From NCBI GenBank assembly GCA_016235065.1, contig JACRMB010000003.1, forward strand, positions 248,001 to 312,000: a stretch of 64,000 bases of DNA, given 5' to 3'. Below are positions 1-64,000 of this stretch, piece by piece. Below the pieces are notes generated by a model that did not search any database, had not been told where the DNA came from, and was given only the letters and a program-made list of their open reading frames with translations. The stretch comes from Actinomycetota bacterium (GTDB taxonomy: Bacteria > Actinomycetota > Thermoleophilia > BMS3ABIN01). Position numbers and translations under genes: made by a program. Position 1 is the stretch's first letter. The number at the start of each line of letters is the position of its first letter.

Positions 1-777
1 GTAGCCCAGGTGGAAAGCGAAGAGCGAGAAATAGACCGCGATCAGCTGTGACATCCACGAAGCCGACGTGGTCAGGAATATGGCGATGACGCGGCGGGGG
101 CTTCTAAGGACTTTCTGCCCTTCGCTGAAGCGGGCGATGACGCTGAAGAGCCGGGTGAAGAGTTTCTTCCACCAGGGGTGGTGTTCCTTGAGCTCAGCCT
201 TGGCTTGCTGGGCGCCTTCCTGCAGCTGTTCCCGCTTGATCTCCAGTACCACCATGACCACGGCGAAAAATCCGCTGATACCCAGAAGTATGATGGCGCC
301 GGTATCAGCCCAGGCCGGCAGATCCATCCGGAATATCCCGTAGACCACGATCAGGGCCATGGCCACGCCGTCGAATACCCGTTCCAGGACGATAGTGCCG
401 AAGACCGTGGAGCGGGATACTGGTTTGCCGATCAACGCCTGGCGCCGGCTGATGACAAAAGCGCGGGCCAGCTCGCCGAGGCGGGCGGGGATGATCAGGT
501 TCACCAGGAAGCCGATCATCAGAGCCGAGGTGAGGTCGCGCCACCGGCCCCTGATGCCGTCGAAGCTGTAGTCGTAGATCAGTTTCCAGCTGGCGACCTT
601 CAGCATTATCGATGCGAAGTTAGCCAGGATGGCGAGCAGCACGAAACTCCAGGCGACATTGGCGAAAGCCGTGATCAGCTCATCGTACTCTACGTGAAAA
701 GCGAGCACATAGACGACGACCGCCAGTGTCAGCAGCGAGAGGCCGTAGCGGCGAAGCGCCCGGAAGATCTGCTGCAT
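1..777 (-). CDS. Flippase-like / LPG-synthase TM-domain membrane protein (partial)
   Basis: The reading frame starts at the ATG at 777 and runs off the window start, so about 259 N-terminal residues are seen and the C-terminus is missing. The visible part is a polytopic membrane protein with an N-terminal hydrophobic segment (about residues 12-27) and the family signature PARLGELARA, followed by VLERVFDG. This is the lysylphosphatidylglycerol synthase transmembrane region / UPF0104 (AglD-like) family, whose members flip or modify lipid-linked substrates. There is a hydrophilic lysine-rich loop near residues 185-215. It lies directly downstream of a polysaccharide deacetylase and a GT4 glycosyltransferase on the same strand, with a gap of about 35 bp, so a role in envelope glycolipid assembly is inferred. 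The substrate is unknown. Confidence 0.85.
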   Translation of the reverse strand, partial: MQQIFRALRRYGLSLLTLAVVVYVLAFHVEYDELITAFANVAWSFVLLAILANFASIMLKVASWKLIYDYSFDGIRGRWRDLTSALMIGFLVNLIIPARLGELARAFVISRRQALIGKPVSRSTVFGTIVLERVFDGVAMALIVVYGIFRMDLPAWADTGAIILLGISGFFAVVMVVLEIKREQLQEGAQQAKAELKEHHPWWKKLFTRLFSVIARFSEGQKVLRSPRRVIAIFLTTSASWMSQLIAVYFSLFAFHLGY

Positions 778-812
778 GACCGTGGATCTTATCTCGTTGC
801 CTGGCGCCGGCT

Positions 813-1637
813 TCAAAGCTCTTCTTCCTCTCTCATCATCTGCTCGACGGTCACGAATTCCAGGCCTCGCGCCCTGGCGTTCTTGATGATCTCAGAAAGG
901 GCCGCGACAGTCTGGGAGCGGTCCTCGTCGCTGGGCCCGCTCCAGCCATCGTGAAGCAGGAGGATGCGGCCGGGCCGAAGGATCTCAGCCGTGCGAGAGA
1001 TTATTGACTCCACTCCCGGGGAGGCTGTATCCCAGACGCCCTTGGACCAGCCGGTCACCTGGTAGCCGCGCCGGGTGAGGGCGCGATGGGCGACGGGGCT
1101 CAGCCAGCCGTGCGGCGCCCGGAAGAGCGGCGCCGTATCCACGGCCCCGGCGTCGAGGAAGGCGCGCTCGGCCTGCTCCACCTGGGAGAGCGCCTCTCTG
1201 GCGCTGGCGAACATCATGATGCCATGGTCCATGCCGTGGTTGGCGACCCGGTGTCCCTCAAGCTCGATGCGCCTGACCAGTTCGGGGTAGCGGCGGGCGT
1301 TCTCACCGAGTACGAAGAAGGTCGCCGTGACACCTTCTTTCTTCAGCACATCCAGGATCTGGCCGGTGTAAGGTGGCCGGGGGCCGTCGTCGAAAGTGAG
1401 GGCCACCCGGTTGCCGCTGGTGCGTCCGCTGTAGAACACCCGGCCTGTCAGCGGGAAGTTGGGCACCAGGAATGAATAGAGGAAGAGGCCGTCGGCAGCG
1501 ATGCCGGCTGTCAGCAGTGCTTTGCCGAGCCCCCTGCGGCAGCGGCAGTGATAGAGCCAGTGGGATACGCCGGCGATCAGGAAGAAGAAGCCGCCTGCGA
1601 GGGAGCCCAGGACTGACAGGGCTCCGCGCCTAGTCAT
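813..1637 (-). CDS. Polysaccharide deacetylase (NodB-like, CE4)
   Basis: This is a 274-residue protein with an N-terminal membrane segment and a CE4/NodB domain from about residue 70. The canonical motifs appear in order: TFDDGP (motif 1, general-base Asp), NHGMDHG (motif 2, with the two metal-binding His), FRAPHG (motif 3), GWSKGVWDT (motif 4) and LLLHDG (motif 5). All catalytic residues seem intact, so it should be an active metal-dependent N- or O-deacetylase acting on an envelope glycan or glycolipid outside the membrane. It overlaps the end of the upstream GT4 gene by 8 bp and is followed by the flippase-like gene, indicating one operon. Which sugar is deacetylated cannot be told from sequence. 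Confidence 0.92.
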   Translation of the reverse strand: MTRRGALSVLGSLAGGFFFLIAGVSHWLYHCRCRRGLGKALLTAGIAADGLFLYSFLVPNFPLTGRVFYSGRTSGNRVALTFDDGPRPPYTGQILDVLKKEGVTATFFVLGENARRYPELVRRIELEGHRVANHGMDHGIMMFASAREALSQVEQAERAFLDAGAVDTAPLFRAPHGWLSPVAHRALTRRGYQVTGWSKGVWDTASPGVESIISRTAEILRPGRILLLHDGWSGPSDEDRSQTVAALSEIIKNARARGLEFVTVEQMMREEEEL

Positions 1638-2817
1638 TCAGCGCGAAGATTTTCTCCAGGGCCGGCTCATCGGTGAAGACGACCATCTTGCGGCCGAGAA
1701 GTTCCATGTAATACTGCTCCACGGTGCCGGCGACCAGGTCCCAGGAGAAGGTGTCGACTGCCTTGCGGCGTCCGGCCTGGCCCATTCTCTGGCGCAGTTC
1801 GGGATCCTTGAGCATCCGCATCAGCGCTTCAGCAAAACCGGCCGCTTCATTCTCGGGTACGAGGATGCCCTGCTCGTTGTCTTCCATGACCAGGCGGTAG
1901 CCGTTGATGTCAGAGGCGACTATCGGCGTGCCCGCAGCCATGGCTTCCAGTAGCACGACTCCGAACGAGGCCTTGGTGCACGGCGTGCAGTAGATGTCGG
2001 CGGTTGCATAATAGCTTGGCCGCGCCCCGTTGATCAGGCCGGCGAAGTGGATGTCCCTGGCGATCTTCCGGTCGACCAGAGAGCGATAGTAGTGGCGCAG
2101 CGGCCCGTCGCCGACCACTATCAGCCGGCAGTTGTCGAACTGCCGCTTCACCAGCCGGAAGGCTTCGATCATGGTCTTGAGTCCGTTTCGCGGATCGAAA
2201 CGGCCCACGAACAGGATGTTGACCTTGCCGTCGTCGAACTCGGGCAGTACTGGCGCCCCGGGATGGAAGCTGTCGGTATCGACGCCGTTGGGGATCACCC
2301 GGTAGTCGGCGTGGAAGTAGCGGCTCAGCGCCTCGGTGCAGGCATCCGAGACGACTATCCTGCCGTCCATCATCTCCATGTGTTCGGAGGCTTTCTTCTT
2401 CAGCAGGCCGTAGCCGTGGCTGCGGTCGAAGTAGGTATGAAAGGTCCCCACGGTCACGGGAGCGTTCGAACGGCGGATAGCCACCAGCGGCAGTATCGGT
2501 GTCAGCGGCGAGTGGGCGTGGATGACGTCGAACTTCTCGCGCTCGAAGAACTTCTGCAGGTCGTCTCCCAGGCTGCGCCCGAGAGTCACCCGTGCGAACG
2601 AGCCGTTGGAATAGATGGGGATGCCCCTGCCGAACCTCTCGACGCTGAAGGTGAGCGGTTCGTCGGGATAGTGGTGATGCTTGCGGGGTTTGAGGTTGTG
2701 GGTGATGACCGTGACCTCATGCCCCTTGCGGCTAAGGGCGCCCGCGAGGTTGTGTACATGCTCGGTGATGCCACCGAGTAGCGGATAATAATACTCAGAT
2801 ACCAGAGCTATCTTCAT
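1630..2817 (-). CDS. GT4 family glycosyltransferase
   Basis: This is a GT-B fold glycosyltransferase of 395 residues. The start is taken at the ATG at 2817, giving MKIALVSEYYYPLLGG, the typical GT4 first strand with its glycine-rich donor/acceptor loop. An in-frame TTG at 2853 would add 12 basic residues that do not fit the family. The N-terminal domain contains the HAHSPL segment; the C-terminal domain has NILFVGRFDPRNG and the donor-binding E-x7-E region near FGVVLLEAMAAGTP. It resembles PimB/MshA-type retaining enzymes that use nucleotide-sugar donors. It is the first gene of the leftward operon with the deacetylase and flippase-like protein, so a lipid-linked glycan is the likely acceptor. 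No clear Shine-Dalgarno sequence is seen. Confidence 0.92.
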   Translation of the reverse strand: MKIALVSEYYYPLLGGITEHVHNLAGALSRKGHEVTVITHNLKPRKHHHYPDEPLTFSVERFGRGIPIYSNGSFARVTLGRSLGDDLQKFFEREKFDVIHAHSPLTPILPLVAIRRSNAPVTVGTFHTYFDRSHGYGLLKKKASEHMEMMDGRIVVSDACTEALSRYFHADYRVIPNGVDTDSFHPGAPVLPEFDDGKVNILFVGRFDPRNGLKTMIEAFRLVKRQFDNCRLIVVGDGPLRHYYRSLVDRKIARDIHFAGLINGARPSYYATADIYCTPCTKASFGVVLLEAMAAGTPIVASDINGYRLVMEDNEQGILVPENEAAGFAEALMRMLKDPELRQRMGQAGRRKAVDTFSWDLVAGTVEQYYMELLGRKMVVFTDEPALEKIFALND

Positions 2818-2950
2818 AAGAAAAAAACAGTACCCCCGCCGCCGAGGCGCCAAACGGTACCGACGGTCATCATTTCAGGTGTGAATCTTACCGCTGGGAA
2901 TCTTATAAGAAATACCTGACTTTTGCCACCAGCAACAGGAAACTAAACTG

Positions 2951-2965
2951 TTTTGCTATACTATT
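2951..2965 (+). promoter_or_regulatory. Candidate extended -10 promoter for the FmdB-surE-cobA/hemD-ahb operon
   Basis: TATACT at 2957-2962 is preceded by TG one base away, making an extended -10 element, in the 190-bp divergent gap between the GT4 gene and the FmdB-type gene. No good -35 hexamer is found at 16-18 bp, which is common for extended -10 promoters. The call rests on the motif and position only. Confidence 0.35.
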
Positions 2966-3010
2966 AAGTTGGTTTGCACCATCCAGGTGCAGAAGGAGGT
3001 TCGATCACAG

Positions 3011-3337
3011 TTGCCCATATATGAATACCGGTGCCTGAAGTGCGGGCACCAGTTTGAAAAGATGCAGAAGATCGCCGACCGTCCGGTCAGCAAGTGCGAG
3101 AAGTGTAAGGAGCGGGTCACAAGGGTTTTTCATCCGGTTGCCATCCACTTCAAAGGCAGCGGCTTCTACTCGACCGATTATGGCCGGAAGCACAAGGATC
3201 CGCGGAAAAAATCCAGTGAGGGCCGTGGCGGCGAATCGAAAGCGGCCGGCGAATCCGGCAGCGGCGACTCCGGTTCTTCGAAGAAAAAAAGCAAAGATTC
3301 CTCCGGGAAAGCGGCCTCAGGCAGCAAGGAAAGCTGA
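3011..3337 (+). CDS. FmdB-family zinc ribbon protein
   Basis: The chosen start is TTG at 3011, because a strong AAGGAGGT lies 10 bp upstream (2993-3000) and the resulting N-terminus PIYEYRCLKCGHQFEK is the classic FmdB start. An upstream in-frame start would add residues that no family member carries. The 108-residue protein has two Cys pairs (CLKC and CEKC) forming a zinc ribbon in the first 40 residues, a conserved middle with FKGSGFYSTDY, and then a low-complexity Lys/Ser/Gly tail. The family was named after a presumed regulator in the fmd formamide/formate region, but its biochemical role is not established. The next gene, surE, begins 9 bp after its stop, so they are cotranscribed. Confidence 0.88.
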   Translation: MPIYEYRCLKCGHQFEKMQKIADRPVSKCEKCKERVTRVFHPVAIHFKGSGFYSTDYGRKHKDPRKKSSEGRGGESKAAGESGSGDSGSSKKKSKDSSGKAASGSKES

Positions 3338-3346
3338 ACCGCGGCC

Positions 3347-4162
3347 TTGAGGATCCTGGTCACCAATGATGATGGTATCGATTCGCCCGGCCTGTTCGCG
3401 GTAAAGCAGGCGCTGGAAAGTTGCGGCGAGGTGGCGGTCATCGCCCCGGACCAGAACCGCAGTGCAATCGGCCGCAGCATCACCATCGCTGAATCGATCG
3501 ACGTCCTCGAAGTCCCCTTTCCCGATGGCTCTATGGGATATTCCGTCAACGGCACGCCGGTCGACTGTGTGCGGCTGGCTTCGCTGGGCTTCCTCGACTG
3601 GGAACCGGACATCGTCGTATCCGGGATCAATCTCGGTCCCAATCTCGGAGACGACATCACTTATTCGGGAACCGTGGCCGCGGCTTTTGAGGGTGTCATG
3701 CTGGGCATTCCCGCTATCGCCGTCTCTATCGAGCGGCCTGGTGGCTGGAAGGCCATCGGCAACGAAGGGGTCTTCTATTTCGACAGGGTCGCTTCGTTCA
3801 CGGCGAGGCTGGCGACGAAACTGGTAGAGAACGAACTGCCCGGTCCGGTGCTGCTCAACATCAATTCGCCGAACCTGGACGCCGCCGGCATCATGGGCGC
3901 CGAGGTGACCAGGCTGGGGAAGCGCATCTATCGCGACCAGCTGGTGGAAGAGGCTCCCGGCGGCAACGGCGGCAAGCGTTACCAGATCTACGGCGACGAC
4001 CCTTCCTACCATGAAGAGGAGGGCACCGATTTCCACGCCCTGGCTCAAAGGAAGATCTCCGTCACACCCATCCACTTCGCTCTTACCAATCTCGCGGGCA
4101 TGGACATGATCCGCGACCTCGGCCTCGACTCTTTGCTCGAAGATGGCCGCGAGACAGACTGA
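3347..4162 (+). CDS. surE: 5'/3'-nucleotidase SurE
   Basis: This 271-residue protein starts at TTG 3347, giving MRILVTNDDGIDSPG, the invariant SurE N-terminus with the metal-binding Asp pair. The Asn-containing segment VVSGINLGPNLGDDITYSG and the Ser/Asn metal site are intact, as is APDQNRSAIGRSIT. SurE hydrolyses 5'- and 3'-nucleoside monophosphates (and short polyphosphate) in the cytoplasm and is linked to stationary-phase survival. The length matches the family. It overlaps or abuts the following HAD phosphatase gene, so the two phosphatases are probably translated from one message with the heme genes downstream. Nothing in the sequence is unusual except the TTG start. Confidence 0.95.
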   Translation: MRILVTNDDGIDSPGLFAVKQALESCGEVAVIAPDQNRSAIGRSITIAESIDVLEVPFPDGSMGYSVNGTPVDCVRLASLGFLDWEPDIVVSGINLGPNLGDDITYSGTVAAAFEGVMLGIPAIAVSIERPGGWKAIGNEGVFYFDRVASFTARLATKLVENELPGPVLLNINSPNLDAAGIMGAEVTRLGKRIYRDQLVEEAPGGNGGKRYQIYGDDPSYHEEEGTDFHALAQRKISVTPIHFALTNLAGMDMIRDLGLDSLLEDGRETD

Positions 4163-4172
4163 GGCCGGGCTG

Positions 4173-4841
4173 ATGGACATGGTCAAGAAATGTTTCAGGG
4201 GATTCCTGTTCGATCTGGACGGGACCCTGGTCGACACCACCGAACTGATCGCCCGTTCATTCCGCCATGCCTACAGCGAGGTGTTCGGCGAGATCAAACC
4301 GGACGATGTGCTGATGGCCAATGTGGGGCAACCGCTGATGAAGCAGATGGAGCTTCTCGGCGGAGAGAAAGCGCAGGAACTTTACGATACCTACAGGGTT
4401 TTCAACCACGCCGAACATGATGAGTACATCCGCGCCTATCCCGGGATTGAAGAGCTGCTGGTCGAGCTGAAGGCGCGGGGGGCGAAGCTGGCGGTCGTGA
4501 CTTCCAAAAGCCGGAGCACCATGGAGATGGCCTTCCGCCGCATCCACATCGACAGTTATTTCGACACGCTCATCGCGACCGACGATACCGACAACCATAA
4601 GCCACATCCCCAGCCGTTGCTGCTGGCGATGAGGCGGCTGGACCTGACGCCGGAAGAGTGCGTCTACATCGGTGATAGCCCTTTCGACATCCAGGCAGGC
4701 CAGGCCGCGGGCATGGCGACGGCCGCCGTGGGCTGGGGTATGTTCTCGCCGGTGCGCCTGAAAGAGCTGGAGCCGGACTTCTATTTTGAGGAACCTGATG
4801 CCATACTGGGACTCTGCCCTAAAGGCAGCCCCGGCAAGTAA
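4173..4841 (+). CDS. HAD-superfamily phosphatase (PpaX / phosphoglycolate phosphatase-like)
   Basis: The start is put at ATG 4173 because GAGG lies 8 bp upstream; an in-frame ATG at 4143 inside surE is the alternative. The 222-residue product has HAD motif I FLFDLDGTLVDT, motif II VVTSKS, the Lys of motif III (NHKPHPQPL) and motif IV YIGDSPFDIQAG. The alpha-helical cap between motifs I and II is of the C1 type seen in Gph/PpaX enzymes. It most likely dephosphorylates a small metabolite such as phosphoglycolate or pyrophosphate. The substrate cannot be assigned from motifs. It sits between surE and cobA-hemD on the same strand. Confidence 0.88.
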   Translation: MDMVKKCFRGFLFDLDGTLVDTTELIARSFRHAYSEVFGEIKPDDVLMANVGQPLMKQMELLGGEKAQELYDTYRVFNHAEHDEYIRAYPGIEELLVELKARGAKLAVVTSKSRSTMEMAFRRIHIDSYFDTLIATDDTDNHKPHPQPLLLAMRRLDLTPEECVYIGDSPFDIQAGQAAGMATAAVGWGMFSPVRLKELEPDFYFEEPDAILGLCPKGSPGK

Positions 4842-4844
4842 GCG

Positions 4845-4875
4845 CGGAAAGGCGTTCCCCGGAACGCGTTTTCCG
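4845..4875 (+). terminator. Intergenic hairpin after the HAD phosphatase gene
   Basis: The arms CGGAAA plus GCGTTCC (4845-4858) pair with GGAACGC plus TTTCCG (4861-4875) around a two-base loop, with a small internal bulge. There is no T-tract, so this is better read as an attenuating or mRNA-stabilising hairpin just ahead of cobA-hemD than as a full terminator. Confidence 0.4.
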
Positions 4876-4895
4876 GGCGAAGCGAAGGAATCAGC

Positions 4896-6443
4896 ATGGA
4901 TAACAAAACGGGCAAAGTCTATCTGATAGGCGCCGGTCCGGGAGATCCCGGGCTGTTCACCCTCAAGGGCGTCGAATGCATGCGCCGTGCCGACGTCATC
5001 GTCTACGATTACCTCGCGGGTAAACCGCTGCTGGTGCACGCTCACCCCGATGCCGAGCTCATCTACGTCGGCAAGAAGGGCGGCGACCATACCATGAAGC
5101 AGCCCGACATCAATGCGCTGCTGGTAAAGCTGGGCCAGGAAGGAAAAGTGGTGGCGCGGCTCAAGGGCGGCGACACTTTCATTTTCGGCAGGGGCGGTGA
5201 GGAGGCGCTCGCATTGCGCGAGGGCGGCGTCCCCTTCGAGGTCGTCCCGGGCATCTCAGCAGGATATTCAGTGCCCGCTTACGCCGGCATCCCTGTGACC
5301 CACCGCGGTATCACGACCGAGGTCGCATTCGTCACGGGCCACGAGGATCCTACCAAGACCGAGTCGACCATCAACTGGGAGAAGCTTTCCACCGCGGTCG
5401 GCACAATAGTCTTCTTCATGGGTGTCAAAAACCTGCCATACATCGTCGAGGAACTGACGAAGAACGGCCGTGATCCCCAGACGCCGGTAGCGCTGATCCG
5501 CTGGGGGACGACCCCGCGGCAGGAGACTGTCACCGGCACCCTGGCAGATATCGTCCAGCTGGTGGAGGAACGCGGCTTCAAGGCGCCCGCCATCACCATC
5601 GTCGGTGAGGTGGTCGCCCTCAGGGAAAAGCTGCACTGGTTCGAGGATCGTCCTCTGTTCGGCAGGCGTGTAGTGGTCACCCGCTCGCGCACCCAGGCTA
5701 GCGACCTGGTGACTGCGCTGGCTGATGCCGGAGCCCTGCCGGTTGAGTTTCCCACCATCAAGGTCATCCCCCCGGGTGACGGTTACGCGGCGCTCGACGC
5801 CGCCATCTCAAGACTTCGTGATGCCGCTGACGGCGGACCCGCATATGACTGGGCGGTGTTCACCAGCGTCAACGGCGTGGAAAAGTTTTTCGAGCGTTTG
5901 AGCATCGACGGCGATACCCGCGATCTCAGGGGCATCAAGCTGGGCGCAATCGGCCCGGCCACCGCGGCGGCGCTGGAAAGCCGGGGCCTGAGGCTGGACT
6001 TCGTGCCGGCGGAATACCGGGCCGAGGCTGTGCTGGAAGGCCTGCTGGAACGCGGTGCGGCCGGTGGCAGCGTGCTCATCCCCCGGGCGAAGGAAGCCCG
6101 CGAGGTACTACCCGAGAAGCTGGCCGAAGCGGGAGCCCGGGTCGAGGTAGTCCCGGCCTACGAGACAGTCCTCGACGAGACCGGTGTCGACGACATGAAA
6201 GATATGCTCTCAAGCGGGGAAATTGATATCATTACTTTTACAAGCTCATCGACGGTAACTAATTTTGTGAAGCTCCTCGAGGGATTCGACTTCCAGACAC
6301 TCCCCGCGAACGTGACCATTGCCTGCATCGGACCTGTGACCGCCGACACCGCCCGGGATCTCGGCCTCCGTGTCGACCTCGTGGCAGACGAATATACGAT
6401 ACCGGGCCTGGTCCGGGCGCTGATCGCAGGAGCTGGCAGCTGA
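4896..6443 (+). CDS. cobA-hemD: Uroporphyrinogen-III C-methyltransferase / uroporphyrinogen-III synthase fusion
   Basis: This is a 515-residue two-domain enzyme. Residues about 6-245 are the SAM-dependent CobA/SUMT domain, with VYLIGAGPGDPGLFTLKG, the ARLKGGDTFIFGRGGEE signature (residues 87-103) and VPGISAGYSVPAYAGIP. Residues about 255-510 are the HemD domain, beginning RRVVVTRSRTQASDL. HemD closes hydroxymethylbilane to uroporphyrinogen III; CobA then methylates C2 and C7 to give precorrin-2, the branch point to siroheme. This fusion is known in Gram-positive bacteria. It leads the set ahbC-ahbD-ahbA-ahbB, which decarboxylates siroheme to heme, so its product is probably consumed mainly for heme here. 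hemA and hemC lie about 15 kb downstream. Confidence 0.96.
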   Translation: MDNKTGKVYLIGAGPGDPGLFTLKGVECMRRADVIVYDYLAGKPLLVHAHPDAELIYVGKKGGDHTMKQPDINALLVKLGQEGKVVARLKGGDTFIFGRGGEEALALREGGVPFEVVPGISAGYSVPAYAGIPVTHRGITTEVAFVTGHEDPTKTESTINWEKLSTAVGTIVFFMGVKNLPYIVEELTKNGRDPQTPVALIRWGTTPRQETVTGTLADIVQLVEERGFKAPAITIVGEVVALREKLHWFEDRPLFGRRVVVTRSRTQASDLVTALADAGALPVEFPTIKVIPPGDGYAALDAAISRLRDAADGGPAYDWAVFTSVNGVEKFFERLSIDGDTRDLRGIKLGAIGPATAAALESRGLRLDFVPAEYRAEAVLEGLLERGAAGGSVLIPRAKEAREVLPEKLAEAGARVEVVPAYETVLDETGVDDMKDMLSSGEIDIITFTSSSTVTNFVKLLEGFDFQTLPANVTIACIGPVTADTARDLGLRVDLVADEYTIPGLVRALIAGAGS

Positions 6444-6488
6444 ATTTAAAAAGTCGCGACCACGCGGCCAGAGATTAGAGGAAAAGCA

Positions 6489-7691
6489 ATGATCGACATC
6501 ACCCGCTTATATTGCGACCGCGACACCCCCGCCGACTCCCTGCGCTATGGCCACGGCCACAAGGGCAAGCCGGAGATGTCGGGCGCGCCGCGAATCCCCC
6601 GTGAACCCAAAACGGCGGCCGAACGGCGTCCGGTAGTAGCCTGGAACACCAGCCGCACCTGCAACCTCAAATGTGTCCATTGCTACACGGACTCAGAGGC
6701 GAAGAAATACGAGAACGAACTGAGCACGGAAGAGGGCAAGGCGCTCATCGACGATCTAGCAGCATTCCAGATCCCGGCGCTGCTTTTCTCCGGCGGCGAG
6801 CCGCTGATGCGCAAGGACCTCTTTGAGCTGGTCGGGCATGCGGTCAAGCTGGGCATTCGCCCGACGCTATCCACCAACGGTACGCTGATCACCCGGGATG
6901 TCGCCCAGCGCATCAAGGACCTCGGCTTCACCTACGTCGGTATCAGCCTCGACGGCATCGGCGAGATCAACGACACTTTCCGCGGCAAGGTGGGGGCCTT
7001 CGACAAGGCCATGGAAGGCTTCCGCAACTGCAAGGCTGTGGAGCAGCGCGTCGGCTTGCGCCTCACGCTCACGCGCCACAATTACAAGGATCTCCACCGC
7101 ATCTTCGATTTCATCGAGGCGGAGAACATCGACCGCGCCTGCTTCTATCACCTGGTCTATTCCGGGCGCGGCAAGGAGAGCGACGACCTCACTCACGAGG
7201 AGAGCCGCGACGCCCTCGACATCATCCTCGATCGTACCAAGGACATGCACGACAGGGGCCTCGAAAAGGATATCCTCACCGTCGACAACCACGTTGACGG
7301 CATCTACCTGTATATGAGACTCCTGAAGGAAGATCCCGACCGCGCCGCAGAGGTCATGAAGCTGCTCAAGTGGAACGGCGGCGGCATGTACAGCTCCGGC
7401 GTCGGCTTCGGCGACATCGATTTCCTCGGGAACGTCCACGCGGACCAGTTCTGGATGCACTACAGCTTCGGCAACGTGCGCGAGCGCCCGTTCAGCGAGA
7501 TCTGGATGGACACCTCCGATCCGCTGATGGCGGGTCTGAAAGACCGCCGCAGCCATATCCACGGCCGCTGCGCCACCTGTAAATATTTCGACGCCTGCGG
7601 CGGCGCCCTGCGCGTTCGCGCCGACCTCGTCTATGGCGACCCGTGGGCCCCCGATCCTGCCTGCTACCTCACCGACGAGGAGATTGGCTGA
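6489..7691 (+). CDS. ahbC: 12,18-didecarboxysiroheme deacetylase AhbC (radical SAM)
   Basis: This is a 400-residue radical SAM protein. The N-terminus MIDITRLYCDRDTPADSLRYG is the hallmark of AhbC/NirJ-like proteins. The radical SAM cluster motif is Cys58-x3-Cys62-x2-Cys65 (CNLKCVHC), followed by the GGEP motif. The C-terminal Cys cluster (CATCKYFDAC, then a final Cys near residue 393) fits a second 4Fe-4S site of the SPASM/twitch type. In the siroheme-dependent pathway AhbC removes the acetate side chains at C2 and C7 of didecarboxysiroheme to give iron-coproporphyrin III. The alternative of NirJ in heme d1 synthesis is less likely, because ahbD and ahbA/ahbB follow directly and no other nir genes are seen. 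Confidence 0.93.
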   Translation: MIDITRLYCDRDTPADSLRYGHGHKGKPEMSGAPRIPREPKTAAERRPVVAWNTSRTCNLKCVHCYTDSEAKKYENELSTEEGKALIDDLAAFQIPALLFSGGEPLMRKDLFELVGHAVKLGIRPTLSTNGTLITRDVAQRIKDLGFTYVGISLDGIGEINDTFRGKVGAFDKAMEGFRNCKAVEQRVGLRLTLTRHNYKDLHRIFDFIEAENIDRACFYHLVYSGRGKESDDLTHEESRDALDIILDRTKDMHDRGLEKDILTVDNHVDGIYLYMRLLKEDPDRAAEVMKLLKWNGGGMYSSGVGFGDIDFLGNVHADQFWMHYSFGNVRERPFSEIWMDTSDPLMAGLKDRRSHIHGRCATCKYFDACGGALRVRADLVYGDPWAPDPACYLTDEEIG

Positions 7692-8883
7692 GCACGGACA
7701 TCCAGGAGGGCCGTCAGGCGGGCGTCCGGGTGGTGGCCATCCCGGCGGGCATCCGCATGGATCGAGCTATCCCGGCGGGCACCCCGGAGACCATCCTCAT
7801 GGAGCTGCCGGGCCCGGCGACAATGCCGGAGGCTATCCCGCTCCGCGCCTGATCGCCTGGGAAGTGACCCGAAAGTGCGGTCTTTCCTGCCGCCACTGCC
7901 GCGCCGCCGCCAACAAGGGGCCGTATCCCGGCGAACTTTCCACCGAAAAGTGCTTCCAGGTGATCGACGAGATCGCTGAGGTGGGCAAACCGATAGTCAT
8001 CCTTACCGGCGGCGACCCGATGCTGCGGGAGAACATCTACGAGATCGCCCGCTACGGCACTGACAAAGGCCTGAAGATGGTCATGTCGCCCTGCGGCACC
8101 CTGCTCAACGAGGAGAACGCCCAGAAGCTGAAGGACGCCGGCATCGAGCGCATCAGCCTCAGCATCGACGGCGCCACCGCCGAGACCCACGACGATTTCC
8201 GCCGGGTCGAGGGCGCTTTCGACGAAGTCATCAAGGGCATCGAGAACGCCAAAAAGGCCGGGCTCGAATTCCAGATCAACACGACCGTGACCAAGGTCAA
8301 CCTGGCGGAGCTGCCGGATATCCTCCAGCTCGCCATCGATCTGGGCGCGGCAGCCTTCCACCCCTTCCTGCTGGTCCCCACCGGCCGCGGCAAGGAGCTG
8401 GCGGCCCAGGAGCTCTCTCCCGAGCAGTACGAGGAGACACTCAACTGGGTCTACGACCAGCGTGAGATCGTGCCCCTGCATTTCAAGCCCACCTGCGCGC
8501 CGCATTACTATCGTATCCTCAGGCAGCGCGCTCACGCCGAGGGCAAGAAGGTCACTCCGGAGGAGTTCGGCATGGACGCCCGGGCCAAGGGCTGTCTCGG
8601 CGGCCAGGGTTTCTGCTTCATCTCCTACAAGGGGGAAGTTCAGATTTGCGGCTTCCTTGATGTAAAATGCGGCGATCTCAACGAGCAGAGTTTCGGCGAG
8701 GTGTGGAACGAATCAAAAGTCTTCAAGCAGATGCGCGACCTGGATAACTACCATGGGCGTTGCGGCTACTGCGAATATCGCCGTTTCTGTGGAGGCTGCA
8801 GGGCCAGGGCATTCGAGTTGACCGGAGATTATCTGGCGGAAGAGCCTTATTGCGTTTACGAGCCGAAGGCTAAAGCTAAATGA
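7684..8883 (+). CDS. ahbD: Heme synthase AhbD (radical SAM Fe-coproporphyrin III decarboxylase) with His/Gly-rich N-terminal extension
   Basis: The start is taken as TTG 7684, overlapping the ahbC stop. It is the only start codon in this frame between an ATG at 7633 deep inside ahbC and the catalytic domain. The product is about 399 residues. Residues 4-40 are a low-complexity Gly/Pro/His segment with repeated HPGG and HPHG units and eight His. The radical SAM motif is Cys65-x3-Cys69-x2-Cys72 (CGLSCRHC), followed by TGGDPML. The C-terminus carries a SPASM-type Cys set (CGFLDVKC, then CGYCEYRRFCGGC and a final Cys). AhbD oxidatively decarboxylates two propionates of iron-coproporphyrin III to vinyls, forming heme. 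The His-rich tail is unexpected and may bind metal. Confidence 0.92.
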   Translation: MAEHGHPGGPSGGRPGGGHPGGHPHGSSYPGGHPGDHPHGAAGPGDNAGGYPAPRLIAWEVTRKCGLSCRHCRAAANKGPYPGELSTEKCFQVIDEIAEVGKPIVILTGGDPMLRENIYEIARYGTDKGLKMVMSPCGTLLNEENAQKLKDAGIERISLSIDGATAETHDDFRRVEGAFDEVIKGIENAKKAGLEFQINTTVTKVNLAELPDILQLAIDLGAAAFHPFLLVPTGRGKELAAQELSPEQYEETLNWVYDQREIVPLHFKPTCAPHYYRILRQRAHAEGKKVTPEEFGMDARAKGCLGGQGFCFISYKGEVQICGFLDVKCGDLNEQSFGEVWNESKVFKQMRDLDNYHGRCGYCEYRRFCGGCRARAFELTGDYLAEEPYCVYEPKAKAK

Positions 8884-8886
8884 GCC

Positions 8887-8986
8887 GCCGGATCGGGCAG
8901 GTACCCTTCGCCCGCCGGATCAGGCAGGTACCCCCTTGCTCCCCGTCTTCGACAGGGTCGCTGCGGAGATACCTGCCTGATCCGGC
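8887..8986. repeat. Direct and inverted repeat between ahbD and ahbA
   Basis: The 20-mer GCCGGATCGGGCAGGTACCC (8887-8906) recurs with one change at 8914-8933. The 17-mer GCCGGATCAGGCAGGTA (8914-8930) has a perfect inverted copy at 8970-8986, separated by 39 bases. The whole of the 135-bp gap between ahbD and ahbA is occupied by this structure. It could form a large hairpin affecting expression of ahbA/ahbB, or be a REP-like intergenic element. Confidence 0.8.
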
Positions 8987-9018
8987 TACCTGTTACTATT
9001 TGCGGACGGCATAAAACT

Positions 9019-9474
9019 ATGGACGATCTCGATAAAAAAATAGTCACACTCATCCAGGCCGGGTTTCCGGTCAGCGCCAGGCCTTATGCCGAGATCGGCG
9101 AGAAGGTCGGCATCAGCGAGGATGAGGTCATCCTGCGCATCAAAGGGATCAAGGAGTCAGGCGAGATCCGGCGCATGGGGGCCTCTTTCGATTCCCGCAA
9201 GCTGGGTTATTCGAGTACGCTTTGCGCTGTTCACGTACCTTCCGAGAAGCTCGAAGAGGCGGTCGAGGTGGTTAACTCTTACCTGAACGTGACACACAAC
9301 TATGAGCGCAACCATCATTACAACATGTGGTTCACCTGTATCGCTCCGAACCGGGAGCGAATCAGTGAGATCCTCAGCGAGATGGAAGTACGGGCCGGCA
9401 TCGGTCCGATCATAAACCTTCCCGCGGAACGGCTGTTCAAGATCCAGGTCGACCTGCCGGTGATCGATGGCTAG
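9019..9474 (+). CDS. ahbA: Siroheme decarboxylase subunit AhbA (Lrp/AsnC-like)
   Basis: This 151-residue protein has an N-terminal winged-helix region of the Lrp/AsnC type (residues about 1-60) and a C-terminal RAM-like domain. AhbA/AhbB are homologous to Lrp regulators but work as a heterodimeric enzyme that decarboxylates siroheme at C12 and C18. Here the family segments IRRMGASFDSRKLGYSS and the His-rich NYERNHHYNMWF loop are present, the latter in the substrate pocket of the family. It overlaps ahbB by 8 bp and lies in the same operon as ahbC and ahbD, which fixes the assignment as an enzyme subunit and not a regulator. Which of the two genes is called A or B rests on order and loop sequence. 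Confidence 0.92.
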   Translation: MDDLDKKIVTLIQAGFPVSARPYAEIGEKVGISEDEVILRIKGIKESGEIRRMGASFDSRKLGYSSTLCAVHVPSEKLEEAVEVVNSYLNVTHNYERNHHYNMWFTCIAPNRERISEILSEMEVRAGIGPIINLPAERLFKIQVDLPVIDG

Positions 9475-9952
9475 GGTGTTCTCCGAACAGGAACAGCAGC
9501 TCGTTCGCCTGCTGCAGGACGACATCCCGATCACTCCAGAGCCGTTCGCCGAGATCGGCGCAGCGGTAGGCATGACCGAGGATGAGGTCGTGGCCCGGGT
9601 GAAGGAATGGCTGGCGGATGGAACGATCCGCCGTTTCGGCGCGATGGTGCGCCATCAGCGTCTCGGCTACAAGGCCAACGCCATGAGCGCCTGGGACGTA
9701 CCCGACGAGCGGGCCGAAGAGGTCGGCCGGATTCTGGCCGAAGCCAGCGAGGTCAGTCATTGCTACAAGCGCCCGCGGGCCGAGGGATGGAACTACAATC
9801 TTTTTGCCATGATCCATGCAGCCACGCCCGAGGAGTGCCATGAGGTAGCCGCAGTGCTGGCCGGCAAGGTCGGCATCGAAGCTTACGAACTGCTCTTCAG
9901 CAGCAGGGAGTTCAAGAAGATAAGCATGACTTATTTCGCGGAGCAGGACTGA
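9467..9952 (+). CDS. ahbB: Siroheme decarboxylase subunit AhbB (Lrp/AsnC-like)
   Basis: This 161-residue paralogue of the preceding protein has the same winged-helix plus RAM-like layout. It carries IRRFGAMVRHQRLGYKANAM and a CYKRPRAEGWNYNLFAMIH segment typical of the AhbB-type subunit. The two subunits together convert siroheme to 12,18-didecarboxysiroheme. The ATG at 9467 overlaps the ahbA stop by 8 bp, indicating translational coupling and equal stoichiometry. A strong hairpin (9959-9986) follows the stop codon. Nothing is missing compared with the usual family length. Confidence 0.92.
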   Translation: MARVFSEQEQQLVRLLQDDIPITPEPFAEIGAAVGMTEDEVVARVKEWLADGTIRRFGAMVRHQRLGYKANAMSAWDVPDERAEEVGRILAEASEVSHCYKRPRAEGWNYNLFAMIHAATPEECHEVAAVLAGKVGIEAYELLFSSREFKKISMTYFAEQD

Positions 9953-9958
9953 AGCAGC

Positions 9959-9986
9959 TTCAGGATGGCCAGCAAGCCGTCCTGAA
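9959..9986 (+). terminator. Hairpin after ahbB
   Basis: TTCAGGATGGC (9959-9969) pairs fully, allowing one G-U, with GCCGTCCTGAA (9976-9986) over a six-base loop. An 11-bp stem right after the ahbB stop suggests a transcript end or processing site. The downstream T-run is missing, so read-through into the small cytochrome gene is possible. Confidence 0.5.
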
Positions 9987-10019
9987 ACAAGTCAATCCAA
10001 AGGGCAGGGGTGGTGTTAA

Positions 10020-10238
10020 ATGCTTAAATCTGCACTGGCCTTGTTTTTAGCAGCCACATTTTCAATGGCGAGCTGGGGCTGCGCCCTGACCGGCTCCACT
10101 CCCCCGCCGACACCCCACTCAGGCACTGGCGACTACGAGAACTGCCGCAGCTGCCACGAGAACGGCAACGGGGGCGCACCGGTCACATCCCACGCCGTAA
10201 AACTGGATTGCCTGTCATGTCATCCCGCCAGGCCCTGA
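10020..10238 (+). CDS. Small diheme c-type cytochrome lipoprotein
   Basis: This is a 72-residue exported protein. Residues 1-20 form a signal peptide ending in a lipobox-like MASWGC, so Cys21 is probably lipidated and the protein is tethered to the outer face of the membrane. Two heme-attachment motifs follow, CRSCH and CLSCH, with additional His available as distal ligands. Its small size gives about 50 residues for two hemes, typical of electron-shuttling or nanowire-associated minicytochromes. It lies between the heme-synthesis genes and the multiheme cytochrome cluster. Its end overlaps the next gene by about 20 bp. No close named family is recognised. Confidence 0.8.
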   Translation: MLKSALALFLAATFSMASWGCALTGSTPPPTPHSGTGDYENCRSCHENGNGGAPVTSHAVKLDCLSCHPARP

Positions 10239-11749
10239 CAGTGTCAGAGGCTAATACCGAACGCGTCTCCGCCAGGCGCTGGGACCGGTCCGACTGGCTG
10301 ATCACAGCAGCCCTTTTCACTGTTACGATCATCTCACGCATCCCTTTTCGCACGAAAATGCTGTATGCCTGGGATTCAGTGCTCTACACCAGGGCAATCG
10401 AACTGTTCGATGTCAGGCTGCACCAGCCGCAGCCGCCGGGCCACATCTACTATGTGGGCCTGGTTCGACTCGTAAACAGTATTGCGGGCGATCCCAACGC
10501 GGCCATGGTCTGGATCAGTATCCTTGCCGCGGCAGTCGCGGTCGCAGTCCTGTACTTCCTGGGGCGAATAATGTTCGGCCGTGATATCGGCCTGGTGGCT
10601 GCGCTCCTGCTGGCGACCAGCCTCAGCTTCTGGTTGCAGAGCGAAGTCGCCTATCCTTACACGCTGCTTGGCTGCCTCAGCGTCGTCGTGGCGGCCATGA
10701 TCTACCCTGTCTGGACCGGCAGCAAGGCCTGGGTCCTGCCAGCCGCTCTGGCGCTCGGCATCGCCTCAGGCTTCCGCCAGGACCTGTTGCCATTCCTTCT
10801 GCCGCTCCTGGTTCTGGGAATCTGGGACAAGGGCCGCTGGAGGGTCGCTGGCGCCGCTGTAATACTGATCGCTGGCGCCGCCGCCTGGTATATTCCCTCG
10901 GCTTTGCTCTCTGGCGGTTTCACAGCATATCGTGAAGCGTCCTCGGAGCAGAGCGATTACCTGATGACCTACTTCGCTGTGTTCGGACGCGGTTTTGAGG
11001 GTTTAAGGGCAAATCTGGACGAGCTTCTCCGGTTCATGCTCTATGGTCTTTCCTCAGCCCTTTTACTCATCCCTGTCACCCTGATTGTGGCGGTGACTTC
11101 GTCAGGCAGGCGTCAGTTCAGGGACCAGCGCCTGCTCTTCCTGCTGGCCTGGATTGCGCCCAGCCTGATCTTCTACATCTTTATCCATGTAGGCGAATAT
11201 GGTTACATCTTCTCATTCCTGCCTGCACTTCTGCTCCTGCTGGCCTGGAGCCTTAAGACGGCAGCTGTGATGTTCGCCTCGCGGCCCAGCCGGCAGCGGC
11301 ACGCGGACCGGGCGTTATGGGGAGCTGCCGTGCCGCTCATCCTTATCAATCTCGTGCTCTTTCTGGCGTTGAGTCCGCCGTTTTCGGCCAACCGCCTGGC
11401 TGCCCGCGATGACATCCTCCGATCCAGGATAGACACTCTCAACGACAACTTCGATCCGGCGAGGACGATGGTCATCTCAGTCTTCGACTTCCAGCAGGCG
11501 AACTTCTATCTGCCGGATTTCCAGCACTGGAATTTCGATCCTTCCGTGGAAAAAACGCCTTCCATAGCTATCCCGGCCGGAGTCGATCGGATTGTTATCT
11601 TCGAGGAATATCTTTCGCCTGCTGACGGCTTCACTTCGTCAACGCTGCCGCTTGACCGGGAGCAGGAGCTTGTCATCATTGATCGCGGAGGGGCGGTCTC
11701 GGTCAGGGTCGACTGGGAAGCCAGGAAGGTGTATCTCCAGGATGGATGA
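10217..11749 (+). CDS. Polytopic membrane glycosyltransferase-like protein (PMT/GT39-like)
   Basis: This is a 510-residue protein with a hydrophilic N-terminus, about ten transmembrane segments and a C-terminal globular part of roughly 100 residues. The segment after TM1 reads YAWDSVLYTRAIELFD with QPQPPGHIYYVG, resembling the first extracytoplasmic loop of PMT/ArnT-type GT-C enzymes, which carry an acidic catalytic residue there. Such enzymes transfer sugars from polyprenyl-phosphate donors to protein or lipid. The ATG at 10217 is used; a TTG at 10208 is in frame. It overlaps the small cytochrome gene upstream and the methyltransferase gene downstream, so it shares the operon, although no functional tie to heme is obvious. 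Confidence 0.75.
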   Translation: MSSRQALTVSEANTERVSARRWDRSDWLITAALFTVTIISRIPFRTKMLYAWDSVLYTRAIELFDVRLHQPQPPGHIYYVGLVRLVNSIAGDPNAAMVWISILAAAVAVAVLYFLGRIMFGRDIGLVAALLLATSLSFWLQSEVAYPYTLLGCLSVVVAAMIYPVWTGSKAWVLPAALALGIASGFRQDLLPFLLPLLVLGIWDKGRWRVAGAAVILIAGAAAWYIPSALLSGGFTAYREASSEQSDYLMTYFAVFGRGFEGLRANLDELLRFMLYGLSSALLLIPVTLIVAVTSSGRRQFRDQRLLFLLAWIAPSLIFYIFIHVGEYGYIFSFLPALLLLLAWSLKTAAVMFASRPSRQRHADRALWGAAVPLILINLVLFLALSPPFSANRLAARDDILRSRIDTLNDNFDPARTMVISVFDFQQANFYLPDFQHWNFDPSVEKTPSIAIPAGVDRIVIFEEYLSPADGFTSSTLPLDREQELVIIDRGGAVSVRVDWEARKVYLQDG

Positions 11750-12389
11750 TGTGCTGAGACTTTATGCCAGGGCTCCTCGTTCCGTGCGTGCGTTTCTGCG
11801 GGGGCGGGTGCTGCTCAGCGACCTGGAGTTCATCGAACGCCAGGTCCCGGAAGCCGGAAGCATCATGGACCTTGGTTGCGGACATGGCCTGTTCGCCAAC
11901 CTGATGGCGCTGCGTTCGGAGGGGCGTAAAGTCATCGGCATGGATCTTGCGCCCGGGAAGATCGAAGTCGCCCGCAAGACTGTCAGGCATCGAGACAATA
12001 TCGATTTTGTCTGCGCCGATTTTTTCGAGACCGATATTCCGGATTGTGATGTGATCACAGTCATCGACGTCTTCTATCTTTTGCCAGCGGAAGAACAACT
12101 AAGCATTCTCAGGCAGTGCAGGAGGAAGCTGGCGGACGACGGTCTGCTTGTGTGGAAAGCTCAGGAGCGGAGGCCGCGCTGGAAGTTCGCAGTGACCTGG
12201 ATCCAGGAGATGCTCACTACCTCAACCAGTGTGACCCGGGGGCGGCGGGGCGGGTTGACATTCCTGAGCCGCGAGGACGCTATCGGAGCAATGAACGCCG
12301 CCGGTTTCCACGCCAGTGTGGTGGAGATGAGGAGCTGGCGCCCCTACAGCGACATCCTTTATCTTGGAAGAATTACCCCTACTGGGTAG
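11742..12389 (+). CDS. Class I SAM-dependent methyltransferase
   Basis: This 215-residue protein starts at ATG 11742, overlapping the previous gene by 8 bp. Motif I is IMDLGCGHGLFANLMA and the acidic strand-2 end is VIGMDLAPGKIE, followed by CADFFE and VIDVFYLLP. This fits a Rossmann-fold methyltransferase of the Methyltransf_11/25 type. The substrate is unknown; coupling to the membrane glycosyltransferase suggests a lipid- or glycan-linked acceptor. It is the last gene before a 437-bp non-coding stretch. Confidence 0.85.
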   Translation: MDDVLRLYARAPRSVRAFLRGRVLLSDLEFIERQVPEAGSIMDLGCGHGLFANLMALRSEGRKVIGMDLAPGKIEVARKTVRHRDNIDFVCADFFETDIPDCDVITVIDVFYLLPAEEQLSILRQCRRKLADDGLLVWKAQERRPRWKFAVTWIQEMLTTSTSVTRGRRGGLTFLSREDAIGAMNAAGFHASVVEMRSWRPYSDILYLGRITPTG

Positions 12390-12826
12390 GAGTATGCAAC
12401 AAAGGTGACATATATTTCTAGGGGAATTCCCTGATATAAAAATTTCAGCCTATCAGGTATCGTAATAACCCTATATACAGGATAGATGGGTTCGCCCGCG
12501 ATATTGACATAATTAAAAACGGGCTTTATCCTTCTTATCCAGGGTAGTATGCGTTGCAGTGATGCGGGCTCAATAGTGGACACTCGTGCGGAAGCGGATC
12601 GTTGATAAAGTTAGAAAGTTACGAAGTTTAGGTTAACCCCAGAACCGATAGTACTTTATAGCCCCCGCAGGGCACTATAGCTGCAACCTCCATTTGGCCA
12701 CTATGCCTACCCGGTCCCGGCGCCCCCAGTGCGTCCGCAGACAAGGGGAAGCGTGGTAGTACGCCTGTTTATGTGACCAGTTTCACATATTCAGCGAAAT
12801 CCTTAGGCGAAAGGAGGTGGAAATAT
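12390..12826 (+). other. Long non-coding leader upstream of the hexaheme cytochrome gene
   Basis: This 437-bp stretch has no convincing gene. Its first half is AT-rich and contains a perfect 10-bp palindrome GGGAATTCCC (12422-12431). The second half is GC-rich and looks structured. TATAGCCC and GGGC-A-CTATA flank a short loop near 12658-12680, and GGCG...CCCC pairs with GGGG...CGCC between about 12719 and 12766. The region ends in the very strong ribosome site AAGGAGGTG (12811-12819) for the cytochrome gene. I could not match it to a known riboswitch class. A regulated 5' leader is inferred from its length and structure. Confidence 0.45.
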
Positions 12827-13663
12827 ATGCGAAAAATAGCAATTATTGCTGCGATAGTGCTGTCCGTCGTCTTCATCCTGGCTTTCTCGGCCACGGCTTT
12901 CGCTGCCAGCCCCCACACGGGTTATGCTGGCACGACTGATTACTGTATCAGTTGCCACGATATGCACGAAGCTTCCGGTGATTATGTACTTACCCGCGAG
13001 TCCACTGTGACTGGCGTGTGCGGTACCTGTCACGGTCTCTTCGGCGCCGCTGCGCCGGCTGGAGTCACCTGGAGCGGTGGTGCGCCTGCCGATATGGCCG
13101 GTGCTAACCCGACTGCTTCCATCAAGCTGGCCTATAAGGTCAACATGAGCGCCATGACTGGTGCCCAGATGGATGCGACCCCGGGCCACAGCCTCGGTGT
13201 CATGTACGGCGGCACCGTCGTCAGGACTTCTGATGCAGTTCCTGGCGGCAGCGCAACTCTGAAGGTCATGACTTCCGGCCAGTACGGCGGATTCAACAAC
13301 GGCCTTTACGGCGGTGAGACCACCAGTACCTTCACCGGTACGAAGGGTCTGTACTGCGCTTCTTGCCACACCCCGCACGCCGAGTCTGGCCAGCTTATCG
13401 CCGGAACCAAGCTTCTGTCCGCACTGCCGAACCATTCAATGGGTACGGCCGCTGCTGACACGCTTGATTTCTGCATCAGCTGTCACGACAAGCGCGACAA
13501 CGTGGGTGTCGAGAAGAACCACCCCAGCACTTACTGTCTGACCTGCCACGCTAACCAGGCTGGCGAGTCTGACTTCCCGCACACCAGCACCAACCAGAGA
13601 CTTCTCCAGTTGGAGCCGGACGCCCTGTGCGTTCTGTGTCACACCGCGGGAACCCTGCCCTAA
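12827..13663 (+). CDS. Exported hexaheme c-type cytochrome
   Basis: The start at ATG 12827 follows AAGGAGGTG at good spacing and gives a standard signal peptide (MRKIAIIAAIVLSVVF..., cleavage after AFA). The 278-residue precursor has six CxxCH motifs in the order CISCH, CGTCH, CASCH, CISCH, CLTCH and CVLCH. They cluster in pairs around a motif-free stretch (about residues 90-170) rich in Gly/Ala/Thr. Extra His residues are available for bis-His ligation. It should be matured outside the membrane by the ResB/CcsA system encoded 4 kb downstream. Its closest role is an electron-transfer cytochrome, possibly extracellular; a specific partner is not identifiable. The strong ribosome site suggests high expression. 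Confidence 0.9.
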   Translation: MRKIAIIAAIVLSVVFILAFSATAFAASPHTGYAGTTDYCISCHDMHEASGDYVLTRESTVTGVCGTCHGLFGAAAPAGVTWSGGAPADMAGANPTASIKLAYKVNMSAMTGAQMDATPGHSLGVMYGGTVVRTSDAVPGGSATLKVMTSGQYGGFNNGLYGGETTSTFTGTKGLYCASCHTPHAESGQLIAGTKLLSALPNHSMGTAAADTLDFCISCHDKRDNVGVEKNHPSTYCLTCHANQAGESDFPHTSTNQRLLQLEPDALCVLCHTAGTLP

Positions 13664-13694
13664 TCCGGGCCGGTTGGTAGAAGGTAGAATAATT

Positions 13695-13724
13695 GGGAGA
13701 GGCGCCCCCAGTGGTGCCTCTCCC
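13695..13724 (+). terminator. Strong hairpin after the hexaheme cytochrome gene
   Basis: GGGAGAGGCGCC (13695-13706) pairs with GGTGCCTCTCCC (13713-13724) over a six-base loop, a 12-bp stem with one G-U. No T-run follows, so partial termination or mRNA protection is likely. It would set the cytochrome message above that of the downstream genes. Confidence 0.55.
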
Positions 13725-13751
13725 ATATAATCGAGGGAGACAATTATCACT

Positions 13752-14294
13752 TTGCGAAAGTTTTTGTTCATTCCGGTCGTCATAGCTCTGGCACTTTTCA
13801 CTGTTTCCTGCGAAAGCGATAATAAAGCTCCCACGGCGACTGAGACCCAGCCGCAGCATTCATCCGCCCACCAGGCCCCTCCCGAAGTCGAGGCGAAGAT
13901 CCTGGCTGATGTCACTGAAGACCTGAAGATCATCTCTGCGACCGGCTCGGACACCAGTCAGCTTAGTACGGCGCTGACAGGGAAGGCTCTGGACGAGACC
14001 AAGGCCCAGATAGGCAAGGACCTGGCGGAGGGCAAGGTCCGGAAGCGCGATTATCAGAACATCAACGTGCTGCTAGGCGATTACACTTTGCCGATCGCCG
14101 AAGTATTTGCTGAGTTCGATGACATGGGTTATTACGTGGACGCCAACACCGGCGCGGCGCTGGACCAGCCGACTAACGAGCACAAGAGCTACGCGCTGGC
14201 GGTAGTCGAAGAAGAAGGACGCTGGAAGATCAGGCTGATCCTTTCGCCAAGCGCGACAACCACTACACCGACCGAAGGCCAGACAGGCCAGTAG
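13752..14294 (+). CDS. Lipoprotein of unknown function in the cytochrome cluster
   Basis: This is a 180-residue protein starting at TTG 13752 with GAGGGAGA upstream. The signal peptide ends in a lipobox (ALFTVSC), so Cys20 is probably the lipidated residue. A Thr/Ala/Pro linker (about 22-48) precedes a globular domain with alternating charged and aliphatic residues (VTEDLKIISATG..., YALAVVEEEGRWKIRLIL). It ends in a Thr-rich tail. The end region resembles small alpha+beta SnoaL/NTF2-like exported domains, but I cannot assign a family with confidence. Its place between two multiheme cytochromes suggests an accessory role on the outer face of the membrane. It has no heme motif. Confidence 0.75.
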   Translation: MRKFLFIPVVIALALFTVSCESDNKAPTATETQPQHSSAHQAPPEVEAKILADVTEDLKIISATGSDTSQLSTALTGKALDETKAQIGKDLAEGKVRKRDYQNINVLLGDYTLPIAEVFAEFDDMGYYVDANTGAALDQPTNEHKSYALAVVEEEGRWKIRLILSPSATTTTPTEGQTGQ

Positions 14295-14525
14295 TCACCT
14301 GCATAGTGCTGGAATTACTGGTCAATTTGCTCCATAATTATTCTAGCCGAAAAGGGTATGGGCCCGAGTACGGTAAAGCTTTATCAGGCCCAGGGCGAAG
14401 AGGAAGCGGGGGAGGAACTTTACGTTCCCAGTTGAAGTCGGCTGTTGACCGGCATTGTCACGGATGTTTTTATGGCAGCGAGTTGTTTTGGCCCGGAGAC
14501 CCGGGGGCAGACCGAGATCAAAACG

Positions 14526-15293
14526 GTGCTGACCCGGATCATGCCGGCGCCAGGGTTAATTTTCATAGTGATTTTTATTTACGCGACGCTACTTTGTGGC
14601 ACCGCGTCGGCGCAGACGTACACGAATCCGCACGGTGGTTTCTCCAACTCCACTCAGTTGTGCCAGATATGCCATGCTCCACATGATGCGCCAGGCACAG
14701 CCCTTGTTCGCGGAACACCCGAGGCGGCTCTTTGTTTCACCTGCCATAACGGCACCGGCTCGAACTATAATATCGAGACACAGATGAACCAGAATCCAGC
14801 CACATATGCCATGCACCCGATCCACGTTGGCCTGGCCAACAACAACGGTTCATATAATTATGTGCCTAACACGACTGCAGGCATCGCGCCGCTCGGACCC
14901 TACGGCTGCAGCCAATGCCACAATCCTCATGGAGAAAACGGCTTCGGCCGCCTGCTGCGCAACAATTACTATACTGCTGAGTATGTTCCGTACACGACAT
15001 CACCCGATCCTTATTCAGCGTGCTGGTCATGCCATAATTCTTCGACCGTGGTCAATGACACGACATTTTTCAGCAGGCATAACTCCCATATCGTGAATTA
15101 TCAGGCTCCCTGCACCGCCTGCCACTATAGCCCCCATGGGGTGCCGGCGACGGAGCTGGTCAGGTTCAACCCGAGCTTTGTGACCAAATCCTTAGCTGCC
15201 AATGCCGGACCCACATACATGGATGGCGGCAATCGCACTGGTGGCTGTACGCTTACCTGCCACGGCATGGATCATAACAATTTCACTTACTGA
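14526..15293 (+). CDS. Exported multiheme c-type cytochrome (five CxxCH plus one CxxxCH)
   Basis: The start is uncertain. GTG 14526 or ATG 14541 gives a proper signal peptide (cleavage near GTASA-Q), while in-frame starts exist back to 14445 and no candidate has a good ribosome site. The mature protein has CQICH, CFTCH, CSQCH, CWSCH and CTACH, and a final CTLTCH that has three residues between the Cys. Each of CQICH and CSQCH is followed by a PH dipeptide (CHAPH, CHNPH), a common arrangement in NapC/NrfH- and doubled-CXXCH-type proteins. It is expected to carry five or six hemes outside the membrane. It follows a lipoprotein and precedes the TPR and NHL proteins. Confidence 0.85.
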   Translation: MLTRIMPAPGLIFIVIFIYATLLCGTASAQTYTNPHGGFSNSTQLCQICHAPHDAPGTALVRGTPEAALCFTCHNGTGSNYNIETQMNQNPATYAMHPIHVGLANNNGSYNYVPNTTAGIAPLGPYGCSQCHNPHGENGFGRLLRNNYYTAEYVPYTTSPDPYSACWSCHNSSTVVNDTTFFSRHNSHIVNYQAPCTACHYSPHGVPATELVRFNPSFVTKSLAANAGPTYMDGGNRTGGCTLTCHGMDHNNFTY

Positions 15294-15329
15294 GGAAGAT
15301 CTCTCTTGCAAAGGAAGGAAGGTAGGGAT

Positions 15330-15995
15330 ATGAAGGAAGAGGCTGCTATCCGTTTACCGAGTACAGAAGGCAGGAATGACATGGCATCAAAGATCCTGAA
15401 CATCGCGATCGGTATAGCGGCCGTGGCGCTTATCGTTACCGGCGCCGTCCTGGCGTATATGCATTTTCGCCCGTCTGAACCGACTTCCATGGACAGAACC
15501 CTTGAGAAATGGGAGCAGGCGGTCAAGGATGATCCGGGCAATTCGCTTATCCGGGCCAACCTTGGCGCCACCTATCTGGACATGGGCGATTATGATGCCG
15601 CCATCAAGGAACTCAAGCTTGCGCTCGACCAGGAACCGGAAAGTTTCACCTATATGTTCAGGCTCGGTTTCGCCTATCGTGGCGCCGAGAAGTTCGACGA
15701 AGCTATAGGCATGTTCATCAGTTCCGCGGATCGCACCCCCAGGACAGAGAAGTATCCGGCGCTCTTCGAGACTGCGAATACATATATGATGAAAGGCGAT
15801 GTCGCCGCCGCCAAGGATTACGTGCAGCAGAGCATCGCCGATAACGACATGATCTGGAATTCCCATTTCCTGCTGGGGCAGATACTTGAGCAGGAAGGGG
15901 ACAAGGTTGGCGCAAAGGAGCAGTACGAAGCCGCCGCCAAGTTCAATCCAACCGATGCCGCCCTGCAGGAAGCCCTGCAGAGAGTATCCGGCTGA
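15330..15995 (+). CDS. Membrane-anchored TPR protein
   Basis: The ATG at 15330 is preceded by a purine-rich ribosome site (GGAAGGTAGGG). The 221-residue product has a short cytoplasmic tail, one transmembrane helix (about residues 22-42) and an extracytoplasmic domain of about four tetratricopeptide repeats. A canonical unit is seen in LGATYLDMGDYDAAIKELK, and the last ends in AAAKFNPTDAALQEAL. TPR domains are protein-docking scaffolds. With cytochromes upstream and an NHL propeller and System II assembly genes downstream, a role as an assembly factor or a holder for apocytochromes (analogous to CcmH/I TPR domains) is inferred. Confidence 0.85.
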   Translation: MKEEAAIRLPSTEGRNDMASKILNIAIGIAAVALIVTGAVLAYMHFRPSEPTSMDRTLEKWEQAVKDDPGNSLIRANLGATYLDMGDYDAAIKELKLALDQEPESFTYMFRLGFAYRGAEKFDEAIGMFISSADRTPRTEKYPALFETANTYMMKGDVAAAKDYVQQSIADNDMIWNSHFLLGQILEQEGDKVGAKEQYEAAAKFNPTDAALQEALQRVSG

Positions 15996-16082
15996 AAACG
16001 ATAGCCGTCGGACACCGGCTGTAAAGACAGGACAGGGTTCAATGGACCCTGCTATTCCATCCAGGCTGAAGTGAGGTAATTG

Positions 16083-17174
16083 ATGCAAGAGAATAAAGGC
16101 AAGCTGGTCATTCTGGTCGTGCTGATAGCGTCACTGGCTATCGTCGGCCTGCTGCTGTCCCGCAAGGCGAATGACCCCGGCAAACAGATAGCTGGCACTT
16201 CGTTCAGCCTGATGACTTCGATCTACGATCTGAAGACTCCCCTGGCCGTGACTGTTGATAGCGAAAACAACATCTACGTCAGTAACACCGGTGACAGCGA
16301 AGTGGTCGTCTACGATCCTGACGGCGTCCTCCAGTACCGGCTGAGTAGCATCAATGACGACAAGGGCGAGGAGATCAAGTTCTACTCTCCTTACGGCCTG
16401 GCAATCGACAACGAGAACAACAAGCTCTATGTCTGTGATTACACGGTGCGGGTCCTCGACAAGTCCGGCAAGTATCTCTACAGCCTGACGCCGCCACCGG
16501 AAGCAGTACAGGATGCTCCCGGTCTGGGCACTGCCAGGCCGAACATGGTCTCCCTGTATAAGGACAAGGTATACGTGACCAGTCGTGATGGAGTCTTCGT
16601 CTTCGACAATACCGGCAAGTACATCACCCGCTGGGGCACCAGGGGCTCTGGAGTCGGCCAGTTCGATTTCCCCAACGGTATCGCCACAGATCCTGAGACC
16701 GGCAACATCTTCGTGGTCGACACCAACAACTGGCGCCTGGTCTCCATGACGCCTGACGGCAAGCCACGCTGGATCATCGGCGCCTGGGCAGATGCCGGCA
16801 TCGGCAGCCCCTTCCATCTGCCGCGTTCCGTGGCGATCGGTCCGGACGGGCTGGTATATGTCAGCGACGTGCCGGATCGCATCCTCGTGTTCGACCAGGA
16901 TGGAAATCTAAAAGCTATAATAGGAGAGCGGGGCACCGAAGACGCCCAGCTCAATTTCCCGGAGGGCATGGCGATCAGCGACTCCAACAAGCTCTACATC
17001 GCTGACCGTGAGAACAACCGGGTGCAGGTATGGCAGCTTACCAGCGAGATGCCGCTGCCGGATACAGCCGAAGTGCAGAAATTCAAGAATGCCATGCGGA
17101 CATACCAGGGAGCGGGCAGTGGCTCCGGCAGCACCACAACCGGTGCCGCCACAACTGCTGCCAGCGGGCAGTAA
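16083..17174 (+). CDS. Membrane-anchored NHL-repeat beta-propeller protein
   Basis: The ATG at 16083 follows GAGGT at close spacing. The 363-residue protein has one N-terminal membrane segment (about residues 9-27), then six or so NHL-type blades. The recurring pattern is seen in LAVTVDSENNIYVSNTGD, FDFPNGIATDP, PRSVAIGPDGLVYVSDV and FPEGMAISDSNKLYIADREN. A flexible Gly/Ser/Thr tail ends the chain. The propeller faces outside the membrane. NHL proteins are frequent neighbours of multiheme cytochromes in metal-reducing and archaeal electron-export clusters, where they are thought to be structural or docking parts. That role is inferred here from context. Confidence 0.88.
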   Translation: MQENKGKLVILVVLIASLAIVGLLLSRKANDPGKQIAGTSFSLMTSIYDLKTPLAVTVDSENNIYVSNTGDSEVVVYDPDGVLQYRLSSINDDKGEEIKFYSPYGLAIDNENNKLYVCDYTVRVLDKSGKYLYSLTPPPEAVQDAPGLGTARPNMVSLYKDKVYVTSRDGVFVFDNTGKYITRWGTRGSGVGQFDFPNGIATDPETGNIFVVDTNNWRLVSMTPDGKPRWIIGAWADAGIGSPFHLPRSVAIGPDGLVYVSDVPDRILVFDQDGNLKAIIGERGTEDAQLNFPEGMAISDSNKLYIADRENNRVQVWQLTSEMPLPDTAEVQKFKNAMRTYQGAGSGSGSTTTGAATTAASGQ

Positions 17175-17237
17175 CGGGAAGGCCGAGGTCGGCAAGTATG
17201 ATCCATTCATATACAACTTGCGACCACGGGGGACGAG

Positions 17238-18542
17238 TTGAGTTCGGAAAAAGCGGCAGACATAGCGGATAATCCAAAAACTGACAAGACAATCTTCGGG
17301 AAGAGTTCCTCAGATTTTCTCATCCTGATCATAACTGCGGTGACGATGCTGGCGCTGGACATCGTCCTGTCGATCGCCTATTACAGCAACGCATCCGCGC
17401 CGGACCTGCGCTGGCTGCTGGCGCTGCTCGACATCGTCGTAGTCCTGAGCTTTTACGGCGCTTTCGGCGGCCGGGTCAGTAAGGTGCTTCTCTCGATGAA
17501 GCTGGCGCTGACGCTATTGTTCGTGGTTCTTTTCCTGGCGATAATCGGCACCATCATCCCCCAGGGTGAGAATGCGCTCAAGTCTGATTTCTCGCGGAAT
17601 CCACTGTTCGACTTCTACTCCAACATCGGCCTGCTGGACATGTACAACTCCCGCTGGTTTCTGGCGATCCTCTACCTGCTCGGTTTCAACATCGCCTTCT
17701 GCATCTTTGACCGGCTGCCGACGACTTTTCGCCGGGCCATGCGTCCGCGCACGGACGTCAAGGATATCTTCATAACGAAGTGCCCGGCAGCTGCGACTCT
17801 CAAGGACGCCGGCCCCCAGGGCTCCGAGGCGGCGCAGCAGATCCTCTCCCGTCATCATTATCATCTGCATAAGAGCGAGAGTGGTGGCATCCTGGCGGAA
17901 AAGGGCCGCTGGACACCGCTGGCATCCATTGCTTTCCATCTGAGTTTTCTCTTCATCGGCCTCGGTGCGATCCTGGCCGGGACCCTGGGCTTCGACGAGA
18001 GCCTGGAGATCCCGGACGGCAGGACCGCGCCGGTGCCACATACCGATCTGAAGGTTACTAATCATGAGTTCAATATGGAGACAGTAGCAGTCAAGGAAGG
18101 CGACAGGATCACCGGCTACCGGCCTTCGGTCTATTCGAGCGACCTTGAGCTGACCGGCAACGGTGAGTCGCTGGCACGCAAGACGATCACCGTGAATTCA
18201 CCGATGCGCTATTCCTCTTCCAACTGGCTGGTCACGCTGATAACCTCATCCAAGGTGAACTTCCACCAGAGCAGCTATTACCAGTCCGGAAGCGGTGGAT
18301 ATGTTACTGTTTTACAGGTCACGTATAAACCAGGCAAGTCACTGATCTACGTGGGTTTCGGTCTTATGACGATCGGTATCTGCGCGCTTTATTTCCCTCA
18401 CCGTCGCATCTGGTTGAAGACAGACGGCTCGGGGACGTTAATCATGGGCGGCCGGACCAACCGGTCGAGGGTCATGTTCCAGAGAGATTTCGATCGAATA
18501 GTTGCCGAGTTGCGACTCACATTGGGAAAACAGGAGGCCTGA
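17238..18542 (+). CDS. resB: Cytochrome c biogenesis protein ResB (Ccs1)
   Basis: This 434-residue protein starts at TTG 17238. It has transmembrane segments near residues 27-48, 58-78, 86-106 and 142-160 and a last one around residues 366-387, enclosing a large extracytoplasmic domain, the ResB/Ccs1 layout. Typical sequence includes LSMKLALTLLFVVLFLAIIGTIIPQ and the later TPLASIAFHLSFLFIGLGAIL. ResB works with CcsA/ResC to move heme across the membrane and ligate it to CxxCH Cys thiols (System II). It overlaps the cytochrome cluster's own assembly partner ccsA at once downstream (ccsA starts 5 bp after the stop). No thiol-disulfide partner (ResA/CcdA) is present in the window. Confidence 0.93.
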   Translation: MSSEKAADIADNPKTDKTIFGKSSSDFLILIITAVTMLALDIVLSIAYYSNASAPDLRWLLALLDIVVVLSFYGAFGGRVSKVLLSMKLALTLLFVVLFLAIIGTIIPQGENALKSDFSRNPLFDFYSNIGLLDMYNSRWFLAILYLLGFNIAFCIFDRLPTTFRRAMRPRTDVKDIFITKCPAAATLKDAGPQGSEAAQQILSRHHYHLHKSESGGILAEKGRWTPLASIAFHLSFLFIGLGAILAGTLGFDESLEIPDGRTAPVPHTDLKVTNHEFNMETVAVKEGDRITGYRPSVYSSDLELTGNGESLARKTITVNSPMRYSSSNWLVTLITSSKVNFHQSSYYQSGSGGYVTVLQVTYKPGKSLIYVGFGLMTIGICALYFPHRRIWLKTDGSGTLIMGGRTNRSRVMFQRDFDRIVAELRLTLGKQEA

Positions 18543-18546
18543 GCAG

Positions 18547-19611
18547 ATGGACCTAGTCAAAGTTGAAGAGATTTTATTCACCGCCGCGGTAATCACATAC
18601 CTGGTTTGCAGCGGTATCTACATCTGGTACCTGATCACGCGAAGCCAGCTGGCTATCCGCGTCGGTACCATGTTGCTGGTTCTGGGGCTGGCTTCACAGA
18701 CGATCGCCCTTGGCCTTCGCTGGTACACATCCGGTCATGCGCCGATGGCTAACCTGTACGAATCCCTGTCGCTGTTCGGATGGGGTATCGTGTTGTTCTT
18801 CCTTATCGCCCAGCGTTTTTACCCGGTGCAGGCGGCCGGCGCCCTGGTAGTCCCAACCGCTTTCCTCATCTGTAGTGTCGCCGGGGTGTTTTACAAGGGA
18901 CCGGAGCCACTGGTGCCCGCTCTGCAGAGCTACTGGCTCTGGATCCATGTAACCATCGCCATGTTGTCATATGGTTTGTTCGCATTGTCCTTCGGCGCCG
19001 GTTTTTTCTACATAATCCAGGAATACCTGTTAAAGAAGAACTATAAGAACGTCATGTATACCTTCCTGCTCCTGTTTGCGACACTGGGTCTGGTGCTGGG
19101 TTTCTGGGCCGGCAGCTGGTGGGCTGAGCCGGCCAAGGTCATGGACCCCGCCACACAGATCGTCAACAAGGAGTACTCGGGTTCTGATTTTCTCAAGATA
19201 ATCAGTGGCGGCATCGCGGGCCTCGCGATTGGTCTGATACTTGGCTTTTTGTCGGGCAAGGGCTCGTCGAGGCCTGGTTTCGCCAAACGGCTTCCCTCAC
19301 TTGACGTCCTTGACGAGGTCAGTTACCGTGGCATCGCCTTCGGCTTCCCGCTGCTGACTATCGGCATCATCACCGGCGCAATCTGGGCTGACCAGGCCTG
19401 GGGCCGCTGGTGGGGCTGGGATCCCAAGGAGACCTGGTCCCTGATCACCTGGCTTTTCTATGGAGCTTACCTGCATACCAGGCTGACCATGGGCTGGCGC
19501 GGAAGGCATTCAGCGATCCTGGCGGTCATCGGCCTGGTCATGGTATTGATCACATACCTTGGTGTAAACCTGTTCCTTTCGGGACTTCACAGCTACACGC
19601 CGGCGGGATAA
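18547..19611 (+). CDS. ccsA: Cytochrome c biogenesis protein CcsA (ResC/CcsB type), heme handling
   Basis: The ATG at 18547 follows AGGAGG at good spacing. The 354-residue integral membrane protein has about eight transmembrane helices and the tryptophan-rich WGWDPKETWSLITW heme-binding segment. Conserved His are present, including the one in SGLHSY at the C-terminus and the one in YWLWIHVTIAM. A soluble insert of about 40 residues sits between helices near residues 195-250. It is the heme-delivering half of the System II synthetase with ResB. Its position between the cytochrome genes and precorrin-2 dehydrogenase/hemA/hemC links heme supply with heme attachment. Confidence 0.95.
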   Translation: MDLVKVEEILFTAAVITYLVCSGIYIWYLITRSQLAIRVGTMLLVLGLASQTIALGLRWYTSGHAPMANLYESLSLFGWGIVLFFLIAQRFYPVQAAGALVVPTAFLICSVAGVFYKGPEPLVPALQSYWLWIHVTIAMLSYGLFALSFGAGFFYIIQEYLLKKNYKNVMYTFLLLFATLGLVLGFWAGSWWAEPAKVMDPATQIVNKEYSGSDFLKIISGGIAGLAIGLILGFLSGKGSSRPGFAKRLPSLDVLDEVSYRGIAFGFPLLTIGIITGAIWADQAWGRWWGWDPKETWSLITWLFYGAYLHTRLTMGWRGRHSAILAVIGLVMVLITYLGVNLFLSGLHSYTPAG

Positions 19612-19614
19612 GGT

Positions 19615-20244
19615 GTGGCTCTCTATCCGGCAAACCTCAAGATAGATGGAAGGCCCTGCGTAATAATCGGCGGCGGCAGGGTCGCATCCCGCAAGGCGGC
19701 TTCGCTCCTGGAATGTGGCGCCCGCCTGAAGGTGGTCTCGCCGCAGCTCGATCCCGGCTTCGGGGAAGTGGGGGAATTCGAGCATGTGGCCAGGCCCTAT
19801 GAGCCGGGTGACCTCGAAGGTGCTTTCCTGGTTATCGCCGCCACTGACGACGAGGCAGTGAACCGTGCCGTCGAGGAGGAGGCCCAGGCGTTGCAGTTGC
19901 TGCTGAACGTGGTGGACAAGCCTGAGCAGTGTAATTTTTATGTGCCTTCCAGTGTGAAGCGCGGCGAGCTGATGCTCACCGTCTCGACTGGCGGGCAGTT
20001 ACCGGCGCTCTCGAAGCGACTGCGAAAACAGCTCGAGCAGGAATTCCCTGATGAATGGGAGCCGGCGCTGGAACTTTTAGGAGAGGCCCGGGGGCAGGTC
20101 ATCTCCAGCATAGACGACGAAGAAAAGAAAAAAGAGTGCCTTACTGAACTGGCGACGCTTGACCTGATCCCGCTTTTGCGGGATGGCGGGGAATCCGCCG
20201 CCCGGTCGGAGATCGAAAGATGCATCTCGCGGTACTTGGCATAA
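19615..20244 (+). CDS. Precorrin-2 dehydrogenase (Met8/SirC/CysG N-terminal type)
   Basis: This 209-residue protein starts at GTG 19615, 4 bp after the ccsA stop. It has the NAD-binding glycine motif VIIGGGRVASRKAASLL (residues about 17-33), an acid-rich switch region and VVDKPEQCNFYVPSSV, all signatures of the siroheme synthase N-terminal family. It oxidises precorrin-2 to sirohydrochlorin and in Met8/CysG-like members also inserts iron. Here it joins CobA-HemD and AhbA-D into a full siroheme-to-heme branch. No separate sirohydrochlorin ferrochelatase is seen in the window, so bifunctionality is possible. It overlaps hemA by 25 bp. Confidence 0.93.
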   Translation: MALYPANLKIDGRPCVIIGGGRVASRKAASLLECGARLKVVSPQLDPGFGEVGEFEHVARPYEPGDLEGAFLVIAATDDEAVNRAVEEEAQALQLLLNVVDKPEQCNFYVPSSVKRGELMLTVSTGGQLPALSKRLRKQLEQEFPDEWEPALELLGEARGQVISSIDDEEKKKECLTELATLDLIPLLRDGGESAARSEIERCISRYLA

Positions 20245-21530
20245 ACCACAAGACAGCCCCGGTTGAGCTGCGCGAGAAAGTCTCGCTTAACGAGGACAGG
20301 TGCGGAACCCTTTCCAGCCACCTCCTCGACGATGAGGGCATCTCTGAAGTCGTCCCGCTTTCCACCTGCAACCGTACGGAAGTCTATGTGGTCGCCTCCC
20401 GTCCCGGCATCGGCCGCCGCGAGACCATGAAGGCGCTTGCCGAGCTCGCGTCTGTCGATCTGCGGGAGCTGGAGGAATGTTCTTATTTCCATGAGGGCGA
20501 GACCGCTGTCAACCATCTCTACAAGGTTGCCGGCAGCCTCGACTCCCTGGTGGTCGGCGAGGCTCAGATCATGGGCCAGATCAAGGAGGCCTATCATTCC
20601 GCCCACGAGCGCGAGAGCACCAGTGTCCTGCTGAACCGGCTTTTCCGCCACGCCCTCGAGGTCGGCAAACGGGTGCGTACAGAGACCCGGATCGGCGAGA
20701 ATCCGGTATCGGTGTCATCAGTCGCGGTAGAGATGGCCCGCAAGGTCTTCGATGATCTCGAGGGCCGCACGGTAATGCTGGTGGGCGCCGGCAAGATGAG
20801 CGAGCTGACCGCGACGCACCTTATCTCTCACGGAGTCTCGAACTTCATCGTGACCAACCGCACCTATTCCCGCGCTGAGGAGATGGCCGAGAAGCTCAAC
20901 GGACGCGCCGTCCACTTCGAAGACCTGAACGATTATCTTCCCATGGCGGACATCGTCATCAGCTCGACCGGCGCTCCCCACTACGTGTTGCGCAAGGGCG
21001 AGGTGGAGCGCGCCATCCGGCAGCGCCACAACCGGCCGACTTTCTTCATCGACATCGCTGTGCCGAGAGATATCGATCCCGGCGTGAACGATGTCTACAA
21101 CGCCTTCCTGTATGATATTGACGACCTCAACGAAGTGGCCGGCACCAACGCCGCCCAGAGGGAGAAAGAAGCACGTAAGGCGGAGGAGATCATCATCGAG
21201 GAGGTGGCGAATTTCAGCCACTGGCTGTCGAGCCTCGACGTGGTGCCGACGATCGCCGCGCTACGGGAAATGGCGGAAAAGATCAAACAGGGAGAGCTGG
21301 AAAAAGCGCTCTCGAAGATCGACTCCGACCTGTCGGAAAAGGATATAAACCGCATCGAGGCGCTTGCCTCGGGAATCGTCAACAAGATGTTGCATGAGCC
21401 GACTGTGGAGCTCAAGCGGGCGGCGAACGAGAGGGGCGGCTATCTATACGTCGAATCCATGAGAAGGCTGTTCAAATTAAACGGAACCAAGAGAAAAGAG
21501 CGCCGCAAGAGTGACGACTTCGAAGCTTAG
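20220..21530 (+). CDS. hemA: Glutamyl-tRNA reductase
   Basis: This 436-residue protein begins MHLAVLGINHKTAPVELREK and has the nucleophile in PLSTCNRTEVY (Cys50), both invariant in HemA. The NADPH domain is seen at MLVGAGKMSELTATHL, and the C-terminal dimerisation helix is present. It reduces glutamyl-tRNA to glutamate-1-semialdehyde, the first committed step of tetrapyrrole synthesis by the C5 route. Its partner aminomutase (hemL) and hemB are not in this window. It overlaps the upstream dehydrogenase by 25 bp and hemC by 20 bp, so the three genes are tightly coupled. Confidence 0.97.
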   Translation: MHLAVLGINHKTAPVELREKVSLNEDRCGTLSSHLLDDEGISEVVPLSTCNRTEVYVVASRPGIGRRETMKALAELASVDLRELEECSYFHEGETAVNHLYKVAGSLDSLVVGEAQIMGQIKEAYHSAHERESTSVLLNRLFRHALEVGKRVRTETRIGENPVSVSSVAVEMARKVFDDLEGRTVMLVGAGKMSELTATHLISHGVSNFIVTNRTYSRAEEMAEKLNGRAVHFEDLNDYLPMADIVISSTGAPHYVLRKGEVERAIRQRHNRPTFFIDIAVPRDIDPGVNDVYNAFLYDIDDLNEVAGTNAAQREKEARKAEEIIIEEVANFSHWLSSLDVVPTIAALREMAEKIKQGELEKALSKIDSDLSEKDINRIEALASGIVNKMLHEPTVELKRAANERGGYLYVESMRRLFKLNGTKRKERRKSDDFEA

Positions 21531-22449
21531 TTCAATAATCCTGGGTACCAGGGGGAGCGAACTCGCCCTGTTCCAGGCTCATCACATCGCCTGGCTTCTC
21601 CAGAAGCAGCATGTGGAAGTCTCAGTCAAGATCAAGACGATAACCACCTCCGGTGACAAGATCCTGGATTCACCTCTGGCCAAGATCGGAGACAAAGGGC
21701 TGTTCGTCAAGGAGATTGAGAATGAGCTGATAAGCGGCGATATCGATATCGCCGTGCACAGCTGCAAGGACCTGCCCACTGAGCTGCCGATTGGACTGAT
21801 GCTTTCGGCATTCAGCCGGAGGGAGGACCCGCGCGACGCCTTTATCGGCGACTCTGCGATCAGGATGATCAAGGATATACCCGAGGGCGGCAAGATCGGA
21901 ACCAGCAGCCTGAGGAGGCGCTCGCAGCTGAAGGCGCTGCGGCCGGATCTGGAGATCGTCGATATCAGGGGAAACGTCGATACCAGGATCCGTAAGATCG
22001 GAGAACTGGGGCTTGACGGCACCATCCTTGCTGCTGCAGGTATCCGCAGGCTGGAGCGTGAAGGCGAGGCTTCGTTTTTCTTTGCCGCGGAGCAGATGGT
22101 CCCGGCGGTGGGGCAGGGTGTCATCGCCATCGAGAGCCGGGAGGACGATCCCCGGGTACGTAAGCTGGTCGCCTGTCTCAATGACGAGGAATCCGCCGCG
22201 GCGATCGCGGCCGAGCGGGCTTTCATGCACGAGCTGGAAGGCGGCTGCCAGGTCCCGATCGGCGCTCACGCTGTCGTCTTTGATGGCATCCTGACTATGA
22301 ACGCTTACCTGGGTTCCCTTGATGGGAACCGGCATGTCAGGGACCGGATCGAGGGTCCGACAGCGGAAGCAGCCGCGCTGGGCGTTGCCCTGGCCAAACG
22401 GATGTACGCCGCTGGCGGCGAGGAGATACTCGCAGAGATCCGCACCTGA
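21511..22449 (+). CDS. hemC: Porphobilinogen deaminase (hydroxymethylbilane synthase)
   Basis: This 312-residue enzyme starts at GTG 21511 within the end of hemA. It has GTRGSELAL at the N-terminus, the catalytic Asp in AVHSCKDLPTE (Asp87), the Arg-rich substrate loop TSSLRRRSQL and the dipyrromethane-cofactor Cys in GGCQVPIGAH (Cys246). It polymerises four porphobilinogens to hydroxymethylbilane, the substrate of the HemD domain encoded at 4.9 kb. It is the last gene of the long rightward block and is followed by a bidirectional terminator. Confidence 0.97.
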   Translation: MTTSKLSSIILGTRGSELALFQAHHIAWLLQKQHVEVSVKIKTITTSGDKILDSPLAKIGDKGLFVKEIENELISGDIDIAVHSCKDLPTELPIGLMLSAFSRREDPRDAFIGDSAIRMIKDIPEGGKIGTSSLRRRSQLKALRPDLEIVDIRGNVDTRIRKIGELGLDGTILAAAGIRRLEREGEASFFFAAEQMVPAVGQGVIAIESREDDPRVRKLVACLNDEESAAAIAAERAFMHELEGGCQVPIGAHAVVFDGILTMNAYLGSLDGNRHVRDRIEGPTAEAAALGVALAKRMYAAGGEEILAEIRT

Positions 22450-22509
22450 GCTGCATCGTCAACGGGTCAGACCAGGCATTTGAGTCAATAAAAATATTTC
22501 ATGGAGCAC

Positions 22510-22544
22510 AAAAAAAAGGACGGCCGTAGCCGTCCTTTTCCTTT
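22510..22544. terminator. Bidirectional rho-independent terminator between hemC and the RiPP-like gene
   Basis: GGACGGC (22518-22524) and GCCGTCC (22529-22535) form a perfect stem, flanked by A8 on the left and TTTTCCTTT on the right. It can therefore end transcription from hemC on the plus strand and from the small peptide gene on the minus strand. Confidence 0.9.
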
Positions 22545-22561
22545 AAACCTTGTCTGTCTTA

Positions 22562-22687
22562 CTATGCCGGCGGCGGCGGTACCACGACGCTACACTGCCA
22601 CTGCGGGCACTCGAAAGTCATGTCCCTCAGATTCTCGTGCTTTGTGAGCACGGGGCTCTCGTAGGACGCCTTCTGTACCTGCTTCAT
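22562..22687 (-). CDS. 41-residue RiPP-precursor-like peptide (lasso-leader-like)
   Basis: The start is ATG 22687, because a very strong ribosome site (AGGAGGGAGGAG) lies just upstream; longer in-frame starts would cross the promoter. The peptide begins MKQVQKASYESPVLTKHENL, continues with RDMTFECPQWQC and ends SVVVPPPPA. The Y-x2-P-x-L-x7-L-x2-x-T pattern is like the leader of lasso peptide precursors, which a B1/PqqD-like protein recognises. The part after the Thr is a putative 17-residue core with two Cys (CPQWQC) and a Pro4 tail. No cyclase, protease or transporter gene is adjacent, so modification would need enzymes encoded elsewhere. It might instead be a small structural protein with no modification. 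Confidence 0.6.
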   Translation of the reverse strand: MKQVQKASYESPVLTKHENLRDMTFECPQWQCSVVVPPPPA

Positions 22688-22769
22688 CCCCACTCCTCCC
22701 TCCTGTTTGTTGCCAGTTTCCCAGCCGGGAGAAACTCGCACCCCACCCAAAATCCGGCTGTGGATGCGA

Positions 22770-22798
22770 AGTTTACCATGATATTTCGATTTTGACAA
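22770..22798 (-). promoter_or_regulatory. Sigma-70-type promoter of the RiPP-like peptide gene
   Basis: On the minus strand TTGTCA (22793-22798) is followed after exactly 17 bp by TAAACT (22770-22775). The expected 5' leader before the ATG at 22687 is about 75 nt. Together with the terminator it makes the peptide gene a monocistronic unit. Confidence 0.6.
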
Positions 22799-22912
22799 TA
22801 CCCTCAGGCTTGCCATAAACCTGACGGAATTGGTCAGAATTCCAGGGCGCAGTTTCATCGAAACCAAACGAAAGCCGGCGGTTGAAAGCCCGGGCTGCTT
22901 CAGTCTTCTGCT

Positions 22913-23389
22913 TCAGTCTTCAAGCGCCAGCAGCAGCGCCTGCACCGGTGTTGTAGCCGTAAGAATGCCCTCAGACAGGCCGCCGCCGTTACTGATCTTC
23001 CAGCTGTTAAGCAGCACCACCCGGCGGCCGGCTTTTCGCGCCAGGCCGATCTCGGACAGGGTGCCGAATTCACCACCGACAGCGATCACAGCGTCGCCGC
23101 TGGCTGCGACTGCAAGGTTGCGGGCGTGGCCTACGCCGGTGCAGATTGCCAGGTCTATGTAGGGATTGGCGTCTTCCCGGTCCAGGCCGGGCAGGATACC
23201 GATGGTGGTACCACCTTCTTCGCGAGCTCCACGGCAGGCGGCTTCCATCACTCCGCCCAGACCGCCGCAGACGAGCACCGCTCCGGCCCGGGCGATCAGG
23301 CGGCCGATCTCTTCAGCGGCAGAAGCGGTCTCGGTGTCACAGATTCCGGCGCCGATCACGGATATGTATTTTGTTCCATCCTGCTTCAA
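22913..23389 (-). CDS. LOG-family protein (TIGR00725-like Rossmann fold)
   Basis: This 158-residue protein has a Rossmann-like fold with VIGAGICD at the N-terminus, LVCGGLGGVMEAACRGAREEGG (the nucleotide-binding loop) and AVGGEFGTLSEIGLARKAGR. The last matches the PGGxGTxxE motif region of the LOG/lysine-decarboxylase-like family. Relatives cleave nucleoside monophosphates to base plus ribose-5-phosphate, or bind molybdenum cofactor. The subfamily of short bacterial members has no firmly assigned substrate. It overlaps the helicase stop by 4 bp, so the two are translationally coupled. Confidence 0.82.
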   Translation of the reverse strand: MKQDGTKYISVIGAGICDTETASAAEEIGRLIARAGAVLVCGGLGGVMEAACRGAREEGGTTIGILPGLDREDANPYIDLAICTGVGHARNLAVAASGDAVIAVGGEFGTLSEIGLARKAGRRVVLLNSWKISNGGGLSEGILTATTPVQALLLALED

Positions 23390-25743
23390 GGTTTCATCTC
23401 CGCATCATCATTCATTTCAGCCCTGCCCTCGTATGGCGCATCAGTCTTGCCTTGTGTAGCCGCATCAGACCGCCGTCCGGCATACTTCATCCTCATCAGT
23501 ATATCCAGGGCGCCCTTCTTGCTCAGCGGTTCGTTCAGATTCCCACATTTGGGTGATTGTATGCAGGACGGGCAGCCGGCTTCGCAACGGCAGGCTGAGA
23601 TCAGTCTGGCAGTACGCTCCACCAGGTCCTCGAAGCTGGAGAAGCCCTTGCGGGTGATGCCGATGCCGCCCGGATGCCCATCGTAGACAAAAATGGAAGG
23701 TCCGCCGGTCTGCCAGTGCAGCTCGGTCGACAGCCCGCCTATATCCCAGCGGTCGCACATGGCCAGTAGCGGCAGCAGGGCGATCAGCCCGTGCTCGGTC
23801 GCGTGCAGCGCTCCCAGCAGTTCCGGCGGCTCCACTGCTTCCGTGAGCGTCTCCGGCAGGGCGAACCACAACCCTTCTGTATGGAAACTCTGCTCCGGCA
23901 GGTCAAGCTCGACGATCTCGAGCACCTGGTTGTCAGAAAGCTGTTTCTTCTGGTAGGCGACCACATGTTCTGTGGCGAGAACCTTGCCGAAGCAGAGGTC
24001 GACGCCACCGGCGCGGCGCATCATCAGGCGCTCCTCGATCTCCACCATGGTCTCTTTTTTGGGCTGGGTGTAATAGTCGGCCAGGATCGGCCGGACCAGC
24101 GCCACGCGCCCTTCGAGATCCAGGCGCCGCACCTGCCAGGTCTCGCCCAGGTGCATGTAGATGGCGCCGGGATGGACGAAGACGAAGGCGCGCTCCGCTT
24201 CCGCCTGTCCCAGGATCGCGCCGGTGCCTTCCACTACGATAGTGAAGGAATCTGATGACGAGGAGCGCAAGTGCACGCCGGCGGCTGGGAATTCCGGCCG
24301 CGCCCAGATGTATGCGCCTCCCTGGGGGTCACCGGTGGCATCACTCCGGCGCCGCAGTTTGCCCGCTTTTTCCAGGGCTTCAACAGCCTGGTCCATCTCC
24401 TCGCCGAAGAACCGTTTATCGCTCTGCTCAAGCGGCGATTCGTAGGCCGCCGCCCCCAGATGCCCCGCGAATATCTGTTTGTTGTGGTAATCCATGATCG
24501 CCGATTCGACGTCGCTTTCCAGAAGCTCGTCAGGGTGGGCCATGAAGAACTGGTCGAGAGCATCCTGACCACCCATGTAGACGGCCAGGCTTGGCTTGGC
24601 GCCGCGGCCGGCCCTGCCCCACTGCTGCCAGAGGCTGGCGACAGTCCCGGGGAATGTCGCAGAGATCACCGCATCGATGCCACCGACGTCGATTCCCAGC
24701 TCGAGGGCGTTAGTGGAGACCACCCCCATCAGCTTGCCGTCGAACAGCCCCGCCTCGATCTCGCGCCGCTGGCCCGGGGTGTAGCCGCCACGGTATGGTG
24801 ATATGGATCCGGTTAGAGCCGGCTCGATCTCCTCCAGCCGCTCGGTTGTGTATTTATAAACCAGTTCCGTACCCTTGCGGGTGCGGGTGAAGGTGATGGT
24901 GCGGACACGCTGGGCGATAAGGTCGGCCATCAGCGCCGACGCTTCGGAATATACGCTCTTGCGGATTCCCAGCGCCTCGTCGACCAGCGGCGGATTCCAG
25001 AAAACTATCTGCCGCTCGCCCTTCGGAGCGCCATCATGGTCCACCAGTTCGAAGTCGAGCCCGGTAAGCGACTCTGCCAGCTCCACCGGGTTGGCGATTG
25101 TCGCCGTGGTCAGCAGGAACTGCGGCTCGCTGCCATAAAGAGAACAGACCCGCCGCAGCCGGCGCATGACATTGGCCATATGAGAACCGAAGACGCCGCG
25201 GTAGGAATGGGCTTCGTCGATGACCACGTACTTGAGGTTGAAGAAGAAATCCTGCCAGGCGTCGCGGTTGGGCAGGATGCCTACATGCAGCATATCCGGG
25301 TTGGTCAGGAGGATGTTACTGCGGCGCCTGATCTGCGGCCTGTGATCCGAAGGCGTGTCGCCGTCATAGATCCCCGGCCGAGCGAACGGCAGGTGGAGCC
25401 CCTGCAGCTTGCGCACCTGGTCCTGGGTCAAGGCTTTGGTTGGGTAGAGGTAGAGCGCCCGGGCCTTGGCGTCGGCGGCGAGCCGGTTGAGGATCGGCAG
25501 GTTGAAGCATAGCGACTTGCCACTGGCGCTGGCTGTAGTGACGACGACGTTGCTGCCGGCCTCAGCCAGCCTGAAAGCGCGCGCCTGGTGGCTGTAGAGC
25601 CGGTCGATCCCGGCGACGCTCTCCAGGGCCCGGCGGATAGCTGGCGCCAGGTTCGCGGGCGCGTCTTCGAACTCGCCCTCACGCCGGGCCTGATGGCTCA
25701 CGGCGACTATCTGCGGATATGCTTCTGGCGAAAGGCGGACCAT
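23386..25743 (-). CDS. DEAD/DEAH helicase with C-terminal DUF1998 Cys cluster (MrfA/Hrq1-like)
   Basis: This 785-residue SF2 helicase has motif I TTASASGKSLCF (residues 69-80), motif II VVIDEAHSYRG (about 174-184), SAT-type motif III (LTTATIA) and motif VI QQWGRAGRG. The C-terminal third ends with CRCEAGCPSCIQSPKCGN, the four-Cys metal cluster of DUF1998 (MZB) proteins. Bacillus MrfA of this family repairs mitomycin C damage, and yeast Hrq1 is a relative. The enzyme is expected to unwind 3'-overhang DNA in lesion repair. It is complete, and no defence genes are nearby, so a housekeeping DNA-repair role is more likely than phage defence. Confidence 0.93.
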   Translation of the reverse strand: MVRLSPEAYPQIVAVSHQARREGEFEDAPANLAPAIRRALESVAGIDRLYSHQARAFRLAEAGSNVVVTTASASGKSLCFNLPILNRLAADAKARALYLYPTKALTQDQVRKLQGLHLPFARPGIYDGDTPSDHRPQIRRRSNILLTNPDMLHVGILPNRDAWQDFFFNLKYVVIDEAHSYRGVFGSHMANVMRRLRRVCSLYGSEPQFLLTTATIANPVELAESLTGLDFELVDHDGAPKGERQIVFWNPPLVDEALGIRKSVYSEASALMADLIAQRVRTITFTRTRKGTELVYKYTTERLEEIEPALTGSISPYRGGYTPGQRREIEAGLFDGKLMGVVSTNALELGIDVGGIDAVISATFPGTVASLWQQWGRAGRGAKPSLAVYMGGQDALDQFFMAHPDELLESDVESAIMDYHNKQIFAGHLGAAAYESPLEQSDKRFFGEEMDQAVEALEKAGKLRRRSDATGDPQGGAYIWARPEFPAAGVHLRSSSSDSFTIVVEGTGAILGQAEAERAFVFVHPGAIYMHLGETWQVRRLDLEGRVALVRPILADYYTQPKKETMVEIEERLMMRRAGGVDLCFGKVLATEHVVAYQKKQLSDNQVLEIVELDLPEQSFHTEGLWFALPETLTEAVEPPELLGALHATEHGLIALLPLLAMCDRWDIGGLSTELHWQTGGPSIFVYDGHPGGIGITRKGFSSFEDLVERTARLISACRCEAGCPSCIQSPKCGNLNEPLSKKGALDILMRMKYAGRRSDAATQGKTDAPYEGRAEMNDDAEMKP

Positions 25744-25751
25744 GGGTTATC

Positions 25752-28574
25752 TTATCGCAGCGGCCGGTCGCCCGAACCTGCTATTGGCGACGTGCCCCGG
25801 CGGGCATTCTTTCGCTCCCCCCAGCGCAGGATGACCTTGAACAGCTCCACGGCCCACACGATGATACTCGCGAAAGCAACGGCGATCAGCCAGTCCTCGG
25901 GGAGCAGTCCCGTCGTGTGGAAAGCAACCTGCAGCGGATGCCAGTGGACGACGGCGACCATCATCACCGCGGAAAGCGCCAGGGCGCCCAGCAGCCAGGG
26001 GTTGCCGGCAAGGCGCCGGTTGAGCACGCTGCCGGTGAGGCTGCGGAAATTAATACTATCAAAAAGCTGAAATAAGGTCAAAACCACAAAGGTCATCGTC
26101 TGCGCATAAGTGATGTCTGCGTTCTCCCTGAAAGCGATGAAGCCTTCGGGGAAATAGGCGCTGAGGACAACAAGTCCGCCGATGCCCGAGACGAGCCCGA
26201 CGAAGATGATCAGTTTCAGGACCGTGGCGTTCACCACCGATTCCGTCCGCGGCCTCGGCGGCGCCAGCATGGCGTCTGCCTCCCTTGGATCGACGCCGAG
26301 CGCCAGCGCCGGCGGACCGTTGGTCACCAGGTTGATCCAGAGGATCTGGACCGCCAGTAGCGGCAGCACCAGCTGGCCGTCTTCCATCAGCCCCAGTGGC
26401 GACGCCAGCATCACGCCCAGGAACAGGGTGAGGACCAGGCCGGAATTGGACGAGAGCAGGAATCCCAGGAACTTGCGTATGTTGAGGAAGATGCTTCGGC
26501 CTTCCTCGATCGCTGCCACGATGGTGGCGAAGTTGTCGTCCAGAAGGACCATGTCGGCGGCCTCCCGGGCCACGTCGGTCCCGGACAGTCCCATGGCGAC
26601 ACCGATATCCGCCTGCTTCAGCGCCGGCGCGTCGTTCACGCCATCGCCGGTGACCGCCACAGTGTGTCCGCGGCGCTGGAGCGCGGCCACGATCCGCACC
26701 TTGTGGCCCGGAGAGACCCGGGCGAAGATGTGGGCGTCGGCGACGTGCTGCTCGAGCTCCTCGTCGGTCGCCCTGTCGATCTCGGGACCGGTCATGGAGC
26801 TGCCGCGGATCCCCAGCTCGGCAGCGATTGATTCAGCGGTAGCGCGATGGTCTCCCGTTACCATGAACACTTCGATGCCTGCCTGCGTGCATTCCTCGAT
26901 GGCGGCGGCCGCTTCCGGGCGCGGCGGGTCATAGATACCGGCGAGACCCAGGAAGATCAGCTCTTCCTCATAAGCGGCGACGCCTTCGGCGGCGTCAGCA
27001 CTCGCAAGCCTGCGGGCGACAGCGAGCGACCGCAACTCGCGGGCGGCCATGCCCGCGGCGGTCTCCAGCAGCTGCCTGCGGTCGTCGTCGGTCAGCGGCT
27101 CGATGCGGCCCTGGCGGATGACGCTGGTGCATAACGGTATGAGCCGCTCCGGGGCACCCTTGGAATGGAGCATCGCGCCGCCGCCTCCTGCTGACACCAC
27201 GACGGTCATGCGCTTGCGCTCCGACGAGAAAGGCTCTTCGGCCAGGCGCCGGTTCTCCTGCTTGAGGTGCGTGGTCTCCAGGCCGAGCTTCGCCGCCATG
27301 GTGATCAGCGCGGCCTCGGTCGGTGCGCCCACGGCCTTCCAGCTGCCGTCTTCATCCTGATGGACGGTAGCATCGTTGCAGAGTACAGCGCTCATGGCCA
27401 GAGACCTGGCCTCCTCCAGAGCTTCTTCCCCGCCGTCCACTTCCCCGTCAGGGCGGTAGCCGGCGCCGCCGAGCGTCACGGTGCCGGATGGCAGCACCAG
27501 TTCCCTGACGGTCATCTGGCCCATGGTCAGCGTGCCGGTCTTGTCGGAACAGATGGCTGAGGTGCTTCCCAGGGTCTCTACCGCGGGCAGCTTGCGGATG
27601 ACAGCCTTGCGCCTGACCATCCGCTGGGTGCCCAGCGCCAGCGAGCCGGTGACTACCGCCGGCAATCCTTCGGGGATGGCGGCAACCGCCAGGGCCACGC
27701 CGAAGAGCAGCAGGTTGAGGATGCTCTTCCAGTCGGTGCGGCCGGATACCAGCAGGCCGGTGGCCGATACAGCCGCCGAGACCAGCAGGATGATGAGCGC
27801 GAGGCGCTTCGCCAGGCGGTCGAGATTCTCCTTGAGGGGCGTATCCCGGCTGGGAACCGACTGGATCAGGGTGGCGATCTTGCCGACCTCGGTGCTGGCG
27901 CCGGTAGATGTAACGATCGCCAGGCCGCGGCCATGGGTGACCGTGGTCCCGGCATAGACCATGTTGGTGCGGTCGGCCAGGGGTTCGTCGGCTGCGAGCG
28001 CCGACGCAGTCTTCATGACCGTCGCGCTCTCCCCGGTAAGCGAACTCTCGTTCATCTCCAGGGAATTGACCTCGCAGAGCCGCGCGTCAGAGGAGACCTT
28101 GTCTCCAGCGGCCAGCACCAGCAGGTCCCCGGGCACGATCTCCACTGCCGGGACCCGGCGGCGCGAACCGCCCCGGATCAGCGTCGCTTCCGGGCCGCTG
28201 AGCAGCTTCAGTTTCTCCAGGCTTTTTTCCGCCTTGTAATCCTGGAAGAAACCGAGGGCGGCGTTGGCCAGGACGATGGCGATGATGACGATGGTGTCGT
28301 AGGGCAGGTTCTCTTCGTGATCGAGGATCCAGATGACGAAGTTCAGCGCCGCGGCGGCCAGCAGCACGATGATGAAGACGCTGCGGAACTGCTCCCAGAG
28401 GAGCTTGAGCGGGCCTGGCTGGGGAGCGGCGGGAAGCTGGTTAAGCCCGAATTGCTCCTGGCGCCTGGCGACGGCGCCATTGCTCAACCCGCTTGAGGCA
28501 TCCGAGTCGAGGAGGGTTACTACTTCATCCGCGGGAAGGCTGTGGGCGTTCTCTGTGGCTTGGCTCAGGTCCAT
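25752..28574 (-). CDS. Calcium-transporting type P-ATPase (P2A)
   Basis: This 940-residue pump starts at ATG 28574 (a GTG lies 6 bp upstream). It has actuator motif SLTGES, the metal-site helix AIPEGLPAVVT, the phosphorylated Asp in CSDKTGTLT (Asp344) and the hinge GDGVNDAPALKQADIGVAMG. About ten membrane helices fit the SERCA-like layout with cation-transporting N- and C-terminal domains. Divalent cation (Ca2+ or Mn2+) efflux from the cytoplasm is expected. The gene is 8 bp upstream of the helicase gene on the same strand. Whether it prefers Ca2+ cannot be decided without aligning the M4-M6 site residues. Confidence 0.93.
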   Translation of the reverse strand: MDLSQATENAHSLPADEVVTLLDSDASSGLSNGAVARRQEQFGLNQLPAAPQPGPLKLLWEQFRSVFIIVLLAAAALNFVIWILDHEENLPYDTIVIIAIVLANAALGFFQDYKAEKSLEKLKLLSGPEATLIRGGSRRRVPAVEIVPGDLLVLAAGDKVSSDARLCEVNSLEMNESSLTGESATVMKTASALAADEPLADRTNMVYAGTTVTHGRGLAIVTSTGASTEVGKIATLIQSVPSRDTPLKENLDRLAKRLALIILLVSAAVSATGLLVSGRTDWKSILNLLLFGVALAVAAIPEGLPAVVTGSLALGTQRMVRRKAVIRKLPAVETLGSTSAICSDKTGTLTMGQMTVRELVLPSGTVTLGGAGYRPDGEVDGGEEALEEARSLAMSAVLCNDATVHQDEDGSWKAVGAPTEAALITMAAKLGLETTHLKQENRRLAEEPFSSERKRMTVVVSAGGGGAMLHSKGAPERLIPLCTSVIRQGRIEPLTDDDRRQLLETAAGMAARELRSLAVARRLASADAAEGVAAYEEELIFLGLAGIYDPPRPEAAAAIEECTQAGIEVFMVTGDHRATAESIAAELGIRGSSMTGPEIDRATDEELEQHVADAHIFARVSPGHKVRIVAALQRRGHTVAVTGDGVNDAPALKQADIGVAMGLSGTDVAREAADMVLLDDNFATIVAAIEEGRSIFLNIRKFLGFLLSSNSGLVLTLFLGVMLASPLGLMEDGQLVLPLLAVQILWINLVTNGPPALALGVDPREADAMLAPPRPRTESVVNATVLKLIIFVGLVSGIGGLVVLSAYFPEGFIAFRENADITYAQTMTFVVLTLFQLFDSINFRSLTGSVLNRRLAGNPWLLGALALSAVMMVAVVHWHPLQVAFHTTGLLPEDWLIAVAFASIIVWAVELFKVILRWGERKNARRGTSPIAGSGDRPLR

Positions 28575-28651
28575 TGCCACATTTTATACCCTGCGGGGAA
28601 GATTTAACTCGCAGGAACCGACCAGAACAGAGCCGGGCGGATCAACCAGGG

Positions 28652-29017
28652 TCATCTGGGCTGATGGGCCTCGACGTCGAGGGGGGCGATATCTTTTTCT
28701 TCCTGGATGGCATCGAGGCGTTCGTTGAAGGCGGCGGCGATGTAATCCACCTGGTCGAAGAAAAAGCGGTGGACATCGATTGCCGCGGGTATCAGGGCTA
28801 TCTGGCTCTCGATGTCTTCCATCAGCTTCTGAAGCTGCTTGCAGCTGTCGGCAAGTTCAGTGCCCCCGAGCAGCGATATCGGCCTGTCACAATACGGACA
28901 GGCGGCAGTATCTTCAGAAGCCACCTGATTTTCATCCACCCAGATATAAGTAAGACATTCAGGGCAGATCGCCCAATAAACGACCGGCCGTCGCCCACCC
29001 CTGGTCTTTCCAGCCAT
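28652..29017 (-). CDS. Small zinc-ribbon protein of unknown function
   Basis: This 121-residue protein has two Cys pairs, CPEC (near residue 18) and CPYC (near residue 40), forming a likely zinc ribbon. A helical C-terminal part rich in charged residues follows (TELADSCKQLQKLMEDIESQ). No catalytic motif is seen and I do not recognise a named family. It lies 77 bp upstream of the Ca2+-type ATPase on the same strand, so cotranscription is possible. It may bind nucleic acid or a protein partner; this is only a guess from the fold. Confidence 0.7.
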   Translation of the reverse strand: MAGKTRGGRRPVVYWAICPECLTYIWVDENQVASEDTAACPYCDRPISLLGGTELADSCKQLQKLMEDIESQIALIPAAIDVHRFFFDQVDYIAAAFNERLDAIQEEKDIAPLDVEAHQPR

Positions 29018-29120
29018 TTCGCACCCCCGTGCGTGGTTTTGCAGGGAATTAGTCTATCACCTGATACCTGGCATGGGAATAGGACAGCGTAAATAAGGGT
29101 TTCCCCCTAGATGCCGCAGC

Positions 29121-29564
29121 CTAATTCACGCTGAATTTCTTGTGTATTGGCTCCGCATTGTCGGTCTGGATCGTGAGAACAACCTCGTATTCACCCTTTG
29201 GCCACACTTCAGTGGCCCGCTCCAGGGAAGACTGGACGTTATTGGAGTCCTCTTCGGAAGTCAGGGAGACCGAGTCGATATCCTGGGGCTCGTTGCCGAT
29301 CTCGCCGCTGAGGTAGCGCCAGTCGATCTTTATCTTCGTGCCCGAAGGGGCGTTGTCCAGGTCGGCGGAAACATAGAAGGCGGGAGTCTCCCTGTCGAGG
29401 GAACTCATATCAGAAGGACACTGCTCGTCCTCGATCTTGTCGCAGACCTTGACGTTGGACAGGTTCGCGGTGGAAACGTTGCAGCCGGCCGCTGATATCA
29501 TCAGGGCCGTCATCATCAGGAACGCCGCAACTGGGATGACATACGCTTTTATTGCCTTATTCAT
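29121..29564 (-). CDS. Lipoprotein of unknown function
   Basis: This 147-residue protein has a signal peptide ending in the lipobox ISAAGC (Cys28). The mature part holds two more Cys (VCDKIEDEQC) that could form a disulfide, then a beta-rich domain (PAFYVSADLDNAP, TKIKIDWRYL, GEYEVVLTIQT). This pattern resembles immunoglobulin-like or stress-response exported domains. The ribosome site GGAGG precedes the ATG. It is divergent from the PD40 lipoprotein gene at 29713. Function unknown. Confidence 0.75.
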   Translation of the reverse strand: MNKAIKAYVIPVAAFLMMTALMISAAGCNVSTANLSNVKVCDKIEDEQCPSDMSSLDRETPAFYVSADLDNAPSGTKIKIDWRYLSGEIGNEPQDIDSVSLTSEEDSNNVQSSLERATEVWPKGEYEVVLTIQTDNAEPIHKKFSVN

Positions 29565-29651
29565 CAGTTCGCCTCCGGTTCCAGGGAGTCTGCTCAGCTC
29601 CCGTTTTTGAGCTGATCACTAAAAACTTACCGTAGAAAAATATCATAATAA

Positions 29652-29681
29652 TTGACTAAGGCCACCCTTTCCCTGTAATTT
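29652..29681 (+). promoter_or_regulatory. Sigma-70-type promoter for the PD40 propeller lipoprotein
   Basis: TTGACT (29652-29657) and TAATTT (29676-29681) are separated by 18 bp, followed by AGGGAGGT and the ATG at 29713. Position and motif agree; the start point was not measured. Confidence 0.55.
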
Positions 29682-29712
29682 TGCCTCTGGCATTTTATTC
29701 AGGGAGGTTTTG

Positions 29713-31149
29713 ATGCACACAGGGAAATGGCTGCCACTCGCGGCCCTGTTGATATTGACGGCGTTTTCAGCGGCGGGCTGCCGGGAGACAGTGATGACGA
29801 CCGAGACCCAGACCCGCACGACCATTCCGCCCGACGCTCAGGGTGACGCGGCCAGCACCAATCCGGATATCTCTGCCGACGGCCGCTTCGTGGTCTTCAA
29901 GTCTGACGCAACCAACCTGGTTGTGGGCAGTACCAACGGCGCCCGCACTATCTATATAAGGGATACTCAGACCGGGGTGACCACCCGCGTATCCAGCGAT
30001 TCCGCCGGCATCAACGGCAACAAGGACAGCGACAACCCCGCCATATCCGCTGACGGCCGCTTCGTCGCCTTCGACTCCATCGCTACCAACCTGGTCCCCG
30101 GGGACACCGGCAGCCAGTGCGTCTCTACCAGCGGTACCAACATCAACTGCCCCGACGTCTTCATCAAGAACCTGGAGACTGGCGAGACCCGGCTGGTTTC
30201 CGTGGCTGCGGGAGGGGAACCGGGCAATCGTGAGAGCCAGCAGCCCGCCATTTCCGCCGACGGCCGCTTCGTCGCGTTCAGGTCGGCGGCTACCAATCTT
30301 GTCCAGGGAGACACAAACGGCAAGGCGGATGTTTTCCTCAAGGATATGCAGACGGGCAAGGTGACCCGGGTGTCTGTCGGCGCCGAGGGTTCCGAGGGCA
30401 ACGAGGACAGCGAGCAGCCCGCCATATCCGCAGATGGACGCTACATAGCGTTCCACTCGCTCTCAGAGTCACTGGTGGCGGATGACACCAACAGCAAGAT
30501 GGACGTTTACCTCAAGGATATACAGACCGGCGCCCTGACGCGGGTTTCGACCAGCGCCGATAACAGCCAGGGAGATGAATCAAGCGGTTTCTTCAATCTG
30601 GCTCTGTCGGCGGACGGCCGCTTCGTGGCTTTCGAGTCCGGCGCCAGCAACCTCGTCGCGGACGACCTCAACGGCAAACGCGATATCTTCCTCAAGGACA
30701 CTCAGACCGGCGCTATCTCACTCGTGTCAGTCAGCGCCACCGGTGCCCAGGGGGATGAGGACAGCTTCAGGTCAATCGCCGTCTCCACTGACGGCAGCTT
30801 CGTAGCCTTCAGCTCCGACGCGCCCAACCTGGTGCCAGCCGATGGCAACGCCGCCAGCGGCAAAACGGACGTTTTCGTGCGTGACATGAAGACCGGCGCG
30901 ATCATCTGTGTCTCCACCAGCACCGGTGGAGCCGCCCAGGGCATGGGCAGGAGCGAGTTCCTGGCGATGTCCGGGGACGGCCGTTTCGTGGCCTTCAGTT
31001 CCGAGGCGGCCAACCTGGTCGCCGGCGACACCAACAACAAAGCGGACGTCTTCCTCAAGGATACGAAGACCGGCACGACCGGACGCCTCTCGACCAGCAC
31101 CGCCGACACCGGGCCGCCGCCGGGCTTGACGATAACCGACGCGGAATGA
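29713..31149 (+). CDS. PD40/TolB-like beta-propeller lipoprotein
   Basis: The ATG at 29713 has CAGGGAGGT upstream. The 478-residue precursor has a lipobox (AFSAAGC), then seven or eight tandem units of about 55-60 residues. Each unit carries the pattern ISADGRFVAFxS...TNLV.GDTN...DVFLKDxQTG..TRVS, that is, PD40 blades. A single large propeller outside the membrane is expected, used for protein or glycan binding. One unit contains a short insert with two Cys (SQCVSTSGTNINCPD). The protein ends just after the last unit. It is convergent with the ZIP transporter gene. Such proteins are common in Actinobacteria and are not tied to a known pathway. Confidence 0.88.
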   Translation: MHTGKWLPLAALLILTAFSAAGCRETVMTTETQTRTTIPPDAQGDAASTNPDISADGRFVVFKSDATNLVVGSTNGARTIYIRDTQTGVTTRVSSDSAGINGNKDSDNPAISADGRFVAFDSIATNLVPGDTGSQCVSTSGTNINCPDVFIKNLETGETRLVSVAAGGEPGNRESQQPAISADGRFVAFRSAATNLVQGDTNGKADVFLKDMQTGKVTRVSVGAEGSEGNEDSEQPAISADGRYIAFHSLSESLVADDTNSKMDVYLKDIQTGALTRVSTSADNSQGDESSGFFNLALSADGRFVAFESGASNLVADDLNGKRDIFLKDTQTGAISLVSVSATGAQGDEDSFRSIAVSTDGSFVAFSSDAPNLVPADGNAASGKTDVFVRDMKTGAIICVSTSTGGAAQGMGRSEFLAMSGDGRFVAFSSEAANLVAGDTNNKADVFLKDTKTGTTGRLSTSTADTGPPPGLTITDAE

Positions 31150-31158
31150 GTCCGGGGA

Positions 31159-31923
31159 TTATCCGCCGAGCATGCTGATCACGAAGGCCAGCAGGAAACC
31201 GCAGGCCGTGATCAGTCCGGCGAAATCGTGGTCCTCGTGGAATGCCACCGGTATCATCGTGTCGACGACCATCGCCAGGATGGCGCCGGCTGCAACAGCC
31301 AGCGAGACCGCGTTGACACCAGGCGAGAACTGGCTGAAGACTGCATAGCCGATCAGGGCGGAAATGCCTGAGATGACGGCGATCCCTCCCCAGATCATGA
31401 AGATGTAACCCGACGAGCGCCCTGCCTGCTTCATGCCCGACGCGCTCGACAGCCCTTCGGGAACGTTCGAGAGGAAGACCGCGAAAACGGTCACCACGCT
31501 GACCACGCCGCCCGCGATCATGCTGACGCCGATGGCGATGGATTCAGGGATACCGTCGAGCAGCGCTCCGATGGCGATGGCCCGGCCGCTGCCGCTGAAC
31601 TCGTCTTCGGTGGGCTGGCGCAAGGTGTTTTTTCCATGATGCTTCCTGTGTTTGCCGCCCCGGCGATCCGGATACCAGGTGGCGACCGTGAACAGAAGCG
31701 CCCCGCCCAGGAAGCCGATCGCTGTGGAATCGAAACCACCCATGGCGAAGGCTTCATCCATCATGTCGATAGACAGCGCCGAGATCAGAACGCCGCTGCC
31801 GAAAGCCATGATGCCGGCGATAATCCGTTTGGACAGGTCCGTGAAATAGCCGGCCAGGGCGCCGAACAGCAGCGCCGAGCCGCCGACGAGTCCCCAGAGA
31901 CCTGCTTCGAGCCAGAGTGGCAG
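31159..31923 (-). CDS. ZIP-family divalent metal transporter, probable CTG start
   Basis: The core has HxxxE-like and E-rich helices of ZIP proteins: ALLDGIPESIAIG and FLSNVPEGLSSA. A His-rich loop (KHRKHHGKN) lies between helices 3 and 4. With an ATG at 31809 the first membrane helix would be lost. Reading upstream without stops gives 38 more residues beginning PLWLEAGLWGLVGGSALLFG, the expected first helix. The only plausible start there is CTG at 31923, 6 bp after AAGGAG (31930-31935). The full 254-residue protein has eight helices. It should import zinc or related metals. The start codon is inferred from family length and ribosome-site spacing. Confidence 0.85.
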   Translation of the reverse strand: MPLWLEAGLWGLVGGSALLFGALAGYFTDLSKRIIAGIMAFGSGVLISALSIDMMDEAFAMGGFDSTAIGFLGGALLFTVATWYPDRRGGKHRKHHGKNTLRQPTEDEFSGSGRAIAIGALLDGIPESIAIGVSMIAGGVVSVVTVFAVFLSNVPEGLSSASGMKQAGRSSGYIFMIWGGIAVISGISALIGYAVFSQFSPGVNAVSLAVAAGAILAMVVDTMIPVAFHEDHDFAGLITACGFLLAFVISMLGG

Positions 31924-32111
31924 TATTCGCTCCTTTAGTCGATCACCGTGAGTGCCGGCATGCAGTCAGCTAGCAGGGGTCATTCACCGAGAGTATATCC
32001 GGTACCTCATTCCCTGCCAATGATGGCTGATTGAAGAAATAATAATGAGGGGATAATGATGCGTCCGTTGTGATCTGACGGACTTGTGTCTTAAACGGAA
32101 GGGGAATTCCC

Positions 32112-33512
32112 ATGCACAAAAAAAGGAAGATCGAGCATCGCGAGGGCGCCAGCGATACCATGACCCCGGCCTTTGCCCGCAGGGCGATGGAGACCCGGGT
32201 TCCCAAGTATGTGCTACCCCAGGGCGAGATGCTCCCCGAGACTGCCTATTATCTGGTCCACGATGAGTTGATGCTCGATGGCAACGCCCGCCTGAACCTG
32301 GCGACCTTCGTCGGCACCTGGATGGAGCCTGAAGCCGACCGGCTGATGCAGGAGACATTCAGCAAGAACCTGGCCGACAAGGACGAATATCCCCAGACGG
32401 CCGAGCTCGAAGCCCGTTGCGTCAGCATGATCGCCCGGCTCTGGAACTCGCCCGAAGAAGAGGAGGCGGTGGGGACTTCCACCATCGGTTCCAGCGAGGC
32501 AGCCATGCTTGGCGGCATGGCGCTGCTCAAGCGGTGGCGCAAGCGGCGGCAGGCTGAGGGCAAGTCCGCCGACCGGCCGAACATGGTCATGGGCATCAAC
32601 ATCCAGGTCTGCTGGGAGAAGTTCTGCACTTACTGGGATATCGAGACCCGCTATGTGCCCATGGAGGAGGGCCGTTACCAGCTGGGCGTCGATGAGGCCA
32701 TCGGCCTGTGCGACGAGAACACAATCGCTGTGCTGGCGATCATGGGCAGCACCTACGACGGCAGCTACGAGCCGGTGAGGGAGCTGGGCGCCGCCCTCGA
32801 CCGCCTGCAGGATACGAAGGGGATCGATATCCCGATCCACGTTGACGGGGCCAGCGGCGGTTTCATCGCCCCCTTCCTGCAGCCGGAGATCGAGTGGGAT
32901 TTCCGGGTTCCGAGGGTCCAGTCCATAAATGCCTCAGGCCACAAATACGGTCTGGTATACCCCGGTGTTGGCTGGATCATCTGGCGCAACCAGGAAGCGC
33001 TGCCACAGGAACTAATCTTCAAGGTCAACTACCTCGGTGGCGAGATGCCCACTTTCTCGCTGAACTTTTCCCGGCCCGGCAGCCAGATCGTGGCCCAGTA
33101 CTATAATTTTCTCAGGCTGGGGAGAGATGGCTATCGGCGCATCCACAAGGCCAGCCAGGATGTGGCCCTGTATCTCTCCAGCAAGCTCGCCGGATACGAG
33201 GAGTTCGAACTGCTCTCCGATGGTAGTGACATCCCGGTATTCGCCTTCAGGATGACCGAGGCGGCGGAAAAAGCCACCAACTACACAGTTTTCGACCTGT
33301 CGGAGCGGCTGCGCGACCGGGGCTGGCAGGTGCCTGCCTACACCTTCCCCAAGAACTGCGAGCATGTCGCCGCCCTGCGGATAGTGGTCAAGGAAGGATT
33401 CAACCATGACCTGGCCGACCTGCTGCTCGATGACGTCGAGCGGCACATGGAGTGGTTCAGGACGCATCCCGAGCACAAGCCGAAGAAGACAGGGCACAGC
33501 TTCAGGCATTGA
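32112..33512 (+). CDS. gadB: Glutamate decarboxylase (PLP-dependent)
   Basis: This 466-residue group II decarboxylase has VGTSTIGSSEAAMLGG, HVDGASGGFIAPF and the PLP Lys in NASGHKYGLVYPG (Lys278). The C-terminal region includes HSFRH, like the autoinhibitory/pH-sensing tail of GadB enzymes. It converts glutamate to GABA plus CO2, consuming a proton. No glutamate/GABA antiporter lies next to it, so a role in acid resistance is not demonstrated here. Flanking genes are a ZIP transporter and a large secreted protein, suggesting a stand-alone unit. Length and motifs are normal. Confidence 0.94.
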   Translation: MHKKRKIEHREGASDTMTPAFARRAMETRVPKYVLPQGEMLPETAYYLVHDELMLDGNARLNLATFVGTWMEPEADRLMQETFSKNLADKDEYPQTAELEARCVSMIARLWNSPEEEEAVGTSTIGSSEAAMLGGMALLKRWRKRRQAEGKSADRPNMVMGINIQVCWEKFCTYWDIETRYVPMEEGRYQLGVDEAIGLCDENTIAVLAIMGSTYDGSYEPVRELGAALDRLQDTKGIDIPIHVDGASGGFIAPFLQPEIEWDFRVPRVQSINASGHKYGLVYPGVGWIIWRNQEALPQELIFKVNYLGGEMPTFSLNFSRPGSQIVAQYYNFLRLGRDGYRRIHKASQDVALYLSSKLAGYEEFELLSDGSDIPVFAFRMTEAAEKATNYTVFDLSERLRDRGWQVPAYTFPKNCEHVAALRIVVKEGFNHDLADLLLDDVERHMEWFRTHPEHKPKKTGHSFRH

Positions 33513-33577
33513 GTGTCTTTATGGTAGATTAGGCTTGCCGGCAGCTGATCAGGCCTACCATCAAGATTGCGGGAATC

Positions 33578-36500
33578 ATGGCGCCTCTTTTTTCAGGGAA
33601 CCGTGGATTCACGGTTTCTGGATTTGCAAAGCATCTTCTCACTTTATTTTTCCTGATATCGATGTCGCTTCTACAGGCGCTAGATAGCTCTCCGGCATCA
33701 GCCTACTCCGGGCCCCTGAATGTGGATCCGGGCTTCTTTGGCATAAACGCCGAGAGGCCTTTTGAGGATGTTTATAACAGTGATGCGCTCTCTGCCCTGG
33801 AAGAATACAGCGGCAGCTATTCCATCGAAGCAACGGTGAAGATCCGCGAGACCTCCTCGGCGGACGGATCGGCGGGACTGATCTTTCAGTCAGACGCGGA
33901 CAATGATGAATACTGCTACTTTGGCATCTATCCCAACAAAGACAAATGGGAACTGCGTAGACCTGATTTCACGGAACCATTCGAGGGTCAATACGATGTT
34001 GGAATCAACCAGCAGAGCTACAATCTGAAAGCGGATATTGCCGGCGGGTCGATCACCCTTTACATCGACGGGTCTGAAGTTGCTGTATTGAATGAGACCT
34101 CACCTGCCGCGGGAAGAGCTGGTATCAGGATTCGAAGCGCCGATGCTGACTTCAGTAATGTCAGAATAAACGGTGAGCCGCAGACCCTGACCTGCTGGCA
34201 AGCAAACCACGGCGTAGCCTGGACGGGAATCAGTGGCAGTAGCGCCAGGGGTAACGTTCTCCTGGATCCGGCATCGTTAGCCAGCCCCGAACTGTCACCG
34301 GAGCTCGACGCATGGTTCAGAATGATGGATTCCATGGGAGCCAGGTATGTGAACTTCCAGCTTTCCTGGGCGGAAATACAGCCCGAGAGTCCCAGCCAGC
34401 CATATTCATGGCTTTATTCTGATGCGTTTGCCATCGCCGCGAACAGATACAACCTGGATATAGTCCCCAATATGCTTTTTGCTCCCATGTGGGCGGTGAC
34501 GCCTGAATCCCGGAACAGCAGGTTCTACCGGGCATATCCTCCGGTCAATGATGAAGGTGCTTTCGAAACGGCCAGGTTCTCACAATTCGCCACGGCTGCG
34601 GCTGACCGGTATAAAAGGGGGGGCCAGCTCGCGGCCATCATGGGCTGGAGCCAGAACAGCCACGGGCAGGCCGACTTCTTCGAAGTGGGGCCTGAATTCA
34701 ATCTGGGCATTATAAGTGAATGGAAGAACGGCCGCTGGGAGGCGACTAACGCCGGCTGGCTGGGCGACCTTTCGCAATACGTGGATCTCCTGAAAGCAGG
34801 GCGTGATTCTGTGAAGAGCGTCTGCCCGGCATGTCTGGTCCTTAATGGCGGCTCAGCTGATGACTCTATTCCAAATTATTCCATTGGCGATGATCCAGGC
34901 CGCAATGATGGATTCGAACCATATCTTGATGATGTGAGGCTTTGTAATCCCGATGGATCACTGGCCTGGCGGCAGACTGTATGGCAGGGGATCGACGATC
35001 TATATGATGAGATCGAAAGGCGCCCTCCGCCGGATAACACACCGGGCAGATACTTCGACGTGCTTAACATGCATACGTTCATGTGGAAGGGCTACTCCGC
35101 GGAATGGCCGGTCACCGCAGACAGATACGTCAAATGCAGTTATTACTCCAGCGAGTGCTGGCAGAGATGGTACGAAAAGAGGTTCCAGGAGGTCGTCCGG
35201 GTCATGGACGAGCATAACGACCGCAGGGATGTCTGGCTGGGCGAGACCGGTTTTCCCAGCGCCAGGCCTCCAAATGACTCAGTCGGATTCCTGGGGTTCA
35301 TCTCGGAGTACCAGCAGGCGATCGCCCTCCAGACGGTATACTCGGAGGCCGCAAAGTTCCCATCGATAAAAAAAGTATTCTGGTGGCAGGGATATGACAG
35401 TAATTACACCGGCAACCTCGGACTGATCGGGGATGATCGATCTGCAAAAGCAGCCTATGTCAGATATGGGCTGTTGTCCGGGAAAACCGTTGACTCCAGG
35501 TCTGAATATTCTTTCACCTGGTACGACGATTTAGCGGGCGACAACTGGATCCTGATGGCCAACCCTGCCGGGGCGGCTTCGGATTCATGGTTCGATCTGA
35601 CAATAGCTGGTACTGAACGTGACCTCACTGTGATGAACAACGGCAAGGTCCTGGCCGGTCAGACAGCAGCTTCCCGGTTCCCCGGGGTCAGGGGTGGTCC
35701 GGTAAGGGTGGGTAGCCAGTCTCAGGGAAAGGCGCTGGCAAGCCAGCGAATCCTCTGGCCCGCCGGCGGTAACTCGCTGGAAGAGGTGATCGGAGCTGAC
35801 GCTGAAAAGCTCTCCAGCCATTTCTACTGGACCTGGTATGACGAGAAGAGTCCGGGCTTCGTGGACTGGATCATGGTTACCAATCCTGGAGAAGAATCGA
35901 TTCATTATCAGATCAGGGTAGCGAATATCGAGAGGGACAGAGGCACGATCGCCCCGGGAGCGTATGTGACTCCAAGGTTTGCGGGCATCATGGATGGCCC
36001 GGTGGAAGTGGAGGCCTGGGCTGACTCCGTGGGGGGATCCGTTCCTGCCAGGGTTATGGCATCCCAGCGGGTGCTGTCAAATGACGGCCGTTCATTCAAT
36101 GAAGTGCCTGGAATCCCGGAAGAAGAGCTTGGTTCCGTTTACCAGTGGACCTGGTACGATCAGCAGACGCCCGGCGCAGTCAACTGGGTGCTTCTTGCCA
36201 ATCCCGCGAGCAATCTGATGTTTTATCTGCTCGAGGTCGGCGCCGGCGGGTGTGATCAGGATGGCACTCCCAGCGGCCTGGCTGGAACAGCCTGTCAGGC
36301 CGGGGGGCCGGTCGGCGGCGGTCAATATGTATCTGCGGCTTTTCCTGGAATCATGAACGGTCCAGTGACTTTGAAAACCTATTCCGACCCAGGAATGACC
36401 GTCCCGGTGAAATCAGTGGCCTCCCAGCGCTCCCTGTGGGGTCCATCCTTTGAGGAAGTTCCCGGTTTCCCGATCGAGGCGCTAAACAGCAACTATCACT

Positions 36501-36829
36501 GGACCTGGTATGACCAGCAATCTGACGGCGTGTCAAACTGGATACTAATGGCCAATCCCTCCACGGAAGAAGCTATTGACGTGGAAATATGGATGAACGG
36601 TAAGCGGGCGCAGGAGGGAAAAGGACCGAGTACTAACCCGACAACATGGACGCTCACACCTGGACAGACAAGGGTAGCCAGCTTCGGTACCTATATGGGA
36701 GGCCCTGTAGAGGTTCGCGCCTCATTGAGTGGTAATACATGGCCGGCTGGTTCCCGCCCGGTCTTTGCGTCACAGCGGGTACTCTGGAATGGATATTTCA
36801 ACGAGGTATGGGGTACGGCTCTGGATTAA
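33578..36829 (+). CDS. Large secreted protein: LamG-like domain, GH-A type TIM barrel and four WTWYD/ASQR repeats
   Basis: This is a 1083-residue exported protein with a signal peptide ending near PASA-Y (residue 42). Residues about 45-200 form a concanavalin-like sandwich (SIEATVKIRETS..., ITLYIDGSEV). Residues about 205-630 resemble a clan GH-A glycosidase barrel, with a candidate acid/base Glu in VGPEFN and a candidate nucleophile in WLGETG. Residues about 640-1083 are four units of 105-118 residues. Each starts with a YxWTWYD motif, has NWIxMANP and GPVEV, and ends ASQRVL...FNEVPG. The same four-unit module ends the protein at 43172. I do not recognise it as a named family. A polysaccharide-acting or surface-binding role is inferred. 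Confidence 0.8.
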   Translation: MAPLFSGNRGFTVSGFAKHLLTLFFLISMSLLQALDSSPASAYSGPLNVDPGFFGINAERPFEDVYNSDALSALEEYSGSYSIEATVKIRETSSADGSAGLIFQSDADNDEYCYFGIYPNKDKWELRRPDFTEPFEGQYDVGINQQSYNLKADIAGGSITLYIDGSEVAVLNETSPAAGRAGIRIRSADADFSNVRINGEPQTLTCWQANHGVAWTGISGSSARGNVLLDPASLASPELSPELDAWFRMMDSMGARYVNFQLSWAEIQPESPSQPYSWLYSDAFAIAANRYNLDIVPNMLFAPMWAVTPESRNSRFYRAYPPVNDEGAFETARFSQFATAAADRYKRGGQLAAIMGWSQNSHGQADFFEVGPEFNLGIISEWKNGRWEATNAGWLGDLSQYVDLLKAGRDSVKSVCPACLVLNGGSADDSIPNYSIGDDPGRNDGFEPYLDDVRLCNPDGSLAWRQTVWQGIDDLYDEIERRPPPDNTPGRYFDVLNMHTFMWKGYSAEWPVTADRYVKCSYYSSECWQRWYEKRFQEVVRVMDEHNDRRDVWLGETGFPSARPPNDSVGFLGFISEYQQAIALQTVYSEAAKFPSIKKVFWWQGYDSNYTGNLGLIGDDRSAKAAYVRYGLLSGKTVDSRSEYSFTWYDDLAGDNWILMANPAGAASDSWFDLTIAGTERDLTVMNNGKVLAGQTAASRFPGVRGGPVRVGSQSQGKALASQRILWPAGGNSLEEVIGADAEKLSSHFYWTWYDEKSPGFVDWIMVTNPGEESIHYQIRVANIERDRGTIAPGAYVTPRFAGIMDGPVEVEAWADSVGGSVPARVMASQRVLSNDGRSFNEVPGIPEEELGSVYQWTWYDQQTPGAVNWVLLANPASNLMFYLLEVGAGGCDQDGTPSGLAGTACQAGGPVGGGQYVSAAFPGIMNGPVTLKTYSDPGMTVPVKSVASQRSLWGPSFEEVPGFPIEALNSNYHWTWYDQQSDGVSNWILMANPSTEEAIDVEIWMNGKRAQEGKGPSTNPTTWTLTPGQTRVASFGTYMGGPVEVRASLSGNTWPAGSRPVFASQRVLWNGYFNEVWGTALD

Positions 36830-36845
36830 CTGCCCCGCAGGAGTT

Positions 36846-37247
36846 TCACCCCGAGCTTCTGCCGCCTCTTGCGTCAAGCGCTTTCTTGAACAGGAAAAGA
36901 GGCAGGACGACGCCGGCGATCAGCGCGCAGAGCCAAACGATCAGGCTTGCCAGCAACCAGGTGCTGATGCCGCTGATGTTAAGGCCATCTGAAAGTGTAT
37001 CCGTCACCAGGAGCCCGACAAATGTCGTCACCAGGGCGACGCCTCCGGTCAGGGCTGGCAGGTTCTTGAGCGAGATCGAGATGAGCAGGGGACCTGCCAC
37101 AACCTCCACGGCGGTGAAGATCAGGGTCGCGGTCACGAATGCGGTCGGGTCGATTGTGAATTCCGGACTGAGGATCAGATCGGCCATTATCAGGCCCACT
37201 GCGTTGGCTATCAGATGCAGGCAGGCGCTTGCCAGCAAACGGATCAA
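36846..37247 (-). CDS. Small four-helix membrane protein (holin-family-like)
   Basis: The start is taken at TTG 37247, with AGAGGAGG upstream at good spacing; a GTG at 37325 would add a polar N-terminus. The 133-residue product has four hydrophobic helices, ends KKALDARGGR, and looks like the mycobacterial-type four-TM superfamily. No catalytic motif is seen. Convergent with the large secreted protein (17-bp gap). Function unknown; no phage genes are nearby, so a holin role is not supported. Confidence 0.6.
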   Translation of the reverse strand: MIRLLASACLHLIANAVGLIMADLILSPEFTIDPTAFVTATLIFTAVEVVAGPLLISISLKNLPALTGGVALVTTFVGLLVTDTLSDGLNISGISTWLLASLIVWLCALIAGVVLPLFLFKKALDARGGRSSG

Positions 37248-37459
37248 GATGGCCTCCTCTTCAGTCGTGGCTGGTAATTCCGAAGTGCTATCCGCCAGGG
37301 TGAAGCAGTGCACCTCACTTCTCACTGGTTATCCCCCGCTGGCAGGATGTTAAGCCTGGCGCAGGGCGGCATCCGCTGGTTTTTTATTTCGCGGCCACGG
37401 GTAGATTCCTGTTATCCCGGACTGCGGAGTGCGAGCGTTCCGGCAACAGGAGGTGCAGA

Positions 37460-37816
37460 ATGCTGGAGAAGATGAAAGAGAGCCGCGGCAATATAGTCGG
37501 CTTCAAGGCAATCGGGACGATCAGGCCGCCGGACTACGACGAGCTGGTTCCCATGTTCGAAAAGCTGGTCTGGGAGGAAGGCACCCTCAGGGTGCTAATG
37601 GATCTCAGCGAGTTCAGGTCAGAGTCGCCCAGCGCCTGGAAGGCCGATCTGAACTTCGGCCGGGAGTTCCACCAGAAGATCGAGAAGCTGGCGATAGTAG
37701 GGGACAAGCATTGGGAAAAGTGGCTGGCCGACTTCTGCGCCCCTTTCTATGCCCGCGAAGCCCGCTATTTTCATACCGACGATATCATCGCCGCCTGGGA
37801 TTGGTTGCGAAAATAG
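37460..37816 (+). CDS. SpoIIAA-like (STAS-fold) protein
   Basis: This 118-residue protein begins MLEKMKESRGNIVGFKAIG with AGGAGG upstream. The sequence LRVLMDLSEF and KLAIVGDKHWEKWLADFCAPFY matches the SpoIIAA-like family (PF11964), which has a STAS-related fold. Members bind lipid or partner proteins, and some act as stress-linked regulators; the exact role is not known. It stands alone between a minus-strand membrane protein and a minus-strand lipoprotein. Confidence 0.85.
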   Translation: MLEKMKESRGNIVGFKAIGTIRPPDYDELVPMFEKLVWEEGTLRVLMDLSEFRSESPSAWKADLNFGREFHQKIEKLAIVGDKHWEKWLADFCAPFYAREARYFHTDDIIAAWDWLRK

Positions 37817-37841
37817 GCCGGCAACTAGTGGCCGCTGCTCT

Positions 37842-38750
37842 TCAGCTGGTAGTTCTAATCTCCGAAGGAAACTGTTCGACCAGCTCTGAAAGATCATCGA
37901 CCCTATGTTCCAGCGCCCTGCTATCTCTCAATATCTCTTTTCCCAGAGGATCGAGGATTTCGTTCAAAGCCTCGAGTTCTCCATCGCTTAAATCCACAGA
38001 CTGTTTGTAAGCTTTGTCAACCGCCGCATTATCCCAGTTGGAATAAGCATCTATGTATGCCTGCGTCGCAGAAGCCATTCCGACAGTATGAGAAACAAGT
38101 TTGTCCAGGGACTGCTGCAGGGAATGCGGCACCTTTATTGACCTGTAGTCATCAGCATATTTTTCGTATTTTGACTTTACGTCAGAATATATGGTTGTAA
38201 GCTCGGTGGGATCTTCAACAATCGATGGAACATATATGGTGTTTATTTCATTGATCTGGTCCTTGCGGATGTTTTTTAATGCCATGACCAAAAGGAAAGC
38301 CGCCCTGGCTTTCTGCAACGAACTGACCGCGTCCGCGCGGTTATCCAGGACAGCCTGGTTACGCTCTGCGCATACCGAACACTCGCTGGGCGGCTCTGGA
38401 AGTGACGGGTCCGCGGAAAGATCAGCGATTGCTTCATCAATCGAAGACAAAGTATTGTCTATGTCTTCCTGGGTGGCCCTTTTTTCGTGGTCCGGGTCGA
38501 CTGATTCCAAACCTGGATAGACCGTCGTAGCCTCGACACTCACGAACGAAAGGGAATCAGAAAGCGCTATTGCTCCTCGCTGGAGTTGCTTTTTCGATTC
38601 AGTGACCTTGGCGATGAAGTCTGGGTAGAATGCTTCTTCCGGGGAAGGTGTTTGGCTGCATCCGTTCAAAAATCCACCAAAAAAGATGATGAAAAAAATT
38701 ATCAGTACGATCGGGATGGAAAACGGAAATTTCCTCGCAGTGAATTGCAT
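37842..38750 (-). CDS. Lipoprotein of unknown function with helical domain
   Basis: This 302-residue exported protein has a long hydrophobic signal region and a lipobox FLNGC (Cys31). The rest is almost wholly helical and acidic, with a CSVC pair near residue 125. Long heptad-like stretches occur (AFYPDFIAKVTESKKQLQRG, VDDLSELVEQFPSEI). It could form an extracytoplasmic coiled coil or a four-helix bundle similar to sensor input domains. I recognise no family. The base composition is lower in GC than its neighbours, with AT-rich flanks, which may point to recent acquisition. Confidence 0.65.
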   Translation of the reverse strand: MQFTARKFPFSIPIVLIIFFIIFFGGFLNGCSQTPSPEEAFYPDFIAKVTESKKQLQRGAIALSDSLSFVSVEATTVYPGLESVDPDHEKRATQEDIDNTLSSIDEAIADLSADPSLPEPPSECSVCAERNQAVLDNRADAVSSLQKARAAFLLVMALKNIRKDQINEINTIYVPSIVEDPTELTTIYSDVKSKYEKYADDYRSIKVPHSLQQSLDKLVSHTVGMASATQAYIDAYSNWDNAAVDKAYKQSVDLSDGELEALNEILDPLGKEILRDSRALEHRVDDLSELVEQFPSEIRTTS

Positions 38751-38848
38751 GCGGCGATACTATCACGGATAGGATGAATATTTTTTATTTTTAAATGAAA
38801 AATTGCGCATTCGTGACCGGAAGTTTCAATTCTCAGATGAAAATAATC

Positions 38849-39664
38849 CTATGGCTTCATGCCGACCGCATAGATGACCCCGACCTCCAGCTTGATTCCG
38901 TCGGCGGTCCTCAGTGCCCCGACCTCCTGTAAATGCTCTGTGCGGAAGCGCTCCCGGTCCTCGTCGGTCATCTGGTCCACAAGGCGCCGGAACCCGGCGT
39001 TCCAGATGATATCCCACCATTCGTCGGTGCTGTCCAGAAAGTAACCGACGTTATCCATCTCGATCCAGACATCCTCGATGCCGGCGGACCCGAACAGATG
39101 ACGGCACCCTTCTTCCGAGGCGATCCGCTTCCAGCCAGGTTCAGGCGGCTCGACGCCGTAGCGTTTGAGACGCTGGTTGAACATCCCGGTCAGGGGCTGG
39201 AACAGGTTCTCCTGAAAACCCGATATCGCGACCTTGCCCCCGGCTCTGACCTTCGAGGCCATGTGTGCGAGCTGGCCGGCCATGTCCTCAACGAAGAAGA
39301 TGCCGAACGAGCAGACCGCGGCGTCGAATGAGCCATCGGGGAATTCCAGAGACTGCATGTCCATCTCGATGAACTCGACGTTGCTGACATGCATGTCGGT
39401 CGCCTTGAGCTGAGCCTGCTCGATCATGCCGCCGGCAAAATCCACGCCGGTGACCCGTCCTTCAGGCAGGCGCCTGGCGATCGCGAAAGCCGCGTGACCG
39501 GTACCGGTCGCCACGTCGAGCACATGCTCGCCGCCGCCGAGATCCAGATGATCGGCAAGCAGGGTGGCGCTGTTGGGGAAGAACCGCAGCGCCTCGCCAT
39601 CATAGCCTTCGGCCACGGTGTCGAACGTTTCCCGGAGGAGGGCCTTTTTTGACTGATCGTCCAA
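38849..39664 (-). CDS. UbiE/COQ5-like SAM-dependent methyltransferase
   Basis: The start is placed at TTG 39664 (GAGGG 5 bp upstream); a longer reading frame back to 39976 exists but runs through the next gene and is not family-like. The 271-residue protein has motif I VLDVATGTGHAAFAIA, GVDFAGGMIEQAQ and later EFIEMDMQSLEFPDGSFDAAVC. This is the class I methyltransferase signature seen in UbiE-type enzymes. The substrate is unknown. It is next to a SnoaL-like protein, and together they could act on a small aromatic or polyketide-like molecule, though that is only inference. Confidence 0.82.
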   Translation of the reverse strand: MDDQSKKALLRETFDTVAEGYDGEALRFFPNSATLLADHLDLGGGEHVLDVATGTGHAAFAIARRLPEGRVTGVDFAGGMIEQAQLKATDMHVSNVEFIEMDMQSLEFPDGSFDAAVCSFGIFFVEDMAGQLAHMASKVRAGGKVAISGFQENLFQPLTGMFNQRLKRYGVEPPEPGWKRIASEEGCRHLFGSAGIEDVWIEMDNVGYFLDSTDEWWDIIWNAGFRRLVDQMTDEDRERFRTEHLQEVGALRTADGIKLEVGVIYAVGMKP

Positions 39665-39740
39665 AGTGCCCTCATTATATGATACTGAGGAAAATGAGGG
39701 AAAGAGCGACGAATCGTCATCCAGGGGACCGCGAGTCTGG

Positions 39741-40202
39741 CTATCCGTCGAGATACAGCGAACTGCCGCCGGGGTATTCCACATGGGGCTCGATGCCGCC
39801 GAGCTGCGCCAGCAGGCCCATGGTATCAGTGACTCCCCAATGCTCCTGGATGACGCCGTCGTTGAACCGGATCTCATCCATGGAGTCAAAGTAGATATGC
39901 TTGCCGGTCGCCTCGATGCCGGCGAACTCATTCTGGTGAGTCCCTTCCCACCGGCAGCGCATGAAGACCTTCTCACCTTCGGCGACCATGTCTTCGATGC
40001 TGACCCTGATGTCAGGAAATGCCGTTCTGAAGACCTTCACCAGTTCCTTGATGCCGGTGCGCCCGGCAGGCTTCTGATCGCCGAAATCCTCATGGTCCTG
40101 GATACCGGAGTCAAGCAGCTCATCAACCAGTTCGAGGTTCCCGTTGCCGTAGACTTCCTCGAGGTAGCGCCGGGCGGTATCCTTGTTGGCTTCCGATGAC
40201 AT
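39741..40202 (-). CDS. SnoaL-like ester cyclase family protein
   Basis: This 153-residue NTF2-fold protein begins MSSEANKDTARRYLEEVYG and has the family core GNLELVDELLDSG, VFRTAFPDIRVSIEDMVAEG and VFMRCRWEGTHQNEFAGI. The last region matches the SnoaL_2/ester cyclase (PF07366) pattern. Such proteins include polyketide cyclases and small ligand-binding enzymes, and many bacterial members have no known reaction. It precedes the methyltransferase gene on the same strand with a gap of about 75 bp. Confidence 0.85.
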   Translation of the reverse strand: MSSEANKDTARRYLEEVYGNGNLELVDELLDSGIQDHEDFGDQKPAGRTGIKELVKVFRTAFPDIRVSIEDMVAEGEKVFMRCRWEGTHQNEFAGIEATGKHIYFDSMDEIRFNDGVIQEHWGVTDTMGLLAQLGGIEPHVEYPGGSSLYLDG

Positions 40203-40339
40203 GAAGCGCCTCCCTTTCGTTCTGTGATTGCGGACGTCAATGATCGACTATCTCACAATACCCGGTTAAGGGGAGGATTTAACCGAAGCCGGATCACAAC
40301 CGCATGCACCTCGGGATTTTTAGTCTTATGGCGCCGGAC

Positions 40340-40912
40340 TTACCGTCTCATGGCGCCAGCTGCCGGGCTGCTTCCGGTTTGTGGTGCGCCGCTGCCCATC
40401 GTTCCCGGGTGAGGACCGGTTCCGGTGCCGCCGCCCATCGTGCCAGGCGAGTAGGTTCCTGCATCACCAGCAGGTCCCATAGTGCCCGGATCCATGTAAC
40501 CGGTACCACCGGTTCCAGGGCCCATATCAGCGGGATCCATATATCCGGTTCCCGTGCCCGAATCTCCTGTCTGCATGCCATAGCCGGGCGTGCCATAAGC
40601 AGGTCCCATCCCTGCTGGCTGCTGCATGTGGCTGGCGGCTTCGACCTGCGCGGCATGGGCTCTCATCTGGCCGGCGGCAAGGGCAAAGTGATCCGCCATG
40701 GTCCCACTGGAACCTGGCATGGTCGAACCAGTCGCAGCACGGCCGGCCGTAGCTGTATCACCGCCTTGCAGGCTTCCCGGATGGGTGGCTACATCGAGCC
40801 TGTGGCCGTAACCGCCATCCATATAGCCGGACTCCCTCGCGGAAGCCAGGCTGCCTGCAGCCAGCAGCAAAACCGCGGAGATTATAATTATTGATGTGAC
40901 TCTGAATATCAT
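40340..40912 (-). CDS. Exported Gly/Met-rich repeat protein
   Basis: The start at ATG 40912 follows GGAAGGTG. The 190-residue precursor has a signal peptide (LLLAAGSLASA), a helical middle with several His and Met (FALAAGQMRAHAAQVEAASH), and then a low-complexity C-terminal half. That half is made of repeats like GTGYMDPADMGPGTG and TYSPGTMGGGTG. No known domain is seen. Met-, His- and Gly-rich exported proteins often bind copper or act as cell-wall fillers. It is downstream of a shorter similar gene on the same strand, separated by a strong terminator. Confidence 0.6.
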   Translation of the reverse strand: MIFRVTSIIIISAVLLLAAGSLASARESGYMDGGYGHRLDVATHPGSLQGGDTATAGRAATGSTMPGSSGTMADHFALAAGQMRAHAAQVEAASHMQQPAGMGPAYGTPGYGMQTGDSGTGTGYMDPADMGPGTGGTGYMDPGTMGPAGDAGTYSPGTMGGGTGTGPHPGTMGSGAPQTGSSPAAGAMRR

Positions 40913-40943
40913 CTGAACACCTTCCGTTGCATTCCACATATGA

Positions 40944-40967
40944 AAAGCGGCCCGAATGGGCCGCTTT
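40944..40967 (-). terminator. Rho-independent terminator after the Met-rich gene
   Basis: AAAGCGGCCC and GGGCCGCTTT form a perfect 10-bp stem over a four-base loop. Read on the minus strand it is followed by TTTTCAT, fitting termination of the gene at 40978-41304. Confidence 0.85.
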
Positions 40968-40977
40968 CGGTCTACGT

Positions 40978-41304
40978 TCAGCGGGTGGCGGTAGTGGCGG
41001 TATCCCTGCAGATATTCGCCATCTCGTCCCAGTTGCCGGTATTCATGGCGTCACGCATACGGTCACGATTCTCAGTCGTCATGTGGGTGCCATTGCCCAT
41101 CATGCCGTTACCATCTGTTCCGTTCATCATGCCGGGGCCATGGGTGCCTGAGCCCGTGCCACCCATCATGCCGGGGCCATAAGTGCCGCCTGACCCGCCC
41201 ATCATGCCGCCGCCGAACGGGGTGTTTCCCTGTGCGAGGACTGCGCTGGCACCTACAAGGAGGATGATGAGCGCGGTTACGCCGATTATTGTTAATCTGG
41301 ACAT
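40978..41304 (-). CDS. Small exported Met/Gly/His-rich protein
   Basis: The start is ATG 41304 with a GGGAGCAG ribosome site. The 108-residue precursor has a signal peptide cleaved after VLA (residue 24). The mature part has repeats such as GGGMMGGSGG and GPGMMGGTGS, with Met pairs and scattered His. It ends with a conserved-looking helical tail, NRDRMRDAMNTGNWDEMANIC. That tail resembles the end of small copper-responsive exported proteins of soil bacteria. Metal binding, perhaps copper, is plausible from composition but untested. Confidence 0.65.
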   Translation of the reverse strand: MSRLTIIGVTALIILLVGASAVLAQGNTPFGGGMMGGSGGTYGPGMMGGTGSGTHGPGMMNGTDGNGMMGNGTHMTTENRDRMRDAMNTGNWDEMANICRDTATTATR

Positions 41305-41530
41305 TATTCTGCTCCCTTCTGAGCATTCGTTTATATGATCATTATCGCCAGTTATCATTAAGGGAAGGTGTCGCAAATATGATGTTTTCGTGAAGATTGG
41401 GGCGAGATTATCAGGGCATTCCCCGCAGGTTTAATCAGGGCATATCCCCATAGTTTCGTGACTATTTGCCTGCTAGATTCTATATTCCAGGGTACAGCTG
41501 AGACTCAATCTACTTTCTGGAGCGGGAAAA

Positions 41531-42019
41531 ATGACTGATTTCGATGTGGGCAACGATCTAATCTCCAGTATGGCTACCATGGATAAACGGGTTCCGGGCA
41601 AGGACCAGAGCAAGGACCAGGACCAGGGTGCGACGCATCTGAGTTACCTGGGGCGTGGGCTGCTGGAGATCCTCGACGCGCTCCCCTTCTACGTCCTGCT
41701 GATCGATAAGAACCATCGCATATTGCTGGCCAATAAAGCCACGCTTGATGTTTTGGGGAAGGAAGCGAGTGAGATCGTCGGTCAGGCATGCCCGCGGGTG
41801 GTTCACGGCCTGCATCACGGATCTTATCAGGGATGCCCTCTAGAACAGGCTGTATCGACCAACGAAGCCGTCGAGTGGGAACACTTTGACGACAACTCAG
41901 GGCGATGGCTGAAAACGGCTGTCTATCCCACGGCGGTCAAGTCTATCGATGGTCAGGGAGTCTATTTCCATATGGTGCAGGATATCACCGAGCAAAAAGA
42001 GGCATTGGGGGAAGCTTAG
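41531..42019 (+). CDS. Single PAS-domain protein with Cys/His motif
   Basis: This 162-residue cytoplasmic protein has a charged N-terminus (KDQSKDQDQG) and one PAS domain (about residues 48-155), with ILDALPFYVLLIDKNHRILLANKATL and VKSIDGQGVYFHMVQDITEQ. Inside the PAS fold it has CPRVVHGLHHGSYQGCPLEQ, a Cys-x4-His...Cys arrangement common in PAS domains of anaerobes and suggestive of metal or heme binding. No output domain is fused, so it may pair with another signalling protein. A strong terminator follows. Confidence 0.82.
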   Translation: MTDFDVGNDLISSMATMDKRVPGKDQSKDQDQGATHLSYLGRGLLEILDALPFYVLLIDKNHRILLANKATLDVLGKEASEIVGQACPRVVHGLHHGSYQGCPLEQAVSTNEAVEWEHFDDNSGRWLKTAVYPTAVKSIDGQGVYFHMVQDITEQKEALGEA

Positions 42020-42055
42020 CCGGGGAATAGAACAAACGGAGAAAACGCAATATTA

Positions 42056-42084
42056 TTAAACCGCTCATGGCGGTTTAATTTTTT
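42056..42084 (+). terminator. Rho-independent terminator after the PAS gene
   Basis: TTAAACCGC (42056-42064) and GCGGTTTAA (42070-42078) form a nine-pair stem followed by a run of six T. It separates the PAS gene from the flavin reductase gene. Confidence 0.9.
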
Positions 42085-42099
42085 GAAGGGAGTAGCTTG

Positions 42100-42666
42100 A
42101 TGAAAAAATCTCTGGGCGCCAAGACCATAGCGTTTCCCGTGCCAGCCTGGGCCATCGGCACTTATGACGACGAAGGCAAACCAAACGTCATGACCGCCGC
42201 CTGGACCGGCATCTGCTGCTCGCGGCCGCCCAGCATGGCGGTTTCGCTGCGCGAGGCGACCTCATCCCACGGAAACCTGGTGGCTCGCAAGGCTTTTACC
42301 ATCAGCATCCCTTCAGAAGAACAGGTGCGAGAGATCGATTACATCGGCGTCGTCTCCGGCCGCGACCGTGACAAGTTCGCAGACCTGGGCCTCACTGCCG
42401 CCCGCGCCGAGCACGTCGACGCTCCATATATCGAGGAGTTCCCGGTGATTATCGAATGCAGGCTGACACACACGGTCGAGCTCGGCCTGCATACGCACTT
42501 CATCGGCGAGATCATGGACGTCAAGGCCGATGAGGCGGTCCTCGATGAAAAAGGGCAGCCGGAATCGGCTAAAGTAAGGCCGGTTGTCTTCGGCCCCGGC
42601 GACCGTTCCTATCATGGTCTCGGCGCGTACCTTGGGCGCGCGTTCTCGATCGGGCGCAAGAAGTAG
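42100..42666 (+). CDS. Flavin reductase-like protein
   Basis: This 188-residue FMN-binding split-barrel protein has GAKTIAFPVPAWAIGTYDDE, NVMTAAWTGICCSRPPSMAV and FTISIPSEEQVREIDYIGVV, as in the flavin reductase-like (PF01613) family. It is expected to bind FMN and reduce it or another acceptor with NAD(P)H in the cytoplasm. The ATG at 42100 has AAGGGAG upstream. The CC pair near residue 39 is typical of one bacterial subgroup found in anaerobes. Nearby genes give no partner. Confidence 0.88.
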   Translation: MKKSLGAKTIAFPVPAWAIGTYDDEGKPNVMTAAWTGICCSRPPSMAVSLREATSSHGNLVARKAFTISIPSEEQVREIDYIGVVSGRDRDKFADLGLTAARAEHVDAPYIEEFPVIIECRLTHTVELGLHTHFIGEIMDVKADEAVLDEKGQPESAKVRPVVFGPGDRSYHGLGAYLGRAFSIGRKK

Positions 42667-42762
42667 CATGACTCCTGCCTCTTCCCCAGTTTAAGTATTT
42701 TACAATGGGGAATACCTTCTCGCGGCATATTACGAAAATGAAACTTATCAAGGAGTCTCATT

Positions 42763-43161
42763 ATGGCTGCCGGGGACGGAAAAAGCTGGAAGATATTCGG
42801 CATCGTAGTCATCGCTCTGGTGATAGCCGGAGGAATCGCCGCAGCGGCCTTTTTCATCGGCAGGGGCTGTGAGGGGGAAGATGAAAAAGCGAAGACGACC
42901 ACGACCCGGACCCAGCCTGCCGATACTGCTCCCGCGCCCGCGGATGTAGCGCCGGACGAGCCCGCCGCAGCCGGAACCGACGCCGGCGCTGACGAAGCGC
43001 CTGCTGCGCCAACCGAAACCACGGCGACAACCGAGCGCTATGTCACCGGCGAGGCCGAGGGATCGACACCCTGCACAGGCGGTTTCCAGACGACGACCCG
43101 CACTACCTACTGGAGCGATGGTTCCACGGATACCGTGACCGTCACCGAGCCCTGTCCTTAG
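42763..43161 (+). CDS. Single-pass membrane protein with Thr/Pro/Ala-rich linker
   Basis: This 132-residue protein has one membrane helix (about residues 12-33), followed by a Cys, an acidic stretch and a long Ala/Pro/Thr/Asp linker of about 55 residues. It ends in a small beta-rich tail with two Cys (STPCTGG... and TEPCP), likely a disulfide. It looks like a cell-wall-spanning stalk. The next gene, a large secreted repeat protein, starts 10 bp later, so the two may work together at the cell surface. Function unknown. Confidence 0.7.
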   Translation: MAAGDGKSWKIFGIVVIALVIAGGIAAAAFFIGRGCEGEDEKAKTTTTRTQPADTAPAPADVAPDEPAAAGTDAGADEAPAAPTETTATTERYVTGEAEGSTPCTGGFQTTTRTTYWSDGSTDTVTVTEPCP

Positions 43162-43171
43162 TGCTTCGGTT

Positions 43172-45442
43172 ATGAGCGCCGTTAACCATCCTGCTCCGGC
43201 CTTTTTCCCCTCGATGTTGCGCCTGCTGTTGTTCTGTCTCACGGCGGTGTTCACATTACTGATTCTCACCCACACGGCCTTAGCTGCCGCGCCCTACACC
43301 ATCAGCGACAACGCAACTGGTGAAGACTGCACCCAGATCGGTGCCTGGGACAATGTAACCAAGACCTGCACGCTCAATCAGGACATCCCGATCAGCGGCA
43401 GCATCAACGCGATCACCATAAACAGCAACAGTATCACCCTGGATGGGGCCGGTTTTACGATCAGCGGTGCTGATGCCGGCAACGGCGTCATGGTGACCGG
43501 CATGACCGCGGTCAGCGTCCGGAATCTGAACCTCAGTCATCTCTTCACCGGGATTTACTACGATGCTGGCTCCAGCGGCACGATCAGCTATAACGGCCTG
43601 TCAAACAATGCTTACGGCATATACCTGAACGACACAAACCTGAATACAGTCTCACACAATGATGTGTTCGCGAGCAGTATCGATCAGATCGCGATCACGG
43701 GCACTTCTATCGCCAATATCATCGATTCCAATTTTGTGATGAACAGCACTGCGGAGGCCGGAATCGGCTTATATGCTTCCAGCAACATAATCAGATACAA
43801 CGTGATCTCCAACAACAGCGCCACAACAAAAGCTGGTATCTATATAACTGGCTCCTCCAACACGGTCTTCAACAATACGATTTCCAACAATAGCGTGGGG
43901 CTCGGATTATGGAGCAGCTCGAACGGCAACGCGATCTACAACAACAATTTCCTGAATAACACGATGCAGGCAGGAGGCACCGGCACGGGCAATACCTTCA
44001 ACCAGCCGGCGCCTGTCGGGGGTAACTACTGGTCGGAGCATGCCACGGCTTCCCAGGGATGTGTTAACGCGGATAACGACAGGTTCTGCGATGCTCCCTA
44101 TACACCGCCCTTTTCCGGTGTGACCGACAATCTGCCCCTTGCCCGCCGCGGTTATTACTTCACCTGGTATGACATGGCCTCCGCGGGGGCTCAGGACTGG
44201 GTAATGATGGCAAATCCCATCGAGGCCGCCGGTGAGGACGCCTGGTTCGACCTGTCGATCGCCGGCGTGCCGCAGACACTGCCGACGATCAGCCAGATCC
44301 CGGGTCAGGTGCCGCCTCTGGGAGCGATCACGCCCACCTATCCCGGCACTATGAACGGACCGGTCGACGTGGGTTATCACGCCCGCATGCGGACCATGGT
44401 CAGTCAGAGGATCCTCTGGGGGAATTCACTCGAGGAGGTGGTGGGAACAGACGCCGCTCGTCTTTCTGACCACTACTACTGGACCTGGTATGACCAGTCG
44501 AGCCCCGGCTTCAGCAACTGGATCATGGTAGGCAATCCTTCAGCTACAGACACGGTGAGGGTGGATCTGAGTTTCAGGGATGTAGGCACTGGTCTGGATG
44601 TCACGGATTTCCAGGTAATCAGCCCCGGTGGCCGCTGGACGCCGGCTTATCCGGGCAAGATGGGCGGCCCGGTGGAGATCAAGGCATATATCCAGGGCGG
44701 CAGCTGGAGCAATCCCGGCGACCGCCGCGATGTCGTCGCTTCCCAGCGGGTGCTGAGTAACGGCGGAACCGCCTTTAACGAAGTTCCCGGAATTCTCGCG
44801 GAAGAGCTGACCGACCGCTATATGTGGACCTGGTATGACAACGTCTACGGCCAGAACTGGATCATGATCGCCAACCCGCCCGACAGCGGCTACAACATGG
44901 ATTATTCCATCTTCATCCACGGGGTGGGTGCGGGCGGCGGCACTGACCTGGCGCCGGGGCAGACCGCCACCGCGATGATCCCGGGAACGGTGGACGGTCC
45001 CGTGGAGGTCCTGACCGTCCGGCACAGTTCGGGGATACCACTGAACTCGGTCGTCTCGCAGCGTACGCTCTGGGGGCCGTCGTTTGAGGAAGTGCCGGGC
45101 TTCCCTTATTCGTCGCTGTCGTCGCTCTACTACTGGACCTGGTATGACCAGCAGTCGGCCGGCGTATCAAACTGGGTGCAGGTTGCGAATCCGGATGGAG
45201 TGAACCAGCTTCATTACGAGATCACCATCGCGGGGCAGGATCCGGCGCCAGGCCCGACCTGCAGCAAAGGCACGCTCGACGCCGGCGCCGTGCTGAATTG
45301 CCAGTTCCAGGGCACGATGGACGGCCCGGTCAAGGTGCAGGCCTGGAACCTGATCAAGACAGCCCCCATGGATATAGTCGCATCTCAGCGCGTCCTCTGG
45401 AATGGATACTTCAACGAGGTGATGGGGACCGAGTTGAGCTGA
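43172..45442 (+). CDS. Secreted beta-helix protein with four WTWYD/ASQR repeats
   Basis: This 756-residue exported protein has a signal peptide ending near LAAA-P (residue 40). Residues about 42-320 form a right-handed parallel beta-helix of the NosD/pectate-lyase type (NSITLDGAGFTISGADAGNG, NIIRYNVISNNSATTKAGIY and similar rungs). Residues about 325-756 are four tandem units starting YYFTWYD or YYWTWYD and ending SQR[IVT]L. These match unit by unit the C-terminal part of the 1083-residue protein at 33578. The last unit ends WNGYFNEVMG at the C-terminus, as in the other protein. Glycan binding or hydrolysis at the cell surface is inferred. No catalytic residues can be named. Confidence 0.8.
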   Translation: MSAVNHPAPAFFPSMLRLLLFCLTAVFTLLILTHTALAAAPYTISDNATGEDCTQIGAWDNVTKTCTLNQDIPISGSINAITINSNSITLDGAGFTISGADAGNGVMVTGMTAVSVRNLNLSHLFTGIYYDAGSSGTISYNGLSNNAYGIYLNDTNLNTVSHNDVFASSIDQIAITGTSIANIIDSNFVMNSTAEAGIGLYASSNIIRYNVISNNSATTKAGIYITGSSNTVFNNTISNNSVGLGLWSSSNGNAIYNNNFLNNTMQAGGTGTGNTFNQPAPVGGNYWSEHATASQGCVNADNDRFCDAPYTPPFSGVTDNLPLARRGYYFTWYDMASAGAQDWVMMANPIEAAGEDAWFDLSIAGVPQTLPTISQIPGQVPPLGAITPTYPGTMNGPVDVGYHARMRTMVSQRILWGNSLEEVVGTDAARLSDHYYWTWYDQSSPGFSNWIMVGNPSATDTVRVDLSFRDVGTGLDVTDFQVISPGGRWTPAYPGKMGGPVEIKAYIQGGSWSNPGDRRDVVASQRVLSNGGTAFNEVPGILAEELTDRYMWTWYDNVYGQNWIMIANPPDSGYNMDYSIFIHGVGAGGGTDLAPGQTATAMIPGTVDGPVEVLTVRHSSGIPLNSVVSQRTLWGPSFEEVPGFPYSSLSSLYYWTWYDQQSAGVSNWVQVANPDGVNQLHYEITIAGQDPAPGPTCSKGTLDAGAVLNCQFQGTMDGPVKVQAWNLIKTAPMDIVASQRVLWNGYFNEVMGTELS

Positions 45443-45626
45443 CGGCCGCTTAGGCGGACAGAATTATAATGAGGTTGTCACGCCTAATCCCGGCTATTTT
45501 GTTAGCAAAATGTAAACGTTTTCGATCCTCATTCCAGCACTCAAATAATAGACAAATAGTTATATTTGCTGTAGTCTGGATTCCCGTTAATTCAAACGGG
45601 GCGTGCATAGCGGGGTGTGGATTCGT

Positions 45627-46229
45627 ATGACGAAAACAAGGGGTTCATCCAGAGCGTTCGCTCGTCGTGGGAAAAGTCTTGTTTACCCTGCAATTTTAGT
45701 AACTTTCTCATTTCTTTTTTCAGTTGGCTTGTTTTTTTCTGGCGGCGAGGAAAATGAGGCATTGGCTGTGTGCGGGGGCTGCACTATTTGTGACTATGTG
45801 CCTGTTGACCTTTCCAGTCAAACCGGACTTCCAGGGGAGAAGATCAATATCTCCGGAGGAGGGCCAGCGAACGATCTTGACTTGAGTGATCTCACTTTAC
45901 TGTGGGATGGAACTGACATCAATGCGAACCTCACAAAAAGCTTTGACAACTTCTCTGGGTTTTTCTATGTACCGCCGGATGCAGCGCCTGGTCAACACTT
46001 CGTCACTATTTCTTTTCCGGATCCAAATAACCTCCAAACCGAGTGTTACGTTTCAAGTTTCACTGTTGCAAACAGCACACAGCAAAGCGTTCAGCAACAG
46101 GCTTACTCCGAGGCTCCTTCGGCTCCTTTGACCGCATTGCCAAACACCGGTTTCTTCCTGGTCTTGCCCGCGGTTGGTTTGGCTCTTGGCGGCTTGTGTC
46201 TTGTCCTGCGCAGGGGGAACCGACTTTAA
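45627..46229 (+). CDS. LPXTG-type cell-wall-anchored protein
   Basis: The start is given as ATG 45627; GTG 45603 is also in frame. The 200-residue protein has a basic N-terminus and membrane signal (VYPAILVTFSFLFSVGLFF). It then has a Cys-rich start of the mature region (CGGCTIC) and a beta-sandwich of the IPT/Ig type (GLPGEKINISGGGPAND). The C-terminus is a complete sorting signal: LPNTG, a hydrophobic helix, and RRGNRL. A sortase should therefore attach it to the wall. No sortase gene is in the window. The base composition of this gene is lower in GC than the neighbours. Confidence 0.8.
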   Translation: MTKTRGSSRAFARRGKSLVYPAILVTFSFLFSVGLFFSGGEENEALAVCGGCTICDYVPVDLSSQTGLPGEKINISGGGPANDLDLSDLTLLWDGTDINANLTKSFDNFSGFFYVPPDAAPGQHFVTISFPDPNNLQTECYVSSFTVANSTQQSVQQQAYSEAPSAPLTALPNTGFFLVLPAVGLALGGLCLVLRRGNRL

Positions 46230-46247
46230 GTTGCCAGTTTCATGAAA

Positions 46248-46276
46248 AAGCCCCTTTCATTAAGGGGCTTAATTAT
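46248..46276 (+). terminator. Rho-independent terminator after the LPXTG gene
   Basis: AAGCCCCTT (46248-46256) and AAGGGGCTT (46262-46270) form a perfect nine-pair stem over a short loop, followed by AATTATTT. It separates the plus-strand surface genes from the minus-strand tRNA-Sec. Confidence 0.85.
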
Positions 46277-46328
46277 TTCGACTAAATTCGGCTATCGAGT
46301 ACATCCATCAATTAGCAGGCATAAATAT

Positions 46329-46424
46329 TGGCGGGAAGGCGTAGGAATCGAACCTACCAACGACGGGGTTACCGCCGCCTACCGGTTTTGAAGACCAGCT
46401 GGGCCACCAGACCCCTGCCCTCCC
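46329..46424 (-). tRNA. selC: tRNA-Sec (anticodon TCA)
   Basis: The 96-nt gene has an 8-bp acceptor stem (GGGAGGGC with GCCTTCCC), discriminator G and an encoded CCA. It also has a long variable arm and the anticodon loop CTTCAAA, giving anticodon TCA (template 46389-46391). All are hallmarks of bacterial selenocysteine tRNA. It lies downstream of selB on the same strand, so the order is selA-selB-selC. This tRNA is charged with Ser and converted by SelA to Sec-tRNA, which SelB delivers to in-frame UGA codons. Confidence 0.96.
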
Positions 46425-46483
46425 AGGTGAGATGAAAAGTCTAACGCATCGCGTGAACGAATTCTAAATCATCTGCCTTAATC

Positions 46484-46539
46484 ACCTGATTTATGCAAAT
46501 TAGGTGACTTGATTCACCTAATTCATGGAAATCAGGTTA
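46484..46539. repeat. AT-rich nested inverted repeat between selB and tRNA-Sec
   Basis: ACCTGATTT (46484-46492) pairs with AAATCAGGT (46529-46537), and AATTAGGTGA (46498-46507) pairs with TCACCTAATT (46514-46523). The result is a long imperfect hairpin around a short loop. It lies in the 242-bp gap between the selB stop and selC. It may terminate the selA-selB message or guide tRNA processing. Confidence 0.7.
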
Positions 46540-46595
46540 CTTGGATAACGGTGAAGTGTTAAATCCTTCCCTTATATATGAAGGCGGAACCATCC

Positions 46596-46707
46596 AATGT
46601 ATCCCCAAAATTACCAATTAATTAATGTATCCCGCAAAGTTCCCAATGTATCCCCTTAATTGCCAATTAAGTAATGTGTCCCCCTGAAGTTCGTCCCCCT
46701 GAAGTTC
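46596..46707. repeat. Short repeat cluster AATGTATCCCC plus tandem 15-mer at the selB 3' end
   Basis: AATGTATCCC or a one-base variant occurs at 46596, 46624, 46645 and 46673, spaced 21-28 bp. It runs into two exact tandem copies of GTCCCCCTGAAGTTC at 46678-46692 and 46693-46707. The last part encodes the C-terminal residues of SelB. Confidence 0.75.
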
Positions 46708-48625
46708 CGGTTTTACGTAAAACCCGGTAATCACCCTCACGCCGCGTCAGCCCCGTCCGGTCGAAATATTCCAGCAGCGCCTGGGCGAACTTGCGGCTGA
46801 CGTCGAGCATGTCCCGCAACTCCGCCAGGGTGATCTGGCCGGTGTCATTACAGCGGGCGAGCACGGCTTCACGTGCTATCTCGACCGGCTCCGGAGCGTA
46901 GTAAAGGTCGGGTTTCACCTTGACTGCGCGCTCGTCCTCCACCAGAAGCTTCAGCACCAGCTTGAAATCCTGGTCGCCGGTGCGGGCGCCGACTGCCGTG
47001 GCGATGTCGCCGAGCGATGGCGGGGACATTCCCGCTTCTTCAAGACGGGCGGCGATGTCTTCCATCATCTTCTGTTGCGCGTCTGACAGCCGCGCAACCG
47101 CGGAGGCCATCGAATATCGCTGCTCCTTGACGGTCACGAGGCCGCTGTTGACTGTCCCTGCGAGCAGCGCCTGGAATGGACGGTCAGTTGCATCCATATC
47201 CACACTTTTGGCTATCTCCTCGGCGCTCAGGGCCGGGTCGGCGGGGTCGGATTGCTGCCGCGCTTCGAGAGTCGCCTCAAGCCGCAGGCCGAAGTCGTTG
47301 ACAGCCTGGGGGGCGAAGAAGACTTCGCTACCGGAAGCGACAAGCGAGACTGCGACTGCAGCGTCGGCAAGAGCAGTAGAGATCGACTCGCCGGAAAGCA
47401 GCCCGGTCGCCTCGATCTCCTCAAGCGGGAGTCCGCCTGGCCTCGCTTCTTCCAGCAGCAGTGAGACGATATCCGCCGGCACACCTTTCTCCAGCACCTC
47501 GAGACGCTGCACCTGGCCTTCCCCCTTGCCGTGTTTGTGCGGATGGGGGTCGATCACCACGCCGCCGCCGATAGTAGTCACCGGACTCAGCGATCTGATG
47601 ATGAAGCGGTCGCCTTTCACCGGCACGATCTTGGTCTTAAGCCTCACCTGGGCATAACAGGTCTCCTCTGGCGCCAGCCGGTCGCGGTCGGCGAACATGA
47701 GTTTGGCGGTGGCGTCGGCGGTGCCGTGATGGAAGCGCACCTGGGCTCCGTACTTGAGCGCGCGAGCAGTCGGCAGCAGGGTCAGCCGGGCGTCGACCAT
47801 GTACGTGGGTTCGAGCCCCTCACCCTTGAGCACCATCTGCCCGCGTTCCAGCCGGTCCTTGTCGATTCCGGAAAGATTGATCGCTACTCGCTGACCCGCC
47901 TCGGCGCACTCGACGCTGCGGTCATGTACCTGCACGGTGCGGGCCCGGCAAGGCAGGCCTTCGGGCATCAGGCGCAGGGAATCCTCGGCGCAGATCCGTC
48001 CCGACCAGAGGGTGCCGGTGACCACGGTACCGATCCCCTTGAGGGTGAAGACCCGGTCGACCGGCAGGCGGGCGGCGCCGCTGGCCTCGTGCGCCTCGTG
48101 CGCTCGGCCGGCCGCTTCTTCCAGCAGGCCCAGTAACAGCGGGATGCCCTCGCCGGTCTTGGAGCTGACCCCGGTCATGGGGGCATCCGCGTATGGCGTC
48201 GCCGCCAGGAAATCTTCGATGTCCGCCTGAACCAGCTCCAGCATCTCCTCGTCCACCAGGTCGGTCTTGGTGATGGCGATGATGCCCTGGGGGATGCCCA
48301 GCATCTCGATGATGGCCATGTGCTCGCGGGTCTGGGGCATGACGCCGTCGTCAGCGGCGACCACCAGCATGAAGATGTCGATGCCGCTGGCGCCTGCGAC
48401 CATGTTGCGGACGAAGCGTTCGTGGCCGGGCACGTCGATGACGCTCATGGTGGTGCCAGAGGGAAGCTCGAGCTCGGCGTAGCCCAGCTCGATGGAGATG
48501 CCTCGCTCCTTCTCCTCGGCGAGGCGGTCGGTGTCGGTGCCGGTGAGCGCCTTGATCAGCGCCGTCTTGCCGTGGTCGATGTGGCCGGCGGTGCCGAGGA
48601 CCAGGTGTCGGGGAACGTTATCCAA
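46667..48625 (-). CDS. selB: Selenocysteine-specific elongation factor SelB
   Basis: This 652-residue GTPase starts at TTG 48625. G1 is GHIDHGKT (residues 14-21), G3 is DVPGHE and G4 is TKTD, with the effector region [14 protein letters not shown] as in SelB. Domains II-III follow, and the C-terminal winged helices (about residues 400-640) bind the SECIS hairpin. It carries Sec-tRNA to the ribosome at UGA codons. The final residues, [12 protein letters not shown], are encoded by a tandem 15-bp repeat and are probably not functional. It lies 54 bp after selA and before selC. Confidence 0.95.
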
Positions 48626-48679
48626 CTGTGCTGAGGATCATTTGCCGGGGTGTGATATCCAGGATACTTCTCAAGAGAT

Positions 48680-50173
48680 TCAGTCGGATGTGGAAGGTGG
48701 CGAAGCCGGAGTCTGAAAAGCCTGCGCGAATGAGTCGGCGATCAGCGGCAGCTGCTCAGGAAGTACCGTCCGTGCATCGAGCAGCAACCGCTCCTTGTGG
48801 ATGCGGCCGATCACTGGCGGGTCGGTCTCGCGCAGCCGGGCTGCCAGTTCGTCGACGGTAATAGTAGCCGGGCTCACGGCGCAGACGTAAGAATCAAGTT
48901 CCAGCAGAGGCAGGGCGCCACCGCCGACTTTCGAGGTGGCCCTTTCGACCTCTATCGTCGCGAGGCCTACGGCAGATGCATCCTCCTTATCGCTCTTTCC
49001 ACCTTCACCTGATGAGGTGATGCCAATCGCGTCCCGTAAGCCTGCGGCCATCTCCTCCGCCCGCGCCTTCAGCACCTCCAGCGGTTCATTCAGCATCCTC
49101 AAAGTGGGGATCCGCTCCAGCGCCACTTCCGGCTTCAAATACAGCGCCAGCGTCGCCTGCAATGCGGCAAGCGTCATCTTGTCCACCCGCAGCGCCCGCG
49201 CCAGAGGATGGGCTTTCATCTTCTCGATGTATTCTTTCCTGCCGACGATGATGCCGGCCTGGGGTCCGCCCAGCAGCTTGTCGCCGCTGAAGGTGACCAC
49301 ATCGGCGCCGGCGGCCAGGCTGTCGTGCACTGAAGGCTCGCCGGCCAGCGCCGGCATCTCCGCCAGCACGCCACTGCCCAGGTCGTCGACGACCACCAGC
49401 CCGCGCTCATGCCCCAGCCGCGCCAGCTCGGCGATGTCCACCTCGGCGGTGAAGCCCACCACCTTGTAGTTGCTGGTATGCACATGCAGGAGCATGGTGG
49501 TATCCGGCCCGATCGCCTTTTCATAATCTGAAATCTTTGTTTTGTTAGTGGTGCCGACCTCGACCATTTTCGCCGCGCTCGAAGCCATGATGTCGGGGAT
49601 GCGGAAAGAGCCGCCTATCTCGACCAGTTCGCCTCGCGAGACTATAACCTCGTGGCCGCTGCCGAAAACCGCCAGGGCCAGGAAGACCGCAGCCGCGTTA
49701 TTGTTCACGACCAGGGCGCCCTCGGCGCCGGTGAGCGCCATAATGATGCGATTGATGTGGTCGTGACGGGAACCCCGGGCGCCTGCCTCGAGGTTGTATT
49801 CAAGATTTGAGTAGGATGCCGCTGCGCGGACCACAGCTTCGATGGCCTCCGGCGCCAGCACCGAACGGCCCAGGTTCGTGTGGACCACGACGCCGGTGGC
49901 GTTCACCAGGGTCTTCAGGCTGGGGAGGAAGACGTTTGCGGCCTCGTCGGCGATCTGCTTGGCGAGGTCCGTTGCCGCCTCACCCTTTCCCGACAGGATT
50001 CCTTTTCGCATCCGCTCCAGAACGATCCGGGCCGAATCCACCACCAGCTCACGGCCGTAATCGCCCATAGCCGCCGTCAGCTCCGGCGCCTCGATAAGTT
50101 CTTCCACAGAGGGCAACGCCCGCAGCGCTTCTGACTGCTGCTGGCTCAGTGTGCCTTTTTTACCACCAGCCAT
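48680..50173 (-). CDS. selA: L-seryl-tRNA(Sec) selenium transferase SelA
   Basis: This 497-residue PLP enzyme has the N-terminal helical region with [13 protein letters not shown], then [28 protein letters not shown] and the PLP Lys in [13 protein letters not shown] (Lys299). It converts Ser-tRNA(Sec) to Sec-tRNA(Sec) using selenophosphate. A Gly/Ser/Lys-rich insert near residue 405 ([12 protein letters not shown]) is not catalytic. selD for selenophosphate is not in the window. The gene begins 3 bp after a small conserved-looking gene at 50177, so they form one unit. Confidence 0.95.
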
Positions 50174-50176
50174 GCA

Positions 50177-50383
50177 TTAGCCTCCAAAGATCTTCTCAAA
50201 GGCAGCTGAATCTCTCTCCAGCACGTGGATCGCCTGGTTCAGCTCTGCCAGCTCCTGGCCGTCGAGGTTGCCTTCCCTGTGGCTTTCCTCCACGTCGTTG
50301 AACTTCAGGCGCACCTCGTCGGTGTGGGTTATAAGGCCGGAGATTACTTCCTTGAGGGAATCGATCAGGTCTTCGTTACACAT
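50177..50383 (-). CDS. Small helical protein at the head of the selA operon
   Basis: This 68-residue protein is acidic and helical (LIDSLKEVISGLITHTDEV, LNQAIHVLERDSAAFEKIF), with one Cys at residue 2. No known domain is recognised. It ends 3 bp before the selA start, so it is the first gene of the selenocysteine operon as seen here. It may be a small partner of SelA or an unrelated gene; sequence alone does not decide. No in-frame TGA followed by a SECIS-like hairpin was noticed in it. Confidence 0.6.
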   Translation of the reverse strand: MCNEDLIDSLKEVISGLITHTDEVRLKFNDVEESHREGNLDGQELAELNQAIHVLERDSAAFEKIFGG

Positions 50384-50416
50384 TTAGGGCTCCGTTTCTC
50401 TTTGACTGACAAAGTA

Positions 50417-50446
50417 TTGACGGTTTCAGGAATATTACTCTATATT
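50417..50446 (+). promoter_or_regulatory. Sigma-70-type promoter in the divergent gap before the PHP-GT4 gene
   Basis: TTGACG (50417-50422) and TATATT (50441-50446) are 18 bp apart on the plus strand, near-consensus. The gene at 50675 starts about 220 bp downstream. The 291-bp gap between this gene and the minus-strand small gene holds no other clear feature. Confidence 0.55.
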
Positions 50447-50674
50447 GCCCCGGTGCGGCAGTATACCGGTCCGGCGAGGCGATAATTCACGTCGAAGCGG
50501 CAGCCGGCCCACTGCGAAACGGCGGCAAAACTGCATTTTTCCTTGCCCTTGCAGCCAAATCCCCGTAGGATATAAAAGAATGCCGAAGTGCGGGTTTTGG
50601 ACATGCCCGGAATCCCGGCATCATAAGATGACCGATTTCAATCACTCAATCTCACCATCTGTCGCGGTCTGTCC

Positions 50675-53362
50675 ATGAGCAGGCCGCTTTTCAGGTCACC
50701 AACGGCGAAGCGCTCCGGTGAATGCCGGGTCGACCTCCATCTTCATTCCCGATTTTCCAGGGAATCAGACCTGTGGGTCCTGCGCCAGGCTGGCATCGGC
50801 GAGAGCAACACCGATCCCGAGGCAGCCTACAAGGCAGCCAAAGCCCGGGGCATGACCTATGTCACCCTCACCGATCACAACACGATCGACGGCGGTCTGA
50901 CGCTCATCCATCATGACGACTTCTTCCTCAGCGAAGAAGTGACCACCTACTTCCCCGACGAGGACGTCAAGCTGCACGTGCTGGCGCTGGGGATAACCGG
51001 GGAGCAGCACCGGGAGATCCAGGCGGTCCGCCGTAATCTCTACGAACTGGTCACATATCTCAAAGGTGAGGATATCCTGTATGTGCTGGCCCATCCCCTG
51101 ACCCGCCTTGGCGGGGAGCTGACGCCAGGCCATCTCGAGCGGCTGATGCTGCTCTTCCCCATCTGGGAAGTCCATAACGGCTCCACTCTTGAGAGCGAGA
51201 ACAACCTTTCACAAAAGCTGGCGGAGCTCAGCTCGCCGGAGAAGCTCGCGGAACTCGCCGAACTTCACGACCTGGAGCCCATGCACGGGGGCATCATCAC
51301 TTACACCGCCGGCTCGGATGACCACGCCGGCTTCGACATCGCCAACGCCCGCACGATCACAGCCGATACCGGCAGCATCGATGGCTTCCTCGCTGAGGTC
51401 AAGGCGGGTCGCAGCACCATCGAGGGCAGCCACGGCAGCACCCTGAAGCTTGCCCATACGATGCTGGGGCTGCTGGCGCATAACACCGACGACGAAGAGG
51501 ACACAGGCCCGAGCCTGCTGGGAAAAGCCCGTACCGGACGCAAGTGGGTGCGGCTGCTTTCGATCGCGGTAGGCGGCGACAGCACCGCCGGCGCCCTCAA
51601 GAAAGTCATGGCGGACCGTGATCTGCGCAAAGCCTTCATGCCGCTGATGACCTCCGGTCATGCCGGCGGCGACGAGTTCCATAATCAGATCTACTCGCTG
51701 GTCAACGCTGCCTGGACCACGGGCATGCGCACGACTATCGCGGATCTCTCGGAACTGACCCTTTCGAACTTCGTGGTCAACCTCGACCGCATCGGCCGGC
51801 TGGTGGCACTGCAGATATTGCTGCTGCCCCATTCACTGGCATCCAATTATCATAGCCGCCAGAGGCATTTCCTCAGGCGCCTGAGCTCGCAGATGTTGCC
51901 AGACACGCCTACGGCGGAGCCGCCGTGGCCCCGGGTAGCACTTTTCACTGACACCCTCGACCAGGTCAACGGCGTGACCAGCATCATCGGCCGGATCGGC
52001 GAATATTGCCGTGACGAAGACCTGCCGCTGGAGATCATCGCCTGTGGCGGGAACGATAGCAGCAGGAAGAAGACTTCGGAAGGCAGTGGCAACGCTTCGA
52101 ATGGGTGCCATGAGGGGCAGCCTGCTGGAAGCCGCGATGGGCAGCCCGCCGGCGGCCGCGTGACCCGCTTCCCCGCGGTCGCTTCCGTGAACCTGCCGGA
52201 CTTCGGCAACCTCGACATGAGCGTGCCGCCTGTGCTCGACATAATCCGCTACTGCGAGGAGCAGCAGTTCGACGTCATCCATTCTGCGACGCCCGGCCCC
52301 ATGGGGCTTGTCGCTTTCATGGTGTCGCGGATCCTGCAGGTGCCGTTCGTCAGCAGTTACCACACGGATATCCCCCGCTGTGTCGGCCGGCTCACCGATG
52401 ACAAGCTCAACGAAGAGGCGGCCTGGACCTACACCCGCTGGTACTATCAGCGCTGCGACCTGACTTTCGTTCCCTCGGCCTGGAGCAGCCGCGACCTGGC
52501 ATGCCACGGGCTCGACCAGCGCAAGATGGCGGTCCTCTACCAGGGGATCGACAGCGACCGTTTCTCGCCGGAGTTCCGTTCGGAGGACTGGCGCCGGCGG
52601 CTGGCTGGCGTAGAGGGGAACAAAGATGGCGCCGGTAAGCGCGCGGGCGACAGCACGCCGGAGAAAGAGATCGCGCCGGACAAGAAGATCCTCCTGTTCG
52701 TCGGCCGGATGTCGGCCGAGAAGGACCTGCGGTTCCTGGCGGACAGTTACCTGGAGCTGGCGTCGAAGCGCGAGGATGTCCGGCTGGCAATGGTCGGCGA
52801 CGGGCCGATGCGGGCCGAGCTCGAAGAGCTGCTCGGCGACAGCGCCATCTTCACCGGCTGGCTCAAGGGCCGCGAGCTTGCGGCTGCTTTCGCTTCGGCG
52901 GACATCTTCGTTTTCCCAAGTTCGGTGGAAACCGCCGGCCAGGTGATCATCGAAGCCCAGGCGTCCGGATTGCCCGCGGTCGTCTGTTCCGGAGGCGGCG
53001 CCTCGGAGAATATCGAGTCAGACACGACAGGCCTTATCGCCCGCAGCCGCAGCGTCAGCGATTTCAACCGCTGCATCGAGACGCTGCTGGACGACGAGGG
53101 CATGCGGCGCTCCATGTCCCATGCAGCCCGCAGCCTGGCCGCAGGACGTTCCTGGGAGAGCATCTTCGCCAGCCAGTTCGAGACTTATGCGGACCTGGTC
53201 ACCTGGTGGCGGCTCGATACAGACAACCGCTCCACGGGCGGAGTCGAGACCAGCGCCCTGCCCGCAGGTTCACTCTTCGAAGCATTCGCCAAAATGGAAC
53301 GGGAGCGTCTTGCCAGGGACTCCGAAGACACCGGCCCTATTCCTCTTCGCCCATCACGATGA
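50675..53362 (+). CDS. PHP domain fused to GT4 glycosyltransferase
   Basis: This is an 895-residue fusion. Residues about 18-260 are a PHP-type metallohydrolase domain: VDLHLHSRFS at the start, TLTDHNTIDG, VLAHPLTRLGG and a DDHAG motif, so metal-binding His/Asp are kept. Residues about 270-400 form a linker domain of unknown type. Residues about 420-870 are a GT4 glycosyltransferase, with FTDTLDQVNGV at its start, SSYHTDI, LLFVGRMSAEKDL and the donor-site Glu region SSVETAGQVIIEAQASG. An insert near residue 470 repeats GQPAG. The PIG-L gene overlaps its 3' end by 53 bp. The pair suggests transfer then deacetylation of an amino sugar. Confidence 0.88.
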   Translation: MSRPLFRSPTAKRSGECRVDLHLHSRFSRESDLWVLRQAGIGESNTDPEAAYKAAKARGMTYVTLTDHNTIDGGLTLIHHDDFFLSEEVTTYFPDEDVKLHVLALGITGEQHREIQAVRRNLYELVTYLKGEDILYVLAHPLTRLGGELTPGHLERLMLLFPIWEVHNGSTLESENNLSQKLAELSSPEKLAELAELHDLEPMHGGIITYTAGSDDHAGFDIANARTITADTGSIDGFLAEVKAGRSTIEGSHGSTLKLAHTMLGLLAHNTDDEEDTGPSLLGKARTGRKWVRLLSIAVGGDSTAGALKKVMADRDLRKAFMPLMTSGHAGGDEFHNQIYSLVNAAWTTGMRTTIADLSELTLSNFVVNLDRIGRLVALQILLLPHSLASNYHSRQRHFLRRLSSQMLPDTPTAEPPWPRVALFTDTLDQVNGVTSIIGRIGEYCRDEDLPLEIIACGGNDSSRKKTSEGSGNASNGCHEGQPAGSRDGQPAGGRVTRFPAVASVNLPDFGNLDMSVPPVLDIIRYCEEQQFDVIHSATPGPMGLVAFMVSRILQVPFVSSYHTDIPRCVGRLTDDKLNEEAAWTYTRWYYQRCDLTFVPSAWSSRDLACHGLDQRKMAVLYQGIDSDRFSPEFRSEDWRRRLAGVEGNKDGAGKRAGDSTPEKEIAPDKKILLFVGRMSAEKDLRFLADSYLELASKREDVRLAMVGDGPMRAELEELLGDSAIFTGWLKGRELAAAFASADIFVFPSSVETAGQVIIEAQASGLPAVVCSGGGASENIESDTTGLIARSRSVSDFNRCIETLLDDEGMRRSMSHAARSLAAGRSWESIFASQFETYADLVTWWRLDTDNRSTGGVETSALPAGSLFEAFAKMERERLARDSEDTGPIPLRPSR

Positions 53363-54143
53363 CGAGTTCTTCATCGCCGTAACCATGCGGCGCCTGGGCG
53401 CGGCCGGTTTACCGGTGGCGGCGCTCTGGCTGACTCGCGGCGGACTTCATGGCAGTCTGCGTGAGGCAGAGTCGCGCCGGGCGATGGAACAGATCGGCGT
53501 CGATCCCTCCAGTCTGTACTTTCTCAGACTTCCTGATGGCCATGCACTTGACAAGCTGGAAGATATAGTCACGCGCCTGTCACGCCTGCTGGAAAAGCTG
53601 AAGCCCGCCTCCATTTTCGTCCCCGCTTTCGAAGGCGGGCATCCCGATCACGACACGGCCCAGCTGGCAGCTGCACTCGCAATCAGGAGGATGAGGAGCA
53701 AAAGCCCCAGCGGCGAAGCAGCTGATTCAACTGGAATCGAGCCTGCAGCTGCAAATGATGTGATCGGCCATATCCAGCAGCCAGCGCTGTATGAATTCCC
53801 CCTGTACAATCGAACCGGAGGCAGGTTGCTGCGGGTGGGTGAGTTCATTCCCGGGACGACCGAGGTGCGGCAGACGCCGGTCAATCTGCGGGACCGCCTG
53901 CTGAAGCGCCGCCTTGCTGTCATCTTCCACAGCCAGCGCGCGATCGTCTGGCCGCTGACAGGATTACGGGGTGGACCGATGATGGTTCACGTGAAGGGAG
54001 AGCCGTATCGCCGGGTTCCGGCAAGCCGTGATTACACGGTACGCCCGCATCCGGGACGCCTGGCATACGAATATTACACTTCAGAGAGGTTCCAGCACTT
54101 CGCCGCGGTTGCGGCTGGCGCTGTCAGCGCTGCCAGGGATTAA
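53310..54143 (+). CDS. PIG-L family N-deacetylase
   Basis: The start is TTG 53310 inside the end of the GT4 gene, with GGGAG just upstream; this gives MPGTPKTPALFLFAHHDDE. HHDDE is the PIG-L zinc/catalytic motif (usually HPDDE), and GGHPDHD lies near residue 110. The 277-residue length is normal for this LmbE/MshB/BshB family. Members remove acetyl from GlcNAc-containing metabolites or lipids. The first Pro of the classical motif is His here, seen in other bacterial members. Because of the 53-bp overlap, the enzyme is probably coupled to the PHP-GT4 protein. Confidence 0.85.
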   Translation: MPGTPKTPALFLFAHHDDEFFIAVTMRRLGAAGLPVAALWLTRGGLHGSLREAESRRAMEQIGVDPSSLYFLRLPDGHALDKLEDIVTRLSRLLEKLKPASIFVPAFEGGHPDHDTAQLAAALAIRRMRSKSPSGEAADSTGIEPAAANDVIGHIQQPALYEFPLYNRTGGRLLRVGEFIPGTTEVRQTPVNLRDRLLKRRLAVIFHSQRAIVWPLTGLRGGPMMVHVKGEPYRRVPASRDYTVRPHPGRLAYEYYTSERFQHFAAVAAGAVSAARD

Positions 54144-54205
54144 TCCACCGGGGCTACCGGGAGGTCAACCCGGCCGTGGCTGCTGCGGCAGCTTCACCAG
54201 TGCTG

Positions 54206-54439
54206 TTAATCCGCCTGCTCCTCCATGATATCCGGCAGGTACAGGTCGCAGATAGACCCGAATTCTACAGCGCAGGTCATGCCCGTGTCGTCGCCCCAGG
54301 CTGAGCAGGTGAGGGATTCCACCCGACGGTCGAGGTTGATGTCGATGTGGTTGGCGTAGGAGCACATCTCGCAGCTGTCGATGGCGCAGGCGTCGCGGTA
54401 GTTGTACTTGCTGGACCAGTCTTTTCGCTTGGCTTCCAT
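54206..54439 (-). CDS. Small Cys-rich protein of unknown function
   Basis: This 77-residue protein has six Cys (CAIDSCEMC, LTCSAW, MTCAVEFGSIC) and no signal peptide. Such spacing could bind zinc or an iron-sulfur centre. It lies 22 bp downstream of the trehalose-phosphatase gene on the same strand. No family is recognised and no ribosome site is clear. The reading frame avoids stops over the whole Cys-rich part, and an overlapping longer frame looks non-coding, so a real gene is favoured. Confidence 0.6.
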   Translation of the reverse strand: MEAKRKDWSSKYNYRDACAIDSCEMCSYANHIDINLDRRVESLTCSAWGDDTGMTCAVEFGSICDLYLPDIMEEQAD

Positions 54440-54460
54440 TGGGATATTTTACCACTTATG

Positions 54461-55309
54461 CTACAGTTCTTCTCCCGCCAGGATCTGCAACGCCATTTCG
54501 ACGCCGCTTATCCGGTCGACAAGCAGGTCTGAATATTTTGGCAGCTCGGCCGGCATCTCGCTGGAGATCACCCCGACGCCGACCATCACGCTGTCCTTCC
54601 GGCGCTTGCGCTTGCGAAGTTCCTTGAGGGCGTCTATATCCGTGGTATCGTCGCCGATATAGATCGCCTGCCTGCAGGCAAGCCGGTCCAGCAGCTGGCC
54701 CACGGCGACCCCCTTGTTGATCGGCACCGGCGGCCGCACCTCGATCACCTTGCGGCCTTCACTGACGGCCAGTCCCAGCTTCTCGATCAGGGGAAAGAAC
54801 CTCTTGCGGATGAAAGCGGCAGATTCCTCAGGGTCCGCCGCCCGCCGGAAATGGAAGGACATGGTCGCTGTCTTGTCCTCGAGCCAGATGCCCATCTCGG
54901 CCATCTCCTCGTCCTTGCGGCACTGCTCTACAAGTTCCCTGATCTTCGGGATGTATTCCTGGGCTTCCTCACAGACGACGACGGCGTGGCCCGGCAGCAT
55001 CGTCTCAAAACCATGGTTGCCGATATACGCAAGCTCGGCGTTGCCGGCTATGCGCTTGGCGCCGGTGGCCGGCCTGCCGCTGACGATGGTGACCGCCAGA
55101 TAGGTATGGGCGAGCATACGGATCAGGCGGCTGATCTCAGGCGGTATCGCCACTTCGTTGGGGCGTGGCATGATCGGCGCCAGGGTCCCGTCCAGGTCGA
55201 GGAAGATGGCAGAGGCGGCCGGATCTGCCAACAGCGGCGCCAGCGCCTCCTGGATCTCGTCCAGGGAATTGGGCGCCGGCCGCTTCTTATGCAAGGATTT
55301 GTCTGTCAT
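54461..55309 (-). CDS. otsB: Trehalose-6-phosphate phosphatase
   Basis: The start is put at ATG 55309; an upstream start at 55357 would add 16 residues. The 282-residue HAD phosphatase has motif I FLDLDGTLAPIM, motif II VSGRP and motif IV GDDTTDIDALK, with the OtsB-type cap containing YIGNHGFE. It removes phosphate from trehalose-6-phosphate, the last step of trehalose synthesis by the OtsAB route. No otsA is seen nearby. Trehalose is a compatible solute and a precursor of actinobacterial glycolipids. Confidence 0.92.
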   Translation of the reverse strand: MTDKSLHKKRPAPNSLDEIQEALAPLLADPAASAIFLDLDGTLAPIMPRPNEVAIPPEISRLIRMLAHTYLAVTIVSGRPATGAKRIAGNAELAYIGNHGFETMLPGHAVVVCEEAQEYIPKIRELVEQCRKDEEMAEMGIWLEDKTATMSFHFRRAADPEESAAFIRKRFFPLIEKLGLAVSEGRKVIEVRPPVPINKGVAVGQLLDRLACRQAIYIGDDTTDIDALKELRKRKRRKDSVMVGVGVISSEMPAELPKYSDLLVDRISGVEMALQILAGEEL

Positions 55310-55495
55310 ATAATAGAAAGTAATCCGGACGGGCGGCGCTGATGGCAGCCTGCCCAACCAGGCGCTATGGTATCATACGCTCCCGGTTCCAGGGGAGTGG
55401 CAAACCGGAGCGGGCCTTCATGGCCCAAATCCCCGGCGCCGTTATCCGCGAAAGTGAAGTCAATAATCAGACACAGTTCTACAGGAAGACACGAC

Positions 55496-57496
55496 TTGAA
55501 TGCCTGGGCGCCGCGCGTTGTGATGCCGGTGCTGGCGGCCGCGCTGGCCGTCATGTTGCTGGCGACGCTGATGTTCTCAGGAGCGCCGGCGGGAGCTGCG
55601 ACCGGCGGCATCACTTTCACCACCGACAAACTCGTTTATCACCCCGATGAGACCGTATCGTTCACGCTGGCCCTCGATTCCGGTGGCCAGAGCCTCAGCG
55701 GCGACCTGGTGCTGACGGTCTACCCCGCCGCCTCGCTGATGGATCCCAACGCCCTGAACCAGACGCCCCTCTCGGAGACAGTGATGCACAAAGACTATGG
55801 CTTCAGCGGCCAGGCTTCGGCGGCGGTCAGCGCCGAGTTCAAAGATCTCAAGGCCGGGACCGGCGGCTATCCGATAAAGGTCAGCCTGAAGAGCGGCGCC
55901 GAGGAATCGCTGGCGGGAAGCGGCTGGCTGGCTATCGTGGATCCGGCCGCCCGGGAGCCCCTGGACCTGGTACTGGTCTGGACCGTGGGTTCACCTCCCC
56001 AGCGCGACCAGTACGGAGACTTCTTCAGTCCCGGGCTGGTCGACAGATGCCGGGCCGAGCCACGCACGACCGATACACTCATCCAGCATCCCGAGCTGAC
56101 CCAGAAGTTCCCGGATGTCAGGACGACATACGCCATCGAGGGTTCGCTGCTTGACCAGCTGGAAGACCTTGCAGACGGCTTCGATCTCAGTGAAGGGGAC
56201 GAAGAAACATATTATCCGGCTGATTCTCCCGAGTCCCGGACCGTGGCCGACTGTCTTGCCGGTTTCCGGTTCCTGGGAGAAGCCGGGAACATCGAGGTCC
56301 TTTCGACCCCGTTCGAGTACACCAGCCTGCCGCTGCTCGCCAAGCAGGGATGGAACGATGGCAGCAGCCAGTACCGTATCGGCGGCGACGTGCTTAGCAC
56401 TTCGATGGAGCTGGTCTCTGCCCCAAGGGGCGCCTATGCGCCGGGGCTCGACATCACCACGGACTCCCTGCGCTACCTGGCCGCTACCGGCGGCGAATAT
56501 ACTGTACTTTCCGGGGCCACGCGGGCGTCGGTGCAGGGCAACCTGCCTGAAGGAGAGCCCAGCTACCGGGTGCGGGACCTGAGCGGCGAGCGCCTCACCG
56601 TATTCTTCGCCAACGACGACGCAGCCGCGGCCCTGTTCTCGGACACACCTGACCCCGCTGCGTTTTTCGCTGTGCTGGCAAACACTTACGCCGGCGACGC
56701 CTTGCGGCTGACCATAGCCGCCTCGCCGTCGCCCAACCCCATCCTGAGCGCCGAAGAGCGTCAGCGCGTCTATGCGGCTATCGACGGTGAATCCTGGCTC
56801 AGCACGATGACTCTCTCGGAGGCCAAACAGAAATACCAACCAGACACACAGCCGGTGACGCTGCTGAGATACACGGACCCCGCGACCGGATACCTTTCCC
56901 TGAATTATTACCAGAGGCTGGACGCCGTCCATGGGGGATATGAAGCTTATCGTGCCGGCGTCGACAGTGAGACTGCCGAGATGCAGGTCCTGGCCAAAAA
57001 GATGTACACCGCCGAAAGCATCTACTTCATCAGCGACAGCGCCCGGCCAGAAGCCGCCAACCTGGGGCTGGCCTACCTCGATGTGATCGAGCAGTTCACC
57101 AACAGCCAGTTCGACCGGCTGAGAGTCGAAGTCGACACGCCGTGGCTCCAGAGTGACTCTGGTGGTGTCGCCAGGGTGAGGCTTTTCAACGGGAATCCTT
57201 ACGCTTTCACCGCGGACCTCTCACTATCCGGTGACGGCGTCGAGTTCCCGGAGGGCGCCGGTCAAAGGCTGCGGCTCGAGCCGGGTGCGATCGAAATCGA
57301 GGTGCCGTTCAGCTCTGAAGGCTGGTCCAGCATCGACGCTCGCCTGGAGTCAAAAGGCTTCACGATGGCCGAAGACGCCGCCGGTATCCACCTGGTCACG
57401 ACCCGCGGCTGGATAGTCATCATCTTCACCTTCGCCGCCCTGATCGCCGGAATAGCCTACGCCTACATCGTCACACGCCCCGGCGCCAGGTCATGA
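55496..57496 (+). CDS. Membrane-anchored GH57-like protein
   Basis: The start is TTG 55496 with AGGAAG upstream, giving a signal peptide (ALAVMLLATLMFSGAPAGA). The 666-residue protein has an N-terminal beta domain (about 35-150). A region with features of GH57-type barrels follows, with LVLVWTVGSPPQRDQYGDFF and a SPGLVDRCRAEPRTTDTLIQ-type stretch, then YAIEGSLLDQLEDLADGF. The C-terminus has one membrane helix (VIIFTFAALIAGIAYAYIV) and a short basic tail. This is a type I membrane protein facing outward. Candidate catalytic Glu and Asp were not proven. Next to otsB, it may act on a storage or wall glucan. Confidence 0.6.
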   Translation: MNAWAPRVVMPVLAAALAVMLLATLMFSGAPAGAATGGITFTTDKLVYHPDETVSFTLALDSGGQSLSGDLVLTVYPAASLMDPNALNQTPLSETVMHKDYGFSGQASAAVSAEFKDLKAGTGGYPIKVSLKSGAEESLAGSGWLAIVDPAAREPLDLVLVWTVGSPPQRDQYGDFFSPGLVDRCRAEPRTTDTLIQHPELTQKFPDVRTTYAIEGSLLDQLEDLADGFDLSEGDEETYYPADSPESRTVADCLAGFRFLGEAGNIEVLSTPFEYTSLPLLAKQGWNDGSSQYRIGGDVLSTSMELVSAPRGAYAPGLDITTDSLRYLAATGGEYTVLSGATRASVQGNLPEGEPSYRVRDLSGERLTVFFANDDAAAALFSDTPDPAAFFAVLANTYAGDALRLTIAASPSPNPILSAEERQRVYAAIDGESWLSTMTLSEAKQKYQPDTQPVTLLRYTDPATGYLSLNYYQRLDAVHGGYEAYRAGVDSETAEMQVLAKKMYTAESIYFISDSARPEAANLGLAYLDVIEQFTNSQFDRLRVEVDTPWLQSDSGGVARVRLFNGNPYAFTADLSLSGDGVEFPEGAGQRLRLEPGAIEIEVPFSSEGWSSIDARLESKGFTMAEDAAGIHLVTTRGWIVIIFTFAALIAGIAYAYIVTRPGARS

Positions 57497-57632
57497 ATCG
57501 TGAATTGTCTGATCGCCCTGGCGTCAGTGCCCTGGGGTCATGCCCTCCGCAATAAGATTATTGCAGGCTTAGCAGGGATTCTGCCGAAAATATATATGCT
57601 CGATCCAGGCAAATTCATCACTGGGAGATTAC

Positions 57633-58037
57633 TTGCGCCTGAAAGCTCCAATTCGCAGGCTTGCCAGCGACGAAACCGGCAGCTTCATGAGCAATCTGGT
57701 TTTCTTCGCGGTCGTCGTAGCCATCATCGCCGTGTTCGTCATCGACGGCTCTTCGGTCTTCTACGCCAATCAGGCCGCTGCTGAGGGGGCACAGGAAGCG
57801 GCCAATCTGGCCATGATCGAATACAGGGACACACATAGCGAGGCTCGGGCCGAGACCGCAGCCGGGGAATATTGTGAGGCAAAAGGCCTCGAGTTTCTCG
57901 AATTCAGGATCAATCGCGACCGGGGTAGCACCTTCGATGTCACCTGCGGTAAGGATGCGACTACCTACGCCTTCAAGTACATCCCAGTCCTCAAGGACCT
58001 GATCCCCCAGGAAAGCCGCAAGACCTCGAACCTCTGA
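57633..58037 (+). CDS. TadE-like pilus/secretion protein
   Basis: This 134-residue protein starts at TTG 57633 with GGGAG upstream. It has a basic N-terminus (MRLKAPIRRLASDETGSF), one membrane helix (FFAVVVAIIAVFVIDGSSV) and then NQAAAEGAQEAANLA, the classic TadE/TadG-like segment after the helix. The mature part has two Cys that could form a disulfide. TadE-like proteins are minor pilins of Tad systems; no other tad gene is in the window. A 16-bp hairpin (57549-57564) lies upstream. Confidence 0.75.
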   Translation: MRLKAPIRRLASDETGSFMSNLVFFAVVVAIIAVFVIDGSSVFYANQAAAEGAQEAANLAMIEYRDTHSEARAETAAGEYCEAKGLEFLEFRINRDRGSTFDVTCGKDATTYAFKYIPVLKDLIPQESRKTSNL

Positions 58038-58115
58038 TCCCGCCACACTTGCCAATTCCGCTGTAAAGGGCTAAATTTCTCCCACTGTCCCTTTTTACCT
58101 GCGTCTGGAGGGTCC

Positions 58116-59474
58116 ATGGCTGTCAAAACTTTATTGTCTGAAGATCAGATGCCTACCCAGTGGTATAACATCGCCCCGGATATGCCGGAGGGAAGCCTGA
58201 AGCCACCGCTTAACCCGGCGACCGGCGAACCCGTAGGCCCCGATGCGCTGGCGCCGCTGTTTCCTATGTCAATAATCATGCAGGAAGTCAGCACCGAGCG
58301 TTACATCGATATCCCCGAAGAGGTGCAGGAGATCTACAAGCTCTGGCGCCCGACGCCGCTGATCCGCGCCATGCGCCTGGAGAAGGCGCTCGACACCCCG
58401 GCAAAGATCTATTTCAAGTATGAGGGCGTCAGCCCGGCAGGTTCGCACAAGCCCAACACCGCCGTCCCCCAGGCGTACTACAACCGGGAAGCCGGCATCA
58501 AGCGCATCTCCACTGAGACCGGCGCCGGCCAGTGGGGCTGCTCAATGGCTTTGGCGACGCAGATGTTCGGTATGGAGTGCACCGTCTACATGGTCAAGAT
58601 CAGCTACGACCAGAAGCCGTACCGCCGCAGCATGATGCAGGTCTGGGGCGCCGAGGTGCTGGCGAGCCCGACCGACCGCACCAACTCCGGCCGCGCCATC
58701 CTCGAGGGCGACGCCGATTCCCTTGGAAGCTTGGGCATCGCCATCAGCGAGGCCAGCGAAGACGCAGCCACCCACGACGACTGCAACTACGCGCTTGGCA
58801 GCGTGCTCAACCATGTTCTCCTGCATCAGACCGTGGTGGGCGAGGAATGCAAGCAGCAGATGGAGATCGCCGGCGTCTATCCGGACATCGTCATCGGCTG
58901 TATTGGCGGTGGCAGCAACTACGCCGGCCTGGCTTTCCCCTTCATGAAGGATAAACTCGAAGGCAAGAAGGAGATCGAGTTCCTCGCGGCCGAGCCCAGC
59001 TCCTGCCCGACGGTAACCAAGGGCGCCTACACTTACGACTTCGGCGACGCCCTGGCTTCGACGCCGCTGTTCATGATGCATACTCTCGGCCACGATTTCA
59101 TCCCGCCGGGAATCCACGCCGGCGGCCTGCGCTACCACGCGATGGCGCCGCTGATCAGCGCCCTGGTCGACGCCGGCCACATGAGCGCGGTGGCTTATGG
59201 CCAGACAGAGATCTTCGACGCGGCGCTGCAGTTTGCCCGCGCTGAGGCGATCATCCCGGCGCCTGAGTCGAGCCATGCTATCAAGGCGGCCATCGACAAG
59301 GCGCTGGAGTGCAAGCAGTCTGGCGAGGAGAAGGTCATCCTCTTCAACCTCAGCGGCCACGGCCACTTCGACATGAGCGCCTATGACGCCTATCTTAGCG
59401 GCAAGCTGACCGATTACGCCTATCCGGAAGAGAAGATCAGGGAGTCGATGGCGAAGATCCCGAAGATGGGGTAA
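58116..59474 (+). CDS. trpB: Tryptophan synthase beta chain-like protein (TrpB2 type)
   Basis: This 452-residue protein belongs to the longer TrpB2 group. It has [10 protein letters not shown] near the N-terminus, the [13 protein letters not shown] start of the catalytic domain, PLP Lys in GSHKPNTA (Lys112) and [15 protein letters not shown]. It condenses indole with L-serine. TrpB2 genes are often found away from trp operons, as here, and may salvage indole or make tryptophan without TrpA. No trpA is adjacent. A terminator follows. The reaction is known for the family; the physiological role here is not known. Confidence 0.93.
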
Positions 59475-59482
59475 AGAAACCG

Positions 59483-59500
59483 GGGACGTTGCTGAACTTC
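59483..59500 (+). repeat. Dispersed repeat copy (GGGACGTTGC core)
   Basis: GGGACGTTGCTGAACTTC lies just after the trpB stop and matches, with few changes, the repeat units near 63459-63560 on the other strand. It is an intergenic member of that family. Confidence 0.7.
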
Positions 59501-59526
59501 GGGAACTAACTGAAAAGGCAATGCAT

Positions 59527-59557
59527 GGGCCGCCCTTAACGGGGTGGCCCTTTATTT
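59527..59557 (+). terminator. Rho-independent terminator after trpB
   Basis: GGGCCGCCC (59527-59535) pairs with GGGTGGCCC (59542-59550), with one G-U, and is followed by TTTATTT. It ends the trpB message. Confidence 0.85.
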
Positions 59558-61619
59558 ACGAGGCGGCCTTTTTGTTGTCCTGCCGGTAAATCTCGATCCG
59601 GTTCCTACCAAGATCCTTTGCCTGATACAGGGCTTCGTCAGCCATCACGATAAGCCGGCCTTCCTCTTCAACTTCCATAGACTTGTCGAACGTGGTCACG
59701 CCCTGGCTTACCGTGATGTGATTGGGCAGGTCGTTATCTGCATACATGAATCCAGTCTGCATGATGGTTGTTCTGATGCGTTCGGCTATCAGGGCTGCCG
59801 AGGGGCTGTTCGTCTCCGGCAGGATCATTAAGAATTCTTCGCCCCCATAACGGACGACCATATCCGTTTCCCTCATGATGCTGACGATGATGGCGGCGAC
59901 GTCCGCCAGAAGTTTGTCACCGGCGGGGTGTCCGTAGGTATCGTTGTATTTCTTGAAATGGTCGAGGTCGAGCATTATCAGCGATAGTGGTCTTTTTGTC
60001 CTCCTGGCCATGGCCAGTGTTTTCCGGAGCTCAATATTCATGAAGTTTCGGTTTGCGAGCCCGGTCAGCTGGTCGTGAAGCGACAGCTCTTTTGTTTTTT
60101 CGAACAGGCGCGCATTCTCGATCGCGATGCCGAGCTGGCCACCGATCGTGGCAAAGAGCTTCTTTTTCTCATCGTCGACGACAGTGCCAGGAATCGTGTA
60201 CAGATACAGTACCCCCACGACTTTGTCCATGGCCTTGAGTGGCACTATTACGTGGCCATGAGGTTGCATTCCCGGATACCTGATAGTGTGGCGGTCATCA
60301 AGGTCTGACTCGGTCGAGACCAGGATCTCTCCCGACTCGAACGCAAGGCCGCAAAGGCATTCTCCGGGCTGGATATCTTTATGCAGGGAAAGGAACTCAT
60401 CCGTGTGGCCGACGTGCGAGACCAGCGTCAGCCTGTTCTCATTTTCCAGCAGGATGCCGGCTTTGTGCTGTACCTCCAGCACCTCGCTGTTTATGATCGA
60501 TTTCAGAGCATGGTCCAGAAGCCGCTTGAGCTCGATCGTGCCGCTGATGGTCGATCCAACCTCGAACAGCGTTGAAAGCTGGATAGCCCTCTGTTCCAGT
60601 GCCTTGCCCTGGTCTGCCATCTGCTGCTCGATCTGCTTGCGAGCGGAGATGTCATGGATGATGGCGGTGAAGAAGATACCCTGTTGAGCCTGCCAATGAG
60701 ACAGGGACAGTTCGATGGGAAACTCGCTCCCATCCTTTTTTAACCCGGAGAATTCAACCGTCTTTCCGATGATTGTCTCCTCTCCTTCCGTGTTGAAGCG
60801 CTTCATAGCCGATTTGTGTTCATCATGGTAACGGGCGGGCATGATGAATGAGACCGGTTTGCCGATAGCCTGGTCTGCTTCATAACCGAATATCCTTGTT
60901 GCTGCCTTGTTCCAGTAGGTAACCTTTGACTGAGCATTGATTGTGATGATGGCTTCATTTGCCGACTCCGCCACGGAGCGAAAACGCTCCTCACTTACGG
61001 CGAGTACGGCTTTCTCCATTCTCATCTGACGATTTCTTTGTTGGGTATTGGTATAGAGCATGAGGAGGATGACAGTCACAAGAACAGTGAGCAGACTGGA
61101 AACAATGGTCAGGTAAAATGACAAACTCTCGCTGCTGACGGCTTTTTCGTGCATTGTGTTTGAAGCCACTGTGGTCGTGTCTGTAAGCCGGTCGAAAAGC
61201 GGATCGACTTTTTCCTCGTCGATCGCTAATGCATCCGTTACACGGCCAGCGGCGATCAACCCGAACTCCTCATCAGTAGCTTCCTTGTATTTTTCAAAAT
61301 CCGACTGCATGTTCGAAAAACTTTTCTCATCGGGATAAAGCGTTATCAGTTCAGCGAGCGACTCATCGATGGCGGTCCGATGCTCCTCGACGGTCATCAT
61401 GATAATGGGGTCGATATGCTGATTGGCTACAGCCTGCCATTCCAGAGCGTTCAGCGACAGGAAGTTCTCGGTTGTTAAATGAGATAGATGCTCACCCTTG
61501 TCAGCATCTTCAGCGCTATGCTCGAGGGTGATTATGACGAATAGCATGGTTGCGATTGCGAGCAGGATGGCGGCCATGAATACAAATGCCAGAATCTGAT
61601 TCTTCATTGTCTGTTTCAT
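59556..61619 (-). CDS. Membrane-bound PAS-GAF-GGDEF diguanylate cyclase
   Basis: The start is placed at ATG 61619 with GAGG 7 bp upstream; ATG 61625 is too close to it. The protein has about 687 residues. Two membrane helices (about residues 8-32 and 168-190) enclose a helical outside domain of four-helix-bundle type. Inside the cell follow a PAS domain (about 205-330), a GAF domain (about 350-510) and a GGDEF domain with the active-site motif RYGGEEF and inhibitory-site candidates upstream. It should make cyclic di-GMP in response to an external signal. Multiheme cytochromes and pili are often controlled by this messenger, but no direct link is shown here. Confidence 0.92.
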   Translation of the reverse strand: MKQTMKNQILAFVFMAAILLAIATMLFVIITLEHSAEDADKGEHLSHLTTENFLSLNALEWQAVANQHIDPIIMMTVEEHRTAIDESLAELITLYPDEKSFSNMQSDFEKYKEATDEEFGLIAAGRVTDALAIDEEKVDPLFDRLTDTTTVASNTMHEKAVSSESLSFYLTIVSSLLTVLVTVILLMLYTNTQQRNRQMRMEKAVLAVSEERFRSVAESANEAIITINAQSKVTYWNKAATRIFGYEADQAIGKPVSFIMPARYHDEHKSAMKRFNTEGEETIIGKTVEFSGLKKDGSEFPIELSLSHWQAQQGIFFTAIIHDISARKQIEQQMADQGKALEQRAIQLSTLFEVGSTISGTIELKRLLDHALKSIINSEVLEVQHKAGILLENENRLTLVSHVGHTDEFLSLHKDIQPGECLCGLAFESGEILVSTESDLDDRHTIRYPGMQPHGHVIVPLKAMDKVVGVLYLYTIPGTVVDDEKKKLFATIGGQLGIAIENARLFEKTKELSLHDQLTGLANRNFMNIELRKTLAMARRTKRPLSLIMLDLDHFKKYNDTYGHPAGDKLLADVAAIIVSIMRETDMVVRYGGEEFLMILPETNSPSAALIAERIRTTIMQTGFMYADNDLPNHITVSQGVTTFDKSMEVEEEGRLIVMADEALYQAKDLGRNRIEIYRQDNKKAAS

Positions 61620-61715
61620 TGCCATGCCTCGCAAACAGAAGATTCATCACCAAAAGGACTGCTTACGCAGTATGCCTCTTTTGTATATTTATAGTCCCGA
61701 AACTGAGACTGCACG

Positions 61716-63470
61716 CTATCTGACCCGGTAGATATCGATCGTCTCGACTGGCTCCGACGAAAACGAATACGGCAGGTTCCCGTGGAACTGGTCGTAAAAA
61801 CCTGCCTGGCTGTTCCGGTCCTGGACCCGCAGTGGCCAGCCTGCGCCAGCCGGATACTCGATGCTGTCGACCAGTTGCAGGCGCTCCTTCAGCTGGTCGG
61901 AGATGAAGTAGGCGATGAGGCCATGGCTCAGGACTACATAGTCTCCAGGCGCCGGTGAATCATCATCCTCCAAAAGATATTGCCCGCCTTCAGCTTCGAG
62001 GTAATAGCGCAGCCCGAACTCGCCGGCGAACCATATCTGATGACTGCCGGCGGAGAGCGTCCGCGGATATTCAGCGGCAAAGTCGCGGTAGACGCCCGAC
62101 AGCTGGTAGTCGGCGATCGAGACCGCAGTTCCCGTGATCGCCGTGCAGGCGACCGCAGCTATGGCGAACCGTGGCCACCAGATCTTATCCGGGATGATCC
62201 CGCGGGCGTAGCTCACGAAGAGCAGCACTACCGGCGGGAACAGGGGTAGCAGGTATCTCGTCGACGCATATGGCAGTAGCAGGACGCTGTAGACCAGCAC
62301 GCCGGCGATCCACAGGACCAGGAAGATATTGTCGCGATCCCTCCCGGAGCGCTCATCTGCGAACGCCGCGTCCATCCCCAGGTTGAAGAACCGGTAGACC
62401 GCCAGCAGCCCCGCTGAATAAAAGACGGCCTGCAATATTGCCGCCGCCAGCGTGTATTCGCCGGAAACGGCCCGGTTCAGGAAGAAGGCGAGGATCAGCA
62501 CGAAAAGAGCCGCGAAAGCCAGGTACTCTTTCCTGCCCCTGAGCAGCCCCATGACCAGCATCAGCGGGAAGACGGTGGCGCCGCCGATTACCGAGATTAT
62601 CGCGAGGACCTTGTTGGCGATGAACGCCGGAGCCAGATTGACGCCAAAGCTGTATGAGAGTTTCGGGGGCTCGCCGGTCGCCGCCAGGTAATAAACGACG
62701 ATCGCCCCGAATACCGCCAGCGCCGCCGCGAGGGGGAGCATCGTCTTCAAAGTCACGCGCCGCTTGAGCAGGGCATACACGAACAAAAGGGGCAGCAGGC
62801 TGAAAGACTGATAGGTCGTCAGGATCGCCAGTGAAGTGAACAGGCCGGCGAGAACCAGCAGCCCTGTTCCGTATCGGCGGCCTGAACCAGGATGCCGTCC
62901 GCCGTTCTGGCCGGAGTCGGAGTTTTTCCCGCCGGCGCGATCGATCGCGTAGACATACGAGGCGATAGCGGCGAGCCAGAGTGACAGGGCCGGCACGTCG
63001 GTCATCACGCTCTGGGCCATCACCATGAAGCCCGGCGTCACGATGAGCAGCAGCGCGGCAGTCAGCGGACTGTCGGTGAAACGCCTGCCCAGGTAGAACA
63101 TGGAAACGGTCGCCAGCACGGCAAAGATGACCAGGCCGAGATGGAGCCCCACCTCGCTGGGCCCGCCGAAGATCCAGATCAGCAAGGCGAGGAAGCTGGT
63201 GTGGAGTGGAGGGTGCGTATCCAGGTAGACCGGGAAGAAGTTGCCCTCGTAGCCGTGGTTGGGAAGGCCGAGCGCGAAGGGATCGCTGAGTTTCTCCTGT
63301 CCCAGCCAGACAAAGACGGTGTCGTCAAGGTGGAATGCCTTGAAGACGAAGGGCAGGGTGACGGCTCCGGCAGCGAGTATCAGCAAAACAATCAGCGGAC
63401 GTTGCTGAACCTTGGAAACTTCAACACCGCCCTCACGGTCTTTTTTGCGTATGTTTCTGAAGTTTGGCAA
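61716..63470 (-). CDS. Membrane glycosyltransferase (PMT/ArnT-like, GT39 type)
   Basis: The apparent start is TTG 63470, which lies inside a repeat unit (63454-63495) that also supplies GAGGG as a ribosome site. The 584-residue protein has about eleven membrane helices, with the first outside loop holding the likely catalytic acidic residues (KAFHLDDTVFVW) and FFPVYLDTHPPLHTSFLALL. The latter fits the PMT_2 family that moves mannose or similar sugars from polyprenyl donors. A Gly/Asn-rich loop lies near residue 180. It is near the partial membrane glycosyltransferase at 63576, so a two-enzyme set is likely. Confidence 0.85.
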   Translation of the reverse strand: MPNFRNIRKKDREGGVEVSKVQQRPLIVLLILAAGAVTLPFVFKAFHLDDTVFVWLGQEKLSDPFALGLPNHGYEGNFFPVYLDTHPPLHTSFLALLIWIFGGPSEVGLHLGLVIFAVLATVSMFYLGRRFTDSPLTAALLLIVTPGFMVMAQSVMTDVPALSLWLAAIASYVYAIDRAGGKNSDSGQNGGRHPGSGRRYGTGLLVLAGLFTSLAILTTYQSFSLLPLLFVYALLKRRVTLKTMLPLAAALAVFGAIVVYYLAATGEPPKLSYSFGVNLAPAFIANKVLAIISVIGGATVFPLMLVMGLLRGRKEYLAFAALFVLILAFFLNRAVSGEYTLAAAILQAVFYSAGLLAVYRFFNLGMDAAFADERSGRDRDNIFLVLWIAGVLVYSVLLLPYASTRYLLPLFPPVVLLFVSYARGIIPDKIWWPRFAIAAVACTAITGTAVSIADYQLSGVYRDFAAEYPRTLSAGSHQIWFAGEFGLRYYLEAEGGQYLLEDDDSPAPGDYVVLSHGLIAYFISDQLKERLQLVDSIEYPAGAGWPLRVQDRNSQAGFYDQFHGNLPYSFSSEPVETIDIYRVR

Positions 63471-63560
63471 CGTCCCTCAGTTCTTAAAGCGTAAGTTCCT
63501 GAAGTTTGGCTACTTCCCTCAGTTCATAAAGCGTAAGTTCCTGAAGTTCAGCTACGTCTC
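63454..63560. repeat. Tandem 42-bp repeat, about 2.5 units
   Basis: Units at 63454-63495 and 63496-63537 are near identical (TTCTGAAGTTTGGC... and TTCCTGAAGTTTGGC...), followed by a partial unit at 63538-63560. The reverse complement contains GGGACGTTGCCAAACTTC, matching the copy after trpB and a partial copy (GGACGTTGCTGAAC) at 63397-63410. The period of 42 keeps any reading frame. The repeat fills the gap between two glycosyltransferase genes. Confidence 0.85.
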
Positions 63561-63575
63561 CTGATGGCTGACTTT

Positions 63576-64000
63576 CTAGCTGACCCAGGTCCAGACCACG
63601 AACTTGGCCGTGAAGAAACCGAGCAGCGCCAGTGAGACCACTGTGATCAGCATATCCACCCAGCGGTTGCGTTCGCCCCATAGCGCCAGCAGGATGAAGG
63701 CGGGGAATGCAGTCAGCAAAAAGCGCGGCATCGAGAAGAGCGGCACGTAGGTCGAGGGCGTGCAAAGCGGCAGCAGCAGTACCGCAAAGATGTAAGCGAC
63801 GTAATAGGACGGCAGCTTTTTGATGGCGGCCACGCCAAGGCCGATGAAACCGGCCGTGAAAATAAAATTCATGACATTGTAGGTCGCCCACAGGCGCGGG
63901 TCGCGGTCAGTCACCGGCCAGAAGATCCGGTCGGTTGTAGACAGGATATCGCCCATCCCGTTCCATGCTTCTTTAAAACCTCGCCACAACCCGGTGAACG
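63576..64000 (-). CDS. Membrane glycosyltransferase, C-terminal part (PIG-V-like)
   Basis: This frame is open at the window end, so only the last 141 residues are seen. They contain four hydrophobic helices, among them NVMNFIFTAGFIGLGVAAI and LLTAFPAFILLALWG, and the PIG-V-like segment CTPSTYVPLFSMPRFLLTAF. This fits a GT-C type mannosyltransferase or related integral enzyme. The stop at 63576 is followed by the tandem repeat and the second glycosyltransferase gene. The substrate is unknown. Confidence 0.7.
   Translation of the reverse strand, partial: FTGLWRGFKEAWNGMGDILSTTDRIFWPVTDRDPRLWATYNVMNFIFTAGFIGLGVAAIKKLPSYYVAYIFAVLLLPLCTPSTYVPLFSMPRFLLTAFPAFILLALWGERNRWVDMLITVVSLALLGFFTAKFVVWTWVS

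Follow-up and report, generated by a model that had tools for sequence, protein, structure and literature searches.

Two window proteins with a common C-terminal module

The window (the whole analysed stretch of DNA, 64,000 nucleotides in length) carries on its forward strand the genes of two large proteins. Protein 1 (P0001; 1083 aa; positions 33578–36829) is composed of an export-type N-terminus, a weak LamG-like domain (about 33809–34105), a barrel-like region and a C-terminal module (35513–36826) of four units: (i) unit 1 of 105 aa (35513–35827), (ii) unit 2 of 106 aa (35828–36145), (iii) unit 3 of 118 aa (36146–36499), and (iv) unit 4 of 109 aa (36500–36826), with which the protein ends. 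Protein 2 (P0002; 756 aa; 43172–45442) combines a signal-type N-terminus with a right-handed beta-helix of the NosD type (residues 91–289; 43442–44038) and, again at the C-terminus, a module of four units (44159–45439), comprising 107 aa (44159–44479), 115 aa (44480–44824), 103 aa (44825–45133) and 102 aa (45134–45439), the last of them forming the end of the protein. The unit boundaries in both proteins were set by splitting the sequences at TWYD.

Both open reading frames, as well as the common four-unit module at their C-termini, had been proposed by an earlier sequence-only reading, and were confirmed in the present analysis: the two modules align end to end over 459 columns with 44% identity (E = 3e-109), a likeness that far exceeds chance. 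As for the N-terminal domains proposed at the same time, the beta-helix of protein 2 is firm (NosD, Pfam E 4.6e-27). Those of protein 1 could be upheld only in part, as the LamG-like domain gave a sub-threshold Pfam match (E 5e-4) and the region described as a glycosidase-like barrel gave no hit in the Pfam scan.

Each unit presents the same order of motifs, [FW]TWYD – NW(I/V)xxANP – GGPVxV – (A/V)SQRxL – FNEVxG, in which W-Y-D, W, G-P, R and E hardly vary at any of the four unit positions. The neighbours of the two genes encode a PLP-dependent decarboxylase, a methyltransferase, a PAS protein, a flavin reductase and SelA/SelB; since these are unrelated and share no common pathway, an operon logic for the two window genes was rejected.

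Copies, unit number and cargo of the module

The sequence-only reading had described the module in two proteins; it is present in both, but the count for the genome (2.37 Mb, ten contigs) is 28 four-unit proteins. When retrieved stretches of this genome were scanned with a profile built from the eight units of the window, 30 proteins were detected altogether, the remaining two having fewer than four units and resembling two-unit forms. The last unit forms the C-terminal end of the protein in 26 of the 28 cases, and the exceptions are (i) a multicopper-oxidase-like protein with the module at residues 174–582, and (ii) a short protein in which a tail of 114 aa follows the module. One protein (L014:1498-2937) consists of a signal segment and the module, with no other part. 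We also repeatedly observed a gene pair in which a module-plus-tail protein is followed by a second module protein. This arrangement, together with the stand-alone protein and the many copies per genome, would suit a self-assembling surface-layer component, in which the modules of different proteins tile into a common lattice; no dominant copy was identified among them, and we regard a role of this kind as very unlikely.

The claim of exactly four units also proved correct, with few exceptions. Among 123 complete frames of this genome and its relatives, 114 contain four units, two contain eight (2 × 4) and seven contain one to three. A lenient re-scan of the exceptions revealed that two (L114 and L115) resemble frame-broken copies and one (L163) is truncated, while three proteins (L033, L034 and L116) are genuine two-unit forms; in L034 a third unit is matched very weakly. 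Intact proteins of two units are uncommon.

The position-matched unit signatures noticed in the window turned out to be real on a larger scale. When 48 four-unit modules (192 units) were compared, the nearest unit of another protein occupied the same position for 168 of the 192 units (permutation mean 48, maximum 70), and a tree version of the same test gave 169/192. This kinship shows that the four positions were already distinct before the family spread and that the module was copied whole; the four units have thus been inherited by position as a single module. The fixed unit number and the positional identity argue for one functional unit.

The module is joined to many unrelated secreted domains, as predicted by the sequence-only reading. 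The enzymes among the cargo in this genome include two M23 peptidases, two glucosaminidase-like proteins, an M4 thermolysin and two GH26-like proteins; the other cargo comprises a CAP protein, three beta-helix proteins (counting protein 2) and several proteins of the propeller type, and Big-type Ig linkers are numerous in the module-bearing proteins. The genome encodes four M23 peptidases, two of which carry the module, as do both of its glucosaminidase-like proteins. A similar spectrum was observed among 89 relatives: YCF48-type propellers (14), NosD (8), M4 (7), Amidase_2 (5), glucosaminidase (4), kumamolisin-type (3), CAP (2) and M23 (2), as well as one protein (L109) with a SpoIID domain placed after the module. 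The further suggestion that the module is swapped between enzymes could be upheld only in part: in 62 of 99 proteins, against 7.9 expected by chance, the most similar module of another genome is attached to a homologous N-terminal part, which indicates that most of the fusions are old and were inherited together. This leaves room for some exchange of the module between cargoes.

A hydropathy scan revealed an N-terminal hydrophobic segment in 28 of the 30 module proteins. The N-terminus of protein 1 falls below the threshold, yet is signal-like, and a second protein without such a segment (L021:6951-11000) is cut by the locus edge. The same scan detected no C-terminal or later membrane segment, and a pattern scan no LPxTG-like motif, in any of the 30 proteins. 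Three sortases are encoded in the genome. The genome-wide searches for anchor domains comprised SLH (PF00395) and CWB2 (PF04122); neither gave a match in this genome, and control matches were obtained in four genomes (SLH) and in B. subtilis (CWB2).

The C-terminal location of the module, with an end that is conserved in most copies, would also suit a signal that sorts proteins to a dedicated machine of secretion or attachment, much as the C-terminal domain does in type IX secretion. A module of 428 residues in four domains would be very large for such a role, some copies are N-terminal or internal to their cargo, and the module proteins have ordinary export-type N-termini; we consider this explanation highly improbable.

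Matches to the module were found in 17 of 60 sampled genomes, and all 17 belong to one family of the class. Most of them carry 9–30 copies, as regards the proposed count in relatives, and one copy was found in three genomes of the same genus. Two genomes of another genus of this family gave no match, nor did the other families of the class sampled among the 60 genomes. When 249 genomes of the class were analysed, the sole outsider was G373 (76% complete, 5% contamination). This was rejected as an occurrence outside the family, and probably reflects contamination, its two frames (735 and 1762 aa) being equal in length to those of G002. In these profile searches, strong matches are limited to one family of the class.

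Predicted structure and the relation to DUF5719

The structure of the module of protein 2 (428 residues) was predicted by AlphaFold2 from an alignment with 59 other rows (pLDDT 94.9, pTM 0.92), values which indicate that both the units and their relative placement are confidently predicted. Unit 3 of the same protein alone (window positions 44813–45121; 86 rows) gave a model with eight strands (pLDDT 96.7, pTM 0.87). According to these models, each unit is predicted to be an autonomous eight-strand beta-sandwich, and the four units to form one confident, rigid assembly. The module is predicted to be beta-rich, as had been expected, and ordered; the models show no disordered repeats.

The expected four-bladed beta-propeller was rejected, because a single unit is already a full eight-strand sandwich in the prediction, and a propeller blade is a four-stranded sheet that would not be expected to close into a domain of this kind. 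The module resembles propellers of the hemopexin type in having four beta-rich repeats; it differs from them in that its units are complete sandwiches predicted to fold alone. A Foldseek search of the PDB with the whole module matched rows of sandwich domains (complement MG domains and FN3; query TM below 0.2), and propellers were absent from the leading matches. A single unit gave no Foldseek match at E ≤ 0.001; its better matches (TM about 0.4–0.55, E above 0.01) were to lectin, CBM35, PA14, GOLD and subtilisin jelly-roll domains, the lectins including, with weak fold similarity, those of the LecB type. Mean-field coupling analysis of 135 modules, directed at a packing of unit 4 on unit 1 as in a closed ring of four domains, yielded many pairs at equivalent positions of different repeats, a familiar artefact in such proteins, and the held-out tests did not rise above noise.

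Two rival explanations draw in part on these models. The first is that the module is a carbohydrate-binding module steering secreted enzymes to external glycans (matrix or foreign polysaccharide) instead of the envelope of the cell itself. The GH26-like, beta-helix and possible glycosidase cargo can be cited for it, as can the weak resemblance of the unit's fold to LecB-type lectins, CBM35 and PA14 domains. The peptidoglycan hydrolases, propellers, CAP protein and stand-alone copy are, however, difficult to fit to one external substrate, and we judge this role unlikely. The second, which we judge about equally unlikely, is that the four Ig-like domains serve as a rigid and passive stalk or spacer, by which the cargo is positioned or stabilized. 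The confident placement of the sandwich units relative to each other is in line with it, as are the Big-type Ig linkers that many cargo proteins also contain. Normal stalks, however, vary in repeat number and sit between domains, while the module is fixed at four units, each position having its own conserved signature, and is usually C-terminal; moreover, a stalk at the free end of a protein requires another holder, and none was recognized in the hydropathy and LPxTG scans.

We were unable to assign the module to a named family, which agrees with the sequence-only reading. Pfam, NCBIfam and PDB sequences were searched both with individual proteins and with the full set of 28 modules. These searches yielded only scattered weak hits that did not agree with one another; there was no strong hit to an existing family and no family that covers the module, which has no name in any of these databases. 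The best of the NCBIfam hits, to Class F sortase (three members, best E 3e-6), was treated as due to chance, since in a re-scan of two matching copies, which left out the best-scoring member, it extended over about 40 residues and reached 16–18 bits against a cut-off of 166.

The module profile also gave weak, repeated matches (E down to 1e-10) in other Actinomycetota families, including DUF5719 proteins. Twenty such stretches were inspected and found to contain repeats of the WYLAEG type, and the Pfam DUF5719 model (PF18986) matched 8 of 8 scanned distant relatives (E down to 3e-31). When the unit profile of the module was aligned with that of the WYLAEG-type repeats using hhalign, the probability was 96.2% (E 2.7e-9), and reversed and column-shuffled controls remained under 1%. 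The DUF5719-type relatives have four repeats in 15 of 20 complete frames; the repeats are often placed near the C-terminus, and occur on C39-like, NlpC/P60 and M23 proteins. The likeness thus comprises the motif order (WYLAEG...QNPG...VCERAMYW...GHDSIG in these repeats), the mostly four repeats and the hhalign match. In contrast, the signature residues differ, the module having WTWYD, GGPV, SQR and FNEV, and the DUF5719-type repeats WYLAEG, DVST, ERAMYW and GHDSIG. Above its Pfam gathering score (26.2 bits), the DUF5719 model matched neither of the window proteins P0001 and P0002 nor any of the 28 modules; it gave no match in the 60 relatives' genomes, in a search whose control genomes were likewise without a match. 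On the basis of the hhalign match, the DUF5719 hits and the mostly four repeats, the WTWYD module is an undescribed, remote branch of the DUF5719 superfamily of other Actinomycetota families. The literature library searched contained no paper found on DUF5719, PF18986 or WTWYD.

A putative anchor of the cell envelope

The earlier suggestion of a surface anchor or glycan-binding module is the one that best accommodates the cargo, the C-terminal position and the lack of another recognized anchor. We propose that the module is a putative non-covalent cell-envelope anchor, which works like the three-CWB2 module of clostridia and is not CWB2 itself; this we consider moderately probable. It is the most economical reading because many exported proteins share one fixed, mostly C-terminal module, other anchors were not recognized in them, and their cargo repeatedly includes cell-wall enzymes. 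The four beta-sandwich domains, held in one fixed assembly, would bind an envelope polymer non-covalently and in this way keep exported proteins outside the cell, where the variable cargo (cell-wall hydrolase, protease, beta-helix or propeller) would act on the wall or face outward. Binding would be to the cell's own envelope, with an envelope glycan or a secondary wall polymer as the probable ligand.

Several observations lie on either side of this proposal. Anchoring is favoured by (i) the occurrence of 28 paralogues in a genome of 2.37 Mb, with one fixed module and diverse cargo, (ii) the rigid assembly of the module in the prediction (pTM 0.92), and (iii) the lectin and CBM-type folds to which the unit is weakly matched (TM at most 0.55). 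Against it, (i) the protease, GH26-like and propeller cargo also suits a freely secreted or matrix role, (ii) the three sortases represent an alternative anchoring route in this genome, and (iii) the fold matches of the unit are weak, with TM at most 0.55 and none at E ≤ 0.001.

SLH domains (PF00395) are a repeated surface-anchoring module of varied exported proteins, built of short domains that occur in threes. The WTWYD module is likewise repeated and carried by varied exported proteins; it differs in that its units are all beta, and no SLH domain was found in the genome. A closer parallel in the way of working is offered by the CWB2 proteins: in C. difficile, 29 wall proteins carry CWB2 repeats, three in tandem and at one or the other end of the protein, together with glucosaminidase and protease cargo, and their anchoring, for which the ligand is a wall polymer, requires all of the repeats (PMC4973711). 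Both systems have tandem repeats that are fixed in number, occur in about 30 paralogues per genome and have hydrolases and proteases as cargo. The CWB2 proteins differ in having three repeats instead of four, and PF04122 has no sequence match in this genome. The likeness concerns the way of working and not membership, the domain being unrelated.

A tandem-repeat surface module on varied cargo is of a known kind; the domain family and the build of four sandwiches are undescribed in the sources searched. It is possible, and we put this forward tentatively, that the module represents a new class of non-covalent envelope anchor with a lineage-specific ligand, and that the entire DUF5719 superfamily is likewise built on four units and serves the same purpose. 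If the module is an anchor, it would join SLH and CWB2 as a further, unrelated means of attaching proteins to the wall non-covalently. Its kinship to DUF5719 offers a functional hypothesis for a widespread domain of unknown function in several Actinomycetota families.

One undescribed module marks a large share of the exported proteome in a whole family of uncultured Actinomycetota, and naming it would make the exported proteome of this family readable from any genome. The named records with the module in the genome collection are metagenome-assembled genomes labelled as Thermoleophilia, Actinomycetes, Gaiellales or simply bacterium.

Repeat number in eight-unit and DUF5719-type proteins

Three proteins, encoded at L084:1686-5537, L086:3-4391 and L209:4320-7022 in the sampled loci, carry eight units, arranged as two four-unit modules that lie directly or nearly in tandem. 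This 2 x 4 build fits the view that the module functions as a set of four. Among the remotely related WYLAEG/DUF5719 proteins from other families of the phylum (L122-L141), four repeats were found in 15 of the 20 complete frames. The Pfam DUF5719 model (319 positions) matches these proteins as several overlapping stretches, and it may not capture the true four-repeat unit.

Gene pairs and C-terminal domains

At L028:3191-9028, the gene for a short module protein, in which a signal precedes the four units and about 112 aa of conserved sequence form the tail, is located directly upstream of the gene for a second, larger module protein. The arrangement recurs, with similar pairs in L073, L075, L089, L091 and L103. 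The larger downstream partner is of the YCF48-propeller type in the window's genome, and of another type in the pairs of L091 and L103. At L109:5294-6190 a SpoIID-type domain is placed C-terminally to the module, and the tails of about 300 aa that follow the module in L063, L080, L086 and L054 resemble it in both sequence and position.

Disrupted copies, TGA codons and copy number

In the relatives, several module genes are interrupted, either by a single in-frame stop or by frameshifts (e.g. G013:C26:7181-8419 and G008:C31:1214-2431); these represent decaying copies or assembly errors. Since genes for SelB and SelA adjoin in the window (46667-50173, minus strand), its organism probably makes selenoproteins, and the in-frame TGA codons of its genome therefore need care.

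Within the single family to which strong matches are confined, the number of module copies per genome ranges from approximately 20–30 down to one (G001, G004 and G005, all of one genus) or none (G011 and G014). This drop provides a natural contrast for tracing the ligand or co-inherited genes.
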